A DNA stretch of 64,000 bases from Kutzneria kofuensis (GTDB lineage Bacteria; Actinomycetota; Actinomycetes; Mycobacteriales; Pseudonocardiaceae): positions 2,978,038-3,042,037 of the forward strand of contig NZ_JACHIR010000001.1 in assembly GCF_014203355.1 (NCBI RefSeq). The letters are read 5' to 3'. This document shows, piece by piece, positions 1-64,000 of the stretch; positions within the stretch are counted from its first letter, which is position 1, and every line of letters begins with the position of its first letter. The notes under the pieces are model-generated. The model was not told where the DNA came from. It was given only the letters and a program-made list of their open reading frames with translations, and made no database searches. Both the position numbers and the translations under genes were made by a program.

Positions 1-1685
1 GTATCCGCCAGCGCCTCCGACACCCGCCGGTACGCCAGCAGACCGCCGTCCGGATCCGGCGTGTTCGCCAGCAGATCGAGCAGCACCGGCAGCAACGTCA
101 TCTGGATCGCCGCACGCCGCGAGACCCCGGACGTCAACGCCTCGATGTGCCTGAGCGCACCGTCCGGCGCCGTATACCCCAGCGCCGCGAGCCGAGCCGT
201 GGCCTCCTTCGTCGTCAGTCGCATCGCCTCGGTCGGCACCCGTGCGACGGCCTCCAGCAGCGGCCGATAAAAGAGCTTTTCGTGCAGGCGACGCACCCTG
301 TTGCCGTGCCGCCGGAACTCGGCCAGCAGCACGTCCGCCGCCGCCCGCCGGCCGTCCGGGTAGAGCCCCGCCGACCGCGCCAGCCAGCGCAGACCCGCGC
401 GATCATCGTCGGCCGGGAAGGTGTGCGTCCGCCGCAGCCGCTGCAACTGGAGCCGATGCTCCAGTGTCCGCAGGAACCGATACGACTCCGCCAACCCGGC
501 GGCATCGGCCCGCCCCACGTAGCCGCCCGAGCCCAACGCGGCGAGCGCCGCCATAGTCGTCGGCGACCGCAGCGCCTCGTCGGACCGGCCATGCACGAGC
601 TGCAGCAACTGGACCGCGAACTCCACGTCCCGCAGCCCGCCACGCCCCAGCTTCAGCTCCCGTTCGGCAAGTCCCTTCGGCACGTGGTCCTCGACCCGGC
701 GCCGCATCGCCTGGACGTCGACGACGAAGTTCTCCCGCCCGGCCGCCGTCCACACCATCGGCGCCAGCGCTTCGACATAGCGTCGGCCGACCTCCTCGTC
801 GCCAGCGACCGGCCGTGCCTTCAGCAACGCCTGGAACTCCCAGGTGCGGGCCCAGCGCTTGTAGTAGGCGATGTGGCCGTCCAGGGTCCGGACCAGGGCG
901 CCGGCCTTGCCCTCCGGCCGCAGCGCCGCGTCCACCTCGAAGCACGCCTCGCCTGCGATGCGCATCATCGAGCTTGCCAGCCGGGTCGCCGTCGGCAGGT
1001 CGTCGTCGTTGTCCGCGACGAACACCACGTCGACGTCACTGACGTAGTTCAGCTCCCGGCCGCCGCACTTGCCCATCGCGATCACCGCGAGCTTCGACGG
1101 CTTGCCGACCTGCCTCGCGGCCAGCGCCAGGGATGCCCGCAACGCGGCGATCGCCAGATCGGACAGCTGCTCCGCGACCTGCTCGTAGCCGGGCTCGGCA
1201 ATCTCCGGCTGCACGAGGTGCCCCAGATCGGCCGCCGCGATGTCGAGCAGCAGTCCCCGATACGCGCGGCGCAGCTGCCGAACGTCACCGGCCCCTTCCT
1301 CGACCGCACGCAGCAGATGCGCCGTGTAGTCCGCGTCCGGCGCGGTCTCCGAGCTCAGCCGCGCGCACTCGTCGGGATTCGCGATGAGGAAGTCGCCCAG
1401 CGCCGTCGATGAGCCCAGGGTGGCGATCAAGCGCCCACGAAACCCGCCGTCGGTGTTCAACGCCTCGGCGATGGCCGGCCACTGTTTGCCAGCGGCCTCC
1501 CGCAGCCGGTCCAGGCTTTGCAGCGCCAGGTCCGGATCGGGACTGCGCGACAAGGCGCCGAGCACCAGCTCGGCGCCTTCGACCGGACCTCCGCGCCACC
1601 AGCCGCCGGCGTGGAGGATCTCCTCGGCACGTGGATCGGTGAGCCCGAACCGGGCTGGCGAGGACATGGACCGTGGATCTGTCAT
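1..1685 (-). CDS. glnE: Bifunctional glutamine synthetase adenylyltransferase/deadenylylase, C-terminus beyond window
   Basis: GlnE reversibly adenylylates glutamine synthetase in response to nitrogen status. The visible 561 residues start at an ATG and cover the N-terminal nucleotidyltransferase half. The signature GxCGxRELxYxSDxD is at about residues 205-219, followed by the conserved GRGGLRDVEF segment. Family members are about 1000 residues, so the second catalytic half lies to the left of the window. A second in-frame ATG six codons downstream is an alternative start. In mycobacteria glnE sits directly beside glnA2; here an rRNA operon and several genes separate them. Family assignment is secure. 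Confidence 0.95.
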   Translation of the reverse strand, partial: MTDPRSMSSPARFGLTDPRAEEILHAGGWWRGGPVEGAELVLGALSRSPDPDLALQSLDRLREAAGKQWPAIAEALNTDGGFRGRLIATLGSSTALGDFLIANPDECARLSSETAPDADYTAHLLRAVEEGAGDVRQLRRAYRGLLLDIAAADLGHLVQPEIAEPGYEQVAEQLSDLAIAALRASLALAARQVGKPSKLAVIAMGKCGGRELNYVSDVDVVFVADNDDDLPTATRLASSMMRIAGEACFEVDAALRPEGKAGALVRTLDGHIAYYKRWARTWEFQALLKARPVAGDEEVGRRYVEALAPMVWTAAGRENFVVDVQAMRRRVEDHVPKGLAERELKLGRGGLRDVEFAVQLLQLVHGRSDEALRSPTTMAALAALGSGGYVGRADAAGLAESYRFLRTLEHRLQLQRLRRTHTFPADDDRAGLRWLARSAGLYPDGRRAAADVLLAEFRRHGNRVRRLHEKLFYRPLLEAVARVPTEAMRLTTKEATARLAALGYTAPDGALRHIEALTSGVSRRAAIQMTLLPVLLDLLANTPDPDGGLLAYRRVSEALAD

Positions 1686-1743
1686 GACGGGCCCAACCGT
1701 AGTCCCACCGGCCTGGTCACGGTCATTGTCGGGCCCGTCAGCG

Positions 1744-1968
1744 TCAGCGCGAGATGATCAGGAACAGCCCGTAGAGCACCACGGCGGAGCACGCCGCGAA
1801 GCACACGACCGCCAGCGTCAGGGCGCCGGCACCCGAGCCGCCCTGGGCCCGCGCGGCCACGCGCTGCGAGACGCCGCGGATGCCCGTGGCGAACAACGCC
1901 ACCACTGCGGCGACCGACACCAGGCCGACGATGAACACCTCGGCGAGCGCCGCCCAGTTCACGCTCAT
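1744..1968 (-). CDS. Small two-helix membrane protein coupled to Pit
   Basis: A 74-residue protein with two hydrophobic stretches, about residues 6-27 and 48-71, separated by a basic and glycine-rich loop. Its ATG overlaps the stop of the upstream phosphate transporter gene in an ATGA arrangement, which indicates translational coupling. I do not recognise a named domain. The coupling suggests an accessory membrane protein of the transporter, but that is inference. GC-rich third positions and the tight overlap support a real gene despite its size. Confidence 0.8.
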   Translation of the reverse strand: MSVNWAALAEVFIVGLVSVAAVVALFATGIRGVSQRVAARAQGGSGAGALTLAVVCFAACSAVVLYGLFLIISR

Positions 1969-3095
1969 GCCGCCACCTTCAGGGGCTCGAGCGGCAGCTC
2001 GTCGTTGACGACGCTGTCGGGAGTGACGGGCTTGCGGCGCGACGCCACGTAGATGCCCGCCGCGACGATGATGCCGACGGCGGCCACGATGACCACACCG
2101 GCGGTGCCGGTGCTGGCGATCGAGCTGGCCACGGCACCCACGACGGCGGCAGCGGGCAGCGTCAGCACCCACGCGAGGACCATGCGGCCCGCGGTGTTCC
2201 ACTGCACGTTCGACGCCCTTCGACCGAGCCCGCCGCCCAGGATGCCGCCGGACACCACGTGGGTCGTCGACAGTGCGAAGCCGAGGTGCGAGGACGTGAG
2301 AATGACCGCCGCGGCGCTGGTCTGCGCCGCGAAGCCCTGCGGCCCGTCGATGGTGGTGAGGCCCTTGCCCAGCGTGTGCGTGATGCGCCAGCCGCCGAAG
2401 TAGGTGCCGAGCGCGATCGCCGTGCCGGCGCTGATGATCACCCAGACCGGCGGGCCCGCATTGGCCGGCAGCGCGCCTGCGGTGATCAACGTCAGCGTGA
2501 TCACGCCCATCGTCTTCTGCGCGTCGTTGGTGCCGTGCGCGAGCGAGACCAGGCCGGCCGACACGATCTGGCCGATCCGGAAGCCCGACGACACGACCTT
2601 GCGGTCCGCGGTCCGCGTCAGCCGGTAGGTCAGGTAGGTGGCGCTCATCGCGATCAGACCGGCGATCACCGGCGAGGCGACGGCCGGGATCAGGACCTTC
2701 TCGACGACCTTGCCGAAGTGCACCGCGCTCGCGCCCGAGGCGATCCAGGTGGCGCCGATCAGGCCGCCGAACAACGCGTGCGATGAGCTGGACGGCAGGC
2801 CGACCAGCCAGGTCAGGAGATTCCAGACGATGGCGCCGACAAGTCCGGCGAACACCACGGCCGGAGTGATCTTGAGGTCGTCCACGATGCCGCCCGAGAT
2901 GGTCTTGGCGACCTCTACGGAGAGGAAAGCGCCGACCAGGTTCAGCACTGCGGACATGGCGACGGCGACTCGTGGTCGCAATGCGCCGGTCGCGATCGAG
3001 GTGGCCATCGCGTTGGCCGTGTCATGGAAACCGTTGGTGAAATCGAAGGCCAGAGCCGTCAGCACAACAACGGCGACCAGTAGGGGGACGTCCAC
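1965..3095 (-). CDS. pit: Inorganic phosphate transporter, Pit family
   Basis: Low-affinity phosphate (metal-phosphate:H+) symporter of the PHO4/Pit family; an integral inner-membrane protein of about 376 residues, slightly short for the family. The duplicated signature is clear: GFHDTANAMATS at residues 22-33 in the first half and GTNDAQKTMG at 188-197 in the second, with PSSSSHALFGG at 101-111. A GTG start is chosen because the GGAGG ribosome site lies 6 nt upstream. An in-frame TTG one codon earlier is only 3 nt from that site. It is followed by a coupled small membrane protein. Confidence 0.93.
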   Translation of the reverse strand: MDVPLLVAVVVLTALAFDFTNGFHDTANAMATSIATGALRPRVAVAMSAVLNLVGAFLSVEVAKTISGGIVDDLKITPAVVFAGLVGAIVWNLLTWLVGLPSSSSHALFGGLIGATWIASGASAVHFGKVVEKVLIPAVASPVIAGLIAMSATYLTYRLTRTADRKVVSSGFRIGQIVSAGLVSLAHGTNDAQKTMGVITLTLITAGALPANAGPPVWVIISAGTAIALGTYFGGWRITHTLGKGLTTIDGPQGFAAQTSAAAVILTSSHLGFALSTTHVVSGGILGGGLGRRASNVQWNTAGRMVLAWVLTLPAAAVVGAVASSIASTGTAGVVIVAAVGIIVAAGIYVASRRKPVTPDSVVNDELPLEPLKVAA

Positions 3096-3122
3096 CAAAA
3101 TCCTCCGGCGGTGGGCAACTAC

Positions 3123-3158
3123 GTGTAGAACGCTACCCCACGTCGGATGGGGTGACAG
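3123..3158 (-). promoter_or_regulatory. Candidate promoter of pit
   Basis: On the minus strand, CTGTCA (3153-3158) and TAGCGT (3130-3135) are separated by 17 nt, with the inferred start about 28 nt before the pit GTG. The spacer contains a CCCCA...TGGGG inverted repeat. The -35 hexamer is weak, so this is a sequence-only suggestion. Confidence 0.35.
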
Positions 3159-3205
3159 ACCCCCGTGTGGGCGTCATGCCGCGAACGTACAGTGACGACG
3201 CGTTA

Positions 3206-3958
3206 TCACACCAGTGGCAGCGTTCTGGAACTTCCCAGCGCCGGCTCAAGCTCCCCGGTGCTGAGCTGCACGAACCGCTGCGCAAACGGTTGCCATACCT
3301 CGGACAGCGTGACATGCGCCTCCGCGAGGTTGTCCGGTTCGAGCTGGCCAGGCCGTGCGAGGGCCGCCTCTTCGGGCGCGAGCTCCGCCCACTTCAAGAC
3401 GATTTCCGGCGTCGTCTCGATATGAAATTGCACGCCGTAGGCCACCGAACCGACGCGGAATGCCTGATTCGGGTAACGCGGTGACGATGCCAGCAGTTCG
3501 GCACCGGGCGGCAACAGCGCGATCTCGTCGTGGTGGAACTGGAGCACATCCGGCGTCAACGGCAGCTCCGCGAACAACGGATCCCGCGCCGCGGTGTCCC
3601 GCTTGGCCACCAACAGCACCCCGACCTCCGGGCCCTGACCGCCACGCCGCACCTGGCCGCCGGTCGCCACCGCCAACAACTGCGCCCCCAGGCACACCGC
3701 CAGAGTCGGCATCTTCGTCGCCACCGCCTTCGACAGCAGCAGCCGCACGTCCGCCAGCCACGGGTACTCGCTGTCGTCGAGCGCGCCCATTTCTCCACCG
3801 AGGCAGACGAGGCCCTGGTAGCCGTCGAGCGCCGGCAACGGCTCTCGCGACGGCGCCACGATGTCGAGCTCGGCGCCAGCGGCCGTGAGCCATTCCCCGA
3901 GACGGCCCACCGGATCGGCATCGGAGGGCTGAACCACGAGCAGGCGAGGCAGAGTCAC
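3206..3958 (-). CDS. Type 1 glutamine amidotransferase (GMP synthase-like)
   Basis: A 250-residue class I GATase-fold protein. The nucleophile elbow AVCLGAQLLA places the catalytic Cys at residue 89, and VQFHIETTPE supplies His179 and Glu181, so the triad is complete. It stands alone, with no fused synthetase domain, as in the standalone GMP-synthase-like amidotransferases found in many actinobacteria. These generally lack a proven substrate. The start is GTG; a slightly upstream ATG runs into a stop after two codons. It is separated from pit by 110 bp and is probably its own unit. Confidence 0.88.
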   Translation of the reverse strand: MTLPRLLVVQPSDADPVGRLGEWLTAAGAELDIVAPSREPLPALDGYQGLVCLGGEMGALDDSEYPWLADVRLLLSKAVATKMPTLAVCLGAQLLAVATGGQVRRGGQGPEVGVLLVAKRDTAARDPLFAELPLTPDVLQFHHDEIALLPPGAELLASSPRYPNQAFRVGSVAYGVQFHIETTPEIVLKWAELAPEEAALARPGQLEPDNLAEAHVTLSEVWQPFAQRFVQLSTGELEPALGSSRTLPLV

Positions 3959-4282
3959 GCCATGAGCCTAATCCCGGTCCCGCTGCCGCCAAGACCGCGG
4001 CCGGCCGGCTGGCCGCACGCCACGGCGGCACTATCGCCGGCCGGGCTGGACTCCCTTGTGCGCCGGCGAGACCACGGCTGGCCCGATGGCCGAGCGCCTC
4101 TGCTCAAGTCTTATCCGGCTGGGCTGCCAAACAGGACCGCTCACCCGCTCGCCAACTCGTGCCGACCATCACGTCCGGCGCCGCAAGCCATCCCGCAAGC
4201 CACGTCAGCTTGCCCAGCCAAGGCCGGCGAAGCCGCACTGTGATGGCGGCGAGCCCTGACTGATCCCACCGGTGAGCCTCGC
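3959..4282. other. Intergenic region, nothing recognised
   Basis: The 324 bp between the GATase start and the GNAT stop presumably hold the GATase promoter. I see no convincing reading frame, RNA gene or strong hairpin. Confidence 0.5.
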
Positions 4283-5140
4283 TCAGCTCCGTGTGTCGAA
4301 GGCCAGCTCGACGTAGTCGGCGACGGGACGGAAGCCGATCCGGAGGTACACACCGTTCGAGGTCGGGTTGGCGAGGTCTGTGTAGAGCAGAACCTCCTTG
4401 GCGCCGGCTTGCCGAGCCCATCGCGCGGCCTCGGCAGTGACCGCCGCCGCGTAGCCGCGCTGTCGGTGCTCCGGCGGCGTGTAGACCGGTCCGATCCGAG
4501 AGGCGCCGGCGTTCGGCACCTTCGCGGCAGCGCTGCTCACCGGGACGCCATCGGCCTCCCAGATCACGTACCCGGCGCCCAGCGCCAACAGCCGCCGCAC
4601 ACCGGCCTCCGCATCGGCCATGGTGTCGCCACGGTAGGGAGACGCTTCGGTCGAGAAGCCGAGCCAATGCTCCGACAGCAGCGCCAGGTCGGCCTCCGTT
4701 CCGAGCCGGGCCTCGCCCTCGACCACTGGGACTGTCAGCTCGCCCAGGCGATAGAGCCGGAGATCAAGCACGGTCCGCACATCACAATCGGCCGCGGCCG
4801 CCCAAGCACCGGCGAAGGATTCCGCGACATCCCGCGGACCCATCACACTGCCCAGGCCGGGGTACCGCGCGTGCAGCTCGTCCACGAACGGACCCACATC
4901 CGTGACGTCGACTCCGCTCAGCGCCAGTGGCCACGGCGGGGTACATAGCGCCGCCCCACTCAGGGCGCCCTCGTCGTCATGCAAACTCACCAGCACCGGC
5001 GGCGCCGCATCGGGCTGCGGCGCGTCGCTAAGCGCATGGACGACGCTGAGCACGGTCGTGTGCCTGACCGGCTCGGCCTCGTACAGGTCTTTGGTCACCG
5101 CCCAGAAGTCGGTGACATCGTCATAGAACCTGACCTCCAT
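4283..5140 (-). CDS. GNAT family N-acetyltransferase
   Basis: A 285-residue acetyl-CoA-dependent acetyltransferase. The C-terminal half carries the acetyl-CoA binding motif A, IGPVYTPPEHRQRGYA (216-231), in the usual V-x-x-x-x-R-x-x-G-x-A arrangement, followed by a second beta strand and YLRIGFRP near the end. The N-terminal 130 residues resemble a degenerate second GNAT repeat. The substrate cannot be read from sequence. The gene ends 5' to an intergenic gap and starts just beyond the rRNA operon terminator, so readthrough from the rRNA operon should be limited. Confidence 0.85.
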   Translation of the reverse strand: MEVRFYDDVTDFWAVTKDLYEAEPVRHTTVLSVVHALSDAPQPDAAPPVLVSLHDDEGALSGAALCTPPWPLALSGVDVTDVGPFVDELHARYPGLGSVMGPRDVAESFAGAWAAAADCDVRTVLDLRLYRLGELTVPVVEGEARLGTEADLALLSEHWLGFSTEASPYRGDTMADAEAGVRRLLALGAGYVIWEADGVPVSSAAAKVPNAGASRIGPVYTPPEHRQRGYAAAVTAEAARWARQAGAKEVLLYTDLANPTSNGVYLRIGFRPVADYVELAFDTRS

Positions 5141-5202
5141 GAATCAACTGTGCCCAGCAGCAGGCCTACCCCGCGACCGGTTTTTGCCCTGAAACACGGG
5201 AA

Positions 5203-5236
5203 AGCCCCCTGTCTGCGAGATCGCAGACAGGGGGCT
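5203..5236 (-). terminator. rRNA operon terminator
   Basis: A perfect 16-bp stem (5203-5218 with 5221-5236) lies 11 nt past the 5S 3' end, with a nominal two-base loop that in RNA would open to a larger one. On the minus strand it is followed by TTTCCC. Its position and strength fit the intrinsic terminator of the rRNA operon. Confidence 0.9.
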
Positions 5237-5246
5237 CCCAAGTTAA

Positions 5247-5365
5247 GTTCGGCGGCGTCCTACTCTCCCACACCCTCACGAGTGCAGTACCATCGGCGCA
5301 GGAGGGCTTAGCTTCCGGGTTCGGAATGGGACCGGGCGTTTCCCCTCCGCCAACACCACCGAAAC
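5247..5365 (-). rRNA. rrf: 5S ribosomal RNA
   Basis: About 119 nt, from GTTTCGGTGGT at the 5' end to GCCGCCGAAC at the 3' end; the two ends pair to form helix I. The internal CCCATTCCGAACCCGGAAG is the conserved loop B/C region. It is the last gene of the rRNA operon. Ends are placed from helix I and may be off by one or two bases. Confidence 0.93.
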
Positions 5366-5436
5366 ACTATGAAAGAATCCCACAGCCAAGACCCAGAACC
5401 CATCACAGGTCCCAGCCCTCGCTGGTTGGTTCCTTC

Positions 5437-5467
5437 AGAACCACACAGTGGATGCGAAGCGTCTTTG
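5437..5467 (-). other. 3' arm of the 23S rRNA processing stem
   Basis: Minus-strand transcript just after the 23S 3' end reads CAAAGACGCTTCGCATCCAC and then TGTGTGGTTC. It is complementary, with few mismatches, to GAACTACACAGTGGATGCG and following bases just before the 23S 5' end (8581-8612). The two arms would form the long RNase III-type stem that releases pre-23S rRNA. Confidence 0.75.
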
Positions 5468-5472
5468 TAAAC

Positions 5473-8577
<3,105 letters not shown>

Positions 8578-8578
8578 C

Positions 8579-10449
<1,871 letters not shown>

Positions 10450-10550
10450 AGGATTGTGTTTGATCGAGACTAGTACAAACTGGCAATCAAACCAGTTATA
10501 ACCATCTCAAAGGAACCCACTAAGGGGTTATTCATTGTTACTGGCTATTA

Positions 10551-10578
10551 CAGTACGCTGTTGAGTTCTCAAAGAACA
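10551..10578 (-). promoter_or_regulatory. 16S processing-stem 5' arm and boxA-like antitermination element
   Basis: On the minus strand, TGTTCTTTGAGAACTCAAC (10560-10578) is the element commonly found in actinobacterial rRNA leaders. It recurs in the 16S-23S spacer as GTTCTTTGAGAAC. It runs straight into CAACAGCGTACTG (10551-10563), which pairs with the spacer after 16S. Confidence 0.65.
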
Positions 10579-10636
10579 CACGCACACCATCTCGCACCGC
10601 AGTGAAGCGGGTTGATCCGGGGCTTTGGTGTTTCAA

Positions 10637-10665
10637 AGCTTAGCCGGTCCGTTCTCACCAAGCAA
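10637..10665 (-). promoter_or_regulatory. rRNA promoter P2 candidate
   Basis: Minus-strand TTGCTT (10660-10665) and TAAGCT (10637-10642) are spaced 17 nt apart, about 190 nt upstream of 16S. Spacing and position fit a sigma-A-type rRNA promoter. Confidence 0.55.
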
Positions 10666-10826
10666 ATCGGCTCTGAGAGTCGAAATTCTGGGTTTCAGGC
10701 CCGGCGGTCGCACACTCTACCACGTTCACACGGGAGCTTGTTTCGCGACCTAGGATCTTGGTGTCTTCGCTCGTCCTCGCCGGCCCTTGCGGTCCGGGGC
10801 GAGTCCGTGTTGCGCTGACAGAGAGA

Positions 10827-10855
10827 AAGTTACTCAGGTCGATCACCAAAGTCAA
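10827..10855 (-). promoter_or_regulatory. rRNA promoter P1 candidate
   Basis: Minus-strand TTGACT (10850-10855) and TAACTT (10827-10832) have exactly 17 nt between them. The -35 lies only about 32 nt after the stop codon of the preceding co-directional gene, so any upstream activator site would overlap that coding region. Confidence 0.65.
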
Positions 10856-10886
10856 ATCGCCTGGTCAGCGCGGTTAACAGCCGGCA

Positions 10887-13800
10887 TCAGACCCCTTTGC
10901 CGCGCGGCCGCAGCCACAGCGTCGAGCTTCGCGAGTCGCCGGTTGCCTCCAGCACTTCCTCCGGACTGGCGATGCGCTGTTGGTCCACCGGCACCAGGTC
11001 GTAGCCCCAAGTGCGGAACTCTCGAAGCACGGTGATCGGGTCGTCGCCGAGGTCGGTGATCGCCGACGGCGAGAACGCGCACAGCACGTGCGGACGATCC
11101 CTACGCAGCAGCCGCACGAGACCGCCGAGAGCGCGATGCTCGCGCCCCGGCGCATCCACCTTCACCACCGACAAGCGCATCCCCGACAGGCTCGGGATGC
11201 TCTCCAGCTCCTTGTCCAAGCGCACGCCACGAACCGATCCGCCCAGCTCGGCCGGCTTGTTCTCGTCCATCGGCTCGAGGACCGGCGCGTTGGCGAACTG
11301 CACCGAGCCAGCCGGCAGCTGGTTCTGCGCCGGCGAAGCCGCGGCATGCACGGGCGGCCCCGGGTTCGGTCGGACCGCCACCCCACCGGTCAGCGTCGGC
11401 TCGGCGAGCAGGTCCGTCGCCTGGTCCCACGCCGCCCCTTCGACGACAACCAGTCGCTCCGCGATCTGCGGCGACAGGTTCACGCTGACGTTGTGCCTGA
11501 GCAGTCGCCGCACCGAGTCGCACGGCTCGACAGCGACGACCGCACCGCTGGCGCCGAGCAGGCTCAGCACCCTGATCGTGTGATATCCGACATGGGCGCC
11601 GATGTCGACGAAGACGCCGTCCGGCTCGACCAGCGAGTCGATCAGGCCCGACAGTTCCGGCTCCCACACGCCGTTGCTCGACAGCAATGGCAACATGAGC
11701 GCGTCCTCCGACGGAAGCCTGAGCAGGCCCACGTCACAGAGCACGAGCGAACTCGACACTCCTTCGACCGTTCCGCCGTGCCGTTCGTGCTCGCGTACGA
11801 CGACCCGCCGCAGCGCATCGGACGTGTGCAGCGCCTGGTCCGCGGCGCGGAGTCCGGATTCGAGCCGGCCGTCGCGCTCGCGCAGGCTCTCCGCGACCTT
11901 CGACTCAAGTGCGTCGATGCGATCGAGTGTCTTGTCGAGCATCAATGTGAGGCGGTCGAGGCGATCGGCGAGCGTGTCCAGCTGCTTCGTCCGCTTGGCC
12001 GCCTCGCCGACGAGCGCGTCTTCCAGCTCACGCAGTCGACGCCCCTGACCTGCGAGATCAGCGCTGACCCGCACCACACCGTCGTCGGTGGAGACGAGTT
12101 GATCGCCGAGCTGGGAGTGCCTGTCGATGAGCCGCTCGAAGTCGGCTCGGAGACTCTCCAACTCGACGAGACCGCCGACCTCGCGGATCTCGTCCTGCCG
12201 GCGGAGCAGTTCGCCGGCGGTGCGCTCCATGCCGTCGAGGACCGTGCCGAGAACGTCACGAAGGTGGTTGTCGTAGTGGTTCAGGACACGAAGCACGCCC
12301 TTGCGCAGCGCCGGCGCCATCGGCATCCGGCTCGCGACGTCGACGTCCGGCTGGCGGAGCAGCGCGTGCTTCGCGGAGTGCAGCGGGCCGAGCGGATCGG
12401 TGTCGTTGCCGCTGCGTGATGCCGAACGTCGCGCCCGCCACGTGCGGTATGCGTGTTCGACCCGTTCCTTCAGCTGGTCGGCGACCTTCGGCAGGGAGTA
12501 GGCGCGCAGCAGATGCCAGCGGCCGGTTCGCGACAGACGATCGGCGACCTCTGGATCGTCGGCGACTTCGCGAAGCAGCTTCGACGCCACTTCGATGTCC
12601 GGTTCGGTGCCGCCGTGATGGCACGGCACGAGCACAGCGGTGTCCTCGTCGAACAGCTCCGTGACAACACCGTGCGCGCTGGCGATCACCGGCACGCCGC
12701 GGGCCGCCGCCTCCGTGAGACCCCACGCGAGCAGGTCGGATCCGCCGCCGCGGTGCAGCGACAGCGCCCAGTCGGCGGCGTCCAGCAGGAACGGCAGGCT
12801 GATGGGGTCTTCCACGAGCCGAATCCGAGGATCCGTCGCGGTCGCGAGCCGGAGACGTTCGGCCGCCTCCGGGTGCTCGGCCGATCCGGAGACGGCGAGC
12901 AGCAGGAGGACGTCCTGCCGATCCGGGAACGCGGCGAGGAACGCCGACACCGAGCCGAGCGCGTTGCCGACGCGTTCGGCGGCGTGATCGACAACCGTGG
13001 CGAAGACCACTTCGTCGCCGATGTTGTGCGCCGACCTCGACGCGGCCCGTGCCGCCTCTTCGCGTGCAGGACGGTCGAGAACCGGGAGGGTGATCGCCCT
13101 CACCGGAACGCTGACCGTCTGCTCGAGGGCGGCACGGGTGGTCTCCGAGGTGACCCACACCTCATTCACGTCCGCCGGGCCGCCGACCGGCCCGGGGCCG
13201 GTTCGGACGGCGACGACGTACCGCTCGGCCGGAGCCGAAGCTTCGTCATCACAGAGCAGAACGACCGGGTAGCCGGGTTCGGTCGCCGCAGGCAGACCCG
13301 AGGAGCGGGCCGAAGCTGCGACGAGGTCGGCGACCCAGCCGCTGCCGAGCACGGAGACGCCGAGCTGCTCGAGCAGCGTGGTCTCGCCGCCGGGTCGTTT
13401 CGGTACCGCGTCGAGGTGGATCCGGCCGCTCGCGACGCCAGGTCCGGCGCACCACTCGCGGAACGCCTGGCTGTCGGCGCCGAACGGCTCCGCGAACTGG
13501 CCACGGAGGGCTGGGTCGTCCTGCCAGACCGCGAGGGCCCATCGGGTGGAGCCGGGCAGACCGTCAACGGGTTCCGCCGCCCATTCGATGAACTCGGCCT
13601 GGGCGGTGCCGAACGCCGGCGCCGGTGGACGCTCGCCGGCGCGATCGGCTGCGAGCAGCGCTCGGCGGTACTCCGCGCGGAGCCCGGTGGGCAGGCTCGT
13701 GCCGTCGGCAAGCTGCCCGAAGCCGTATTCGGCACGCTCCTGGCCGAGGCCATGTCGTACCAGCTCGTTGCGATAGCTCGTGCAGAGCTCGGCGAGGAGC

Positions 13801-14714
13801 GTGTGTTCGGAGAGCAGGACGCGGGGACGGGCCGTGACGTCGGCGGACAGGAGCCACGGGCGCTGCGGGTCGAAGCCGTTGAAATGCACGGTCCGCAGCG
13901 GACGCCCGTCGATCAGCAGAGCTGCGTCGTCGTCCTTGGTGAGCTGGCGTTGGCCCGCGCTCCAAACCGAAAGACCGATGCCCGGGTCCCGGAGCACCTC
14001 GTGATCGACGAGAGCGGGGGCGCTGTCGAGGAACGTCGCGGCGGCTTCCGGCGCTTGACGCACCGTGTCGAACCAGGAGTGCAGGAAGGCCTCGGCGCCT
14101 GGTGCCACCGCGACGAAGCCCGAGTCGTAGACGCCGGCGGCGGCCAATTCCTCGGGGGTGGGTCGCATGCCGTCGTCGGAAAGTGGGCGGAGCACCCTCG
14201 GCACGAGAACCAGCGGCTTGCGTGCGAGCGCGGGAACGACATGGTCGGCGACCGAGTCGACGACGTGCACCGACGGATCGAGGTAGAGGACGGGACCGCG
14301 GTCCGCGAGCAGGCGCTCCAGCAGCCGGGGTCGGAGGACCGCGCAGAGCTGCTCGGCGGTGCAGGCAGTCGCGAGCTCCGCCAGTTCGCGGTCGCCGATG
14401 CCAATGTCGGCCGGCGCGAGCACGCCCTGACCGGTTGTGGCCGGGTCCGCATCGACGATGAGTGCGACGAAGCGACCGTTGTTGTGCACGGTCAGGAAGG
14501 CGGCGCCCAGCGTACGGACCGCCGGTAGCTGCGCCTTTGTCGCCACTGTGCAGGCGCTGAGCACCGGCTGCTCGGCAGCCGGGAGTGCGATCGACGGCGG
14601 CACATCCGGCCCGCTCGAACCGGCGGGACCGATGCCGACCTTGATCACGGATGCGATCGGCTCGGCGGGCTCGTCGGCGTGTGGGCCTGTGGCAGGGACG
14701 TCAGTCACGGGCAC
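10887..14714 (-). CDS. Multidomain glycosyltransferase-coiled coil-FkbM methyltransferase protein
   Basis: A 1275-residue protein. Residues about 50-310 resemble a GT8-like nucleotide-sugar domain (YLDPSVHV). Residues about 570-770 look like a GT4/GT-B domain ending in the nucleotide-binding half (LAWGLTEAAARGVPVIAS). About 800-970 is a long charged, probably coiled-coil region. The C-terminal 250 residues are an FkbM-family methyltransferase with the SAM motif FVDIGAHVGYHT (1035-1046). This arrangement suggests sequential glycan transfer and methylation of a surface polymer, though the acceptor is unknown. The start is GTG; a second GTG two codons later is possible, and no strong ribosome site is visible. 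It is transcribed into the rRNA operon with no visible terminator. Confidence 0.82.
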   Translation of the reverse strand: MPVTDVPATGPHADEPAEPIASVIKVGIGPAGSSGPDVPPSIALPAAEQPVLSACTVATKAQLPAVRTLGAAFLTVHNNGRFVALIVDADPATTGQGVLAPADIGIGDRELAELATACTAEQLCAVLRPRLLERLLADRGPVLYLDPSVHVVDSVADHVVPALARKPLVLVPRVLRPLSDDGMRPTPEELAAAGVYDSGFVAVAPGAEAFLHSWFDTVRQAPEAAATFLDSAPALVDHEVLRDPGIGLSVWSAGQRQLTKDDDAALLIDGRPLRTVHFNGFDPQRPWLLSADVTARPRVLLSEHTLLAELCTSYRNELVRHGLGQERAEYGFGQLADGTSLPTGLRAEYRRALLAADRAGERPPAPAFGTAQAEFIEWAAEPVDGLPGSTRWALAVWQDDPALRGQFAEPFGADSQAFREWCAGPGVASGRIHLDAVPKRPGGETTLLEQLGVSVLGSGWVADLVAASARSSGLPAATEPGYPVVLLCDDEASAPAERYVVAVRTGPGPVGGPADVNEVWVTSETTRAALEQTVSVPVRAITLPVLDRPAREEAARAASRSAHNIGDEVVFATVVDHAAERVGNALGSVSAFLAAFPDRQDVLLLLAVSGSAEHPEAAERLRLATATDPRIRLVEDPISLPFLLDAADWALSLHRGGGSDLLAWGLTEAAARGVPVIASAHGVVTELFDEDTAVLVPCHHGGTEPDIEVASKLLREVADDPEVADRLSRTGRWHLLRAYSLPKVADQLKERVEHAYRTWRARRSASRSGNDTDPLGPLHSAKHALLRQPDVDVASRMPMAPALRKGVLRVLNHYDNHLRDVLGTVLDGMERTAGELLRRQDEIREVGGLVELESLRADFERLIDRHSQLGDQLVSTDDGVVRVSADLAGQGRRLRELEDALVGEAAKRTKQLDTLADRLDRLTLMLDKTLDRIDALESKVAESLRERDGRLESGLRAADQALHTSDALRRVVVREHERHGGTVEGVSSSLVLCDVGLLRLPSEDALMLPLLSSNGVWEPELSGLIDSLVEPDGVFVDIGAHVGYHTIRVLSLLGASGAVVAVEPCDSVRRLLRHNVSVNLSPQIAERLVVVEGAAWDQATDLLAEPTLTGGVAVRPNPGPPVHAAASPAQNQLPAGSVQFANAPVLEPMDENKPAELGGSVRGVRLDKELESIPSLSGMRLSVVKVDAPGREHRALGGLVRLLRRDRPHVLCAFSPSAITDLGDDPITVLREFRTWGYDLVPVDQQRIASPEEVLEATGDSRSSTLWLRPRGKGV

Positions 14715-15137
14715 AACCTAGCCCGATCCCGCGTCGGGTCGAAGTAATGCCGACCGTTGGTCGCCGGTGATGTTCACGCAGCCGGCAGAGACGGTCGGTA
14801 CCGCGGCGCGCGTCGTGCGTCGCTGGCCTGCCCGAACGCGGCGGAGTAGATCAACATCTTGGCATCGGCCCTCCGCCGGGCCATGAACGACACGCCGACT
14901 GTTGTTGAGCGATTGGATCCGGACCTCGGGTTGCTACCCGATCGAACTCCGGACCGGGGTATCCCCCTCGTCACCGAGCCCGACGCAGATGTCGTCGCTC
15001 TCCGGGTTGCTGCGCTGTCGAGTGCCCCTCGGGTTGGGGCGCGACCCGGCGTCCAGGCCGAAGCCCAGGTCAAGCGGCCGGGACCCATCATCCCGGCCGG
15101 CCATCGTCGACCAGAGCATCGCGGGTAGCGGCCCCGC
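14715..15137. other. Intergenic region, nothing recognised
   Basis: The 423 bp between glnA2 and the FkbM-type gene. Short open frames exist on both strands, but none resembles a family I know or has a convincing ribosome site. There is a small hairpin (TCGGGT/ACCCGA) near 14926-14941. I see no tRNA. Confidence 0.5.
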
Positions 15138-16481
15138 TCAGAGAATCGGCAGGAACGTGCTCAGCTCGAACGGCGTCACCTTGCTCCGGTACGCGTCCCA
15201 CTCCGCCCGCTTGTTGCGGAGGAAGAACTCGTAGACGTGCTCGCCGAGCGTCTCAGCCAGCAACTCCGAGTGCTCCATCTCCCGCAGCGCCTCGCCGAGG
15301 TTCTGCGGGAGGCTCGCGTAGCCGGCCGCGCGCCGTTCGGACTCGGTGAGCGACCAGACGTCGTCCTCGGCGGCCGGTGGCAGTTCGTAACCTTCCTGCA
15401 CGCCCTTCAGACCAGCCGCGATGATCACCGCGTAGGCCAGGTACGGGTTGCACGCGGAGTCGAGGCTGCGCACCTCCACCCGCCGGGACGACGCCTTTCC
15501 AGGTGAGTACATCGGCACCCGGACGAGGGCTGACCGGTTCGCGTGGCCCCAGCAGACCGCGGTCGGAGCCTCGCCACCGACGATGAGTCGCTTGTAGGAG
15601 TTGACGAACTGGTTGGTCACGCCGGTGATCTCGCGGGCGTGCTTGAGCAGGCCGGCGACGAACGCCTTGCCGGTGTCAGACAGCTCGTAGGGGTCCTCCG
15701 CGTCGTAGAACGCGTTGCCATCGCCTTCGAACAGGCTGACGTGCGTGTGCATGCCCGAGCCCGGCTGGTCGGTGAACGGCTTCGGCATGAAGGAGGCGCG
15801 CACGCCCTGGGTGATAGCCACTTCCTTCACGACGTACCGGAACGTCATGACGTTGTCGGCCATGGTCAGTGCGTCGGCGTATCGCAGGTCGATCTCCTGC
15901 TGGCCGGGCGCGCCCTCGTGGTGACTGAACTCCACCGAGATGCCCATCGCCTCGAGCGCCTCGATCGCGTGCCGGCGGAAGTGCGGTGCGGTGTCGTGGC
16001 TCGCCTGGTCGAAGAAGCCGCCGTTGTCGGCGGGCACCGGCTCGCGACCGTCGTTGTTGAGCTCGCGGAGCAGGAAGAACTCGATCTCCGGGTGGACGTA
16101 GCAGGTGAAGCCAGCCTCGCTTGCCCTGGAGAGCGTGCGGCGGAGAACGTGTCGCGGGTCCGCCCAGGACGGCGAGCCGTCGGGCATGGCGATGTCGCAG
16201 AACATGCGGGCCGAGTAGTGGCCGCCGTCAGCGGACTCCCAGGGCAGCACCTGGAACGTGGACGGGTCGGGCTTCGCGACCATGTCGGACTCGTAGACCC
16301 GGGCGAAGCCCTCGATCGCGGAGCCGTCGAACCCGATGCCCTCGGTGAAGGCGCCCTCAAGCTCTGCGGGCGCAACCGCCACGGACTTGAGATATCCGAG
16401 CACGTCTGTGAACCACAACCGGACAAACCGGATGTCGCGTTCCTCCAACGTGCGCAGCACGAACTCCTGCTGGCGGTCCAT
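15138..16481 (-). CDS. glnA2: Glutamine synthetase, GlnA2 type
   Basis: ATP-dependent glutamate-ammonia ligase or a GlnA2 relative, 447 residues from the chosen start. Landmarks are the beta-Grasp region GIGFDGSAIEGF (48-59), metal ligands in HPEIEFF (130-136), MHTHVS (244-249) and NRSALVRVP (315-323). The start is placed at the ATG giving MDRQQEFVLRTLEERD, which matches the usual GlnA2 N-terminus; an in-frame ATG 33 bp upstream would add eleven residues. Tyr365 in GYELPPA aligns with the tyrosine adenylylated in GlnA1. The surrounding gene order matches the mycobacterial glnA2 neighbourhood. Confidence 0.93.
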   Translation of the reverse strand: MDRQQEFVLRTLEERDIRFVRLWFTDVLGYLKSVAVAPAELEGAFTEGIGFDGSAIEGFARVYESDMVAKPDPSTFQVLPWESADGGHYSARMFCDIAMPDGSPSWADPRHVLRRTLSRASEAGFTCYVHPEIEFFLLRELNNDGREPVPADNGGFFDQASHDTAPHFRRHAIEALEAMGISVEFSHHEGAPGQQEIDLRYADALTMADNVMTFRYVVKEVAITQGVRASFMPKPFTDQPGSGMHTHVSLFEGDGNAFYDAEDPYELSDTGKAFVAGLLKHAREITGVTNQFVNSYKRLIVGGEAPTAVCWGHANRSALVRVPMYSPGKASSRRVEVRSLDSACNPYLAYAVIIAAGLKGVQEGYELPPAAEDDVWSLTESERRAAGYASLPQNLGEALREMEHSELLAETLGEHVYEFFLRNKRAEWDAYRSKVTPFELSTFLPIL

Positions 16482-16635
16482 GAGCGCAGCGTAGGCAGCC
16501 CTCGTTAACGGCATGTTTCGGGGTGCCCGGGCAGGCCCGTGACCTGGAGTGAGGTTGCCCGAGCCGAGTACAGCGAGTACGACGTACCAGCGCCGTCAGT
16601 CACGGATCAGCTCGTCGGATCAGGGAGGGGCAGGC

Positions 16636-17907
16636 ATGACCAGCAGCGCCACCGCACCCCGGCAACGTCTCACTCCAGACCAACGGAACTCGTTCACCGC
16701 GGCCCTGCTCGGCTGGTCGATGGACGCATTCGACTACTTCCTCGTCGTCCTGGTCTATGCCGACATCGGCAAGGAATTCGGCGTCTCGCTCACCCAGATG
16801 GCTTTCCTGACGACCGTCACGCTCATCATGAGGCCCGTCGGCGCCTTCCTGTTCGGACTGTGGGCGGACCGCGTCGGCAGGCGCATCCCGCTCATGACCG
16901 ACGTCATTTTCTACTCGCTCATCGGCTTCCTCTGCGCCTTCGCGCCCAACTACACGATCCTGCTCATCCTGCGCCTCCTGTACGGCATCGGCATGGGCGG
17001 CGAGTGGGGCCTCGGCGCAGCGCTCGCGATGGAGAAGCTCCCCTCCAACCGACGTGGCTTCTTCTCCGGCGTCCTCCAGCAGGGCTACTCGATGGGGTAC
17101 CTGTTGGCCTCCCTCGCCTACCTGGTCCTGCACGGCTGGCTCGGTCTGTCGTGGCGGTGGCTGTTCGCACTCAGCGTCATCCCCGCTCTCATCAGCCTGC
17201 TGATCCGGGCTCGGGTCAAGGAGTCCGAGGTCTGGGAGACCACCCAGCAGAAGCTTCGTGCCCACAACACGTCGCTTCGCACGATCATCTTCAACGGCCC
17301 GGTTCTGCGCCGGTTCGCCTACCTGGTCCTACTCATGACCGCCTTCAACTGGATGAGTCATGGCACGCAGGACGTGTATCCGACGTTCCTCAAGGCGACG
17401 GAGAACGGCGGCGCGGGATTGTCCGCCGCTACGGCGAGCTGGATCGCGATCATCTACAACGTCGGCGCCATGATCGGCGGCACCGTCTTCGGCACCCTGT
17501 CCGAGCGCTTCGGCCGGCGCTACACGATCGTGTTCTGCTCCCTGATCGGGTTGCCGATCGTGCCGTTGTTCGCGTTCTCCAAGACTGCGGCGCTGCTGTG
17601 TCTTGGCTCCTTCCTCATGCAGATAGCGGTCCAAGGGGCGTGGGGCGTCATCCCCGCACACCTCACCGAGATGTCCCCCGATGCCATCCGCGGCTTCTAC
17701 CCAGGTGTGACCTACCAGCTCGGCAACTGCCTCGCCGCGTTCAACCTGCCCATCCAGGAGTCGCTTGCGTCCAGCCACGGATACCCGTTCGCACTGACAA
17801 TCACCGTGATGCCGGTGCTCGCGATACTGGCGGTGCTGACGTGGCTCGGCAAGGAGGCCAAGGGCATCCAGTTCGGCACAACTGTCGGAGTGGCACCAAC
17901 TACATAG
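16636..17907 (+). CDS. MFS transporter, sialate/carboxylate:H+ symporter type
   Basis: A 423-residue twelve-helix major facilitator protein. The loop 2-3 motif [10 protein letters not shown] is at 74-83, and the following GMGGEWGLG (119-127) is typical of the SHS group (NanT/JEN1/lactate-type carriers). The start ATG has GGGAGG 7 nt upstream; longer in-frame extensions lack support. The substrate is probably an organic acid, inferred from family only. It is divergent from glnA2, leaving about 150 bp for both promoters. Confidence 0.88.
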
Positions 17908-17926
17908 CACACCTGGCGGCTAGCTC

Positions 17927-17959
17927 GCTGATCATGACTTTCCAGGGGCTCTGATCAGC
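17927..17959 (+). terminator. Weak terminator-like hairpin after the MFS gene
   Basis: An 8-bp inverted repeat GCTGATCA/TGATCAGC with a 17-nt loop, 20 bp past the transporter stop. There is no T-tract, so termination is uncertain. Confidence 0.35.
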
Positions 17960-18018
17960 GGGCCTTGCCAGGATTGTGCCCTAGCCTCGCATGCAGTCAC
18001 CCGAACTGAGGACTGCAC

Positions 18019-19023
18019 ATGAGAGAACTGGATCAACTCGTAGGGGCCGTCGATGCCGTCGTTGCGACGGCGACCTCCGAGAAGGCGCAGCACGAGATCG
18101 CCGAGACCTTGCGCGTAGTCAGCTGCCAGATGAACCGGCTGCAGGCAGTCATTGCCGAGCACACCCTTGCGATGGAACGAACCGGTGCGCACAAGGCGAC
18201 GGGGCATGGAAGTCCAGCCGAGTTCCTGAAGCGTGAATGCCACTACTCCGGCGCCCAGGCACGGTCGGTCTTGCGCTCAGGCACGGTTCTAGCTGAGTCG
18301 TTGCCGCGCACAGCAGAAGCGTTGAAGGCCGGAACCATCACCTGGCCGCACGCCACCAGCCTCGTGCGGGGCGTCGCAGCGCTGGGGCCTGAAGAGGTCT
18401 CGGCCAACGAGGACAAATGGATCAACAAGGTTGCTGTCCAAAGTGGTCCGGAACGCTTGCAGCGCGTCCTCCGGGCTCGTGTACATGAGAAGGTGCCGCA
18501 GGCGCAGTCCCCAGTTGATCAAGAAGGTGATGCTGCGAAGGGCATCTCACTACGTAAGCTCGCCAAGCGCGGCTACGAGGTCCACGGCTTCCTGCCTCTG
18601 GACGACGGAGCAGTTATCGAGCAAGCGGTGTCGAAGCTTCGGTCATTGGAGAACGCGCCGAAGGACTCCGACCCGATCGTGGCCATCGCGGATTGGTGGC
18701 TTCGGAATCCTTCAGGGCTCCAAGGTCAACCAGGCTCGGACAGTCGCGACCACGGCCTCGTTGAGTTGTTCGGTAGCGCTCAGACCAGCGTGACGGCTCC
18801 GACGCCGTTCCCCACCGTGAGGCCTTCCTGCGACTTCGACGCGGACCCCCTCGCGAGTTCGTCCGCGAAGTCACTGGCGATCGCCAAACGCGATGACGAC
18901 GTCACTCAGACTCCAAGGACGGACGATCGCTGCAGGCAACCTGGCTGCTCGGCCGTCCCGCACTGGTGTGACTACCACGGCACCATGGATCGCTTGGCGT
19001 ACAAGCTACTTACTGCGGCCTGA
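18019..19023 (+). CDS. DUF222 protein with degenerate HNH C-terminus
   Basis: A 334-residue protein. The N-terminal 200 residues fit the DUF222 region that normally precedes an HNH nuclease domain (for example the RSVLRSGTVLAESLPRTAEAL and KAGTITWPHA helices). The C-terminus keeps only a CRQPGC...WCDYHG remnant and stops before the usual HNH histidines and asparagine, so nuclease activity is doubtful. DUF222-HNH proteins are abundant and often multicopy in actinobacteria and are linked to intein or group II-like mobility. GC content is lower than that of neighbours (about 60% in two 60-base samples). Likely a decayed member. Confidence 0.75.
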   Translation: MRELDQLVGAVDAVVATATSEKAQHEIAETLRVVSCQMNRLQAVIAEHTLAMERTGAHKATGHGSPAEFLKRECHYSGAQARSVLRSGTVLAESLPRTAEALKAGTITWPHATSLVRGVAALGPEEVSANEDKWINKVAVQSGPERLQRVLRARVHEKVPQAQSPVDQEGDAAKGISLRKLAKRGYEVHGFLPLDDGAVIEQAVSKLRSLENAPKDSDPIVAIADWWLRNPSGLQGQPGSDSRDHGLVELFGSAQTSVTAPTPFPTVRPSCDFDADPLASSSAKSLAIAKRDDDVTQTPRTDDRCRQPGCSAVPHWCDYHGTMDRLAYKLLTAA

Positions 19024-19059
19024 TGTCGGCACAACCAAGACACGATTGGGCCATGAGCT

Positions 19060-20667
19060 TCAGGAGGAACACCGCGGATCAGCTGCCGGCAGCTTCAGGT
19101 TGACGAGATAGTTCACGCCGACCTGATCGACACAGTCACTTCCCTGGAGGAAGGCCGTATGCTGCGTGCTCTGGTAGGTCAGGAGAAAACCGCCGAGAGC
19201 ACTGGCGAGATTGACGCCTGCCTGATACGGAGTGGCGGGGTCGTTCGTCGTGGAGACCACAAGTGTGGGCGGCAGGCCGCTGACCTTGGGCAGATGAGGC
19301 TGGCTGGTGTTGGGGACAGGCCAATAGGAACAAGCATCGCCGGCTGACGCAGTGGGAAGCGGTTGCCCGTTGTCCAGGAAGGGCGCGGCTTCCGTCGCTC
19401 GACGCTCGGCGTCGAGCTGCGCGGCCGGATCCTTGGACTGAGGATTGTCAACGCATTGGATGGCGGTGAATGCATCCTGCTCGTTCGAGTACTTCCCGTC
19501 GGTCCCTCGGCCGTCGTACAGGTCTGCCATGGTCATCAGCGTCAGGCCAAGGCCGCGCTTCAGCTGTACGAGGCCGCTGTTCAACGTCTCCCACAACTGC
19601 TGTGTGTACAGCGCTTGGATCGTCGCTGTGGTGGCGTCGGCGAACGTAAGCTTGCGCCCGTCCCCGGTGTCCACCGGGTTTTTGATCAGCGGGATCACGA
19701 GATCGTGGTACGCCTGTACGGCCTTGCTGGCGTCCCGGCCGAATGCGCAGTCCTGGCGCTGGGCACACCAGGCCGCAAACTGGTCGAATGCCTTCTGGAA
19801 GCCGGCCGACTGGGCGACTCCGGCATCGGTTGAGCTCTGGTTGGGATCGACGGCACCGTCCAGCACCAGCGCACGCACGTTTGCCGGAAAGCCCTCCGCA
19901 TACGTGGTTCCGAGGAAAGTCCCGTACGAGAAGCCGACGTAGGAGAGCTTCTCGTCGCCCAATGCCGACCGCATGACGTCGAGGTCCTTGGCGACGTCAC
20001 GAGTACCGATGTTTGCCAGCAGGTCGACACCGGTCCGCTGGGCGCACATGGCCGTGTAGTCGCGCAGTTGCGCGACCTCCTTGGCGACGCCGGCGGCCGA
20101 CGTGTCCTCGATGTCGTCGGCTCGCTGCTTGTCGCGTTCCGCGTCGGTCAAACAGTGGACTGCCGGCTCACTGGATCCGATACCTCGCGGATCGAAGCCA
20201 ACCAGGTCGAACCTCTTGCCGAGATCGTTGCCAGCCACCGCGGTAGCCAACGATGCGGCGGCGTCGACGCCCGAGGCACCCGGGCCGCCCGGGTTGATGA
20301 ACAGAGTGCCGATGCGCTGGCCCGGATCCGTGGCCTTGCGGCGGAGCAGCCCCAGGGTGATCGTCTTGCCATCAGGCTTCGAATAGTCGAGCGGGACGGT
20401 CAGCCGAGCACACTTCAGATCGGTGCTGGACTCGAAGAGCTTCCGGTCGGTGTCCGATGTGGCGTAGTTGTCGCACGAGCCCCAGCCGAGCTGTTGGCCG
20501 TAGAACCGCTCGAGCCCTGCGGGAACAGGGCCGGCTGGACCTGGCCGTTCGAATGTGACGCCCGCTTCCGCTTGGCCGCCGAACACGGAGGTGCAACCGC
20601 CAGTCACCAGAACAACCACAGCGAGTAGCACTACCAACGGCACGGTGTGAGAACTACGAGGGCGCAC
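19060..20667 (-). CDS. Lipoprotein alpha/beta-hydrolase, Hip1/CaeA-like serine protease
   Basis: A 535-residue exported hydrolase with a C-terminal TAP-like domain. The N-terminus is a lipoprotein signal with the lipobox VTGGC (Cys25). The oxyanion segment NPGGPGASG is at 125-133, the nucleophile elbow GFSYGT puts Ser at 247, and Asp476 (TTNDPATPY) and His503 (TQHTAF) complete the triad. Position beside glnA2 and panB matches Rv2223c/Rv2224c (Hip1), a cell-envelope protease of M. tuberculosis. The start is GTG. It is convergent with the DUF222 gene (36 bp apart) and divergent from nadE. Confidence 0.9.
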   Translation of the reverse strand: MRPRSSHTVPLVVLLAVVVLVTGGCTSVFGGQAEAGVTFERPGPAGPVPAGLERFYGQQLGWGSCDNYATSDTDRKLFESSTDLKCARLTVPLDYSKPDGKTITLGLLRRKATDPGQRIGTLFINPGGPGASGVDAAASLATAVAGNDLGKRFDLVGFDPRGIGSSEPAVHCLTDAERDKQRADDIEDTSAAGVAKEVAQLRDYTAMCAQRTGVDLLANIGTRDVAKDLDVMRSALGDEKLSYVGFSYGTFLGTTYAEGFPANVRALVLDGAVDPNQSSTDAGVAQSAGFQKAFDQFAAWCAQRQDCAFGRDASKAVQAYHDLVIPLIKNPVDTGDGRKLTFADATTATIQALYTQQLWETLNSGLVQLKRGLGLTLMTMADLYDGRGTDGKYSNEQDAFTAIQCVDNPQSKDPAAQLDAERRATEAAPFLDNGQPLPTASAGDACSYWPVPNTSQPHLPKVSGLPPTLVVSTTNDPATPYQAGVNLASALGGFLLTYQSTQHTAFLQGSDCVDQVGVNYLVNLKLPAADPRCSS

Positions 20668-20789
20668 ACGTCGATCGTGCCATCTAGTGACTCCGAACGA
20701 GGGAAAGGTCGACCGTAGCCGCGGGACGTACGTGATCCTTGCGCCACAGATTCCGTCCGGTTGTCAGGGTTGTGAGGGAGGATGGACAC

Positions 20790-22520
20790 ATGCCGCAACT
20801 GCGCATCGCTCTCGCTCAGGTCAACCCACGCGTAGGCGACCTGGCCGGCAACGCCGACCTGGTGGTCGAATGGACGCGGAAGGCCGCCGAGTCCGGCGCC
20901 CACGTGGTGGCGTTCCCGGAGATGGTGCTCACTGGTTACCCCGTCGAGGACCTGGCGTTGCGGCAGTCCTTCGCCCGCGCGTCGCGTACCGCGGTCGACG
21001 AGCTCGCCGAGCGGCTGGCCGACCTCGGTTGCGGCGACCTGCTGGCCGTTGTCGGCTATCTGGACCGCGACGAGGCCGGGGTGCGCAACGCGGCGGCGAT
21101 GATCCACCAGGGCAAGGTCGTCGCCCGGTACGCCAAGCACCACCTGCCGAACTATGGCGTGTTCGACGAGTATCGCTACTTCGTCCCCGGCACCAAGCTG
21201 CCCATCCTGCGCTGGCACGGCACGGACATCGGCGTCGTCATCTGCGAAGACATCTGGCAGGACGGCGGTCCGATCGCAGCCCTCGGGCAGGCCGGCGTCG
21301 ACCTCGTCGTCTGTATCAACGGTTCGCCGTATGAGCGGAACAAGGACGACCACCGGGCTGAGCTGGCCGCGAGGCGGGCCTCGGAAGCGGGTGCGCCGCT
21401 CGCCTACGTCAACATGGTCGGTGGCCAGGACGAGCTGGTGTTCGACGGCGATTCGTTGGTCATCGACGCCGAGGGCAAGTTGCTCGCTCGGGCGCCGCAG
21501 TTCGTCGAGGAGCTCCTCGTTCTCGACCTCGACCTGCAGGCTGGTGAGAGCACTTCAGTCGAACCGGTCGACGGCTTCGAGGTAACGCGGATCACGCTGG
21601 ACGCGGCGAAGCTGCCCGCTTACGAGCCGCTTCCAGCTCCTCGACCGGCGGCGCCGTTGTCGGATTGCGCCGAGGTGTGGGGAGCGCTGGTCACCGGTCT
21701 TCGGGACTACGTCCACAAGAACGGTTTCCGCTCGGTCGTCCTGGGACTCTCGGGCGGCATCGACTCCGCCGTGGTCGCTGCTCTTGCGGTTGATGCCCTG
21801 GGAGCCGACGCCGTGTACGGCGTCTCAATGCCTTCTTCGTATTCGTCGGACCACTCCAGGTCGGACGCGGCACTGACCGCGGAGCTGACTGGGTTGCACT
21901 ACGACACGCAGCCAATCGAGAACATGGTGCGAGCGTTCGTAGGCCAGCTCAATCTCACGGGGCTTGCCGAAGAGAACATTCAGGCTCGGTGCCGTGGCAT
22001 GACGTTGATGGCGCTGTCGAACGCGCACGGGCACCTCGTGCTCGCCACCGGCAACAAGACCGAACTGGCCGTGGGCTATTCCACGATCTACGGCGACGCG
22101 GTCGGCGGGTTCGCGCCGATCAAGGACGTGCCGAAGACGCTGGTGTGGGAGCTGGCGCGATGGCGCAACGCCGAGGCTGAGCGGCGGGGCGAGGCGCCTC
22201 CGATTCCGGAGAACTCGATCACGAAGCCGCCGTCGGCAGAGCTGCGGCCGGGCCAGGTCGACACCGACTCGCTCCCGGACTACGAGCTGCTGGACCGGGT
22301 GCTCGATCAGTACGTCGAGGGCGACCACGGCTACGCGGACCTGCTGGCTGGCGGCTTCGACCCGGAACTGATCGAGCGGGTGCTGCTGATGGTCGACCGC
22401 GCCGAGTACAAGCGGCGGCAGTACCCGCCAGGCACCAAGATCAGTCTCAAGGCGTTCGGGCGGGATCGGCGGTTGCCGATCACCAACGCCTGGCGGGAGC
22501 ACACCGCAGCGCTCGTCTGA
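20790..22520 (+). CDS. nadE: Glutamine-dependent NAD+ synthetase
   Basis: Last step of NAD biosynthesis: amidation of deamido-NAD with ammonia from glutamine. The 576 residues contain an N-terminal nitrilase-type glutaminase with the triad Glu44 (FPEMVLTGY), Lys116 (KHHLPNYGVFDE) and Cys152 (VICEDIW), then a synthetase domain with the PP-loop SGGIDS at 321-326. The start ATG follows GGGAGG by about 8 nt; an earlier in-frame ATG 51 bp upstream lacks a site. At 576 residues it belongs to the shorter glutamine-dependent class, not the 680-residue mycobacterial form. Confidence 0.95.
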   Translation: MPQLRIALAQVNPRVGDLAGNADLVVEWTRKAAESGAHVVAFPEMVLTGYPVEDLALRQSFARASRTAVDELAERLADLGCGDLLAVVGYLDRDEAGVRNAAAMIHQGKVVARYAKHHLPNYGVFDEYRYFVPGTKLPILRWHGTDIGVVICEDIWQDGGPIAALGQAGVDLVVCINGSPYERNKDDHRAELAARRASEAGAPLAYVNMVGGQDELVFDGDSLVIDAEGKLLARAPQFVEELLVLDLDLQAGESTSVEPVDGFEVTRITLDAAKLPAYEPLPAPRPAAPLSDCAEVWGALVTGLRDYVHKNGFRSVVLGLSGGIDSAVVAALAVDALGADAVYGVSMPSSYSSDHSRSDAALTAELTGLHYDTQPIENMVRAFVGQLNLTGLAEENIQARCRGMTLMALSNAHGHLVLATGNKTELAVGYSTIYGDAVGGFAPIKDVPKTLVWELARWRNAEAERRGEAPPIPENSITKPPSAELRPGQVDTDSLPDYELLDRVLDQYVEGDHGYADLLAGGFDPELIERVLLMVDRAEYKRRQYPPGTKISLKAFGRDRRLPITNAWREHTAALV

Positions 22521-22978
22521 GCTGGAGAAACGACTGGTGCGGCTTGTCGGCTGGTGCGGCTCGTCGATGCGGTTTGCGGCAGCAAGCCGCTCTTCAGGTG
22601 AGCGAGGGTCGTCGGGCGCGGGCGTCGGGCGTTGAGGTGCTCGCCGAACGTTGCGCGGTGACTCCCACTGTTCAGCCGACGCCTCTGTTTGGGCTGTGGT
22701 CCAGTGCACGGTGGCGGTGCGGTGGCTGTGGGCCGGGGCGACGGCCGTCAGCGGGTTGCCGGGCGGAGAACGGCTGGTCGGTTGGCCGGCGGTGGCTCAG
22801 GCGAGGTCGGCCTGACCCAGATGAGCACCGGATGCCGCCGGGACGGCAGTGTCAGGGTGTGAAGCTGCTCGCAGGTGTGTGCCGGACCAGCCAAGACAGT
22901 GTCACCCTTGCCCCGTAACCATCCACATGACCCAGGGACCCGCTCGTCGCGGGCCTTGAGGGAAGGACGGTCGGGACA
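22521..22978 (+). other. nadE-panB intergenic region
   Basis: 458 bp. It holds a 17-bp near-perfect tandem duplication (22534-22550 and 22551-22566) and a hairpin (22569-22590). The remainder presumably carries the panB promoter; no gene is recognised. Confidence 0.5.
22569..22590 (+). terminator. Probable nadE terminator
   Basis: A 9-bp stem GCGGTTTGC/GCAAGCCGC with one G-U pair and a GGCA loop, followed by TCTT, about 50 bp after the nadE stop. Confidence 0.45.
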
Positions 22979-23839
22979 ATGACGTCTGCCGAAATCACGG
23001 CGCCGTACGGGACCGGAGCCGGCGGCTCCGCCGGCACGCCGGCGCGCCGGGTTCGCATTCATCATCTGCAGGAGCTGAAGGACCGCGGAGAGCCGTGGCC
23101 GATGCTGACTGCCTACGACATGTACACGGCGGAGCTCTTCGACGAGGCGGGCATCCCGGTGTTGCTGGTCGGGGACTCCGCGGCGAACAACGTCTACGGC
23201 TACGACACCTCACTGCCGGTGACCGTGGACGAGTTGCTGTTCCTCACCAGGGGCGTGACGAGGGCGGTGAAGCGTGCCCTCGTGGTCGCCGACCTTCCGT
23301 TCGGCTCCTACCAGGTATCCCCCGAGCAGGCCGTCACCACCGCGGTTCGGTTCATGAAGGAAGGCCGGGCGCACGCCGTCAAGTTGGAGGGCGGTCGGCG
23401 GTTCGCGCCGCACGTCGAGGCGATCGTGGCGGCCGGGATTCCGGTCATGGGTCACATCGGATTCACCCCGCAGAGCGAGCACCAGCTGGGCGGGTACCGG
23501 GTCCAGGGGCGCGATGACAAGGCCGACGCCGTCCTGGCCGACGCGGTGGCGTTGGAGCAGGCCGGTGCGTTCGCGGTCGTCCTGGAGATGGTGACGGCCG
23601 AAGTGGCGAAGCGGGTAACCCACGAGCTGCGGATCCCCACGGTGGGCATCGGCGCGGGACCGGACTGTGACGCCCAGGTTCTGGTGTGGCAGGACATGGC
23701 CGGTCTTCGCCGCGGCAAGGCGCCCCGGTTCGTGAAGAAGTACGCCGACGTCGCCTCCGTGCTGGGGAACGCGGCGAGCGAGTTCGCCTCGGAAGTCCGG
23801 AACCGGGCGTTCCCCGGTCCGGAACACTCGTTCCACTGA
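22979..23839 (+). CDS. panB: 3-methyl-2-oxobutanoate hydroxymethyltransferase
   Basis: First committed step of pantothenate synthesis: hydroxymethyl transfer from methylene-tetrahydrofolate to alpha-ketoisovalerate. The 286 residues form a TIM barrel. Landmarks are [12 protein letters not shown] (64-75), the metal-binding Asp66 region, KLEGG (135-139), GHIGFTPQ (158-165), the catalytic Glu203 in VLEMV, and [14 protein letters not shown] near 223-236. The ATG is preceded by a GGGAAGG-type site. Position after the Hip1-like gene matches the mycobacterial order. Confidence 0.95.
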
Positions 23840-23853
23840 GGCACTGACGCGAG

Positions 23854-23890
23854 CGAGGGGTGGACCGGATCGCGACCGGTCCACCCCTCG
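23854..23890. terminator. Bidirectional terminator between panB and npdG
   Basis: A perfect 15-bp inverted repeat (23854-23868 with 23876-23890) and a 7-nt loop, lying between the convergent genes panB and npdG. It would serve both strands; the plus-strand side is followed by CCGTTTGTC. Confidence 0.85.
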
Positions 23891-23924
23891 CCGTTTGTCG
23901 AGTTGCGTCTGTCGGGTGGTTCGC

Positions 23925-24593
23925 TCAGACGTCGGTGATGCGGAGGCCGGCGTGGGCCTTGTACCGGCGGTTGATGGCGATGAGGTTGGCGGTCAGCGCC
24001 TCGATCTGGCCGGCGTTGCGCAGCCGTCCGCCGTACACGCCGCGCATGCCGGGAACGGTGTCGGCGAGGGCGCGGACCAGGTCCGTGGCTTCACGGTCGT
24101 CGCCGAGCACGAGGACGTCGGTGTCGACGGCCTCGACTTCAGGATCCCCGAGGTGGACCGCCGAGACGTGGTGGAACGCGGCAGTGACGCGGGAGTCCGG
24201 CAGCAGGGCCTCGGCCTGCTGGGCGGCGCTGCCCTCCTCGATCTTCAGCGCGAACGGGCCCTGCTTGTCGAAGCCGAGCGGGTTGACGCAGTCGATCACG
24301 ACCTTGCCCGCGAGTGCCTCGCGCAGGGACTCGAGCAGCGCGCCGTGGCCGTCCCAGGGCACGGCGACGAGGACGACGTCGGCCTGCCTCGCGCATTCGA
24401 GGTTGTCGGCGCCGGCTACGTGGCCGACACCGGCAGCGTCGCGCAGCTCGGCGGCCGTGGCCTCGGCCCGGTCGGCGCTGCGTGAACCAATGACCACCTT
24501 CAGACCGGCCTTGGCCCACCGGAACGCGAGCCCCTTGCCCTGGGGGCCGGTGCCGCCGAGCACGCCGACCGTCAGGTCACCGATTTCAGTCAC
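23925..24593 (-). CDS. npdG: F420H2:NADP+ oxidoreductase
   Basis: Transfers hydride between coenzyme F420 and NADP. The 222 residues carry the N-terminal dinucleotide fold GVLGGTGPQGKG (10-21) and the NADP phosphate site IGSRS (35-39), with the family C-terminus YGGRLRNAGQIEALTANLI. Its presence implies that the host makes F420. The GTG start overlaps the stop of the upstream RNase II-type gene by 8 bp, so the two are probably co-transcribed. Confidence 0.92.
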   Translation of the reverse strand: MTEIGDLTVGVLGGTGPQGKGLAFRWAKAGLKVVIGSRSADRAEATAAELRDAAGVGHVAGADNLECARQADVVLVAVPWDGHGALLESLREALAGKVVIDCVNPLGFDKQGPFALKIEEGSAAQQAEALLPDSRVTAAFHHVSAVHLGDPEVEAVDTDVLVLGDDREATDLVRALADTVPGMRGVYGGRLRNAGQIEALTANLIAINRRYKAHAGLRITDV

Positions 24594-26019
24594 GATCTTC
24601 CTCTCCGAAAAACCTCTCGAAGGACACCTTGCGTCGCGTGGTGTCCGCCTCGACGAGGCGCACCTTGATGCGCTCGCCCTCGGGTAGCTCCGCCCCGCTG
24701 CACTTGGCCATCACGGGCGGTTCGGCGACGAAGACCTCGCCGCTGTTGGCCTCGGACCGCAGCACCACGGCGTCGAAGACGTCGCCGACGCTGCCGGCGA
24801 GCACCCACGCCTCCACCTGGTCGAGGCAAGCACGTTCGACCTTCGCGGCCAATGCGTCTGAGACGGACATCAAGTGCGGTAGTTCCGGCAGCGCGGCGCG
24901 GACCCAGGCGGGGACTTCCGCGCCGCCGACGACGGCTAGACAGCATTCGGTCGCGAACCGGTCGACGAGCCGCCGCAAGGGGGCCGTGACGTGGGCGTAT
25001 GGGGCGCCAACGCCGGCGTGTGAGGTCACGGCGGGGTCGTCACCGTCGAATGCGGTGTAGCCGGCACCGCGAAGCAGGCGGGTCGCGGCGACGTACATGG
25101 CGAGCGATTCGGGCCGGTTCGGGTCGAGGCCGGCGAGCAACTTGGCGGGGCTCTCGCCGTCCGGCCATTCGACGTGGGAGGCGGTCGCCGCCCGGTGCAG
25201 TCCCGACACGGCATCGACGTCGGCGGACGGGAGGGTACGGAGCACTCCGATCCGAGCATCAATCATGATCTTGGCCGCGCACATGCCCGTGAGCAGGGAG
25301 ATCTCGGCGTTCCAGGCCTCGATGTCAGACCTCAGCCTTACCCTGAGGGTCCATTCGCCGTCGTCGGCAGGACTGACCTGTTGCTCGGGCAGCTGAAGCT
25401 CGACGGCACCCCGTTCCGCCGCCATGGCACGCCGCAGGCGACCGACCTCGGGAAGGAGCGCGACCGACGGGTGGGGAGTCCCCGCAGCCAGGCTGGCCTG
25501 CACGGACTCGTAGTCGAGCCGGGCGACCGACCGCACGAGCGCTCGCCGCACGACAACGCCCTCGGGGTTGCCATCCCGGTCGAGGTCGATCGTCCACAGC
25601 ACCGACGGGCGAACCTGGTCGGGCAGCAGGCTCGCCGCTCCCTCGGACAACACGGGCGGATGCAGGGGGACGGTGCCGTCAGGTAGGTAGTGCGTCTGGC
25701 CCCGCCGCTTCACCTCCTGGTCGAGGGCGCCGCTGGGAGGCACGAACCCGCCCAGGTCGGCAATGGCGTAGTGGACGCGGTAGCCGCGCCGCCGGCGTTG
25801 GATCAGGACGGCCTGGTCGAGGTCCTTGGAGCCGGGTGGATCGATCGTGACCAGGGGTAACGGGGTGGCATCGAGGCGCGGGCCGCCTCGGACGTCGTCC
25901 AGTGCCTGCTCGGCCTCGACCAGTGCGGCTGCCGGGAAATCCTCACGCAGCCCGAACTCGCTCCGGATCGGAGCGAAGTCCCGCCCGGCGCCACTGGTTG
26001 TGAACGTCCTGGACACCAC
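24586..26019 (-). CDS. RNB-domain ribonuclease (RNase II/R type)
   Basis: A 3'-to-5' exoribonuclease-like protein of about 477 residues. The RNB catalytic block TIDPPGSKDLDQA, with its run of metal-binding aspartates, is followed by the HYAIADLGGFVPP strand. The C-terminal HVTAPLRRLVDRFATE is the usual end of the RNB domain, then an S1-like tail. It lacks the N-terminal cold-shock domains of full RNase R, matching the shorter actinobacterial form. The start is placed at a GTG preceded by TAAGG; adjacent in-frame GTG (26016) and an upstream TTG (26040) are alternatives. Confidence 0.88.
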   Translation of the reverse strand: MVSRTFTTSGAGRDFAPIRSEFGLREDFPAAALVEAEQALDDVRGGPRLDATPLPLVTIDPPGSKDLDQAVLIQRRRRGYRVHYAIADLGGFVPPSGALDQEVKRRGQTHYLPDGTVPLHPPVLSEGAASLLPDQVRPSVLWTIDLDRDGNPEGVVVRRALVRSVARLDYESVQASLAAGTPHPSVALLPEVGRLRRAMAAERGAVELQLPEQQVSPADDGEWTLRVRLRSDIEAWNAEISLLTGMCAAKIMIDARIGVLRTLPSADVDAVSGLHRAATASHVEWPDGESPAKLLAGLDPNRPESLAMYVAATRLLRGAGYTAFDGDDPAVTSHAGVGAPYAHVTAPLRRLVDRFATECCLAVVGGAEVPAWVRAALPELPHLMSVSDALAAKVERACLDQVEAWVLAGSVGDVFDAVVLRSEANSGEVFVAEPPVMAKCSGAELPEGERIKVRLVEADTTRRKVSFERFFGEEDRD

Positions 26020-26102
26020 ACCGGAAACCTTAGACAACAAAATACGGGTACGTCGTTTTCACAACGCCACAACGTCGCGTCGTCGAACCGGCGTGGTGTG
26101 GA

Positions 26103-26663
26103 TCACCAGGACGGCTTCTCCGGCGCCGACGGGTATCGGTAGTGGTCCTGCGGACCGAAGCCACCGGGTGGCGTCGTCGGTCCGGGCTGGGCGGGGAAAC
26201 CGCCGGGCGGCGTGGGCTGCTGGGACACGCCGGCGGGCTCGACGCGTTCATGGCGATTGTTCGGGATCGGATCGAGCACTGACACCAGCGCCGTGGTCTG
26301 TTCGGGGTTCTCGACCTGGGCGCCGTTGCGGCTGCGGTAGACGATCTCGCCGTCGGAGTCGATCTCCATGAGGTAGCCGGCCTCGGCCAGCTGCTCCTCG
26401 TCGAGGTCGATGAGCCGCTCGTAGCGGGACGGCACGACCCGGTAGACGGGCCACTGCAGGTGGGCATACGCCTGGTGGAACTGGGCCAACAGGGCCGCGA
26501 ACTGCTGTTGCCAGGGCAGCGGCATGGATTCGGCCAAGGAACGTGGCAGCACGGCGTAACCCGCGTCGACGCCTTGGTTGGTCGCGTTCAGGTAGTCACG
26601 CAGCGGCGTGCTCGACGCGGGTCGACCGGCCGGCCGCGGGATGGGCTCGGGCGTGAATTTCAT
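26103..26663 (-). CDS. Unrecognised soluble protein, last gene of the T4SS-like cluster
   Basis: A 186-residue protein with no signal or membrane segment. The central part (residues about 50-125) looks like a small alpha/beta domain with the segments PWQQQFAALLAQF and LDEEQLAEAGYLMEID. The last 40 residues are low complexity, rich in Pro, Gly and Gln. I do not recognise a family. It lies 11 bp after the NlpC/P60 gene on the same strand, so it probably belongs to the same transcript as a cytoplasmic or surface-associated partner of the secretion-like machine. Confidence 0.75.
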   Translation of the reverse strand: MKFTPEPIPRPAGRPASSTPLRDYLNATNQGVDAGYAVLPRSLAESMPLPWQQQFAALLAQFHQAYAHLQWPVYRVVPSRYERLIDLDEEQLAEAGYLMEIDSDGEIVYRSRNGAQVENPEQTTALVSVLDPIPNNRHERVEPAGVSQQPTPPGGFPAQPGPTTPPGGFGPQDHYRYPSAPEKPSW

Positions 26664-26674
26664 GACGCCTCCTG

Positions 26675-27688
26675 CTACACACCGGGCCGTACGGCCTGGG
26701 GGACGACCTCTGCCTCGGTGAAGCTGAACGGCCTGATGTGGATCGGGATGCCGAAGTCCTGCGCCTCGATGATCTTGTGGTCGCCGAGGTACATGGCCAC
26801 GTGGTGGATGGTGGCCGGGTTGCTCTTGTCGGTGGCGAGGAAGACCAGGTCGCCGGGCTGCGCCTGCTCGACCGGCAGCATCGAGCCGGCGTGGTACTGG
26901 TCGGCGGCGACGCGCGGCAGCTGGATCCCCGCCGCGAGGTAGGCCTGCTGCACCAGGCCGGAGCAGTCGTAGCCGACCGGACCGTTGCCGCCCCAGATGT
27001 AGGGCTTGCCGAGCTGCTGCTGGGCGTACGCGATGGCCTTCGCCGCGGCCTGGTTCGCGGGCAGGATGGCGCTGACGGCCTGCTGCCCGCAGCCGCTCGG
27101 GTCGACGATGTCGCCGACGGTCTTGATCAGGTCGGCGGCCATCGCCTCCCACTTGTCGTAGGCGCCGGGAAAGGCGGAGCGCTCGACGGCCTGCGCCGCG
27201 TCGCCGGGCCGCATCTGCTGCCAGTTGGGGATCTTGGTCAGCACGTCGTAGAACTTGTTGATGGCGTAGCTGGGGTCGAGCAGCTGAGCCTCGGTGCCCC
27301 ACCCCATGGTGAACCGCATCTGGAAGATGCCGCGGGAGTCGGGACCGGCGACGTCGCCGTGCGTGACGTTGGTGAGGCTGGACTCCTGCATGCCAGCCTG
27401 GATGGCGACCTGCCAGGCCAGCGGCGGCAGCTGCCGTTGCTTGCCGATCTGGATGATCTGGGTGGCGATGCCACGCTGGTCGGTGCTCAGTCGCTTGGCC
27501 TGGCCCTCGCCGGCCGCGGCGTCACCGGTGGCGTCGGCCCATGGCCCGATGGCGGCGTTGCAGTTGGCCATGCGGAACAGGCTCAGCGCCTGTTGCTGCG
27601 TGTTGACCACGGACGACACCGTCACGGTGACCAGGAACAGCGTGCACACCAGGCCGACCGCGACGCCGACGATGATCCAGACCTTCAT
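26675..27688 (-). CDS. Lysozyme-like plus NlpC/P60 peptidoglycan hydrolase
   Basis: A 337-residue membrane-anchored wall enzyme with a single N-terminal helix (3-28). Residues about 75-190 resemble a lytic transglycosylase-like domain, with Glu102 in AGMQESSL and GIFQMRF. Residues 210-330 are a C40 NlpC/P60 peptidase with Cys242 (GYDCSGLV) and His296 (IHHVAMYLG). This two-domain organisation is that of VirB1/TcpG-like hydrolases that open the wall for Gram-positive type IV secretion. It starts 1 bp after the stop of the TcpC-like gene. Confidence 0.88.
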   Translation of the reverse strand: MKVWIIVGVAVGLVCTLFLVTVTVSSVVNTQQQALSLFRMANCNAAIGPWADATGDAAAGEGQAKRLSTDQRGIATQIIQIGKQRQLPPLAWQVAIQAGMQESSLTNVTHGDVAGPDSRGIFQMRFTMGWGTEAQLLDPSYAINKFYDVLTKIPNWQQMRPGDAAQAVERSAFPGAYDKWEAMAADLIKTVGDIVDPSGCGQQAVSAILPANQAAAKAIAYAQQQLGKPYIWGGNGPVGYDCSGLVQQAYLAAGIQLPRVAADQYHAGSMLPVEQAQPGDLVFLATDKSNPATIHHVAMYLGDHKIIEAQDFGIPIHIRPFSFTEAEVVPQAVRPGV

Positions 27689-27689
27689 G

Positions 27690-28292
27690 TCAGCTGGCCT
27701 TGTCGTACTTGGAGACCCGCCACCCCTGGTTCGGGGTGGTGATCACCGTGACCTGGATCGTGCCGCCGTCCGTGGACACGTCGGCGACCACCGAGCTGGT
27801 GGTCGAGTCGACGGACACGGCGGCGCCGGTGACCTTGCTGGCCGGCACGTTGGCCGGATCCACCGAGGCCATCTGCGGCAGGAACTCGTCGGTCGTGTAC
27901 GGCTTGAGCTGCTCCAACCACTGTGAGTTGGTGATGCCGACGGGGTGGTTGACCCACGCCTTCACCCACTTCAACGCCACGTCGAGGGCTTGGGGAGACG
28001 GTGGCGCGGGTGTCGGGCTGAGCAGCGGCGAGGTGAGCCTGGTCTGCGGCGACGTGGTCGTCTCGCTCGTCGACTGCCCCGACGAGCCGGTCGAACCGGC
28101 GGTGTCGGAGGTCGTGTTGCCGGTCGGCTGCGCGGAACCGGTGGGGGTGGCCCGCGGGATGACCATGGCCACGATGATGCCGAGCGCGACGATGATGATC
28201 ACGAATGTGATCAGGTGCCGCGGCGAGCGCAGCGGCCAGCCCCACAGCTTGCGATAGACCGCGGACCGGCCCCGGTTGGTGCGGATCGGCAT
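27690..28292 (-). CDS. TcpC/VirB8-like single-pass membrane protein
   Basis: A 200-residue protein with a basic cytoplasmic N-terminus, one membrane helix (about 28-46), a Ser/Thr-rich linker (50-95) and an extracellular alpha+beta domain (about 100-197). That domain has the layout of the NTF2-like fold in TcpC and VirB8: helix DVALKWVKAWV, then long strands. The assignment rests on topology and neighbourhood more than on a diagnostic motif. It is the fifth gene of the cluster, directly between the VirB6-like and wall hydrolase genes. Confidence 0.65.
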   Translation of the reverse strand: MPIRTNRGRSAVYRKLWGWPLRSPRHLITFVIIIVALGIIVAMVIPRATPTGSAQPTGNTTSDTAGSTGSSGQSTSETTTSPQTRLTSPLLSPTPAPPSPQALDVALKWVKAWVNHPVGITNSQWLEQLKPYTTDEFLPQMASVDPANVPASKVTGAAVSVDSTTSSVVADVSTDGGTIQVTVITTPNQGWRVSKYDKAS

Positions 28293-28295
28293 CGG

Positions 28296-30236
28296 TTACC
28301 CCCTCTCGACCCTGCCGTGCGGCGGTCCGTCGGACTCGGCGACTTCGAGTCCTCGTGACGGGCGGTAGATCATGTGCACCGGTCGCCCGGCGATGACCTC
28401 CACCTCGGCCCGGCGCGGCTCGGCCTGCGGCCGCTGCCCACTGATCACCTGTGACGGCACGATCACGGCGTCCTCGCCACGCCGTTCCCAACTCCGGTCG
28501 ACAACCGGCGGCGTGTCGATGGCCCGCGACGAGCCGGCAAGTGCCATCGGCCCGCTGACCCCGCCGCCACCCGACGGCAGCGCGGGTGCGCCGCCGACAC
28601 CTGCCTGCAACGCTCGCGTGTTGCCCGCGGTGAGTTCGGTGCCGTTGACGTCGAGACGCTGCGCGGTGGCCAGCACGGGGTTCGCCGCCTCGGGCCGGTA
28701 CCGGCGACCACTCCGCTGAGCTGCGGCGATCTCGGGCGGCAGATGCTCACCGTCACGGACGTGCTCCCAGAAGGCGTCTTGCGCGGACGTGTCTCCGGCC
28801 TTGCGCCCCCGCATCCGAGCCCACAGCCCACCACCCGCGCCGACCAGGTTCGACCCCATCGCACCGACCGACAACTGCACCATCTGCAGCATCCGTCGCC
28901 CCGGCTTGCCGATCATGAAGAAAGCGACCGTGACCAGCCCGGCAAGCAAAATCTGCGCCAGCAGAGGCAGGCCATGCGCCGGATCGAATATCCACATCAA
29001 CACCAGGGTGTCCAGGCCAGCTAGTGCCGAGATGACCACGACATTGAGTAGTGCCGCACCCGCAGCCCGACCGATCCTGTGCAGCAGATCAGGGAACACA
29101 ATCGACGCCAGGCCGATGAGCGGACCAGCCAGAACCACCATTCTCAACAACACCTGGGCCATCAAAATTGCAGCTTTGGCCAACAGCTGGAACAGCGAGA
29201 AGCTCAGCGCCTGAAAGAGCGCAAGGAAGCCGTCGCCAATACGACTCCCGTCACTACCGTCGAAGTATCCGGTGGCATTTCCTAGCTTGCCGCGAATATC
29301 AACGTACTGCTGTTTCTTGGCGTTGCTGTTGTTAGGATCGGCATCCTTGCCCTGGTTCTTCTCGTTGATGCTGAACGCCTGAGCCGCGACCAGGTCCTTG
29401 CCGAACTGACTCGCCTGCGGCGCATCCGGAGAGCCAAACTCTCCACGCAGCCAGTTGCGGTAGACAACATTCGTATGGAGCATGGTCGGCAACGCGTTCG
29501 TGCTGTTACCAAGGCCAACCTCACTTAGGAAGCCCGCCTGGATCTCGGACGTGCCGAAGATGAGGACCTTGTCCAGCACCTCGGTATATACCAATGGCGT
29601 CAGGTATGCGGCAGACGCCAGCCAGAGACCGGCAAGCGCCCAGAGCGTGCGTCTACTGATCGCAGCAAGGTCTCCGCGCCAGACCTGTCTGAAAAGCAAG
29701 ATACCGAGAGCCAGTGCCGCCAGCGCGAGTAGTGGTGCGAAAACGCCATTATACAGTGCCTTGGTTCCACTGGCCACCAGATTGTCGAGCGGACCGACCA
29801 ACAGATTGCCGGTAATGACGTAGTGCAGCCCGTTGGTCGCGGCGACTATGACCTTGGAAACATTGAAGAGCTGGTTCCCGAACCATGTGTCGATCTGCGT
29901 GTTCGAGCTCGTGATCGAGCTGATCGAGCCACAGTTCGGATCATAAGTATGCCAGGTGAGCCCCGCATACCGATAATCGTAGTAGATCGAGCCGTTCTCG
30001 CCGTGCACACCAAGCTCATTGGACGGATCCAATGCGCCAACCAGTCCCAGGTCGGGGCGCTCCGGGTTGGGGGCGCAGTCGGTCGGTGCGGCCATGGCGG
30101 GCGAGCCGATGAGGGCCTGCATCGCCAGCAGCGCGCCGACCACGAACACGGCGCGACCGCGTCTGGCACGACCGAGCAGACGCCACGTCAGCACGGAGAC
30201 CGTGGCGAGTGAGAGGACGACCAGCAGGGCGGTCAT
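28296..30236 (-). CDS. VirB6/TcpH-like polytopic membrane protein
   Basis: A 646-residue protein. It has two N-terminal hydrophobic segments, the second ending in a signal-like AMAA at 47-50. An extracellular region follows (about 51-135), then several membrane helices between about 160 and 440, including the cluster AAILMAQVLLRMVVLAGPLIG. The C-terminus is a long cytoplasmic, proline/glycine-rich tail. This matches VirB6-type channel components of Gram-positive systems. Its ATG overlaps the ATPase stop (ATGA). The middle of the gene is notably poorer in G+C than its ends (30 of 60 bases at 29281-29340), suggesting a mosaic origin. Confidence 0.75.
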   Translation of the reverse strand: MTALLVVLSLATVSVLTWRLLGRARRGRAVFVVGALLAMQALIGSPAMAAPTDCAPNPERPDLGLVGALDPSNELGVHGENGSIYYDYRYAGLTWHTYDPNCGSISSITSSNTQIDTWFGNQLFNVSKVIVAATNGLHYVITGNLLVGPLDNLVASGTKALYNGVFAPLLALAALALGILLFRQVWRGDLAAISRRTLWALAGLWLASAAYLTPLVYTEVLDKVLIFGTSEIQAGFLSEVGLGNSTNALPTMLHTNVVYRNWLRGEFGSPDAPQASQFGKDLVAAQAFSINEKNQGKDADPNNSNAKKQQYVDIRGKLGNATGYFDGSDGSRIGDGFLALFQALSFSLFQLLAKAAILMAQVLLRMVVLAGPLIGLASIVFPDLLHRIGRAAGAALLNVVVISALAGLDTLVLMWIFDPAHGLPLLAQILLAGLVTVAFFMIGKPGRRMLQMVQLSVGAMGSNLVGAGGGLWARMRGRKAGDTSAQDAFWEHVRDGEHLPPEIAAAQRSGRRYRPEAANPVLATAQRLDVNGTELTAGNTRALQAGVGGAPALPSGGGGVSGPMALAGSSRAIDTPPVVDRSWERRGEDAVIVPSQVISGQRPQAEPRRAEVEVIAGRPVHMIYRPSRGLEVAESDGPPHGRVERG

Positions 30237-33142
30237 TCCTCCTGGCTCCTCTGGTGCGGCGGCACCTTGACCAGGGCCTCGCGGGGCAGGTCGGACGGGG
30301 CCGGCGGCAGCTCGGCGGCGTCGTCGATGAGGCCGACCTCCAACTCGGCGGCAAGGTCGTCGTCGTAGGAGTCGTAGTCGATCGCGGCGACGCCCTCGGC
30401 GGGCAGACCGCTGTCCAGCCCCTCGGGCGATGGCACGGCGGGCAGCTCGGCGGGGGCACGGACGGAGTCGCGCTGGGCGTCCGGCGTGGTGTCCATGGCC
30501 TTGCGCAGCTGGTCGAGGTGCGGCCCGGAGAAGTCGATCCGGATCCGCTCGACACCGCCGGCGCCGTCACCGAAGACGAACTGCCGCGGGGCGGTGTCGC
30601 GCTCGGTGCCGGTGCGGTGCGCGCCGGGCCGGCGGCCGAGGCTGGCGATGACCTGCTCGTACCCGGCGCCGACGGGCACCTTGAGCAGGCGTAGCGCGTC
30701 GGCCTGGGCCTCGTCGTCGTCGAGCCGGCCGACGAAGACCGAGTCGAGCAGCGCCACGAAGCCCTGGATCTTGAGGAAGTCGGCCGGGATCTGGCTGGAC
30801 AACATGACCCGGACGTTCCACTTCCGGGAGTCACGGGCGAACCGGTTCATCAGCACCCGGCCGGTCGGCACCTCGGACAGGAAGAACGCCTCGTCGATCC
30901 AGACGCCCTTGCGCATGTCCTTGGGCCGCTCGTAGACGGACCGCTGGGTGAGCCACGCCGCCAGGTTGAGCATCTCGACGCCCAGCGCCTCGGCGTCGGT
31001 CCAGTGCTCGCGGCCGACACCGTCCTTGGGCAGGGTCAGCCCGGCCATGGTGAGCACGGTGAGCCGGTCGTCGCGGACCTCCGAGTACGGGTCGGCGCCG
31101 AATTCGGGGATCAGCAGCGACATGCGCTCGCGCATCTCGTCGAGGAAGTCGGCGACGACGACGGCGTGCTCATGGTGCTCGCTGGCGTCCCGCCGCAGCG
31201 CGTCGAACACCAGCCCGGGGTGCGCGTCGGGACGGCCGCCGACCATGCGGACGGCACGCAGCAGCACGATCCGGGTCTGTGGCAGCCGAGCGACCTCGTA
31301 CGGCAGCAGACCGGACAGCACGTCCAGCACGAGCCGCCGCCGGGTGGCCGCGGCGAGCGCCTTCTCCCGACGCCAGGCGCGCTCGGGGTCCTCCTCGTCC
31401 AGGAAGTGCTCGAGCAGCGGCTCGGCGACGACCCGGTACGGGTTGAGGATGCCGGGCTGCGCGTTGAGCAGGTTGATCGGACGCGCGTACGGCTTCAACT
31501 CCGGAAGCTCGCACAGCGCCGCCAGCGGCCCGGACGGGTCGAGCAGCGTCCAGTACGCGCCGGAACGCAGCGTCTTGTAGACGATGCCGCCGCCGAGGAA
31601 CGACTTACCGCCACCGAGGCCGGCGACCATCGCGGTCAAGCCGGACCCGTCGCGGACCTCTTGCGCCATCCACGGGTCCCACGCCACCGGGCGCCGGGTC
31701 GCGGTGCAGGTCTCGCCGAGCAGGATGCCGCGCCGGTCGCCGACCTCGGCGGTCGCGGTCGGCACGGCGGACGCCGCCCACACCACGGAGCCGCGCCGCA
31801 GGTAGGCGGCGGAGGCGAGCGGCTCGCCGGGGATGAACTCCCGGGCCATCGCGTATTGGGCCTCGGGGTGCTCGATGGCGACCTTCGGCTTGTACAGCTC
31901 GAGCAGGCTCTGCGCGAGCCGCAGCGCCTCGCGCTGGCTGGAGCCGGACACGGCCAGCCGCCACCAGGAGCGCACGCGGGTGCCCAGCGCGGTGAAGCCG
32001 GATGTCATCTCGTCGTCGATCTCGAGCACCCGGCCGGCCTGCCGGACCAGGGACTGCGGCGGCTCGAGGTCGTGCTCGTCGGTGTAGTGCCGGACCTGGG
32101 AGCGGACCTTGTTCATCTGACGCTGCAACTCGCCGCCGACCTCCTCGGGCCGGCGGACGTAGATGCGGGCCGACCACTCCACGGACGCCGGCAGGCGGTC
32201 GGAGCGTTGCACCCACGGGTCGTCGATCTCGGGGATCTGCAGGCCGTGCATGGGGCCGACGGTGAGCACGCAGACGTGCCGCCCGACGCCGGCGTTCGAC
32301 CCGGTGCGGCCGCGCACGGTGACGGTCGGCGAGTACGGCTCCTGGTAGAAGTCGGCAGCGTCGGTGAAGCTGGCCAGGTCCTCCGGTTCCCACGTGTCGG
32401 TGGGCACCGCCGGCATGTTGCGCGGCGCGGGCAGCCCCAGCGAGCACGACCGGTGCATCAGCCAGGACATCTCGTTCGCGGTGACCGGTCGGCCCTCCAG
32501 GCCGGCGGAGCCGATCACCTGGTCGAGGTACTCGACCTCGCTGTCCAGGGCGACCAGCTCGGCGTCGACGGCCGCGGGGAAGACGCGGCGAAGCACGGGC
32601 GCGGCGCGCTCGACCGCCCGGTCGACGACGTTGCGGGTCTGCACCTGGACGCCCAGGTAGACCTCCTTCTCCGCCATGGACCGGCCCATCAGCTGCTGCT
32701 GCTCGCCGATCATGTAGTCGTCGAAGGACAGCCCGCCGGGCGCGTCGGGCAGCCGGTTCAGCGCGTTGTGCACGTGCGCCTCGGCCCACATCCGGATCGG
32801 GTACGGCCGGGTGGTGACACGCAGGTGCATCCAGCGCCCCTGCAGCTCGGCGTACTGACCGGCGATGGCCGCGATCAGGTCCTGGCGTTGCGAGTCGGAC
32901 CGGAACGACCAGCGCTGCGGCGCGAGCCGGTACCAGGCGTAGACGTCCTGGCCGGTGCGCACGAGGTGGCCGTCGATGCTGCGGACGGCGATGCTCGGGG
33001 TGTAGCTCGGGATCGCCTGCTCACCGGGGAGCCGTCGCCCTCGTGTGCTGTACGCCCGCCTGTCGACCGGTAGCTCGGCGGCAGCATGCTGCGCCACGTG
33101 CCGCACCGAGCGGCTGTCACGGTCTCGCCGGCGTCCGAACAC
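30233..33142 (-). CDS. VirB4-like secretion ATPase
   Basis: A 969-residue AAA+ motor protein of the VirB4/TraC/TcpF kind. The Walker A motif GLGGGKS is at 508-514 and the Walker B VWIDE at 747-751. The long N-terminal half (about 50-440) resembles the VirB4 N-domain, and the C-terminal 100 residues are acidic and proline-rich. It would energise substrate transport or pilus assembly at the membrane. The GTG start has GGGAGG 6 nt upstream. It overlaps the TcpE-like gene by 26 bp and the VirB6-like gene by 4 bp, so the cluster is one operon. Confidence 0.88.
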   Translation of the reverse strand: MFGRRRDRDSRSVRHVAQHAAAELPVDRRAYSTRGRRLPGEQAIPSYTPSIAVRSIDGHLVRTGQDVYAWYRLAPQRWSFRSDSQRQDLIAAIAGQYAELQGRWMHLRVTTRPYPIRMWAEAHVHNALNRLPDAPGGLSFDDYMIGEQQQLMGRSMAEKEVYLGVQVQTRNVVDRAVERAAPVLRRVFPAAVDAELVALDSEVEYLDQVIGSAGLEGRPVTANEMSWLMHRSCSLGLPAPRNMPAVPTDTWEPEDLASFTDAADFYQEPYSPTVTVRGRTGSNAGVGRHVCVLTVGPMHGLQIPEIDDPWVQRSDRLPASVEWSARIYVRRPEEVGGELQRQMNKVRSQVRHYTDEHDLEPPQSLVRQAGRVLEIDDEMTSGFTALGTRVRSWWRLAVSGSSQREALRLAQSLLELYKPKVAIEHPEAQYAMAREFIPGEPLASAAYLRRGSVVWAASAVPTATAEVGDRRGILLGETCTATRRPVAWDPWMAQEVRDGSGLTAMVAGLGGGKSFLGGGIVYKTLRSGAYWTLLDPSGPLAALCELPELKPYARPINLLNAQPGILNPYRVVAEPLLEHFLDEEDPERAWRREKALAAATRRRLVLDVLSGLLPYEVARLPQTRIVLLRAVRMVGGRPDAHPGLVFDALRRDASEHHEHAVVVADFLDEMRERMSLLIPEFGADPYSEVRDDRLTVLTMAGLTLPKDGVGREHWTDAEALGVEMLNLAAWLTQRSVYERPKDMRKGVWIDEAFFLSEVPTGRVLMNRFARDSRKWNVRVMLSSQIPADFLKIQGFVALLDSVFVGRLDDDEAQADALRLLKVPVGAGYEQVIASLGRRPGAHRTGTERDTAPRQFVFGDGAGGVERIRIDFSGPHLDQLRKAMDTTPDAQRDSVRAPAELPAVPSPEGLDSGLPAEGVAAIDYDSYDDDLAAELEVGLIDDAAELPPAPSDLPREALVKVPPHQRSQEE

Positions 33143-33608
33143 CGCGAACCTCCCTGGTACGACTTGCTGCCTGCCGACGTGGTTGCTGGGTGTGCCGGCT
33201 GGGTGAGTTCTCCGCCGGCGGCAGTTGCCGCCGGCCCTGCTTGGCGGCCGGCCGCCGGCCGCTGACCTTGATCCGGGTGGCGGTGACCGCGCCGCCCTTG
33301 CCGGTGGTGACCTGTCTCGGGGCGGTCAGCTCCCGCACCCACATCGTCACCACGGCGCCGAGCGGGCGCTCGTGGCTGATCCGCGAGCCGACCAGGCGGG
33401 TGATGACGATCGTGATCACCAACGCCCACGCGACGCTGAAGAAGCCGAAGCCGATCCCGATCCGTCGCTCGACGGTGAGGGTGAGGAAGAACACGGCGAG
33501 GCCGATGCCCCAGGACACGTATCGGGCACGCCACGGGAACGTCGCCTTGGGCGGGCCGAGCCAGACGGCGTCGACCCGGTAGACCTCGTCGTCAGTGCGG
33601 ATCCGCAC
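33117..33608 (-). CDS. TcpE/PrgI-like membrane protein
   Basis: A 163-residue protein. The first 25 residues are soluble, followed by two close membrane helices (about 30-46 and 50-70) and a basic C-terminal tail of 90 residues. Small two-helix proteins of this kind (PrgI/TcpE/VirB3-like) directly precede the VirB4 ATPase in Gram-positive conjugation loci. The assignment is by topology and position. The start is GTG, 6 bp after the preceding gene. Confidence 0.65.
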   Translation of the reverse strand: MRIRTDDEVYRVDAVWLGPPKATFPWRARYVSWGIGLAVFFLTLTVERRIGIGFGFFSVAWALVITIVITRLVGSRISHERPLGAVVTMWVRELTAPRQVTTGKGGAVTATRIKVSGRRPAAKQGRRQLPPAENSPSRHTQQPRRQAASRTREVRGVRTPARP

Positions 33609-33614
33609 GCCCGC

Positions 33615-33884
33615 TCACCCGGTGAACAGGCCGGCGAGCCACTTGCCGATGTCGACGCCCGCTCCCGTGATCGCGATACCGATGATGGCCAGCGCCACGA
33701 TGACACCGCCGATGCGGCGCATGACACCCGCGTTGTCGCCCTTGCCGCCGCCGAGCCACAGCAGCAGCAGCGCGACCGCGAGCAACAGCAGCGGCACGAG
33801 GTTGCCGGTGATCCAGGATTGGACGTTGTTGGTCTTGAGGGGCGTGTCGGCCACAAGGGTGATGAGGCTGCTGGTGGCGGTCAT
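33615..33884 (-). CDS. Small two-helix membrane protein, VirB2-like candidate
   Basis: An 89-residue protein with two hydrophobic helices (about 27-46 and 57-78) separated by a short Gly/Lys/Arg loop. The ATG follows GGAGTAGGAC. It is the first gene of the cluster. The size, two-helix hairpin and position match pilin-like VirB2 subunits and the small proteins heading actinomycete type IV loci. I cannot distinguish a pilin from a membrane scaffold by sequence. Confidence 0.7.
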   Translation of the reverse strand: MTATSSLITLVADTPLKTNNVQSWITGNLVPLLLLAVALLLLWLGGGKGDNAGVMRRIGGVIVALAIIGIAITGAGVDIGKWLAGLFTG

Positions 33885-34271
33885 GTCCTACTCCGGAGTG
33901 CGTGGAGCGTTACTTGCCGGGGGGCGCCCCCGGTCGGCGCTGGCGAGTACAGCACGAGTGGCGTCGCCCGGTGTAGGGGTCGTCAGCGCCCTGGGTTGAT
34001 CCAAAACGTTCCCCTCGACCGCGTATTACGTCTAATCTGGCTCCACCCATCATCGGTGGCGAGGGCCGGATGGAGAACACGTGACACGGAATTCTCCCGC
34101 TTGCCGGAACAGTTCACCCGCTTGCGACAAAGCTCATCACACAGTGTGCGTCGACAACGGTAACACCGTGACAGACCTGACCTGTTCGGCTGACGGACCT
34201 GGCGACGCGGCCCGCGTGCTGCTGGACTTCCGTGACGGACGGCTCACCCCTCCTCAAGCAGGGATGTTCGC
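33885..34271. other. Divergent control region of the T4SS-like cluster
   Basis: 387 bp between the minus-strand cluster and the plus-strand RHH gene. It is visibly richer in A+T than the flanks and holds the 21-bp-period repeats and a possible short coding sequence. Promoters in both directions are expected, but I cannot place them reliably. Confidence 0.6.
34092..34125. repeat. Two direct repeats with 21-bp period
   Basis: TTCTCCCGCTTGC (34092-34104) and TTCACCCGCTTGC (34113-34125) differ at one base and are exactly 21 bp apart, about two DNA turns. They lie upstream of a probable RHH gene, so an operator or centromere-like site is plausible. Confidence 0.6.
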
Positions 34272-34293
34272 ATGGCCCCGCAACCCGAGCTAG
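34168..34293 (+). CDS. Possible 41-residue protein overlapping the RHH gene
   Basis: A GTG-started frame encoding MTDLTCSADG...AWPRNPS. Its last 22 bp overlap the start of the next gene, an arrangement typical of coupling. About 70% of third positions are G/C, lower than in neighbours, and no clear ribosome site is seen. I do not recognise it. A longer in-frame GTG exists at 34081. It may equally be non-coding leader. Confidence 0.3.
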   Translation: MTDLTCSADGPGDAARVLLDFRDGRLTPPQAGMFAWPRNPS

Positions 34294-34592
34294 ACCATGG
34301 CGAGGACGCCCCGCTGCACGCCGAACAGGCTACCGGCCGGGGGCGCGTGACCGGCCGCCGGGTCCAGCGCACCGTGAACTTCGACCAGGAAGTCCTCGAC
34401 CGCGCCCGGGCCGCCGCCGCGCACCTGGCCACGCACGCCCCGGAGGCCGGCGTGCGCAGCCTCGCCGACATCGTCAACCCGGCCGTCGCGGAGCGGGTCG
34501 CCGAGTTGGAGGAGCGGTTCAATTCGGGCCAACCGTTCGAACCGGTCTTCCGGCTACCGGTCGGCCGCCCGCGCGAGTGGCCGGGCACCTGA
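34272..34592 (+). CDS. Probable ribbon-helix-helix DNA-binding protein
   Basis: A 106-residue protein. After a flexible acidic N-terminus there is a short strand RVQRTVNF (30-37), a helix (about 39-54) and a second helix LADIVNPAVAERVAELEERF (64-83). That is the strand-helix-helix layout of ParG/omega/Arc-type repressors and plasmid centromere-binding proteins. The motif is inferred from pattern, not a firm family match. It is divergent from the secretion-like operon, with repeats in between, so it is a candidate regulator of that operon. Confidence 0.6.
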   Translation: MAPQPELDHGEDAPLHAEQATGRGRVTGRRVQRTVNFDQEVLDRARAAAAHLATHAPEAGVRSLADIVNPAVAERVAELEERFNSGQPFEPVFRLPVGRPREWPGT

Positions 34593-34700
34593 CACTGTGC
34601 CCTTGCCGCGCGTACCGCGCGGGCGAGAGCGCTCGTGACCGGTGCCTCCCCTGGCCGCGGCGCGGTCCGCACTCTTCGGGCGACCACGAGGTAGCCCGAA

Positions 34701-34723
34701 CGGCCCCGCCGGAGGCGGGGCCG
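34701..34723 (-). terminator. rnpB terminator
   Basis: A 10-bp GC-rich stem CGGCCCCGCC/GGCGGGGCCG with a 3-nt loop, 10 nt after the RNase P RNA 3' end on the minus strand, followed by TTCGGG. Confidence 0.7.
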
Positions 34724-34732
34724 TGGGCGCGA

Positions 34733-35131
34733 ACGAGTCGGCTTGTAAGCCGGATCCTGTACCCGGCTCGCGCCGGGCAGCGGCCATCCATCTCGACCTG
34801 CCGTTGCCGGCAGGCTCCAGCGGCCTACCCGCAGGCATCGGGCGGGCAGCCCTCGATCGCCTGCGCAGGCGCCGCACGCGGCGCCCTCTTGGCCTTGCTC
34901 CGGGTGGGGTTTACCGAGCCACCCCGGTCACCCGGGGTGCTGGTGGTCTCTTACACCACCGTTTCACCCTTACCCGGCCGCTCGAGAGCGGCCGGGCGGT
35001 CTGTTTTCTGTGGCACTGTCCCGCGGGTCGCCCCGGGTTGCCGTTAGCAACCACCCTGCCCTGTGGAGTCCGGACTTTCCTCGGCGGCGGACCGTGGTCC
35101 GCCGACGCGGCCGCCCCGCCGACTCGTCCGC
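34733..35131 (-). ncRNA. rnpB: RNase P RNA, class A
   Basis: Catalytic RNA of RNase P, which matures tRNA 5' ends. The ends pair perfectly over ten bases (ACGAGTCGGC with GCCGACTCGT), forming helix P1. The conserved core GAGGAAAGTCCGGACTCC, CAGGGCAGGGTG, the internal GGGTGAAACGGTG, GGTAAACCCCACCCGGAGCA and the 3' ACAGGATCCGGCTTACA are all present. About 400 nt is the normal actinobacterial size. Ends are estimated from P1 and the promoter. Confidence 0.95.
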
Positions 35132-35138
35132 GTCGACA

Positions 35139-35144
35139 AGCCTA
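35139..35144 (-). promoter_or_regulatory. rnpB -10 element
   Basis: Minus-strand TAGGCT lies about 8 nt before the expected 5' end of RNase P RNA. No strong -35 is visible. Confidence 0.45.
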
Positions 35145-35220
35145 GTACGGCGTGTCCCAGTGTCTGGAATGGGTTCGGGCACGCGTTGACCCCCTTTGGG
35201 CGTCGTGCTCTACTCGCTGC

Positions 35221-35301
35221 ATGGTCGCGGTTTGCCGACTCACTCGCCGTCGTCACGTGGATTTCGTCCGCGTCGCGGCGAGCGGCTGTCGTTCCTGGTA
35301 G
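35221..35301 (+). CDS. Putative sulfur-operon leader peptide
   Basis: A 26-residue frame, ATG to TAG, reading MVAVCRLTRRRHVDFVRVAA and ending SGCRSW. The core RLTxRRHVDxxRVxxxxCR is the pattern of the short putative leader peptides found before sulfur-assimilation genes across actinobacteria, which are thought to act in cysteine-responsive attenuation. It has two cysteine codons and ends 68 nt before sfnG. It is too short for routine gene calling, but the match to the pattern is strong. Confidence 0.75.
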   Translation: MVAVCRLTRRRHVDFVRVAASGCRSW

Positions 35302-35369
35302 ATCGTCCTCATTTCCCCGTGACCCCGAGCGGGTTTCTTCTGTGTACGACACAAATTTCTGGAGAAGCC

Positions 35370-36503
35370 TTGTCCGAACACGTCGGATACGAGCCCGTCA
35401 AATTCGCCTACTGGGTGCCGAACGTCAGCGGCGGCCTGGTCGTCAGCAAGATCGAGCAGCGCACCGACTGGGGGTACGACTACAACCGCGAACTGGCCGT
35501 GTTGGCCGAGAACAACGGTTTCGAGTACGCGTTGAGCCAGGTCCGCTACATCGCCAGCTACGGCGCGGCCTATCAGCACGAGTCGACGAGCTTCAGCCTG
35601 GCGCTGCTGCTGGCGACCGAGCGGCTGAAGGTGATCGCGGCGGTGCACCCGGGCCTGTGGCAGCCGGGTGTGCTGGCGAAACTGCTGGCCACGGCCGATC
35701 ACCTGTCCGGCGGCCGGGCGGCGGTGAACGTCGTCAGCGGGTGGTTCAAGGACGAGTTCACCAAGCTGGGCGAGCCGTGGCTGGAACACGACGAGCGTTA
35801 TCGGCGGTCGGAGGAGTTCATCAGGGTGCTGCGGGAGATCTGGACGTCCGATCACGCCGAGTTCAGCGGCGACTTCTATCGGCTCCACGACTTCGACCTG
35901 AAGCCGAAACCTCTCGCCGCCGAGGGCCGGCCGCATCCGGAGATCTTCCAGGGCGGCAACTCGACGGCGGCCCGAGCGATGGCCGGCCGGGTGTCCGACT
36001 GGTATTTCAGCAACGGCAAGGACTTCGACGGGATCACCGAGCAGATCGGCGAGGTGAACGCGACCGCGAAGCAGCACGGCCGACGGGTGCGATTCGGCCT
36101 GAACGGCTTCCTCATCGCGCGGGACACCGAGGCCGAGGCGAAGGAAGTGCTGCGGGAAATCGTGGCCAAGGCCGATGTCGAAGCGGTCGAGGGATTCGGT
36201 TCCGCGGTGAAGCAGGCCGGCCAGTCGACCGGGAACAGGACCGGCATGTGGCAGGACTCCTCGTTCGAGGACCTGGTCCAGTACAACGACGGCTTCCGGA
36301 CCCGGCTGATCGGCACGCCCGAGCAGGTGGCGACGCGGATCGTGGAGTACCGGCGCCGTGGTGTGGACCTGCTGCTGCTCGGCTTCCTGCACTACCTGGA
36401 GGAGGTCGAGTACTTCGGCCGCAAGGTGCTGCCGATCGTCCGCGAGCTGGAGGCGGACCTGGATTCCTCGGCGGCGACGCCCCAGCCGGTACCCGTGGGC
36501 TGA
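35370..36503 (+). CDS. sfnG: FMNH2-dependent dimethylsulfone monooxygenase
   Basis: A luciferase-like flavin-dependent monooxygenase of 377 residues. It very closely follows the SfnG pattern: FAYWVPNVSGGLVVSKIEQR near the N-terminus, then ALSQVRYIASYGA, NVVSGWFKDEF, EPWLEHDERYRRSEEF, HPEIFQGG and VSDWYFSNG. SfnG converts dimethylsulfone to methanesulfinate for sulfur scavenging and needs a separate FMN reductase, supplied by the next gene. The TTG start is chosen for its GGAG 5 nt upstream; the frame is open further upstream but lacks a site. A leader peptide precedes it. Confidence 0.9.
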   Translation: MSEHVGYEPVKFAYWVPNVSGGLVVSKIEQRTDWGYDYNRELAVLAENNGFEYALSQVRYIASYGAAYQHESTSFSLALLLATERLKVIAAVHPGLWQPGVLAKLLATADHLSGGRAAVNVVSGWFKDEFTKLGEPWLEHDERYRRSEEFIRVLREIWTSDHAEFSGDFYRLHDFDLKPKPLAAEGRPHPEIFQGGNSTAARAMAGRVSDWYFSNGKDFDGITEQIGEVNATAKQHGRRVRFGLNGFLIARDTEAEAKEVLREIVAKADVEAVEGFGSAVKQAGQSTGNRTGMWQDSSFEDLVQYNDGFRTRLIGTPEQVATRIVEYRRRGVDLLLLGFLHYLEEVEYFGRKVLPIVRELEADLDSSAATPQPVPVG

Positions 36504-36529
36504 CCGCCGTCCCCCGATCCACTCCCCTG

Positions 36530-36563
36530 CCTCGGTGCAGCGGCGGCGGTCGCTGCACCGAGG
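36530..36563 (+). other. Intercistronic hairpin between sfnG and the FMN reductase gene
   Basis: A perfect 13-bp stem CCTCGGTGCAGCG/CGCTGCACCGAGG with an 8-nt loop. It ends 7 nt before the GGAGG of the downstream gene and has no T-tract. It may stabilise the upstream message, attenuate the downstream gene or limit its translation. Confidence 0.7.
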
Positions 36564-36580
36564 CGACCCTGGAGGTCGCC

Positions 36581-37135
36581 ATGTCGACAGTGCTCATGCT
36601 CTCCGGCAGCCCGTCGCCGGACTCCCGAACCGGCGTGCTGCTCGCGCACACCGGCGACTGGCTGGCATCGCGCGGGCACGAGGTGCAGACGCTGCACGTG
36701 CGCGAGCTGCCGACCTCGGCGTTGCTGGTGTCCAACACCGAGCACCCGGCGATCCGGGCGGCGGTCAGCCTGGTGCACCGGGCGGACGGCGTCATCGTGG
36801 CGAGCCCGGTCTACCGCGCTGCCTACAGCGGCCTGGTCAAGGCGTTCCTGGACCTGCTCGCGGACAACGCGCTGGCCAGGAAGGTCGTGCTGCCGCTGGC
36901 CACCGGGGGCTCCCAGGGCCACCTGGTCGCGATCGACTACGCGTTGCGGCCGATGCTGACGGCGATGGGTGCGGACCAGCTCGTGCCCGGCTGCTTCGTG
37001 CTGGATCGGCTGATCCAGCACGGCGACGACGGTGGCGCGATCGCACCGGACGCGCGTGCGGCTGTGGACAGCGCGCTCGAAGGCTTCGACGAGGCGCTGG
37101 GTGCGGTACGCGCCCGGCTGGCCGCCGCGTCGTAG
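36581..37135 (+). CDS. ssuE: NADPH-dependent FMN reductase
   Basis: A 184-residue flavodoxin-fold reductase. The N-terminal LSGSPSPDSRT is the flavin phosphate-binding loop, and ASPVYRAAYSGLVKAFLD is the second signature of SsuE-type reductases; PLATGGSQGHLVA follows. It would supply FMNH2 to SfnG. The ATG has GGAGG 5 nt upstream. It is convergent with the RNase H/phosphatase gene, with only 46 bp and no obvious terminator between them. Confidence 0.9.
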   Translation: MSTVLMLSGSPSPDSRTGVLLAHTGDWLASRGHEVQTLHVRELPTSALLVSNTEHPAIRAAVSLVHRADGVIVASPVYRAAYSGLVKAFLDLLADNALARKVVLPLATGGSQGHLVAIDYALRPMLTAMGADQLVPGCFVLDRLIQHGDDGGAIAPDARAAVDSALEGFDEALGAVRARLAAAS

Positions 37136-37181
37136 TCGAGGGAGCCGGACGTCGGCCCGCCTGCCCCGCGCGGCTGCGCCG

Positions 37182-38297
37182 CTAGCCGAGATGCGAGGTG
37201 TCGTTGAAGAGCCGGACCGAGGCGTTGCCGTCGGGGTAGAACTCGGCGATCGACAGCGAGGCCGTGTCCAGGTGCAGCCGGTAGAGCAGTGACGGGCCGG
37301 CGTCGAGCGCCATCCGCAGCAGGCTCTTGATCGGCGTCACGTGACTGACGACGACGATCGTGCTGCCGCCGTAGCGGGCGATCAGGTCGTCACGGCCGCG
37401 GCGCACCCGACGGTGCACGGCGTCGAAGCTCTCGCCGTTGGGCGGCGCGACCGAGGTGTCGGACAGCCACCGGCGGTGCAGCTCCGGGTCGCGCTCGGCG
37501 GCCTCGCGGAACGTCAGGCCCTCCCAGTCGCCGAAGTCGGTCTCGATCAGGCCGTCGTGGGTGGTCAGCTCGACGCCGATCGCGTCGGCGACGGCCCGGG
37601 CGGTCTGCACGGTCCTGGTCAGCGGCGACGCGACGACGGCTGCGATGTCCGGCACCTTGGCCAGCCGCGCGGCCGCGGCGGCGGCCTGCTGCTCGCCGAG
37701 CTCGCTGAGGGCGATCTCGCCGCGTCCGGAGTAGCGACGTTCGACGGTCAGCGGCGTCTGGCCGTGCCGGAGCAGCAGGAGCTTGGTCGGCACGCCTTGC
37801 GCGCCGGTCCAACCGGGTGCGGCCGGCTTCCCCGCCTGCTCGGCACCGGTCCGCTCGGCACCCGCCCGCTCGGCTGCGGCCGGCTTCTCGACGCCGGCCT
37901 GGGCGTCCATCGCCTCGTTGGCGAGCCGGTCGGCATGTTTGTTCCGCTCACGCGGGATCCACTCGAACGTCACCTGTGCGAAGCCGGCGACCAGCGCCTT
38001 GGCCTCGGCGTTGAGCGGCTGCATCGAGGGGTGCTTGACCTGCCAGCGGCCGGACATCTGCTCGATGACCAGCTTGGAGTCCATCCGGACGGCGACCGTG
38101 TCGGCGCCGAGGTCGCGCGCCGCGGTGAGGCCGGCGATCAGGCCGCGGTACTCGGCGACGTTGTTGGTGGTGGTGCCAACGCCTTCCTTGCGCTCGGCGA
38201 GCACGGCGCCGGTGTCGGCGTCGAACACGACGGAGCCGTAGCCGGCGGGGCCTGGGTTGCCCCTGGACCCGCCGTCGGCCTCGACGATGACCTTCAC
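37182..38297 (-). CDS. Bifunctional RNase HI/acid phosphatase
   Basis: A 371-residue fusion like Rv2228c. Residues 1-135 are RNase HI with the DEDD residues Asp8 (DGGSRGNPG), Glu49, Asp73 and Asp123. A 35-residue Ala/Gly/Glu linker follows. Residues 170-371 are a histidine phosphatase with LLLRHGQT (175-181) and the second His in VVVSHVTP. In mycobacteria the C-terminal domain acts as an alpha-ribazole-type phosphatase, which fits the cobalamin genes downstream. The GTG start overlaps the zinc ribbon gene stop by 4 bp (GTGA), so longer frames are rejected. Confidence 0.93.
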   Translation of the reverse strand: MKVIVEADGGSRGNPGPAGYGSVVFDADTGAVLAERKEGVGTTTNNVAEYRGLIAGLTAARDLGADTVAVRMDSKLVIEQMSGRWQVKHPSMQPLNAEAKALVAGFAQVTFEWIPRERNKHADRLANEAMDAQAGVEKPAAAERAGAERTGAEQAGKPAAPGWTGAQGVPTKLLLLRHGQTPLTVERRYSGRGEIALSELGEQQAAAAAARLAKVPDIAAVVASPLTRTVQTARAVADAIGVELTTHDGLIETDFGDWEGLTFREAAERDPELHRRWLSDTSVAPPNGESFDAVHRRVRRGRDDLIARYGGSTIVVVSHVTPIKSLLRMALDAGPSLLYRLHLDTASLSIAEFYPDGNASVRLFNDTSHLG

Positions 38298-39031
38298 AGG
38301 CCGGACTCCGAGGTGCGGACGAGGATCGCGCCGCACTCGTCGCAGGTGACGACGTCGTCCGCGGCGGCGGACTGGATCTTCGACATGGTGGTGCGGTCGA
38401 TCTCGATCCGGCACGCGCCGCAGCGACGGCCGCGCAGCAGGCCGGCGCCGATGCCGCGCTGCCCGCGCACCCGCTCGTACAGGGCGAGCAGGTCGGCCGG
38501 GAACTGTTTGACCATGAGCTCCCGCTCGCCGACCCGCTTGGCCTCGGTGCTGTCGAGGTCGGCGAGGGCGCTGTCGCGGCGGCCCTGGGCGTCGGTCAGC
38601 GCGGACTGCGCCTTGTCCAGCTCGACGCGGGCGTGGTTGGTGTCGGCGTCGACGGCCTCGCGGCGTTCCATCAGCTCGAGCAGGTCGTCCTCGAGCACGC
38701 TCTGCCGGCGCTGCAGCGTGGCGAGTTCGTGCTCCAGGTCGGCGAGCTGCTTGGCGCCGACGTTGCCGTCCGCGAGCAGCTTGCGGTCCCGGTCCTCGCG
38801 GGCCCGGACCTGGTCGATCTCGGTCTCCTGGCGGCGCACCTCGCGGTCGAGGTCGCCGAGCGAGGTCTCGACGGCGACCAGCGCGTCCCGCTTGGCCTGC
38901 ACGGTCTGCTCGGCGCCGGTGATCTCGGCCAGCTCCGGCAGCGTGCGCCTGCGGTGGTTCACCCGGCTCAGCTCGGCGTCGACCTCGGCGAGGTCGAGCA
39001 GCCTGCGCTGGACAGCGGCGTCAGCTTTCAC
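38294..39031 (-). CDS. Coiled-coil zinc ribbon protein (Rv2229c-like)
   Basis: A 245-residue protein. Residues about 20-170 form a long, highly charged coiled coil, and the C-terminus has a four-cysteine zinc ribbon (CGAC...CDEC, about 203-232). This is the C4-type zinc ribbon family related to CT398. Its function is unproven; proposed roles involve nucleic acid or secretion partners. The GTG start overlaps the Nif3 gene stop by 4 bp, keeping the order seen in mycobacteria. Confidence 0.9.
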   Translation of the reverse strand: MKADAAVQRRLLDLAEVDAELSRVNHRRRTLPELAEITGAEQTVQAKRDALVAVETSLGDLDREVRRQETEIDQVRAREDRDRKLLADGNVGAKQLADLEHELATLQRRQSVLEDDLLELMERREAVDADTNHARVELDKAQSALTDAQGRRDSALADLDSTEAKRVGERELMVKQFPADLLALYERVRGQRGIGAGLLRGRRCGACRIEIDRTTMSKIQSAAADDVVTCDECGAILVRTSESGL

Positions 39032-39894
39032 TGGGTGCCCCCTTGAGGATCGTGCCGGTCGCTGCTCCGCGCGTGCAGAGTCCACGGGTCCGTCCGGCGG
39101 GTGGAGACGAAGGTGTCGACGGTACCCGGCAGCGCGGCGGACACGACGTCCGCCGCCTGCTGGCACCAGGGCCATTCGCTGGCCCAGTGGGCGACGTCGA
39201 CCAGCGCGGGCTGGTCGGCACCGTGCTCGAGGTGCTCACCGGCCGGGTGGTGGCGCAGGTCGGCGGTGACGTAGGCGTCGACGCCAGCTCGGGTGGCGTG
39301 ACCGAGGTAGGAGTCGCCGGCGCCGCCGGAGACCGCGACCGTGCGGATCATCCGGTCCGGGTCGCCGGCCGCTCGCACGCCCCACTCGGTCGCCGGGAGT
39401 GCGTCGGCGACGCGTTGCACGAACGTCGAGAAGGGTTCGGCGGCGGGCAGGGTGCCGATCCGGCCGATGCCGGTGCGGCCGCCCGGCTCGTGCGGGTCGA
39501 GGGGCCGGTCGACGGTCAGCCCGAGCGCCGTGGCGAGCGCGTCGGAGACGCCGGGGTCGGCCGAGTCGGCGTTGGTGTGGGCGCAGAACAGGGCGATGCC
39601 TGCTCGGATGAGCCGGTGCACAATTCGCCCCTTCGTGTCATTCGCCGGGACGCCGTGCACGCCGCGTAGCAGCAGCGGGTGGTGGGCGACGATCATCTGC
39701 GCGCCCTCGTCGAGGGCCTGCTCCACGGTCGCTTCCACGACGTCGACGCAGAACAGCACGCGCCGCACCGGCTCGGCGGGGTCGCCGCAGACGAGGCCGA
39801 CGGCGTCCCACGATTCGGCGAACTCCGGCGGGTAGGCGCGTTCCAGCGCGGCGACCACCGCACCGACGGTGTTTGGGCGGACGGTCGAGGTCAT
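39028..39894 (-). CDS. Nif3-like dinuclear metal-binding protein
   Basis: A 288-residue member of the NIF3/DUF34 family, a toroidal hexamer with a two-metal site (some members are GTP cyclohydrolase I type 2-like). The metal ligands are visible as AHHPLLLRG (His71, His72), CAHTNAD near 105-111, and a C-terminal HHPAGEHLEHG/DVAHWASE region. The ATG overlaps the CobC-like gene stop by 4 bp, and its own stop overlaps the zinc ribbon start. Confidence 0.92.
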   Translation of the reverse strand: MTSTVRPNTVGAVVAALERAYPPEFAESWDAVGLVCGDPAEPVRRVLFCVDVVEATVEQALDEGAQMIVAHHPLLLRGVHGVPANDTKGRIVHRLIRAGIALFCAHTNADSADPGVSDALATALGLTVDRPLDPHEPGGRTGIGRIGTLPAAEPFSTFVQRVADALPATEWGVRAAGDPDRMIRTVAVSGGAGDSYLGHATRAGVDAYVTADLRHHPAGEHLEHGADQPALVDVAHWASEWPWCQQAADVVSAALPGTVDTFVSTRRTDPWTLHARSSDRHDPQGGTQ

Positions 39895-40937
39895 GCCAGC
39901 ACCTCACGCAAGGCGGTCAGCAGGGGCTCGGACTGTTCGGGCGTGCGGACGGCGACCCGGATGTGGTCGACGCCGAGCCCGGGGAAGGTGTCGCAGCGCC
40001 GGACGGCGACGCCGCGTTCGCGGAGTGCGGTCCGCACATGCAGCCCGTCCTTGACGGTCAGCAGGAGAAACGGCGCGGATGCGGGTTCGTTGACGCGCAC
40101 GCCCGGCAGCTCGTTGAGGGCGCCGATCAGCTCGACTCGATTCGTCTCGAACTGGACGGCCGCGCGCTCGGACTCGGCGAGGGCGGCCGGCTCGCTGCAC
40201 GCGCGGAACGCCTCCAGCGCGAGCGTGCCGACCGGCCACTGCGGGCGATGCGCCGCGAGCCGCGCGAGCAGGTCCGGCGCCCCGAGCACGTAGCCGGCGC
40301 GCAGGCCGGGCAGGGCCCACATCTTGGTCAGGCTCCGGAACACGAGCAGCCCGTCCACGTCGCTGCCGGCGAGCGATTCGCGCTCGCCCGGCACAGCGTC
40401 GATGAACGCCTCGTCGACGACGACGGTGCGGCCGGGCCTGGTCAGCGCCAGTAGGTCGGCGGCGGGATGCAGCACTGAGGTCGGGTTGGTCGGGTTGCCG
40501 ACGACGACCAGGTCCGCGTTCTCCGGCACGAGGTCGGCGTGCAGCCGATAGCCGTCGTCCGCGGACAGTTGGACGCGGTGCACGGGGACGCCGGCGTCCG
40601 TCAGCGCCACCTCGGGCTCCGTGAACGAGGGGTGCACGAGCGCGGCGAGCCGTGGCCGCAGCTGCGGCAGCAGCGCGAAGCCCTCGGCGGAGCCGTTCAG
40701 CAAAAGCACCCGATCGTGTGGTTGGCCGTGACGGTCCGCGACCGCTTGCGCCGCGGCGGCGTGGTCGGCCGCGGACGGGTAGCTGCCGAGACGGTCGAGC
40801 GCGGCGGCGAGCCGATCGCGCAGCCAGCCCGGCGGGCGGGCCAGCCGCACGTTGACGGCGTAGTCGACCAGACCAGGCTCGGCGTCGACGTCCCCGTGGT
40901 GGCGCAGGAGCGCACGCGAGATCGATTGGCTGGTCAT
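39891..40937 (-). CDS. cobC: PLP-dependent aminotransferase-fold protein, CobC (Rv2231c-like)
   Basis: A 348-residue fold-type I PLP enzyme, related to L-threonine-O-3-phosphate decarboxylase (cobalamin aminopropanol side chain) and histidinol-phosphate aminotransferase. NPTNPT (148-153), VVDEAFID (173-180, Asp175) and the Schiff-base Lys205 in RSLTKMWALPGLRAGY are intact. It heads a four-gene operon with 4-bp overlaps throughout. The start ATG leaves only 19 bp to the divergent PtpA gene. Its role in cobalamin synthesis is inferred from family and the nearby cobD. Confidence 0.88.
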   Translation of the reverse strand: MTSQSISRALLRHHGDVDAEPGLVDYAVNVRLARPPGWLRDRLAAALDRLGSYPSAADHAAAAQAVADRHGQPHDRVLLLNGSAEGFALLPQLRPRLAALVHPSFTEPEVALTDAGVPVHRVQLSADDGYRLHADLVPENADLVVVGNPTNPTSVLHPAADLLALTRPGRTVVVDEAFIDAVPGERESLAGSDVDGLLVFRSLTKMWALPGLRAGYVLGAPDLLARLAAHRPQWPVGTLALEAFRACSEPAALAESERAAVQFETNRVELIGALNELPGVRVNEPASAPFLLLTVKDGLHVRTALRERGVAVRRCDTFPGLGVDHIRVAVRTPEQSEPLLTALREVLA

Positions 40938-40956
40938 CGCGTGGAAGTCTAAGGGG

Positions 40957-41415
40957 GTGATGGTCAGCTTCATCTGCTCAGGCAACATCTGCCGGTCGCC
41001 CATGGCCGAGCTGGTCTTCCGCGAGCACCTGCGCGAGGCCGGGCTGGCCGACATCGTCGAGGTGAACAGCGCGGGGACCGGCCCGTGGCACGTCGGCGAG
41101 CCGGCCGACGAGCGCGCCCGGCGGACGCTGGCGCGGCACGGCTACCCGACCGACCACGTCGCCGCCCAGGTCGACAACCGGCACCTCGGCGCGGATCTGC
41201 TGGTCGCGATGGACAGCGGGCACGCGCGGACGCTGCGGCGGATCGCCGACGACCCGACGCGCGTGCGGCTGCTGCGCTCGTTCGACCCGGACGCCGGCGA
41301 GGACGTCGACGTGCCCGATCCGTACTACGGCGAGCCGGCCGGCTTCGAGGAGGTGCTGGCCATGATCGAGGCCGCGTCACCCGGATTGATGACATGGGTT
41401 CGCGACAATCTGTGA
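40957..41415 (+). CDS. ptpA: Low-molecular-weight protein tyrosine phosphatase
   Basis: A 152-residue LMW-PTP. The P-loop CSGNICRS starts at Cys7 (GTG start), and the general acid Asp is in DVPDPYYG near residue 120. Its position, divergent from CobC and followed toward SURF1, matches Rv2234 (PtpA). Start choice is uncertain: GTG at 40957 and ATG at 40960 are adjacent, with AAGGGG too close for a normal ribosome site, so a leaderless transcript is possible. Confidence 0.93.
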   Translation: MMVSFICSGNICRSPMAELVFREHLREAGLADIVEVNSAGTGPWHVGEPADERARRTLARHGYPTDHVAAQVDNRHLGADLLVAMDSGHARTLRRIADDPTRVRLLRSFDPDAGEDVDVPDPYYGEPAGFEEVLAMIEAASPGLMTWVRDNL

Positions 41416-42239
41416 CCGGCGCCGTGGCGGAGATCACCGGCCTCGAGCCGGTCTCCGTGCACGGGCTGTCGACTTCGGTGTGGGAGGTCGAGCTGGCCGA
41501 CGGCGATCTTGTCGTCGCGAAGCTCACCGACGGGGCCGCGGCCGAGGCCGCCGGCCTGGCGTGGCTGGCGGAGTCCGGCACGGTGCCGGTGCCGGGCGTG
41601 CGCGGGCACGACGACCGCTGGCTCGTGATCGAGCAGATCGAACCCGGCAACGCCTCACCGGCCGCCGCCGAGCGATTCGGTCGTCAGCTGGCCGCGCTGC
41701 ACGCCTCCGGCGCGGACGCGTTCGGGGAGGCCCCGCCCGGGGCGCCGCCGTCGGGCTGGATCGGGCTGGCGGCGATGGACTACGCGTCGGAGCCGAGCTG
41801 GCCTCGCTGGTACGCGGAGCACCGGATCGCCCCGTATCTCTCACGCGCAACCGCTCTGACCGGCGCCGAGAAGGCCGTTATCGAGCAGGTCTGCGAGCGC
41901 ATCGAGGAGTTGAGCGGACCCGAGGAGCCGCCAGCGCGGCTGCACGGCGACCTGTGGAGCGGCAACGTGCACTGGGCGGCCGACGGTCGGGTGTGGCTGA
42001 TCGACCCGGCGGCGCACGGCGGGCACCGCGAGACCGACCTCGCCATGCTCCACCTGTTCGGGTGTTCGCACCTCGATCAGGTACTCCTTGGCTACCGTGC
42101 GGAGTCGCCGCTCGCCGACGGCTGGCAGCGCCGGATTCCGCTGCACCAGCTCTTTCCGCTGCTGGTCCACGTCGAACTGTTCGGCCGTTCGTACGCACAT
42201 CAGGCCGTGACGGCTGCGCGGCAGGCGCTCGAACTGTGA
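41412..42239 (+). CDS. Fructosamine kinase family protein
   Basis: A 275-residue kinase of the aminoglycoside phosphotransferase-like fold. Ketosamine kinases phosphorylate sugar adducts on protein lysines, leading to deglycation. The catalytic loop LHGDLWSGN (177-185, Asp180 and Asn185) and the metal-binding VWLIDPAAHGGH (Asp198) are intact. The GTG start overlaps the PtpA stop (GTGA); an ATG 18 bp upstream inside ptpA is an alternative. Co-transcription with ptpA is very likely. This gene and the next are absent from the mycobacterial version of this locus as I recall it. Confidence 0.88.
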   Translation: MTGAVAEITGLEPVSVHGLSTSVWEVELADGDLVVAKLTDGAAAEAAGLAWLAESGTVPVPGVRGHDDRWLVIEQIEPGNASPAAAERFGRQLAALHASGADAFGEAPPGAPPSGWIGLAAMDYASEPSWPRWYAEHRIAPYLSRATALTGAEKAVIEQVCERIEELSGPEEPPARLHGDLWSGNVHWAADGRVWLIDPAAHGGHRETDLAMLHLFGCSHLDQVLLGYRAESPLADGWQRRIPLHQLFPLLVHVELFGRSYAHQAVTAARQALEL

Positions 42240-42249
42240 GGATCTAGGC

Positions 42250-42801
42250 ATGATCGACGTGACCGGCTTTCAGTGGCTGAACGAACCGAAGTCGTGGTCG
42301 GCGGCGGAGACGCTGACCGTGCAGACGGACCCGGACACCGACTTCTGGCGCACCACGCACTACGGATTCATCCGCGACACCGGGCACGTGTTCGCCCGCG
42401 AGGTGAGCGGCGACTTCCGGCTGCGGACCTCGTTCGCCGGGGCGTACACGCACCAGTACGACCAGGCCGGCGCGATGCTGCGGATCGACGCGGAGAACTG
42501 GATCAAGACCGGGATCGAGCTCGTCGACGGCCACCAGCAGGCCAGCGTGGTGGTCACCCGCGGGCTGTCGGACTGGTCGGTGACGCCGATCCCCGACGCC
42601 GAGCGGATCTCGATCGAGATTGAGCGATCGGGTGACGCGGTGACCGTGCGCTACGGCTTGGACGAGGCCGAGCCGACCACCATGCTGCGGCTGGCCTATT
42701 ACCCGCCGGCGGTGCCGACCCTGGCCGGGGTGATGTGCGCCTCGCCGGACGGTCCCGGCTACTCCGTCACGTTCGACCGGTTGGAGCTCACCACCGGGTG
42801 A
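42250..42801 (+). CDS. DUF1349 domain protein
   Basis: A 183-residue beta-rich protein of the DUF1349 family (concanavalin-like fold; also called the regulation of enolase 1 family). Recognised by GFIRDTGHVF, the segment QYDQAGAMLRIDAENWIKTGIE, split here as QYDQAGAMLRID and ENWIKTGIE, and VTRGLSDWS. Biochemical function is not established. It starts 10 bp after the fructosamine kinase gene and probably shares its transcript. Confidence 0.85.
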   Translation: MIDVTGFQWLNEPKSWSAAETLTVQTDPDTDFWRTTHYGFIRDTGHVFAREVSGDFRLRTSFAGAYTHQYDQAGAMLRIDAENWIKTGIELVDGHQQASVVVTRGLSDWSVTPIPDAERISIEIERSGDAVTVRYGLDEAEPTTMLRLAYYPPAVPTLAGVMCASPDGPGYSVTFDRLELTTG

Positions 42802-42814
42802 GGCATACCGTGGG

Positions 42815-43648
42815 GTGGTGCGGTTCCGGTTCCTGCTACAGCCCAACTGGCTGCTGCTCACGGCGGTGGTGTTCGTGTTCGCCGCCGCGTGCTACGCGAT
42901 CCTGGCCCCGTGGCAGTTCAGCCGGAACGCCGACCAGCAGGCCCAGAACACCGCGCTGACCTCGTCCTTCACCAGCAAGCCGGTGCCGCTCGACCAGCTG
43001 GTTCCGGCCGGCACCGAGCCGTCGAGCAAGGCCGTGTGGCGGCTGGTCACCATGACCGGCACCTACGAGCCGGCCGGCGAAGCGATGGCTCGCCTTCGCA
43101 CCGTGCAGGGTGAGCCGGCGTTCGAGATCGTCACCCCGTTCAGGCTCACCGACGGCCGGACCGTGCTGGTCGACCGCGGCTACCAGCCGCCCGAGGCCGG
43201 CAAGTCGGTGCCCGACTACGCGGCCGCGCCCAAGGGCCAGGTCACCATCACCGCTCGGGCGCAGGCCGACGAGCCCGCCGACAAGCGCCCGACCTTCCTG
43301 GACAGCGGCCGGCGGCAGATCTACTCGATCAACTCCGGCACCGTGGCCCAGGCCGCGAACATGAAGATCGACCCCGGCTACTTCCAGCTCGACGCCAACC
43401 AGCCCGGCGTGGTCAAGGGCGCGCTGCCCCTGCCACAGCTCGACGACGGCCCGTACTTCTCGTACGCGATCCAGTGGCTGATCTTCGGCTCGATGGCGCT
43501 GTTCGGCTGGGGTTACTTCACCTGGCGGGAGGCGCGTCCCGGCGGCGCCCTGGACAACTCCGACAAGCCGAAACGGAAGTCGGTCGCCGAGATCCTGGCC
43601 GAGGACGAGGCCCGCGAGCGCGAAGAGGCCGCCGCCGCGAAGGGCTAG
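42815..43648 (+). CDS. SURF1 family cytochrome oxidase biogenesis protein
   Basis: A 277-residue inner-membrane protein. A first helix lies at about 12-31, a large extracytoplasmic SURF1 domain follows with VLVDRGYQP near 120, and a C-terminal helix is at about 210-232 ahead of a charged tail. SURF1 assists haem-copper oxidase assembly. Position matches Rv2235. Two adjacent GTG codons (42815, 42818) compete. TACCGT at 42806-42811 is a -10-like hexamer whose start point would fall on the second GTG, so a leaderless message is possible. Confidence 0.88.
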   Translation: MVRFRFLLQPNWLLLTAVVFVFAAACYAILAPWQFSRNADQQAQNTALTSSFTSKPVPLDQLVPAGTEPSSKAVWRLVTMTGTYEPAGEAMARLRTVQGEPAFEIVTPFRLTDGRTVLVDRGYQPPEAGKSVPDYAAAPKGQVTITARAQADEPADKRPTFLDSGRRQIYSINSGTVAQAANMKIDPGYFQLDANQPGVVKGALPLPQLDDGPYFSYAIQWLIFGSMALFGWGYFTWREARPGGALDNSDKPKRKSVAEILAEDEAREREEAAAAKG

Positions 43649-43673
43649 CGGCTCACCCTCAAGCTTTTGTACG

Positions 43674-43714
43674 TGAGTGGCTCACTTGGCCTCCAAAGGA
43701 AAGCGAGCCACTCA
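43674..43714. repeat. Imperfect palindrome between SURF1 and cobD
   Basis: Arms TGAGTGGCTC (43674-43683) and GAGCCACTCA (43705-43714) are fully complementary. The stem extends inward past one A-C mismatch, with a loop around GGCCTCCAAAGG. It lies between convergent genes and could terminate both. It resembles dispersed intergenic palindromes of Pseudonocardiaceae as I recall them. Confidence 0.65.
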
Positions 43715-43726
43715 GGTGCGAACGGG

Positions 43727-44713
43727 TCAGTTGCGTCGGCGGCGGATGCCGATGGCGAATGCGAGCACGGCGGAGACGGCTGCGGAGGCGGCACCGACCA
43801 CCCTCGAAAGTTCAACCGCTCGGGTGACGTGGCCGGCGTCCGGGCTCCGGCCGTGACCGAGGACGGGGCGTTCCTCGGTGCCGTGGGAGTACACGGTCCG
43901 GCCGCCGAGGCGGATCTCCAGCGCGCCGGCGAAGGCGGCCTCCACCTGGCCGGCGTTGGGGCTCGGGTGGGCGGAGGCGTCCCGCCGCCAGGTCTGCCAG
44001 GCGCTACGCGAGGAGCCGCCGACGACGGGGGCGCTGACCGAGGTGAGCACGGCGGCGAGCCGGGACGGGACGAGGTTGGCCAGGTCGTCGAGCCGAGCGG
44101 CGGCCCAGCCGAACTTGGCGTAGCGGGGCGACCGGTGGCCGACCATGGCATCGAGGGTGTTGGCGGCGCGGTAACCGAGCAGACCGGGCACGCCGGCGAC
44201 GGCGCCCCAGAACAGCGGGGCGACGACGGCGTCAGAGGTGTTCTCGGCCACTGACTCGACGGTGGCTCTGGCCAGACCGGCGGCGTCGAGGCTCGAGGGT
44301 TCGCGTCCGCAAAGGTTTGGCAGTCGCTCGCGGGCGGCGGCGATGTCGCTCGCGTCCAGGGAGCGGCCCATGGCGGTGCCCTCGGCGGCGAGGGACGCGC
44401 CGCCGAGCACGGCCCAGGTGGCGAGCGCGGTGGTGGCGACCTGCACGAGCGGTCGACGCCGGCCGAGCCGTTCGACGACGACGCCGGCAGCGACGGCACC
44501 GCCGGTGAGCAGGGCACTGTGCACGATGCCGGGCAGCTTGTGGTCGCGGTAGACGGCTCGTTCGAGCGCGGCGGCCGTCGAGCCGAACGCGGCAACGGGG
44601 TGCCATCGCTTCGGGTCGCCGAACACCGCGTCGGCAGCCGTTCCGAGCAGCAGGCCGACCGCCCTCGCCGCGTTCACTCCGCAGTCCCCCGTCTTCCCGC
44701 CTCGCTTGGTCAT
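43727..44713 (-). CDS. cobD: Adenosylcobinamide-phosphate synthase
   Basis: CobD/CbiB integral membrane enzyme that attaches the aminopropanol moiety to adenosylcobyric acid. The 328 residues contain VFGDPKRWHPVAAFG (30-44), ATVESVAENTSDAVVAPLFW and GYRAANTLDAMVGHR, all family landmarks, and several membrane helices. Position and orientation match Rv2236c. The ATG gives a 13-residue basic leader before the conserved region; an internal GTG is an alternative. No cobalamin riboswitch is seen upstream. Confidence 0.92.
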   Translation of the reverse strand: MTKRGGKTGDCGVNAARAVGLLLGTAADAVFGDPKRWHPVAAFGSTAAALERAVYRDHKLPGIVHSALLTGGAVAAGVVVERLGRRRPLVQVATTALATWAVLGGASLAAEGTAMGRSLDASDIAAARERLPNLCGREPSSLDAAGLARATVESVAENTSDAVVAPLFWGAVAGVPGLLGYRAANTLDAMVGHRSPRYAKFGWAAARLDDLANLVPSRLAAVLTSVSAPVVGGSSRSAWQTWRRDASAHPSPNAGQVEAAFAGALEIRLGGRTVYSHGTEERPVLGHGRSPDAGHVTRAVELSRVVGAASAAVSAVLAFAIGIRRRRN

Positions 44714-44781
44714 AGGACGTTATCGCCCGCTCATCACCCGTTCGGCGACAGGTGGCTCAGCGACCGGGCGCGGGCCGGTTA

Positions 44782-46374
44782 ATGTGGCCGACCGTGGAGC
44801 AGGAGCAGCACGCCCAGGACACGCTCACGGCGTCCGGCCCGGGCTCGGAGTCGACCGATCGCAGGCTGCTGCTGTACGCGTACCTCCAGCCCCGCGAGCA
44901 TCACCGCACCTATCTGACGACGATGCGGCTGTTCGCGTCGACGCTGCTGGCCGACCTGTCGGCCGGTGAGGTGGCGGCGAAGCTGGCGGCGGCGGAGCGG
45001 GAGGGGCTGATCGACCCGGGTGAGTCCCGGATCGAGACGGTGATCGCCCGGCTCAAGCAGCTGGTGGAGTGGGGCAACCTGGTGCCGGGCCGGCGCGAGG
45101 TGATCGCTGCCAGCATCGCGGAGTTCCAGCACGGCAGCGTCCGCTACCAGGTGAGCAAGCTCGCGGTGCGGGTGCAGCGCGACGTCGACGAGCTGCTGCG
45201 GGTTCCGGAGGGTGCCCGCGAGGTGTCGCGCGAGCTGCTGCCGGCGATCGAGCGCGGCCTCGGCCAGCTCGGCCGGTCGCTGTCGGACGCGGTGTTCACC
45301 GAGGGTGGTCCGGGCGCGAAGCGGGCCCGGGAGGCGCTGGCCGAGCAGGTCACGACGTTGTTCCTGCAGCACGCGGAGCTCGCGGTGACGGTCCGCGACT
45401 TCTACGCCTACCTGGGTCAGATCGTCACGCGACACCACCTGGCGCCGGACGAGATCTCCGGCTTCCGCAACCTGCTCGTCGAGTACATCCAGATGGTCGT
45501 CGAGGACGTGCTGCGGCACACGCCGGCGATCGCGGAGTCGCTCGGGCAGCTGGCGCGGGGCCGGAGCGAGCTGCTGCGGCTACTCGGGCCGGCCAACGCG
45601 CTCGGCTCCGACGACCTGCTCGCGGGGACTGCGATCGAACGGTCACGCGGCCGGACCGCGGCGGACTGGCAGGACCTGACCGACTGGTTCGTCGACCGTC
45701 CGGGTCGACCCAGTCAGGTCACAGCGCTACGCGAAGCGACCGGCCGCGCGATCGGGTCACTGCTCGCGAGCGTGAAACGGGCGACCTCCGGCGGCGGGCT
45801 GCTGCCGGGTCGCCGGGCCGAGCTGTTGAAGCTCGCCGGCTGGTTCGACAGTGCGACGCCGGACCAGGCGCACTCGCTCTACGCCGCCGCGTTCGGGCTT
45901 TACTCGGCACGCAATCTGCTGCCGTCGCCGGAACACGACGGTGACGACGAACACACCCCATGGCGTGACGGCCCGGTGCTCGACGTGACGGTCAGTGTGC
46001 GCAGCCGCGGGGACCGCGGCGCGCGGGGCCGGACGTCCCGGATCGTCGACGACCCGATCACCGAGCAGGCGCTGCTCGCCGAGGCGCGACATGTCGACAA
46101 GAAACGCTCGGAGGCGGTGACCGAGCTGGTGGAGGCGGCGCCGACGATCGAGGAGAGCCGGCTTTCCCATGGCGCCCTCGACGTGTTCTGCGAGCTGTTG
46201 ACGATGGCGATGGCGCAGCGCGAGCGGGCCGAGGACGTCGGCTCGGCCGCCGACCCGGTGCGCGGGCTGAAGCTCACCGTCACCCCCGAGGAAGGCCGGA
46301 CGACGACCATCAAGACCGCTGGCGGCACGCTGACCCTGCACAACGCGTCCGTGGCGCTGGAGGCCGGCGCATGA
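44782..46374 (+). CDS. jetA: Wadjet subunit JetA (TIGR02677/DUF2397)
   Basis: A 530-residue kleisin-like subunit of the JetABCD plasmid-defence complex. The conserved N-terminal pattern is YLQPREHHRTYLTTMRLF followed by a winged-helix region with LKQLVEWGNL. The middle has long helices (about 90-260) and the C-terminus is a second small domain. It is first in a strictly overlapping operon with TIGR02678 and TIGR02680 homologs, which secures the identity. Start is uncertain: ATG 44782 is used, but GTG 44794 preceded by TAATGT could be a leaderless start, and GTG 44752 is in frame. Confidence 0.85.
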   Translation: MWPTVEQEQHAQDTLTASGPGSESTDRRLLLYAYLQPREHHRTYLTTMRLFASTLLADLSAGEVAAKLAAAEREGLIDPGESRIETVIARLKQLVEWGNLVPGRREVIAASIAEFQHGSVRYQVSKLAVRVQRDVDELLRVPEGAREVSRELLPAIERGLGQLGRSLSDAVFTEGGPGAKRAREALAEQVTTLFLQHAELAVTVRDFYAYLGQIVTRHHLAPDEISGFRNLLVEYIQMVVEDVLRHTPAIAESLGQLARGRSELLRLLGPANALGSDDLLAGTAIERSRGRTAADWQDLTDWFVDRPGRPSQVTALREATGRAIGSLLASVKRATSGGGLLPGRRAELLKLAGWFDSATPDQAHSLYAAAFGLYSARNLLPSPEHDGDDEHTPWRDGPVLDVTVSVRSRGDRGARGRTSRIVDDPITEQALLAEARHVDKKRSEAVTELVEAAPTIEESRLSHGALDVFCELLTMAMAQRERAEDVGSAADPVRGLKLTVTPEEGRTTTIKTAGGTLTLHNASVALEAGA

Positions 46375-47612
46375 AGGACGTGCTCGACGGCCTCTCCGAC
46401 ATCGACGCCGCGAACGTGGTGCGCTGCGCTCGCGTGCTGCTGAGGCGGCCTTTGTTGCGTGCGGACGGACCAGATGGCGACTTGCTGCCGCTCGTCTACC
46501 GGCACCGCACCACGCTCCAGGACCTGTTCGCCGGGCTGCTGGCGTACCGGCTCGTGGTGGAGCGCCGCTTCGCCCGCCTCTACAAGCCGGGGCCGGGCTT
46601 CGACCCGACCCGCGGGGAGCCGACGCTGTCGCCGCGCGGCTACACCTACTTCGCGCTGACGATCGCCGCGCTGACCGGCGTCGGCCGCCAGGTGCTGCTG
46701 TCGCGCCTGGTCACCGACGTGCGGGCGGCTGCGGTCGAGGCCGGCGTCGCCGTCACGGATGACCTGCCGGACCGCCGCGCGCTGACGGCGGCGCTGCGTC
46801 ACCTGCTCGCGTTGGGCGTGATCACGGAGACCGAGGGCACCGTCGCGCCGTGGGGCACCGAGGGGCCGGCCGAGGCACTGATCACCATCGACACCGATCT
46901 GCTCGGGCAGCTGCTGTCCGGCCCGTTGCTGGAGGCGACCGGCCCGGATCACCTGATCGAGCTCGCCGCCCGGCCCGGCCCGCGCGGCGCCGAGCACGCC
47001 GTGCGGCGCAAGCTCGTCGAGAATCCGGTCGTGCTCCAGACCGACCTGCCGCCCGACCAGATGGAATGGCTGCGGCGGAACCAGCGTCGGGAGTCGGCGC
47101 TGCTCGAACGCAACTTCGGGCTGGTCACCGAGACGCGGCTGGAGGGCGTCGCGGTCACCGACCCCGAGGACTACCTCACCGACGTGCTGTTCCCGGGGTC
47201 GGGGACGGTCGCCCGGATCGCGCTGCTGGCGCTGCCGGAGCTGATCGCCGACCCGGATCCGGAGTTGTTCGCCGACGACGTCGAGCCGCCCGAGCCGCGG
47301 CCCGACGGCCGGCACCCGGTGCAGTACGGGCAGGTGCGGCTGATCTGCGCGCAGCTCGTCGAGGACTATCCGGCGGCGTGGTCGCGGCAGGCCACCGAGG
47401 ATCTCGACCGGCTCACGAACGACGTGCTGGACCTGCTGGTCCGCATGGGGCTGGCCGTCGACGACCCGGTCGAGGGCTGGCTGATCGCGCCCACCGCGCA
47501 CCGCTGGGTGCCGCAGCCGGACGACACGCCGGCGCGCAGCACCCCGCCACCACCGCCGGCGGAACCCGAAGAGCCCGGCTGGTCCCTGTTCGACGGAGAA
47601 GGTGAACTGTGA
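46371..47612 (+). CDS. jetB: Wadjet subunit JetB (TIGR02678/DUF2398)
   Basis: A 413-residue KITE-type winged-helix subunit that bridges JetA and the SMC heads. The N-terminal RCARVLLRRPLLRADGPD, then YRHRTTLQDLF and LVVERRFARLYKPG, and the SPRGYTYFALTIAAL segment fit DUF2398. A proline-rich linker near 390-402 precedes a C-terminal FDGEGEL tail. The ATG overlaps the JetA stop by 4 bp and its stop overlaps the JetC start by 4 bp. Confidence 0.87.
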   Translation: MKDVLDGLSDIDAANVVRCARVLLRRPLLRADGPDGDLLPLVYRHRTTLQDLFAGLLAYRLVVERRFARLYKPGPGFDPTRGEPTLSPRGYTYFALTIAALTGVGRQVLLSRLVTDVRAAAVEAGVAVTDDLPDRRALTAALRHLLALGVITETEGTVAPWGTEGPAEALITIDTDLLGQLLSGPLLEATGPDHLIELAARPGPRGAEHAVRRKLVENPVVLQTDLPPDQMEWLRRNQRRESALLERNFGLVTETRLEGVAVTDPEDYLTDVLFPGSGTVARIALLALPELIADPDPELFADDVEPPEPRPDGRHPVQYGQVRLICAQLVEDYPAAWSRQATEDLDRLTNDVLDLLVRMGLAVDDPVEGWLIAPTAHRWVPQPDDTPARSTPPPPPAEPEEPGWSLFDGEGEL

Positions 47613-50600
47613 GCGATCAGCGTTGGACGCTGCACCGGGGTGGCATCGTCAACGTGTGGCAGTACGCCGAGCAGGTCTTCGACTTCTCCGGCGGGCGGGC
47701 GATCTTCCAGGGCACCAACGGCTCCGGCAAGTCGCGCACGCTGGAGCTGCTGCTCCCGCTGTGTCTGGACGGCGACCTGCGGCAGCTGGGCTCGAAGGGC
47801 TTCGACACGGTCAGCATCCGGCGGCTCATGCTGGACGACTACGACGGCGGTCCGAACCGGATCGGCTACGCCTGGATCGAGTTGCGCCGGGGCGAGGACG
47901 AGTACCTGACCTGCGGTCTCGGCGTGAAGGCGTCGAAGACCTCGCAGCAGATCACCGACTCGTGGCGGTTCGTCACCTCGGCCCGCGTCGGCAAGGACCT
48001 GCGGCTGGCCGGGCCGGACCGGGTGCCGATCGGGCCGGCGCAGCTGCGTGACCTGGTCGGCGCGGACTGCATGTTCGAGGACGCGGCGTTCCGGGCGAAG
48101 ATCGCCGAGACCGTCTACGGCGTGCCGGCGGCCCGCTACGCCGACCTGCTGCACCTGCAGCGGACGCTGCGCAATCCGGACGTCGGCCTGAAGGTGCTGG
48201 AAGGCCAGCTGGAGCAGATCCTGTCCGACGCGCTGCCGCCGCTGGACGTGGCGCTGGTCGAGCAGCTGGCGACGTCGTTCGACGACCTGGAGTCGATCCG
48301 CGAGAACATCACGCGGCTGACCACCGCCGACTCGGCGCTGACGGCGTTCCTCGGCACCTACTCCGGCTACGCGCTGGCGAGCCTGCGCGGCTTCGGCGAC
48401 AAGGTGGTGAGCAGCCGTAAGAGCCTAACGGCGCTTGGTTCTGAACTGGAGTCGCTGGAGCGGAAGCTCGCGGCGGCGCGGGACGGCCGGGTGACCGCAG
48501 AGCAGGCGGTCGCCGAGCAGGAGGCGCAGGACAGCCAGCTCGACGCGCGTATCGAGGCGTTGAAGGAGCTGCCGGCGTATCGCGGGATGCGGGACCTGCA
48601 GGACCGCGAGCAACTGGTCGCCCGGTCGCGGTCGGCGGCCGAGGCGGCGCTGGACACCGCGAGCCGGCAGCGCGCGCAGGAGGACCGCGCGGTCGACTCC
48701 GTGCTGGCGGTGCTGCGGCGGCTCGGGCTCGACATCGACAGCGCCGACGAGTTGGCGGGGCACGCGCGTGAGCGGCTGGCGATCGCCGGCCTGGACGGCG
48801 ATCTGTGTCCGAAGGTGCCGCCGATGCCGCCAACCGACGCGCAGGTGACGCAGGACCGGGTGCGGGCGAAGCCGGATCCGGAGGCCGAGGCGTTGACGAT
48901 CGACCGGCGGCTGCTGCCGGCGATCGATCCGCAGTCGCTCCTCGACACGCTCAGCGACGCCGGTCGGCAGGCCGAGCAGGTCGCGACCGAGGCTCGTCGC
49001 CGCAATGCGCTGACGTTGTCGCTGCACGAGCGGGCGCTGGCGTCGGACCGTCAGCTGCGTGACGTCGAGGAGCTGCATCGCGCGGCGCGGCAGGCGCAGC
49101 TGACCGCGACCGAGGCGGCCGGGCGTCGCAACGAGGCTGGCCAGCAGTTGGCGACGGCCGTGGACGTGTGGCGTGAGCAGGCGCGGCGGTGGGCCGCGGA
49201 GAACGGGCCGCAGCCGCCGACCGCGGAGCGGTTGATCGAGGATCGCGGCGCGGCGCGGGCGGCTCGGGACAGCGTGCGGCAGTGGGCGTCGCCGAAGTCG
49301 CACGAGCTGCGGCAGCGGGTCGTGGGCGCCGAGCAGCGGCTGGACGACCTGCGGGCGACGATCACGCAGTACGAGGCCGAGGTCGTCGCGCTGCGTTCCG
49401 GCGGCGCGGACGAGCAGTCCGATCCGTCGGCGTTCCACCGGCTCGTCGACTTCGTGCCGACACTGCCGGAGGCCGAGCAGGCCGGCCTGGAGGCGGCGCT
49501 GCAGGCGAGCGGGTTGCTGACGGCTCGGGTCTCGGCGACCGGTCGTGTCTCCGATGCCGACCTGGCCGAGGTGATCGCGCTCGCCGGCCCGGCGGCGGAC
49601 GGCCGGACGCTGGCCGACGTGCTGATCCCGGCGGCCGAGCCGGGCTGCCCGGTCCCGAGCGAGGTCGTGGCGAAGCTGCTGGCGGCGGTGGGTGTCGCCG
49701 ACGAGCCGGCGTCGACCGAGACGCCCGGCCTGGTGCTGGCGACGAGCGGCGCGTGGCGGGCCGGCGTGCTGTGCGGGGCTCAGACGAAGCCGGTCGCGGA
49801 GTTCGTCGGCACCGGCGCTCGGGAGGCGGCACGGCAGCGTCGGCTGGCCGAGCTGAGCTCGGCGGTCGAGCGGCTGCACGTCGAGTTGGCCGACGCGGAG
49901 CGCATGTGCGACCAGGCGCGTGCGGCCGCGGCCGAGTGGGAGCAGCACGTCGAGACGTTCCCGGACGACGGCGAACTGATCTCCGCGCACGCGAAGCTGA
50001 CCAGCGCGAAGGAGTCGGCGCAGGAGGCCGAGGAGCGCGCCTACTCGCTGCGCGCCGAGCACCAGGCCAGCGACGAGCGGTGGCATGCGGCGCGGGCCGA
50101 GCTGGTGCAGGCGGCGTCCGAGGCCGGCATCGGGCTGGGCGACACCGTCGACACGGAAGCACTCGATCGGGCGAATCGGGCGGCGTCGGAGGCGCGGGTA
50201 GCCGCCGAGCAGCTGGCCGAGGCGTTGGCCGGGCGGTGCGCGCGGACCGTCATCGACCTGATCGACGCGATGCAGCACCACCACGCGGCGCTGACCGACC
50301 GGACCGAGGCGGAGTCGGCGGCGGACGCGCTGTGCGTCGAGTACGCGGACCGGTCGCACGGGCTGGCCGAGCTGAGTTCGGCCATCGGCGGCGAGGCCGA
50401 GGAGGTCTCGCGGCAGCTGGCGACGTTGGACGCGGAGCGGCGGGCCCTGCGCAAGCAGCTGCCGCAGTCGCGGGAGAAGGTCGTCGAGCTGCGTGAGCAG
50501 GCGACGAAGCTGGAGACGTTGCTGGAGACGAAGCGGGCGCAGTTGACCGGTCGGGAGGGAGATGCCTCGGCCGCGGTGGACGCGTTCGAGCAGGCCCTGG

Positions 50601-51652
50601 CGGCGCCGGGTGTGTGGTCGGCGGCGTTCCCCGAGGTCGAGTTGCCCGCCGAGGTCGACGGCGCATTGGCGCTGCTCGACGGTGCCGGCGATCGCAAGGG
50701 TTCGACCGAGGGCACCGTCATCGGCAAGCTCCAGGTGCTGCAGACCTCGCTGGCCGGCACGCACGACATCGGCGCCGAGACCGCCGGCGGGGTGTTGACC
50801 GTGACCGTCACCGGGGAGGACGGGCCGCGCCCCGTCGCCGACGCCGCGCTGCGGGTGTCGCAGCGGCTGGCCGAGCAGCGTGGCTTCCTCGGCGAGCGGT
50901 ACCAGTCGATCTTCGCCGACTACCTGATCCGGGACCTGGCCGAGCGGCTGCGCGGGCAGATCGAGGTCGCCGAGGACCTGTGCCGGCGGATGAACGACGT
51001 GCTCGACCAGGCTCGGTCCAGCCAGGGCGTGCACGTCCAGCTCGAATGGCGGCCGTCGGCGGCCCTCGACGACCGGACCAAGCAGGCCCTCGAGCTCGTG
51101 CGGACGCCTCTGGCCGACCGCACGTCCGAGCAGGACGACCTGCTCCGGCAGGTCATCACCGAGCGGATCGAGGCCGAGCGGGACGCCCATTCCAGCGGCT
51201 ACGCCGAGATCCTGGCGCGGGCCCTCGACTACCGGACCTGGTACTCGTTCACCGTTCGGGTCCGCGACACCGGCCCCGACGGCAAGCCCCGGGTCCGGCG
51301 GCTCCGGCAGCTGTCCTCCGGTGAGACCCGGCTCGTGTCGTACGTGACCCTCTTCGCCGCCGCCGCGTCGTTCTACGACGCCGTCAGCAGCGGCGGCGAG
51401 GAGGCTCCCCTGCGGCTGGTGCTGCTCGACGAGGCCTTCGAGCGCCTCGACGACCCCACCATCGCCCGCATGCTCGGGCTGCTCGTCGACCTCGACATGG
51501 ACTGGGTGATCACCTGGCCCAGCGGCTGGGGCGTGTCGTCCAAGATCCCGCGCATGCACATCTACGACGTCCTGCGCCCCAAGAACGGACGCGGCGTCGC
51601 CTGCACGCACACCACCTGGGACGGCGCCGGCCTGGACCGCGAAGACCCGTAA
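47609..51652 (+). CDS. jetC: Wadjet SMC-like ATPase JetC (TIGR02680)
   Basis: A 1347-residue SMC/MukB-like motor. The N-terminal head has Walker A GTNGSGKS (35-42). Residues about 270-600 and 750-1100 are long alanine/glutamate-rich coiled coils flanking a hinge-like region near 620-740. The C-terminal head has the ABC signature QLSSGET (1234-1240) and Walker B LVLLDEAFERLDD (Asp1274, Glu1275). It would extrude DNA loops powered by ATP and present plasmid DNA to the JetD nuclease, which is missing here. The GTG start overlaps the JetB stop. The operon ends at a strong terminator. Confidence 0.92.
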   Translation: MSDQRWTLHRGGIVNVWQYAEQVFDFSGGRAIFQGTNGSGKSRTLELLLPLCLDGDLRQLGSKGFDTVSIRRLMLDDYDGGPNRIGYAWIELRRGEDEYLTCGLGVKASKTSQQITDSWRFVTSARVGKDLRLAGPDRVPIGPAQLRDLVGADCMFEDAAFRAKIAETVYGVPAARYADLLHLQRTLRNPDVGLKVLEGQLEQILSDALPPLDVALVEQLATSFDDLESIRENITRLTTADSALTAFLGTYSGYALASLRGFGDKVVSSRKSLTALGSELESLERKLAAARDGRVTAEQAVAEQEAQDSQLDARIEALKELPAYRGMRDLQDREQLVARSRSAAEAALDTASRQRAQEDRAVDSVLAVLRRLGLDIDSADELAGHARERLAIAGLDGDLCPKVPPMPPTDAQVTQDRVRAKPDPEAEALTIDRRLLPAIDPQSLLDTLSDAGRQAEQVATEARRRNALTLSLHERALASDRQLRDVEELHRAARQAQLTATEAAGRRNEAGQQLATAVDVWREQARRWAAENGPQPPTAERLIEDRGAARAARDSVRQWASPKSHELRQRVVGAEQRLDDLRATITQYEAEVVALRSGGADEQSDPSAFHRLVDFVPTLPEAEQAGLEAALQASGLLTARVSATGRVSDADLAEVIALAGPAADGRTLADVLIPAAEPGCPVPSEVVAKLLAAVGVADEPASTETPGLVLATSGAWRAGVLCGAQTKPVAEFVGTGAREAARQRRLAELSSAVERLHVELADAERMCDQARAAAAEWEQHVETFPDDGELISAHAKLTSAKESAQEAEERAYSLRAEHQASDERWHAARAELVQAASEAGIGLGDTVDTEALDRANRAASEARVAAEQLAEALAGRCARTVIDLIDAMQHHHAALTDRTEAESAADALCVEYADRSHGLAELSSAIGGEAEEVSRQLATLDAERRALRKQLPQSREKVVELREQATKLETLLETKRAQLTGREGDASAAVDAFEQALAAPGVWSAAFPEVELPAEVDGALALLDGAGDRKGSTEGTVIGKLQVLQTSLAGTHDIGAETAGGVLTVTVTGEDGPRPVADAALRVSQRLAEQRGFLGERYQSIFADYLIRDLAERLRGQIEVAEDLCRRMNDVLDQARSSQGVHVQLEWRPSAALDDRTKQALELVRTPLADRTSEQDDLLRQVITERIEAERDAHSSGYAEILARALDYRTWYSFTVRVRDTGPDGKPRVRRLRQLSSGETRLVSYVTLFAAAASFYDAVSSGGEEAPLRLVLLDEAFERLDDPTIARMLGLLVDLDMDWVITWPSGWGVSSKIPRMHIYDVLRPKNGRGVACTHTTWDGAGLDREDP

Positions 51653-51654
51653 GC

Positions 51655-51681
51655 GGGGTGGGGGCCGTTGGCCCCCACCCC
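51655..51681. terminator. Terminator closing the jetABC operon
   Basis: A perfect 12-bp stem GGGGTGGGGGCC/GGCCCCCACCCC with a GTT loop, 2 bp after the jetC stop and 10 bp before the convergent exoprotein stop. It can serve both genes and marks the operon end. Confidence 0.85.
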
Positions 51682-51690
51682 ATCGGGTCG

Positions 51691-54495
51691 TCAGGCGAAG
51701 TAGCCGAACACGTCGGCGACGACGTCGACCGTGCCGGCCAGGTTGTAGAAGTCGACCTTGCCGTCCGGTCCGATCGGCACGATGACCTGCCCCTGGGTGA
51801 TCTGCCCCGCGCCGAAGTTGAGGTTCGACGTGCTCGGCCGGTCGCCGCTCGGGAACACGGTCAGAAAGCTGCTGGCGGTCGGATTCACCACCGTCACGTT
51901 GAGCACTACCGACTTGGCGTACGCCGGCACCGAACCGACACCGGCCACGCTCAGGCCCAGGGTGCCGTTCGGGCCGACCGGCGTCGCGTGGTCTCTGGTA
52001 TCCAGCAGCCGTGACGGCGCGAGGGGCATGAACGCCGTGCTCGGGGTCTGGGTGGCATACCACTCGTCGAAGGAACCCTCGACATCGGCGATCACGTCGG
52101 CGCTGCCGAAGTGGTTGGTGACGTCGATTTTGCCGCTCATCGGCACCGGCACGATCACCAGGTTCGAGGTGGTCTGCCCGGCGCGGTAGTTCAGGTTGGA
52201 CGCCGTCGGCGTGGGCACGCCGTCCGGCGAGACGGTGAGGAAACTGTCGGTGCTCGCGTTGGTCACCGTCACGTTCAGCACGACCGCCGAGCCGAGGCCC
52301 ATCACGTTCAGCACCTGGGTCCCGTGGACCGGGGCCTGCGGCACACCGCCCGTGCCGTCACGGGTGTCCATGACCCGACGGGGTTGGACCGTGGTGAGGA
52401 AGTTGCCGGTCCGCGCCGCCGGCGACGCCTGGTAGTAGCCCTGCAGGTCGACGACGACGTCCACCGAGCCGCTGTGGTTGGCGATCACAACCTTTCCGTC
52501 CGGACCCACCGGCACCGTCACCAGATTGGGCACGGTCTGCCCGGCGCCGAAGTTGACGTTGGACGTGCCGGGGTTGGCTCCGCCACTCGGGTACACGGAC
52601 AGGAAGCTGTCCGCGGTGGGGCCGGTCGCCGTCACGTTGAGGACCACCGCCGTGACGCCGGTCGTCGGGACGCCATATGTCCCGGTCACCTGCACACTCG
52701 TCTGGCCGCCCGGGCCCACCGGGCCGCTGCCGTCCCGCGTGTCCAGCAGCCGCTGCGGTCCGGCGGGGACATAGGCACCACCCACGGTGACCTGCCGCGA
52801 CGTCGTGGTCGCGTTGCCACCGCCGTCCCGCATGGTCATCGTGATCGTGTAGGTGCCGGGGGTGGCGTAGGTGTAGTCATCGGTGCCGTTGGGGCTCTTG
52901 ATCACCGGGCTTCCGTCGCCGTGGTCGTAGTCGTACTCGGTGATCGCCCACGGGTCGGTCGAGTCGCGGGCGTCCACGTCCACCGTCAGCGGCCCGACCT
53001 GACGTACGGTCAGCTTGGCGACCGGCGGGGCCGGCGTCGTGACCTTGACAAGGTTCGCGGCGTGGCGCGTCACGCCGGCCGGGAGGTTGACCGTCACTTC
53101 GGTTTCGTAGCTGGAATCGGACGCGTGCTCGTAGGTGTGCTGGACCGCAAGCGAGCCGGTGGTCACCGGCGCGCTGCCGTCGCCGAACTCGAACGTGTAG
53201 GACGGCTGCGTCGACCACGGGTCGTCGACCTCCGCCTTGAGCGTGACCGGCAGCGGGGACGGGCCCTGGGTCGGGGAGACATCGAACTGCTTGAGCTGGA
53301 ACGGATCCTGGAGCTCCGACGCGCCACGATCGGCGAACCCCGCGCTCGCGTTGGCGGCGAGCGGATCGTCCACGCGAGGGGCGTGGTTCAGGTCGGTCGG
53401 GAGCTCACCCGGCGCCGTCGGGTCGCCGGAGTCGATCGCCGGCGAGCCCTCGGCCAGCGCGAGCGTGGCGCTGGCCGCGAACTTCGGGTCGGCGGTCATC
53501 TCGTGCACGCCCTGGCCCGAAGCCGAGTGGAAGTCCGCCGATGTCTTGTACCCGACTCCGCCCCAGCTGTACGCGGAGCCCCCCGAGAGGGGGTGCGTCA
53601 GGTTGTAGTCGACGACGGTTCCGTCGGTCGAGCCGGCGGCCACCACGATCTCGGCGCTCGACGGGGAGCGGTGCACCTTGCAGTTCGGCTCGTTGGAGAC
53701 GGTCGCGTCGTTGCTGCCCACGATGTTGTTCTCGACGGTCGCACCCGTGGTGGCGCCGCCGAGCGAGATGCCGGCCACGCAGTTGCCGAACACGGTGTTG
53801 CTCGAGACCACGGTGCCCGGAGCGTCAGTGGCGACGACGCCCGGACCGTAGTTGCCCCGGATCAGGTTCGTCGTGACGGTGCTGTCGGTGACACCCTGGC
53901 CCACGGAAACGCCGGTGGCGCCCCATCCGGTGATCAGGTTCCGGCTGATAGTGACCGCGCTGCTGCCGTTGGTCAGGCTCACGCCCGCCGTCGGCGCGGT
54001 CTCCAGGCCGTGGCCGACGCTGACATAGTTGCTGTCGACGGTCACCCGGCTCGAGTTGTCGATCACGAAGGCGCCGGCCGTGCCCACGGTGTCAAAGGTA
54101 CTGATGACGATGTCGTGCGACCCCGTCACGGTGAACGCGTGCGGGGCCTGGTAGCCGTCGCTCGTGAAGCCCACCGCAGTCTGGACCGGAGCGCCGAGGA
54201 GCTGCTTCACGCTGACGAAGGTGATCGGCGTGCCGGGCGAGCCCGACCTCGTGATGGTCACCGGAGCGTAGTCCCCGGCGTCGACGTGCACGGTCTGCCC
54301 CGGTAATGCGACGTCGGCGGCGGCCTGGACGGTGCAGAACGGCTGGTTCTGCGTGCCTGGGCCGGTGTCGAGGCAGGACATGCTGCGCTGAGCGACGTAG
54401 AGGTCAGTGGCCGTGGCGGCGTTCGCGGGCACGGCGAGAGCGGCCGAGCTGACGAGCGTGAGCACCAGCGCCGAAGGCGCAAGGCGTCTTGACAC
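51691..54495 (-). CDS. Secreted beta-helix/PKD exoprotein with three C-terminal repeats
   Basis: A 934-residue exported protein. It has a signal peptide (about 1-26, ending VPANA) and a right-handed parallel beta-helix (about 40-380) rich in Asn, Val and Thr with short repeating turns. Two PKD-like domains follow (YTFEFGDGSAP and YDYDHGDGSPV, about 410-580). Three repeats of 110-120 residues then end the protein (about 585-700, 705-815 and 822-934), each opening with a (R)LLDTRD-like motif and containing a conserved SFLTVxPxG strand. These repeats occur on actinobacterial wall enzymes and may bind the cell surface. Enzymatic activity (polysaccharide lyase-like?) is not demonstrable. The GTG is preceded by GGGGAG 8 nt upstream. 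Confidence 0.87.
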   Translation of the reverse strand: MSRRLAPSALVLTLVSSAALAVPANAATATDLYVAQRSMSCLDTGPGTQNQPFCTVQAAADVALPGQTVHVDAGDYAPVTITRSGSPGTPITFVSVKQLLGAPVQTAVGFTSDGYQAPHAFTVTGSHDIVISTFDTVGTAGAFVIDNSSRVTVDSNYVSVGHGLETAPTAGVSLTNGSSAVTISRNLITGWGATGVSVGQGVTDSTVTTNLIRGNYGPGVVATDAPGTVVSSNTVFGNCVAGISLGGATTGATVENNIVGSNDATVSNEPNCKVHRSPSSAEIVVAAGSTDGTVVDYNLTHPLSGGSAYSWGGVGYKTSADFHSASGQGVHEMTADPKFAASATLALAEGSPAIDSGDPTAPGELPTDLNHAPRVDDPLAANASAGFADRGASELQDPFQLKQFDVSPTQGPSPLPVTLKAEVDDPWSTQPSYTFEFGDGSAPVTTGSLAVQHTYEHASDSSYETEVTVNLPAGVTRHAANLVKVTTPAPPVAKLTVRQVGPLTVDVDARDSTDPWAITEYDYDHGDGSPVIKSPNGTDDYTYATPGTYTITMTMRDGGGNATTTSRQVTVGGAYVPAGPQRLLDTRDGSGPVGPGGQTSVQVTGTYGVPTTGVTAVVLNVTATGPTADSFLSVYPSGGANPGTSNVNFGAGQTVPNLVTVPVGPDGKVVIANHSGSVDVVVDLQGYYQASPAARTGNFLTTVQPRRVMDTRDGTGGVPQAPVHGTQVLNVMGLGSAVVLNVTVTNASTDSFLTVSPDGVPTPTASNLNYRAGQTTSNLVIVPVPMSGKIDVTNHFGSADVIADVEGSFDEWYATQTPSTAFMPLAPSRLLDTRDHATPVGPNGTLGLSVAGVGSVPAYAKSVVLNVTVVNPTASSFLTVFPSGDRPSTSNLNFGAGQITQGQVIVPIGPDGKVDFYNLAGTVDVVADVFGYFA

Positions 54496-54614
54496 GTGCT
54501 GTTCTCCCCTAATGCGGTGTCCACAATGGGCACTCGATTCCTGCACCGGTATCGACCATGCGTCGGCCGCCGTTACAGCGGAAAAGAATGTCGGAAAAGT
54601 GCCGTTTCTGCAGC

Positions 54615-55958
54615 TCAGGGCGTTAGAGACGGGAATGCCACGGTTGGGGCGTCGAGGGTGGTCGGCAGGGGCAGCGTGATCCGGAAGACGGCGCCGGGGA
54701 TGCCTGGGGGCGGCGGCTCGCAGCGGAGGTCGCCGCCGTGGGCGCGGCAGATGCCGCGGGCGATGGGGAGGCCGAGACCGGAGCCACCGGAGGCGCTGGC
54801 GCGGGCCTCGTCGAGGCGGACGAGGCGGTCGAAGATCCGTTCGCGGTCGGCGTCGGGGACGCCGGGGCCGGTGTCGGCGACGACGAGGTGGGCGTAGCCG
54901 GCGGCGGCGCCGACGGTGAGGGAGACGGAGCCGGAGCCGCCGGTGGCCTGGCGGGCGTTGTTCATGAGGTTGGCGAGCACCTGGGCCAGGCGTTGAGGGT
55001 CGCCGGAGACGACGACGGAGGGGCCGTCGACGGAAATGGTGAGCTCGGGGGCGAGCACCCGGGTGCGGTCGGCCTCGGCGTCGGCGAGGTGCCGCAGGTC
55101 GACGGGCTCGTGCTGGAGGTCGAGACCGGCGTCGATACGGGCGAGGGCGAGCAGGTCGTCGACGAGGCGGCCGGCACGGCGGGACTCGCGAACGAGCAGC
55201 AGGAGCATCCGGTCCCGTTCCTCGGGATCGGTCTCGGGGTTCTGCTGGAGAACGGACTCGGCGACGGCCTGCAAGCCGGCGATGGGGGTGCGCAGCTCGT
55301 GCGCGGCGTCGGCGACGAACTGCCGGGTGCGGGACTCGGCCCGGCGGGCCTGCTGTTCGGCGCCTTCCAGCTCGTCGAGCATGTTGTCGAAGGCGGCGGC
55401 GGTGCGCCCGAGTTCGGTGTCGGTACGGGCGGGTGCGAGCCGACGGCCCCGGTCGCCGGCGGCGATGGAGCGGGCGAGGGTGGCCATGTGGTCCAGGGGC
55501 CGCAGCGCGAACCGCACGATGAAGATCAGGGCGACGGCGGTGACGGCCAACGCGGAGATGCCGACGATGATCAGCAGTCGGCGCAGGTTGGTCTGCGGCC
55601 GCGTCTCGGAGTCGGCGAAGAAAGTGATCCGGGTGCCGTTGCGATAGGTGACGGTCCGAGGGGCGGGTGTGGTGGCGGCCTGCGCCATCTTCGGCCCGAG
55701 CACGAGACCGCTGGGCTCGGTGATCCGCACGAAGATGTAGCCGCCGAGCGACAGCCGCGCGTACAGCTGCTCCGGTTGGAGGCGCTGCTTCTCCAACTGG
55801 TTGGCGAGCTGCACACGGTCCCGGATCAGGTTGGTCTGGTCCTGCACGGTCTGCCGGCTGAACAGCGCGTCGACGACGACCACCAGCGCGATGAGCACGA
55901 CGGCGAGCGCGACGGTGACCCACAACGTGACCCGAAGGCGGAGCGAGCCGCTCTTCAC
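54615..55958 (-). CDS. Sensor histidine kinase
   Basis: A 447-residue membrane kinase. There are two membrane helices (about 9-31 and 127-149) around a 95-residue extracytoplasmic sensor, a HAMP domain (about 150-203), and a HisKA H-box ADAAHELRTPI with His220. The HATPase domain carries N-box NLMNNARQA, G1 DTGPGVP and G2 GGSGLGLPIA. The GTG start overlaps the response regulator stop by 4 bp. The signal is unknown. Confidence 0.93.
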   Translation of the reverse strand: MKSGSLRLRVTLWVTVALAVVLIALVVVVDALFSRQTVQDQTNLIRDRVQLANQLEKQRLQPEQLYARLSLGGYIFVRITEPSGLVLGPKMAQAATTPAPRTVTYRNGTRITFFADSETRPQTNLRRLLIIVGISALAVTAVALIFIVRFALRPLDHMATLARSIAAGDRGRRLAPARTDTELGRTAAAFDNMLDELEGAEQQARRAESRTRQFVADAAHELRTPIAGLQAVAESVLQQNPETDPEERDRMLLLLVRESRRAGRLVDDLLALARIDAGLDLQHEPVDLRHLADAEADRTRVLAPELTISVDGPSVVVSGDPQRLAQVLANLMNNARQATGGSGSVSLTVGAAAGYAHLVVADTGPGVPDADRERIFDRLVRLDEARASASGGSGLGLPIARGICRAHGGDLRCEPPPPGIPGAVFRITLPLPTTLDAPTVAFPSLTP

Positions 55959-56629
55959 GCGGCACCGACCCGCAGCACGTAGCCGAGCCCGCGGACGGTG
56001 TGCAGCAGCCGGGGACCGTGCGCCTCGAGCTTGCGGCGCAGGGCGCTGACGTGCACCTCGACCAGGTTGGGGTCGTAGTCCTCGTAGCCCCAGACGCTGG
56101 TCAGGATCTGGGTCTTGCTGACGACACGGCCGCGCTGCGCGGCCAGGTAGCAGAGCAGCCGCAGCTCGGTGGCGGTGACGTCGACGGTCGCGCCGGCGTA
56201 GAGCACGACACCGGAGTCGGCGTCGACGAGCAGGTCGCCGATCTGCACGGCGGACGGCGTGCGGCCGAGCCGGCGCAGCACGGCGCCGACGCGGGCGACC
56301 AGCTCGGCGAGCACGAAGGGCTTGAGCACGTAGTCGTCGGCGCCGCCCTCGAGCCCGCGCAACCGGTCGGGCACGCCGTCGCGAGCGGTGAGCATCACGA
56401 CGCCGGCGTTGCTGGCCCGCCGGATCACCTCCAGCAGCTGGAAGCCGTCCCGGCCCGGCAGCATGATGTCGAGCACGACCAGGTCCGGCCGGAACTGGGC
56501 GAGGTCGGCCTCCAGCTCGCGGCCGTCCGGCCGGGCCAGCACCTCGTAGCCGCTGTCACGCAGGGCGGAGCGCACCGCGGCGCGAATCGCCTCGGTGTCC
56601 TCGACGATCAAGATCCGGGCGACCGACAC
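55955..56629 (-). CDS. OmpR/PhoB-family response regulator
   Basis: A 224-residue regulator. The receiver has the phosphoacceptor Asp54 (VVLDIMLPG), Thr81 and Lys103. The winged-helix DNA-binding domain spans about 128-222, with TATELRLLCYLA and the recognition region VEVHVSALRRKL. It is transcribed with the adjacent histidine kinase. It is divergent from a small lipoprotein gene, and a candidate binding site lies between them. The start is GTG. Confidence 0.94.
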   Translation of the reverse strand: MSVARILIVEDTEAIRAAVRSALRDSGYEVLARPDGRELEADLAQFRPDLVVLDIMLPGRDGFQLLEVIRRASNAGVVMLTARDGVPDRLRGLEGGADDYVLKPFVLAELVARVGAVLRRLGRTPSAVQIGDLLVDADSGVVLYAGATVDVTATELRLLCYLAAQRGRVVSKTQILTSVWGYEDYDPNLVEVHVSALRRKLEAHGPRLLHTVRGLGYVLRVGAA

Positions 56630-56681
56630 GACCCCATTCTGGTCGGCCCGACCGCCGCACGGGTGGCGGCTGGCCGACGTT

Positions 56682-56697
56682 TCAGCCTCCGCTCAGC
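56682..56697. promoter_or_regulatory. Candidate response-regulator binding site
   Basis: TCAGC at 56682-56686 and again at 56693-56697, an 11-bp period direct repeat as recognised by OmpR-family dimers. It is in the 90-bp divergent gap between the regulator and the lipoprotein gene. Confidence 0.45.
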
Positions 56698-56719
56698 TGG
56701 GGCCGGGACGGTGGTCGTC

Positions 56720-57109
56720 ATGACGCACTCCCTGACGCGAACCATCGGCGCGCTGGTCCTGACCGCGGCCGCCGGCCTGACCCTCGCGGCGTGCTCGACG
56801 GACGCCTCCGGCTCCCCCGCGCCGTCCACCTCCGCGACCGCGCCGTCGAAGAAGGCCAAGCAGCTGCCGGCCGGCGAGAGCCGGGTGACCGGCACGGTGG
56901 CCACGGTGTCCGGCGCGCAGCTCGTCGTCACCAAGAAGGACGGCAGCACTGAGACGTTGACCACTGACTCGGCGACGAGGATCCAGGGCGGTCCGCTGCA
57001 GCAGGGCCAGCGCGTGACCGCCGTGGTCAAGGGCGCGCAGGCATTGAGCGTGCGCGTCGCGCAGCCGCGGAGCACCAGCGCCGCGCCGACGACGACGCCG
57101 ACTTCCTGA
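56720..57109 (+). CDS. Small lipoprotein, unrecognised
   Basis: A 129-residue exported lipoprotein. The lipobox LAAC puts the lipidated cysteine at residue 25. A Ser/Ala/Pro linker follows, then a small beta domain (about 52-115) with VTGTVATVSGAQLVVTKKDG and VTAVVKG, resembling DUF5666-like or OB-type folds. The tail is Ser/Thr/Pro-rich. Divergence from the two-component system suggests that it is a target or a periplasmic partner of that pair. Confidence 0.8.
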   Translation: MTHSLTRTIGALVLTAAAGLTLAACSTDASGSPAPSTSATAPSKKAKQLPAGESRVTGTVATVSGAQLVVTKKDGSTETLTTDSATRIQGGPLQQGQRVTAVVKGAQALSVRVAQPRSTSAAPTTTPTS

Positions 57110-57152
57110 CGGCCTGGGTGCCTCACGGCCGCGTGTCTGGGACGATGGTCGC

Positions 57153-57743
57153 GTGGCGGCTCGGCAGACCCAGGTGCGATGGGTGCTGATCCTGCTGGTC
57201 ATCGGGCTGGTCGGGATCGGTGCGGCGGTGCTCGTGTGGTGGCCGACGCTCGGCTTCCCGAACACCGACGCTCCGTCGGCCGTGCACACCAAGGCGACGG
57301 TGGTGACCTCGGCGCAGTGTGGCAGCGCGAACGCGCACGACACGGTCGAGGTCACCGTCGACGGCGGCAAGAAACAGGTGCCGCTGGACGGCTGCGGGCA
57401 GGCCAAGGGCACATCGCTGGACGTCGTCATCACGGGCGAGAACGGCCAGCTCAGCGCCCATCCGGCCGACGCGGCGCAGGTCGGCGGCAACCGCGACGGC
57501 CGGTTGACGGCGGTGCTGCTGTGCCTGAGCGCCGTGGCCGGCGCGCTGTACGCCTACTTAATCCGGTACCAGCCAGTTCCGAAAACCGCTACGGCAGCGC
57601 CCGCGCCCGTGATCGGGGCGGACGAGCCGGAGGTCCTGCCCGAGGCGCCCGCCGAACCGGCGGCCGTGACCGACGAGGAGCCGGCCGGCGAGGACGACAA
57701 GGTCGAGGAGAACGCGGAGCCGAGCAACACGCCGGCCAGCTGA
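57153..57743 (+). CDS. Two-helix membrane protein with acidic tail, unrecognised
   Basis: A 196-residue protein. Membrane helices lie at about 10-30 and 112-131, the loop between them has two cysteines (CGSA and GCGQ) that may form a disulfide, and the C-terminus is a long Ala/Pro/Glu acidic tail in the cytoplasm. I know no named family. The GTG start lies 43 bp after the lipoprotein gene. Its stop abuts the stop of the convergent next gene with no gap: TGATCA serves both. Confidence 0.7.
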   Translation: MAARQTQVRWVLILLVIGLVGIGAAVLVWWPTLGFPNTDAPSAVHTKATVVTSAQCGSANAHDTVEVTVDGGKKQVPLDGCGQAKGTSLDVVITGENGQLSAHPADAAQVGGNRDGRLTAVLLCLSAVAGALYAYLIRYQPVPKTATAAPAPVIGADEPEVLPEAPAEPAAVTDEEPAGEDDKVEENAEPSNTPAS

Positions 57744-58496
57744 TCACGACCAGCGGACCTGGACCTTGTCGGACCAGAGCGACGCGAGCCCCTCGTCCCC
57801 GGTGAGGCCGTGCCAGGGACGGCGGTTCCAGAGCGACAGGTACAGCTCCTCGGCGGTGCCCGCGACGGTGCTATCAGCGTCGACGGGTGCCGGAACACGT
57901 GAGGCGACCGGGCGCTCGGGGCCGTAGCGGACGAGCCAGTTGTCGCCGGTGTCGGTGGCGCTGACCAGCACAGACCGTTCCTCGTCGGCGTGCAGCCGGC
58001 GGTTGCGGGGCAGGAAGCCGCACAGCATCTCGTCGACTCCGTCGGCGGCCAGCGGGGACGGGATCGGCGAGCGCAGCCCAGCGGCGGCCTCGGCGTCGAC
58101 GCTGTGGATGGTGGTCTCGTGCGCCTGTCGACGGGCCCAGAAGGACGATCCCGACGGCGCGGTCCGCATGAACTTCCAGCAGTCGAGGTCGGCGGGCGCC
58201 GCGGTCAGGACGTCCACCAACCCGGTCACGCCGTCACGGAACCAGGCGATCAGGCCGCCGTCGTCGGGCAGCTCGTCGGCGATGTCGTGCGGCTCGGCGA
58301 GATCGATGGGCTCGGTCCGGGCCTGCCCGACGATCGTGGCGGCCCAGCGGTGCACGCCACCGAGGTGCAGCAGCAGGTCCCGAACGACCCAGTCCGGGCA
58401 GGTCGGCACGGGTGCGGCCAGGCCGGCCCGCTCCGCGGCGGCGGCGAGCCGCTCGCCCTGGCCGCCGACGGCGGCGATCCACTCACGCGTGTCCAT
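57744..58496 (-). CDS. Maleylpyruvate isomerase family (MDMPI/DinB-like) protein
   Basis: A 250-residue protein of the mycothiol-dependent maleylpyruvate isomerase N-terminal family. PVPTCPDWVVRDLLLHLGGVHRW (split as PVPTCPDWVVRDLLLHLG and GVHRW) and ARRQAHETTIHSVDAE carry the metal-binding His residues of the DinB-like helix bundle, followed by an SCP2-like C-terminal domain. Many members have no known substrate. The ATG gives a normal N-terminus. It abuts the convergent membrane protein gene. Confidence 0.85.
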   Translation of the reverse strand: MDTREWIAAVGGQGERLAAAAERAGLAAPVPTCPDWVVRDLLLHLGGVHRWAATIVGQARTEPIDLAEPHDIADELPDDGGLIAWFRDGVTGLVDVLTAAPADLDCWKFMRTAPSGSSFWARRQAHETTIHSVDAEAAAGLRSPIPSPLAADGVDEMLCGFLPRNRRLHADEERSVLVSATDTGDNWLVRYGPERPVASRVPAPVDADSTVAGTAEELYLSLWNRRPWHGLTGDEGLASLWSDKVQVRWS

Positions 58497-58513
58497 GACC
58501 GCGAGCCTGCCAC

Positions 58514-59731
58514 TCAGGCGACGTCGGCGGAGCTGGCCAACCAGGTGTTGCACTGGGCGAGGCTGTTGCGCTGGAAGCCCGAATTCCACCAGCCGCTGGC
58601 GTGCTCGTCGGTTCCGTGGTCGCGCGGCGGGCCGTTGTGGTCGCCGCGGTCCTGCGTGGTCTGCGCCTCGTGCGTGATGTTGCCGTCCACGTCGCCACGG
58701 CCGGACGTGGACGCCAGGAACATGCCGGAGAAGCACTGCGCCTCGAGTTCGAACCGGCGGGACATCTCCTGGCGGTCGTCGTCGGTGCGCGCGTTGTTGG
58801 CCTCCCGCCCGTATGCGGTGTCGATGCCGGACATGTCCTGCACGTGATGCCCGTACTCGTGCGCGAACAACGCGAGGTAGACGCCGGGGTGGGCACCGTA
58901 CAGATCGGTCTGGATGGCGGCGAAGGGCATGTAGATGGTGTTGTTCGTCGGGCAGTAGAACGCGGCGACCCGGCCGCTGGCGGCGGACTCGGAGCCGCAG
59001 GGGCTGTTCCAGGTGGCGCCACCGGGGAAGGCCAGGTTCGCCTCGAAGAACGGCAGGCCGGCGGCCTTCATCACGGGTGCCCACGCGGCGTCCAGGCAGG
59101 GCAGCGCGCTGCGGAAGAACCGCTCGGCACCAGCCGGATCGGTCGTCCACCGCGCGAGCTTGCAGGTTGTCGCCGGCAGGCCGCCGACGTCGAACAGCGG
59201 ATTGTCGGCCAGCCTGGCCACCGGCTGCGGCCCGGCCGGCTGGGTGCTGGTGGCCGGCGGTCGGGACGTCTGCCGGCTGGTCGTCGGCAAGGGCGTGGTC
59301 GTGGTCCGGTGCGTGGTGGTCCGCTTCGGCGACGTGGTGGCTGTCGTCGGTTCGGGCGTCCACGTCGTGGTCGCCGAGGCGCCGGAGTTGGCCGCGGGCT
59401 GGGAGCCGCCGAAGTGGCTCAGGCCGATCGCCGCAATGACGACCAGGACGACCGCCACCAGCACGATCGCCACGATGGGGCCGCGCGAAGGCCGCCTTGG
59501 TGGCGGCTGGCCGTGCCAAGCGCTCGTTGGTGGCGGCATCACTGGTGCTACGACGGGCGGCCGCGACCAGTTCACCGGCGGCGGTGCGACCGGCGGAGGC
59601 GGTGGGTAGCCCGGCGCGTACGGACTGCCGGGCGGATACGGACTGGGCACCGGCGGCGGCAGCGGGCGAGCCGACGGGACCTGTGGCGGCACGCCGCCGT
59701 AGCCGGGTTGCCAGCCGGGCGGCTGGGTCAC
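58514..59731 (-). CDS. Membrane-anchored neutral zinc metallopeptidase (copy 3)
   Basis: A 405-residue protein. It has a cytoplasmic proline-rich tail (1-80), one membrane helix (85-104), a Thr/Pro linker and an extracytoplasmic zinc peptidase domain with HEYGHH at 291-296 and downstream Glu in ELEAQCFSG. Six cysteines are conserved in all three paralogs here, suggesting disulfides. It resembles the YpfJ/KPN_02809 putative neutral zinc metallopeptidases. The GTG is preceded by GGGGGAG 8 nt upstream. It is the third gene of a tandem operon. Confidence 0.88.
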   Translation of the reverse strand: MTQPPGWQPGYGGVPPQVPSARPLPPPVPSPYPPGSPYAPGYPPPPPVAPPPVNWSRPPVVAPVMPPPTSAWHGQPPPRRPSRGPIVAIVLVAVVLVVIAAIGLSHFGGSQPAANSGASATTTWTPEPTTATTSPKRTTTHRTTTTPLPTTSRQTSRPPATSTQPAGPQPVARLADNPLFDVGGLPATTCKLARWTTDPAGAERFFRSALPCLDAAWAPVMKAAGLPFFEANLAFPGGATWNSPCGSESAASGRVAAFYCPTNNTIYMPFAAIQTDLYGAHPGVYLALFAHEYGHHVQDMSGIDTAYGREANNARTDDDRQEMSRRFELEAQCFSGMFLASTSGRGDVDGNITHEAQTTQDRGDHNGPPRDHGTDEHASGWWNSGFQRNSLAQCNTWLASSADVA

Positions 59732-59753
59732 TGACGTTCTCCCCCTGGATGAG

Positions 59754-60884
59754 TCACTGCACGTCGGCGCTGCTGGCCACCCAGGTGTTGCACTGGGCGA
59801 CCGTCTTCTTCACGAAGCCCTGGGTCCACCACGCCGACGCGTGCTCGCTGGTGCCGTGGTCGCGGCGCTCGCCGGGCTGGTCGCCGCGGTCCTGCGTGTT
59901 CTGGGCGTCGCGCGCGACGGTGTTGTCGACGGAGCCGCGGCCGGCAGCGGCGGCGAGGAACAGCCCGGAGAAGCACTGCGCCTGCAGCTCGATCCGGCGG
60001 GACACCTCGAGGCTGGCGGGGCTGTCGGGGTCGACGCCGTCGTATTCCTGTTTGTGGGCGGCCGTCAGCACGCCGCTGAGGTCCTGCACGAAGTGGCCGT
60101 ACTCGTGCGCGAACACGGCGAGGTAGGCGCCGGGCCGGTTGCCGATCTCGTCGGTCTGCAGCCCAGACATCGGCATGTACAGCGTCTGGTCGCCGTTGCA
60201 GTAGAACGCCGCGGCCTCTTCCTGCGACACGGAGCCGCAGGGGCTGCTCCACGTCTTGCCGCTGGGGAACGCCAGCTTCGGCTCGTGGAACGGCAGGTTC
60301 ACGGACTGCAGCACGGGCTGCCACGCCCGGTCCAGGCACGGCAGCGCCGCGGTGAAGTACGCGTTCGACGCGGCCGGCACGGACTGCCAGCGTGGCAGCG
60401 TGCAGGTCACCGGTCCGGGCCCGGCGGCGGTGAACAGCGGGTTGTCGCCGAGCTTGTCGACGCCGCCGTCGGTGCTGCCGGCGCCGGGCGAGTTCGTCGG
60501 CACGGAGGTCGGCAGGTTGGTCGGTGTCGGCGCGGTGCGCTGCCGGCTGCGGCCGTGCCCGCTCAGGCCGATCACGGCGACGCCGAGTACCACGAGTCCG
60601 ATCAGGAACAGCGTGACGAACGGGCGCCGCGAAGGCCGCCTTGGTGGCGGAGGCGGCGGGTAGGGCGACAGTCGCTGCGGCGGACCCAGCGGACCGTGGG
60701 CGTGTACCGGCGGCGGCATGACGGGCCGTGCCGGCGGCATCGGATAGGGGTTGTAGCTGGGCGGCGGCTGCTGGCCGTAGTACGGGTTGGGCGGGGGCGG
60801 CGGCTGCATTCGCGGCGGGTACGGGCTTGGGAGCGGCGGCGGCAACGGGCCCTGCGGCACGTTGCCGGAGTTCCACGGATTCAA
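59754..60884 (-). CDS. Membrane-anchored neutral zinc metallopeptidase (copy 2)
   Basis: A 376-residue paralog with the same plan: proline/tyrosine-rich cytoplasmic tail (about 1-95), one helix (about 100-120), a linker, then a zinc peptidase with AHEYGHFVQ and ELQAQCFSG. The TTG start is inferred because TTGA overlaps the upstream stop and GGGGGA lies about 6 nt upstream, like the site of the next gene. The reading frame stays open far upstream, but that region belongs to the first paralog in another frame. Confidence 0.85.
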   Translation of the reverse strand: MNPWNSGNVPQGPLPPPLPSPYPPRMQPPPPPNPYYGQQPPPSYNPYPMPPARPVMPPPVHAHGPLGPPQRLSPYPPPPPPRRPSRRPFVTLFLIGLVVLGVAVIGLSGHGRSRQRTAPTPTNLPTSVPTNSPGAGSTDGGVDKLGDNPLFTAAGPGPVTCTLPRWQSVPAASNAYFTAALPCLDRAWQPVLQSVNLPFHEPKLAFPSGKTWSSPCGSVSQEEAAAFYCNGDQTLYMPMSGLQTDEIGNRPGAYLAVFAHEYGHFVQDLSGVLTAAHKQEYDGVDPDSPASLEVSRRIELQAQCFSGLFLAAAAGRGSVDNTVARDAQNTQDRGDQPGERRDHGTSEHASAWWTQGFVKKTVAQCNTWVASSADVQ

Positions 60885-61777
60885 CTGACGTCCCCCTGCG
60901 GCGCCGACCACGTGTTGCACGCGGCGGTCTTGTTCTCCTGGTACCCGATCTGCGCCCACCGACCCTGGTGCGCCGCGGTGCCGTGGTCCTTCTCGCCGCC
61001 ACCGTCGGCGAACGCGGCGGCGCCGTCGCCGGCCATCGACCGGCTGATCGAGCCACGGCCGGCAACGCTGGCGAGGAACATACCGGCGAAGCAGTTCGCC
61101 TGCAGCTCTAACCGGCGAGAAAGCTCCAGCCCGGCCTCGGTGTCGCGGCCGGCGCTCTGCTCGCGGCGAGATTCGGCGAGCAGGATGCCGCTCATGTCCT
61201 GCACGTGGTGCCCGTACTCGTGGGCGAGCACACCGAGCACCACCGCCGGGATGCCGTCGGTGCCGTCGAGCACGGACTCCACGGGCATGTGCAGCTCGTT
61301 GTCGGCGCCGCAGTAGAACGCGACCGGGGTGCCGTCGCCACGTGAGCGGCACGAGCCGGAGTTGTCGTCCATGGTCAGCTTCGTCGGCTCGAACGGCATG
61401 TTCAGCTCGGTGATGACCGGCTTCCACGCGGCGTCGAGACAGGTGAGCTCCGCCGTCAGGTACGCGCGTAACTGCTCCACCGCGCGGCCGAACTTGGGGA
61501 GCGTGCACGTGTTCTGCGCGAGCGACGTGGAGTAGGTCAGCAGCGGGTTGGTCGCCAGGGCCACGACCTGTCGCGGCGCCTCCGGCTGCGCGACACCGGC
61601 GACCGCCTCGGTCGGACGGAAGTAGTCGACGCCGAACACAAGCGCCAGCACGAGTCCCAGAGCACCGAGCGAGACGAACCGTTCCACGGGTGTCCGCTGT
61701 GGAATCCGTTTCGGAGTGGCACTCGGAAGATGACCGGGTTCCCGCAGTGGATCGTCGAACGCGCCCCGGTTGTCCAT
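60881..61777 (-). CDS. Membrane-anchored neutral zinc metallopeptidase (copy 1)
   Basis: A 298-residue paralog with a short basic N-terminus instead of the proline-rich tail, one helix (about 34-51), then the peptidase domain with LAHEYGHHVQDMSG and LQANCFAGMF. It starts the three-gene tandem and overlaps copy 2 by 4 bp. All three keep the same six-cysteine pattern, so they arose by duplication. The ATG is about 80 bp from the divergent DUF2207-like gene. Confidence 0.87.
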   Translation of the reverse strand: MDNRGAFDDPLREPGHLPSATPKRIPQRTPVERFVSLGALGLVLALVFGVDYFRPTEAVAGVAQPEAPRQVVALATNPLLTYSTSLAQNTCTLPKFGRAVEQLRAYLTAELTCLDAAWKPVITELNMPFEPTKLTMDDNSGSCRSRGDGTPVAFYCGADNELHMPVESVLDGTDGIPAVVLGVLAHEYGHHVQDMSGILLAESRREQSAGRDTEAGLELSRRLELQANCFAGMFLASVAGRGSISRSMAGDGAAAFADGGGEKDHGTAAHQGRWAQIGYQENKTAACNTWSAPQGDVS

Positions 61778-61861
61778 CTACGCCCTCTGCTCGTGGGCCG
61801 CATTCGCCCCGATCGTGGATATCGCCGCAAGGATAGGCGGGCTGCACTATTGTCCGCTCCC

Positions 61862-63514
61862 GTGTTCACCAACTGGGGCCTGGCCGTGGCCACCCTCACG
61901 TTCTCCGCAGGCGCGCTGTTCGCCCCGCACGCCGCGGCGCCGGCCGACGGCGGCGTGCAGTCGCAGGTCGCGCTGAAGGTCGAGCGGGACGGCAAGCTCA
62001 CGGTCAGCGAGAAGGTCACCGTGCCGGCCGGCAGGTCCGCGAACCGGACCGCGCCGCTGCGGCTGACCGCAGGCCCCGACACCGAACGCGTGTACACCGT
62101 CGCGCAGGCGAAGGTGACCGGGAACGGCAGCGTGTCGGCGGACGACCAGAACCTGACGGTGCACCTGGGCGCGGGCGAGTCGACCGTCAGCTACGTGGTC
62201 GACGGCGCCGTCGCGGACCAGGGGTCGCACGAGGACGTGCGCTGGCAGGTGGCCAGCGGTTGGGACGTGACGATCGATCGGCTCACGGTGTCCGTGGTGA
62301 CGCCGGCTGAGCCACAGTCCATCACCTGCCTGGCGGGCGATCCGGACTCGACGACCGCGTGCGGGCTGTCGCAGATCGGCGAGGGCGGCGTGCCGACCGC
62401 CGAGCAGGACACGCTGACGCCCGGCCAGCGTGTCGACTTCGCGGTCGGCCTGCCGAACGGCACGGTGCCGGTGAACGAGCGCGTGGAGGCGACCAACGCG
62501 CTGGCGTCGGCGTTCGCGCTGACCCCGGAGACCGGCATCGGCCTGCTGGTGCTGGTCGTGCTGCTGCTGGCGGGCCTCGGTCTGCTCTGGTATGCCCGCG
62601 GCCGCGACGCGAAGGCGCTCGCCGGTGACGTGGGTGCGGTGGAGGTGCTGGCCAAGGACACGGGCGGCCGCGTGGCGTTCGCCTCCCCCGACGGCGTGCT
62701 GCCGGGCCAGGTCGGCACCGTGATCGACGAGCACGTGGACGTCGTGGACGTGACGGCGACCGTCATCGACCTGGCCGTGCGCAACTACCTGTGGATCGAC
62801 GAGGTGCCCGGCGACGGCGTGCTCGACTGGCGCATCGTGCGCCGCAACCCGGCCGACGACTCGCTCACGGCGTACGAGAAGGCGGTGTACTCGTCGCTGC
62901 TCGGTGACGCCGACCAGGTGCAGCTGTCGCAGCTGCGCGGCAAGGGCGTGGACCTCACGGCGGTGCGCAACGCGCTGTACTCGGACGTCGTGGCCAAGGA
63001 GTGGTTCGCGCGCCGGCCCGACACCGAGCGCAGCCGCTGGTGGTGGGGCGGCATCGGCATCGTGGCGCTCGGCATCGTGCTCACGGTGGTGCTGGCGTTG
63101 ACGATCGGCCACGCGCTGCTCGGCCTCGCCGTGGTCATCGCGGGCGCGGCGCTCGCCGCGGGCTCGCGGTCCATGCCGGCGCGCACCCGGCGCGGCAGCG
63201 CGTTGCTGCACCAGGTGCGCGGTCTGCTGACGTACCTGACGACCGTGTCGCCCACGGACATCCCGGACAGCGACCGGGAGATGGTGTTCTCCCGGTCGCT
63301 GCCGTACGCGGTCGTGCTGGGCGAGACCGACCGGTGGCTGGCGGCGTTCCGCGGCCTCGACCCGGACGCCGACGGCACACCCGGCCTGTACTGGTTCGGC
63401 GAGGCGGAGCAGGCCCGCGACCTGGACCGCTTCGCGACCCGGTTCCCGGCGTTCCTCAGCTCCCTGGACGGGGTGCTGGCGCAGAGCGGTCACCTTCGCT
63501 CGTTGAAGGCTTAG
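61862..63514 (+). CDS. DUF2207-like predicted membrane protein
   Basis: A 550-residue protein. It has an N-terminal signal/anchor (about 5-25), an extracytoplasmic beta-rich region (about 30-215), a helix at about 221-243, a cytoplasmic stretch, and a helical pair near 400-440. This matches the overall plan of DUF2207 membrane proteins. The GTG start is 8 nt after TATTGT (61848-61853), a -10-like hexamer, so the message may be leaderless. Its 3' end overlaps the convergent M1 peptidase gene by 59 bp. Confidence 0.7.
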   Translation: MFTNWGLAVATLTFSAGALFAPHAAAPADGGVQSQVALKVERDGKLTVSEKVTVPAGRSANRTAPLRLTAGPDTERVYTVAQAKVTGNGSVSADDQNLTVHLGAGESTVSYVVDGAVADQGSHEDVRWQVASGWDVTIDRLTVSVVTPAEPQSITCLAGDPDSTTACGLSQIGEGGVPTAEQDTLTPGQRVDFAVGLPNGTVPVNERVEATNALASAFALTPETGIGLLVLVVLLLAGLGLLWYARGRDAKALAGDVGAVEVLAKDTGGRVAFASPDGVLPGQVGTVIDEHVDVVDVTATVIDLAVRNYLWIDEVPGDGVLDWRIVRRNPADDSLTAYEKAVYSSLLGDADQVQLSQLRGKGVDLTAVRNALYSDVVAKEWFARRPDTERSRWWWGGIGIVALGIVLTVVLALTIGHALLGLAVVIAGAALAAGSRSMPARTRRGSALLHQVRGLLTYLTTVSPTDIPDSDREMVFSRSLPYAVVLGETDRWLAAFRGLDPDADGTPGLYWFGEAEQARDLDRFATRFPAFLSSLDGVLAQSGHLRSLKA

Positions 63515-64000
63515 GCGTCCAGTCCGGGTGGCCCGGCATCGGCGGCGTGGTGCTGCCGTACAGCCAGTCCCGCAGGAACGGGCCCAGGTCCTTGCCGCCG
63601 ACGCTCGTCGCCACCCTGATGAAGTCGGCGCTGGTGGCGGAGCCGTCGCGGTAGCGGTCCAGGTAGGTGTCGACGATGCGGTGGAACACCTGGTCGCCGA
63701 CCTTCTCGTGCAGCGCGTAGACCACCAGCGAGCCCTCGCCGCGGCCGACCCCCAGCAGCACGTCCGGCCGGGTCGGGTTCGCCGGCGTGATGCCCAGGGA
63801 CCGCGCCTTGGGATCCAGCACCTCGTACGCCCACCTGAACGCGTCCGCGAGGGACTGGCCGCCGTGCTCGGCGCTGTAGAGGTGGTCGAAGTAGCTCGCG
63901 AAGCCCTCGCTGAGCCAGATGTCGTTCCAGTCGGCGATGCCGGCGGAGTCGCCGAACCACTGGTGCGCCAACTCGTGCACGACCACGTAGCCGTTCTCCG
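63456..64000 (-). CDS. M1 family aminopeptidase, N-terminus beyond window
   Basis: The last 181 residues of a zinc aminopeptidase. The active site is complete: HELAHQWFGD with two zinc His and the catalytic Glu, and the third zinc ligand Glu in WLSEGFASY. The frame is open through the right edge (ENGYVVVHEL), so the gene continues upstream outside the window. After the active site only a short helical region and a Pro/Ser-rich tail remain, as in the shorter actinobacterial M1 enzymes that lack the long C-terminal domain. Confidence 0.92.
   Translation of the reverse strand, partial: ENGYVVVHELAHQWFGDSAGIADWNDIWLSEGFASYFDHLYSAEHGGQSLADAFRWAYEVLDPKARSLGITPANPTRPDVLLGVGRGEGSLVVYALHEKVGDQVFHRIVDTYLDRYRDGSATSADFIRVATSVGGKDLGPFLRDWLYGSTTPPMPGHPDWTPKPSTSEGDRSAPAPRPGS

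What the first reader, a model, noticed from the sequence alone, without database searches (positions are those of the whole stretch)
44782..51652. Wadjet cassette jetABC closed by a terminator, with no jetD
The three overlapping genes match TIGR02677, TIGR02678 and TIGR02680 in canonical order, and JetC keeps intact Walker A, signature and Walker B motifs. In known type I Wadjet operons the Toprim/Topo VI-like nuclease JetD (TIGR02679) is the fourth gene and is needed for plasmid cleavage. Here a perfect 12-bp terminator begins 2 bp after jetC, and the next gene is an unrelated exoprotein on the other strand. Either JetD is encoded elsewhere, a different nuclease is used, or this is a loop-extruding complex with another job.
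Basis: partly seen in the sequence, partly recalled or inferred. Interest (0 to 1): 0.82.

Follow-up and report, generated by a model that had tools for sequence, protein, structure and literature searches.

The report
Plasmid-cutting machine that lost its blade
A DNA-reeling complex of the Wadjet anti-plasmid family sits at a fixed chromosomal place in a whole family of soil bacteria, but in most of them, this one included, its DNA-cutting subunit has been inactivated, cut short, swapped or lost while the motor stays intact, so it probably now does something other than cut plasmids.

Summary
In detail: jetA, jetB and jetC are intact and overlapping, no jetD follows, and a 12-bp hairpin starts 2 bp after jetC. 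The cassette is type II Wadjet, not type I. The JetD-less state is not a local accident. The same jetABC lies beside cobD in 58 of 59 Pseudonocardiaceae loci, so it is an ancestral chromosomal locus. Only five of the 59 have a JetD with an intact Toprim triad (E-D-D), and these group together in the JetC tree. Elsewhere JetD has lost the glutamate (Actinokineospora), the glutamate and one aspartate (Lentzea), the whole Toprim domain, has a TIR domain instead (Saccharothrix), or is absent (Kutzneria and others). JetC ATPase motifs are intact throughout and jetABC is under purifying selection. The window's genome has a second, complete jetABCD elsewhere, but eight other carriers, two of them Kutzneria, have no JetD anywhere, so a JetD in trans is not the general answer. 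Best reading: a nuclease-free SMC motor, a type II parallel to the proposed JetABCD-to-MksBEF conversion. Its present job (chromosome handling, non-cutting plasmid control, or a new effector) is inferred, not shown.

The parts
44752..46374 (+). jetA (type II; DUF2397, kleisin-type subunit by family assignment), 540 aa
46371..47612 (+). jetB (type II; DUF2398, KITE-type subunit by family assignment), 413 aa; N-terminus MKDVLDGLSDIDA
47609..51652 (+). jetC (type II SMC ATPase), 1347 aa; closest solved structure 9qe0 JetC (phmmer 7e-64)
47711..47734 (+). Walker A GTNGSGKS of JetC
   Evidence: and sequence
51311..51325 (+). ABC signature LSSGE of JetC
51416..51439 (+). Walker B LVLLDEAF of JetC
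   Evidence: and sequence
51655..51681 (.). perfect 12-bp stem, 3-nt loop, between convergent genes; likely a two-way terminator without U-tract; stands where jetD stands in relatives
43727..44713 (-). cobD, divergent neighbour of jetA; the syntenic anchor found beside jetA in all but one of the clade loci examined
42815..43648 (+). SURF1-like gene, part of the conserved upstream neighbourhood

Best explanation
This is the JetABC motor of an ancestral, vertically inherited, chromosomal type II Wadjet of Pseudonocardiaceae whose JetD nuclease was decommissioned early in the family's history and later eroded along several lines: glutamate lost, then also an aspartate, Toprim domain lost, a TIR domain in its place, or the gene lost altogether as in Kutzneria. 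The kleisin-KITE-SMC gene set is still intact and still selected for. I infer that the complex loads on DNA and extrudes loops with ATP as other Wadjet and MksBEF complexes do, but ends without cutting; [quoted passage not shown] Shown by sequence: the gene set, the synteny, the stepwise JetD loss, motif integrity, selection, and the absence of JetD from whole genomes. Inferred: loop extrusion, absence of cutting, and the chromosomal role.
For: cobD|jetABC synteny in 58 of 59 different loci, over more than 20 genera (the exception is L143). The clade is at least 52% identical in JetC and was found only in this family, the next JetCs being at most 35% identical. JetD triad E-D-D intact in 5 of 59 loci, which form one group in the JetC tree (SH-aLRT 90); the 53 rows of the sister group (SH-aLRT 95) hold no intact triad. 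In 27 sampled genomes 5 of 27 clade loci have an intact JetD, against 14 of 15 other type II JetC loci with a JetD within about 8 kb in the same genomes (Fisher p 3e-6). Eight carriers have no TIGR02679 and no DUF2399 anywhere. jetABC dN/dS 0.06-0.24 among Kutzneria, as low as or lower than most neighbours. ATPase motifs kept in the 59 JetCs. A normal SMC is present at 952 bits. Precedent: PMC10586767 states that MksBEF of P. [quoted passage not shown]
Against: No functional data. 17 of 40 sampled family genomes lack the clade, so it is dispensable over long times. The TIR fusion in Saccharothrix shows that an immune-type effector can be attached to this very locus, which fits continued defence better than housekeeping. 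The window's genome does hold an intact JetD in a second Wadjet. Catalytically broken JetDs in Lentzea are still under purifying selection (dN/dS 0.19), so part of JetD keeps a role there that Kutzneria does without.
Confidence: 0.55

Rival explanations
1. Still a defence system that senses small circular or foreign DNA by loop extrusion but ends in something other than JetD cleavage: silencing or sequestering of the plasmid, or an unlinked effector; in Saccharothrix a TIR domain joined to the JetD N-terminus would act as the effector.
For: JetD N-terminal domain (DUF3323) joined to TIR_2 in three Saccharothrix strains beside cobD|jetABC; the TIR part is more conserved (dN 0.15) than the N-terminal part (dN 0.27). 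JetD N-terminal half kept without Toprim in five loci. Effector swapping on an SMC-like sensor is known in Lamassu, including TIR (PMC10586767).
Against: In Kutzneria and many others no conserved gene follows jetC; the downstream genes differ and mostly lie on the other strand. The locus is fixed on the chromosome, not in a mobile or defence-island setting.
Confidence: 0.3
2. JetD is supplied in trans from a second Wadjet locus, so the complex still cuts plasmids.
For: A complete jetABCD with an E-D-D JetD lies at G000:C1:2847-2856 kb in this genome.
Against: Eight carriers, two of them Kutzneria, have no JetD anywhere. The two JetCs are only 28% identical.
Confidence: 0.06
3. A decaying remnant of a defence system on its way out.
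For: JetD is plainly eroding across the family; one Kutzneria (G002) has a single jetC frameshift, and the clade is missing from many genera.
Against: Strong purifying selection on all three genes and intact ATPase motifs in the 59 JetCs, many long after JetD loss; broken JetD itself conserved in Lentzea.
Confidence: 0.09

Closest known systems
Type II Wadjet (JetABCD-II; e.g. Neobacillus vireti nvJET, which cleaves naked circular DNA, PMC12647877)
   Same: JetA2, JetB2 and JetC2 families, gene order, overlapping genes, SMC motifs
   Different: No JetD; in the relatives JetD is mostly broken; fixed chromosomal position; no cutting expected
MksBEF (e.g. Pseudomonas aeruginosa condensin without the nuclease)
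   Same: Kleisin-KITE-SMC set; [quoted passage not shown]
   Different: Different sequence family; here the loss happens within type II, stepwise, in one bacterial family, with the intermediates still visible
MksBEFG of Corynebacterium glutamicum (type I-like)
   Same: Actinobacterial SMC plasmid defence; MksG is the closest solved fold to the intact clade JetD
   Different: MksG is active and needs E236 and D279 (PMC10123090); here such residues or the whole protein are missing
Lamassu
   Same: SMC-like sensor with exchangeable effector domains, TIR among them (PMC10586767)
   Different: Other protein families; the TIR exchange seen here is confined to Saccharothrix JetD

Membership tests
Wadjet type II | JetA2, JetB2 and JetC2 proteins adjacent and in order | tested here: met
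   PADLOC 671, 403 and 1167 bits; DUF2397, DUF2398, TIGR02680
Wadjet type II | JetC ATPase motifs intact | tested here: met
   GTNGSGKS, LSSGE, LVLLDEAF
Wadjet type II | JetD Toprim nuclease in the operon | tested here: not met
   No JetD after jetC in the window (12 kb) or in five other Kutzneria
Wadjet type II | JetD somewhere in the genome with each copy of the locus | tested here: not met
   Present in G000 within another operon; absent from G001, G003, G012, G014, G026, G028, G032, G036
Wadjet type II | Cleaves circular plasmids | not testable with these tools
   Needs purified proteins or a plasmid assay
   Best type II models score 403-1167 bits; type I JetC models at most 69 bits, over the C-terminal head only
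MksBEF-like condensin | Kleisin-KITE-SMC complex without nuclease | tested here: inconclusive
   Gene content fits; JetA and JetB folds are assigned by family only, the JetA model was poor (pLDDT 60), and sequence family differs from MksBEF
MksBEF-like condensin | Shapes or segregates the chromosome | not testable with these tools
   Needs a deletion and chromosome contact maps

The most novel reading that the evidence does not exclude
A whole bacterial family carries, at one fixed chromosomal place, a Wadjet motor that was parted from its nuclease activity once, early on, and has since been kept as a nuclease-free SMC machine (with a broken JetD as a structural subunit in Lentzea, a TIR effector in Saccharothrix and no partner in Kutzneria), so that the proposed change from plasmid-cutting immunity to chromosome-handling SMC can be followed step by step in living species.
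Probability: 0.5. Interest if true: 0.85.

Novelty: new variant of a known kind. Interest (0 to 1): 0.7.

Why it matters
MksBEF and MukBEF have been proposed to descend from Wadjet-like defence complexes by loss of the nuclease (PMC10586767), but I know of no visible series of intermediates. Here intact, glutamate-less, doubly broken, truncated, TIR-fused and absent JetDs sit at one syntenic locus in related genera, so that the order of events, the non-cutting role of JetD and the task of a nuclease-free type II motor can be tested directly. It also warns that calls of Wadjet from JetABC alone will overstate plasmid defence in actinomycetes.

Tried and rejected
Recent strain-level deletion of jetD: rejected, all five other Kutzneria genomes carrying the locus lack it. 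JetD in trans: rejected as a general account. A different nuclease just downstream: no conserved downstream gene among the JetD-less loci. Broken jetABC: rejected; the split in G003 is a run of N in the assembly, L087 has an in-frame insert, and only G002 has a single frameshift. A TIR-fused JetD as a common Wadjet part: no plasmid record covered 80% of it (the 324 records listed as matches are led by TIR-only hits) and none of 118 genomes of the class has the fusion. The JetA structure model was too poor to use. phmmer with JetB or with the intact clade JetD against the PDB found no relative; a fold search did for JetD. Two large family-wide genome searches failed on the server, so family coverage is 40 genomes from 39 genera, the genus set, and the pattern-found loci.

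Full report
What is there. The three genes are as described (jetA 44752-46374, jetB 46371-47612, jetC 47609-51652). PADLOC and Pfam place them in type II Wadjet (JetA2, JetB2, JetC2; DUF2397, DUF2398), not type I. NCBIfam agrees: TIGR02680 664 bits and TIGR02678 127 bits are above their cut-offs, TIGR02677 155 bits is just below. JetC has intact Walker A, signature and Walker B motifs. A perfect 12-bp stem starts 2 bp after jetC (51655-51681; 61-nt fold -41.7 kcal/mol, z -5.9); without a U-tract it is a likely but unproved terminator.

Where it is. The genome is a Kutzneria (its nearest relatives among named contigs are Kutzneria). The window lies at C1:2978038-3042037 of a 10.4-Mb assembly. 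The same genome has a second, complete type II jetABCD near C1:2847-2856 kb, flanked by what look like transposase or integrase genes (my reading of the translations), and a broken JetD piece at C1:5370017.

An ancestral chromosomal locus. JetC relatives of 52-97% identity were found in 23 of 40 sampled family genomes and, through JetB, in 39 named contigs, all Pseudonocardiaceae except one contig labelled Nocardia that groups beside Lentzea in the JetC tree. Beyond them identity drops to at most 35%. In every locus but L143, cobD lies divergently next to jetA, mostly followed by SURF1 and often a low-molecular-weight phosphatase gene. This is vertical inheritance at one place, unlike the second, mobile-looking Wadjet.

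What happened to JetD. I aligned every JetD found after jetC with JetDs of the mobile loci and read the Toprim triad (positions E285, D332, D334 of L129). The intact L129 JetD model resembles MksG of C. glutamicum best (Foldseek E 3e-6), then topoisomerase VI A and Spo11 (overall model quality moderate, pLDDT 72, Toprim part 80-93). In MksG, E236 and D279 are needed for cleavage (PMC10123090); the residue-by-residue correspondence is inferred from motif and secondary structure. Of 59 different loci in the JetC tree: 5 have E-D-D; 7 (Actinokineospora, G037) have T, A, S, Q or R in place of E with D-D kept; 19 (Lentzea group) have R or H in place of E and T or S in place of the second D; 5 keep only the N-terminal half (182-235 aa); 2 have the N-terminal domain DUF3323 joined to a TIR domain (TIR_2 E 1e-23; a third strain, L208); 21 have none, among them all six Kutzneria. 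A further locus (L145, not in the tree) has A-D-D. In one Actinokineospora (L063) jetD is inverted.

Order of events. In the JetC tree (quick ML, SH-aLRT only, distant outgroup on long branches) the five intact loci form one group (90), and 53 others form another (95) without a single intact triad; L144 is unplaced. The simplest reading is one early loss of catalysis followed by several different fates. The absent state needs at least seven changes on the tree.

Is the motor kept? Yes. The 59 JetCs keep their ATPase motifs. Among Kutzneria, Nei-Gojobori dN/dS is 0.06-0.17 for jetA, 0.08-0.19 for jetB and 0.08-0.24 for jetC; neighbouring genes range from 0.03 to 0.65. In Lentzea the broken JetD is itself constrained (0.19 against 0.14 for JetC), which suggests a non-cutting role for JetD there. 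These are simple estimates in GC-rich DNA.

Could JetD come from elsewhere? TIGR02679 was searched in 35 genomes and the Toprim part DUF2399 in 14. Eight carriers of the locus, at 95-100% completeness, have neither: G001 and G003 (Kutzneria), G012, G014, G026, G028, G032, G036. As an internal control, 14 of 15 other type II JetC loci in these genomes have a JetD within about 8 kb, and those inspected have E-D-D. So the method finds JetD when it is there.

Another effector? In JetD-less loci the downstream genes differ from genus to genus and mostly face the other way. In the window the next gene is an exoprotein that K. buriramensis lacks. No common replacement was found. Only Saccharothrix shows a clear exchange, the JetD-TIR fusion, at 69% identity between strains; its conserved WTKQE stretch holds what I take, from general knowledge of TIR enzymes, to be the catalytic glutamate.

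How it most likely works. Shown: gene set, synteny, JetD states, selection. Inferred from established knowledge of the family (PMC10586767, PMC12647877): JetABC is a loop-extruding motor and JetD cuts when extrusion on a small circle is complete. Without an active JetD the motor would extrude and release or stall without cutting. The likeliest surviving use is on chromosomal DNA, in addition to the ordinary SMC, which is present; non-cutting control of plasmids, or a recruited effector as in Saccharothrix, is the main rival. PMC10586767 proposes the same route, JetD loss, for MksBEF.

What is new. A JetD-less Wadjet relative as such has a precedent (MksBEF). A stepwise, family-wide series at one type II locus, with a selected catalytically broken JetD and a TIR exchange, was not found in the library searched; most subscription papers are not in that library.

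Noticed in passing
L069:15233-16354, L083:17180-18283, L208:11828-12934 (Saccharothrix): JetD N-terminal domain (DUF3323) joined to a TIR domain in place of the Toprim nuclease, downstream of cobD|jetABC; not seen in 118 other genomes of the class.
   Followed up: partly
window:46371-46410 and JetB of the clade loci: JetB N-terminus reads F[DE]xL in all five loci with intact JetD and in most Saccharothrix, but LxxL in Kutzneria, Actinokineospora and most Lentzea; in type I the JetB N-terminal IFDR motif contacts JetD (PMC10586767), so this may be a lost JetD contact. Homology of the two motifs is not shown.
   Followed up: partly
L005 (G000:C1:2842000-2860000): A second, complete type II jetABCD in the same genome, near transposase- or integrase-like genes, JetC only 28% identical to the window's.
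   Followed up: partly
L006 near 7884-8642 (G000:C1:5370017): A JetD remnant broken by stop codons.
   Followed up: no
L024 (Kutzneria G002), jetC around residue 1265: A single frameshift in an otherwise 94% identical jetC; sequencing error or a fresh pseudogene.
   Followed up: no
Lentzea loci between jetC and jetD (e.g. L068, L070, L079): Up to 2.6 kb of other DNA lies between jetC and the broken jetD in many Lentzea, while others keep the two genes overlapping or within about 100 bp.
   Followed up: no
window:51691 onwards, minus strand: Large exoprotein gene with a PKD-like repeat and repeated RLLDTRD motifs, convergent with jetC; a PKD-like gene is also there in Kutzneria sp. 744 (L026) but not in K. 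buriramensis (L022).
   Followed up: no
L063:15350-16459, minus strand (Actinokineospora inagensis): jetD is inverted relative to jetABC and convergent with jetC.
   Followed up: no
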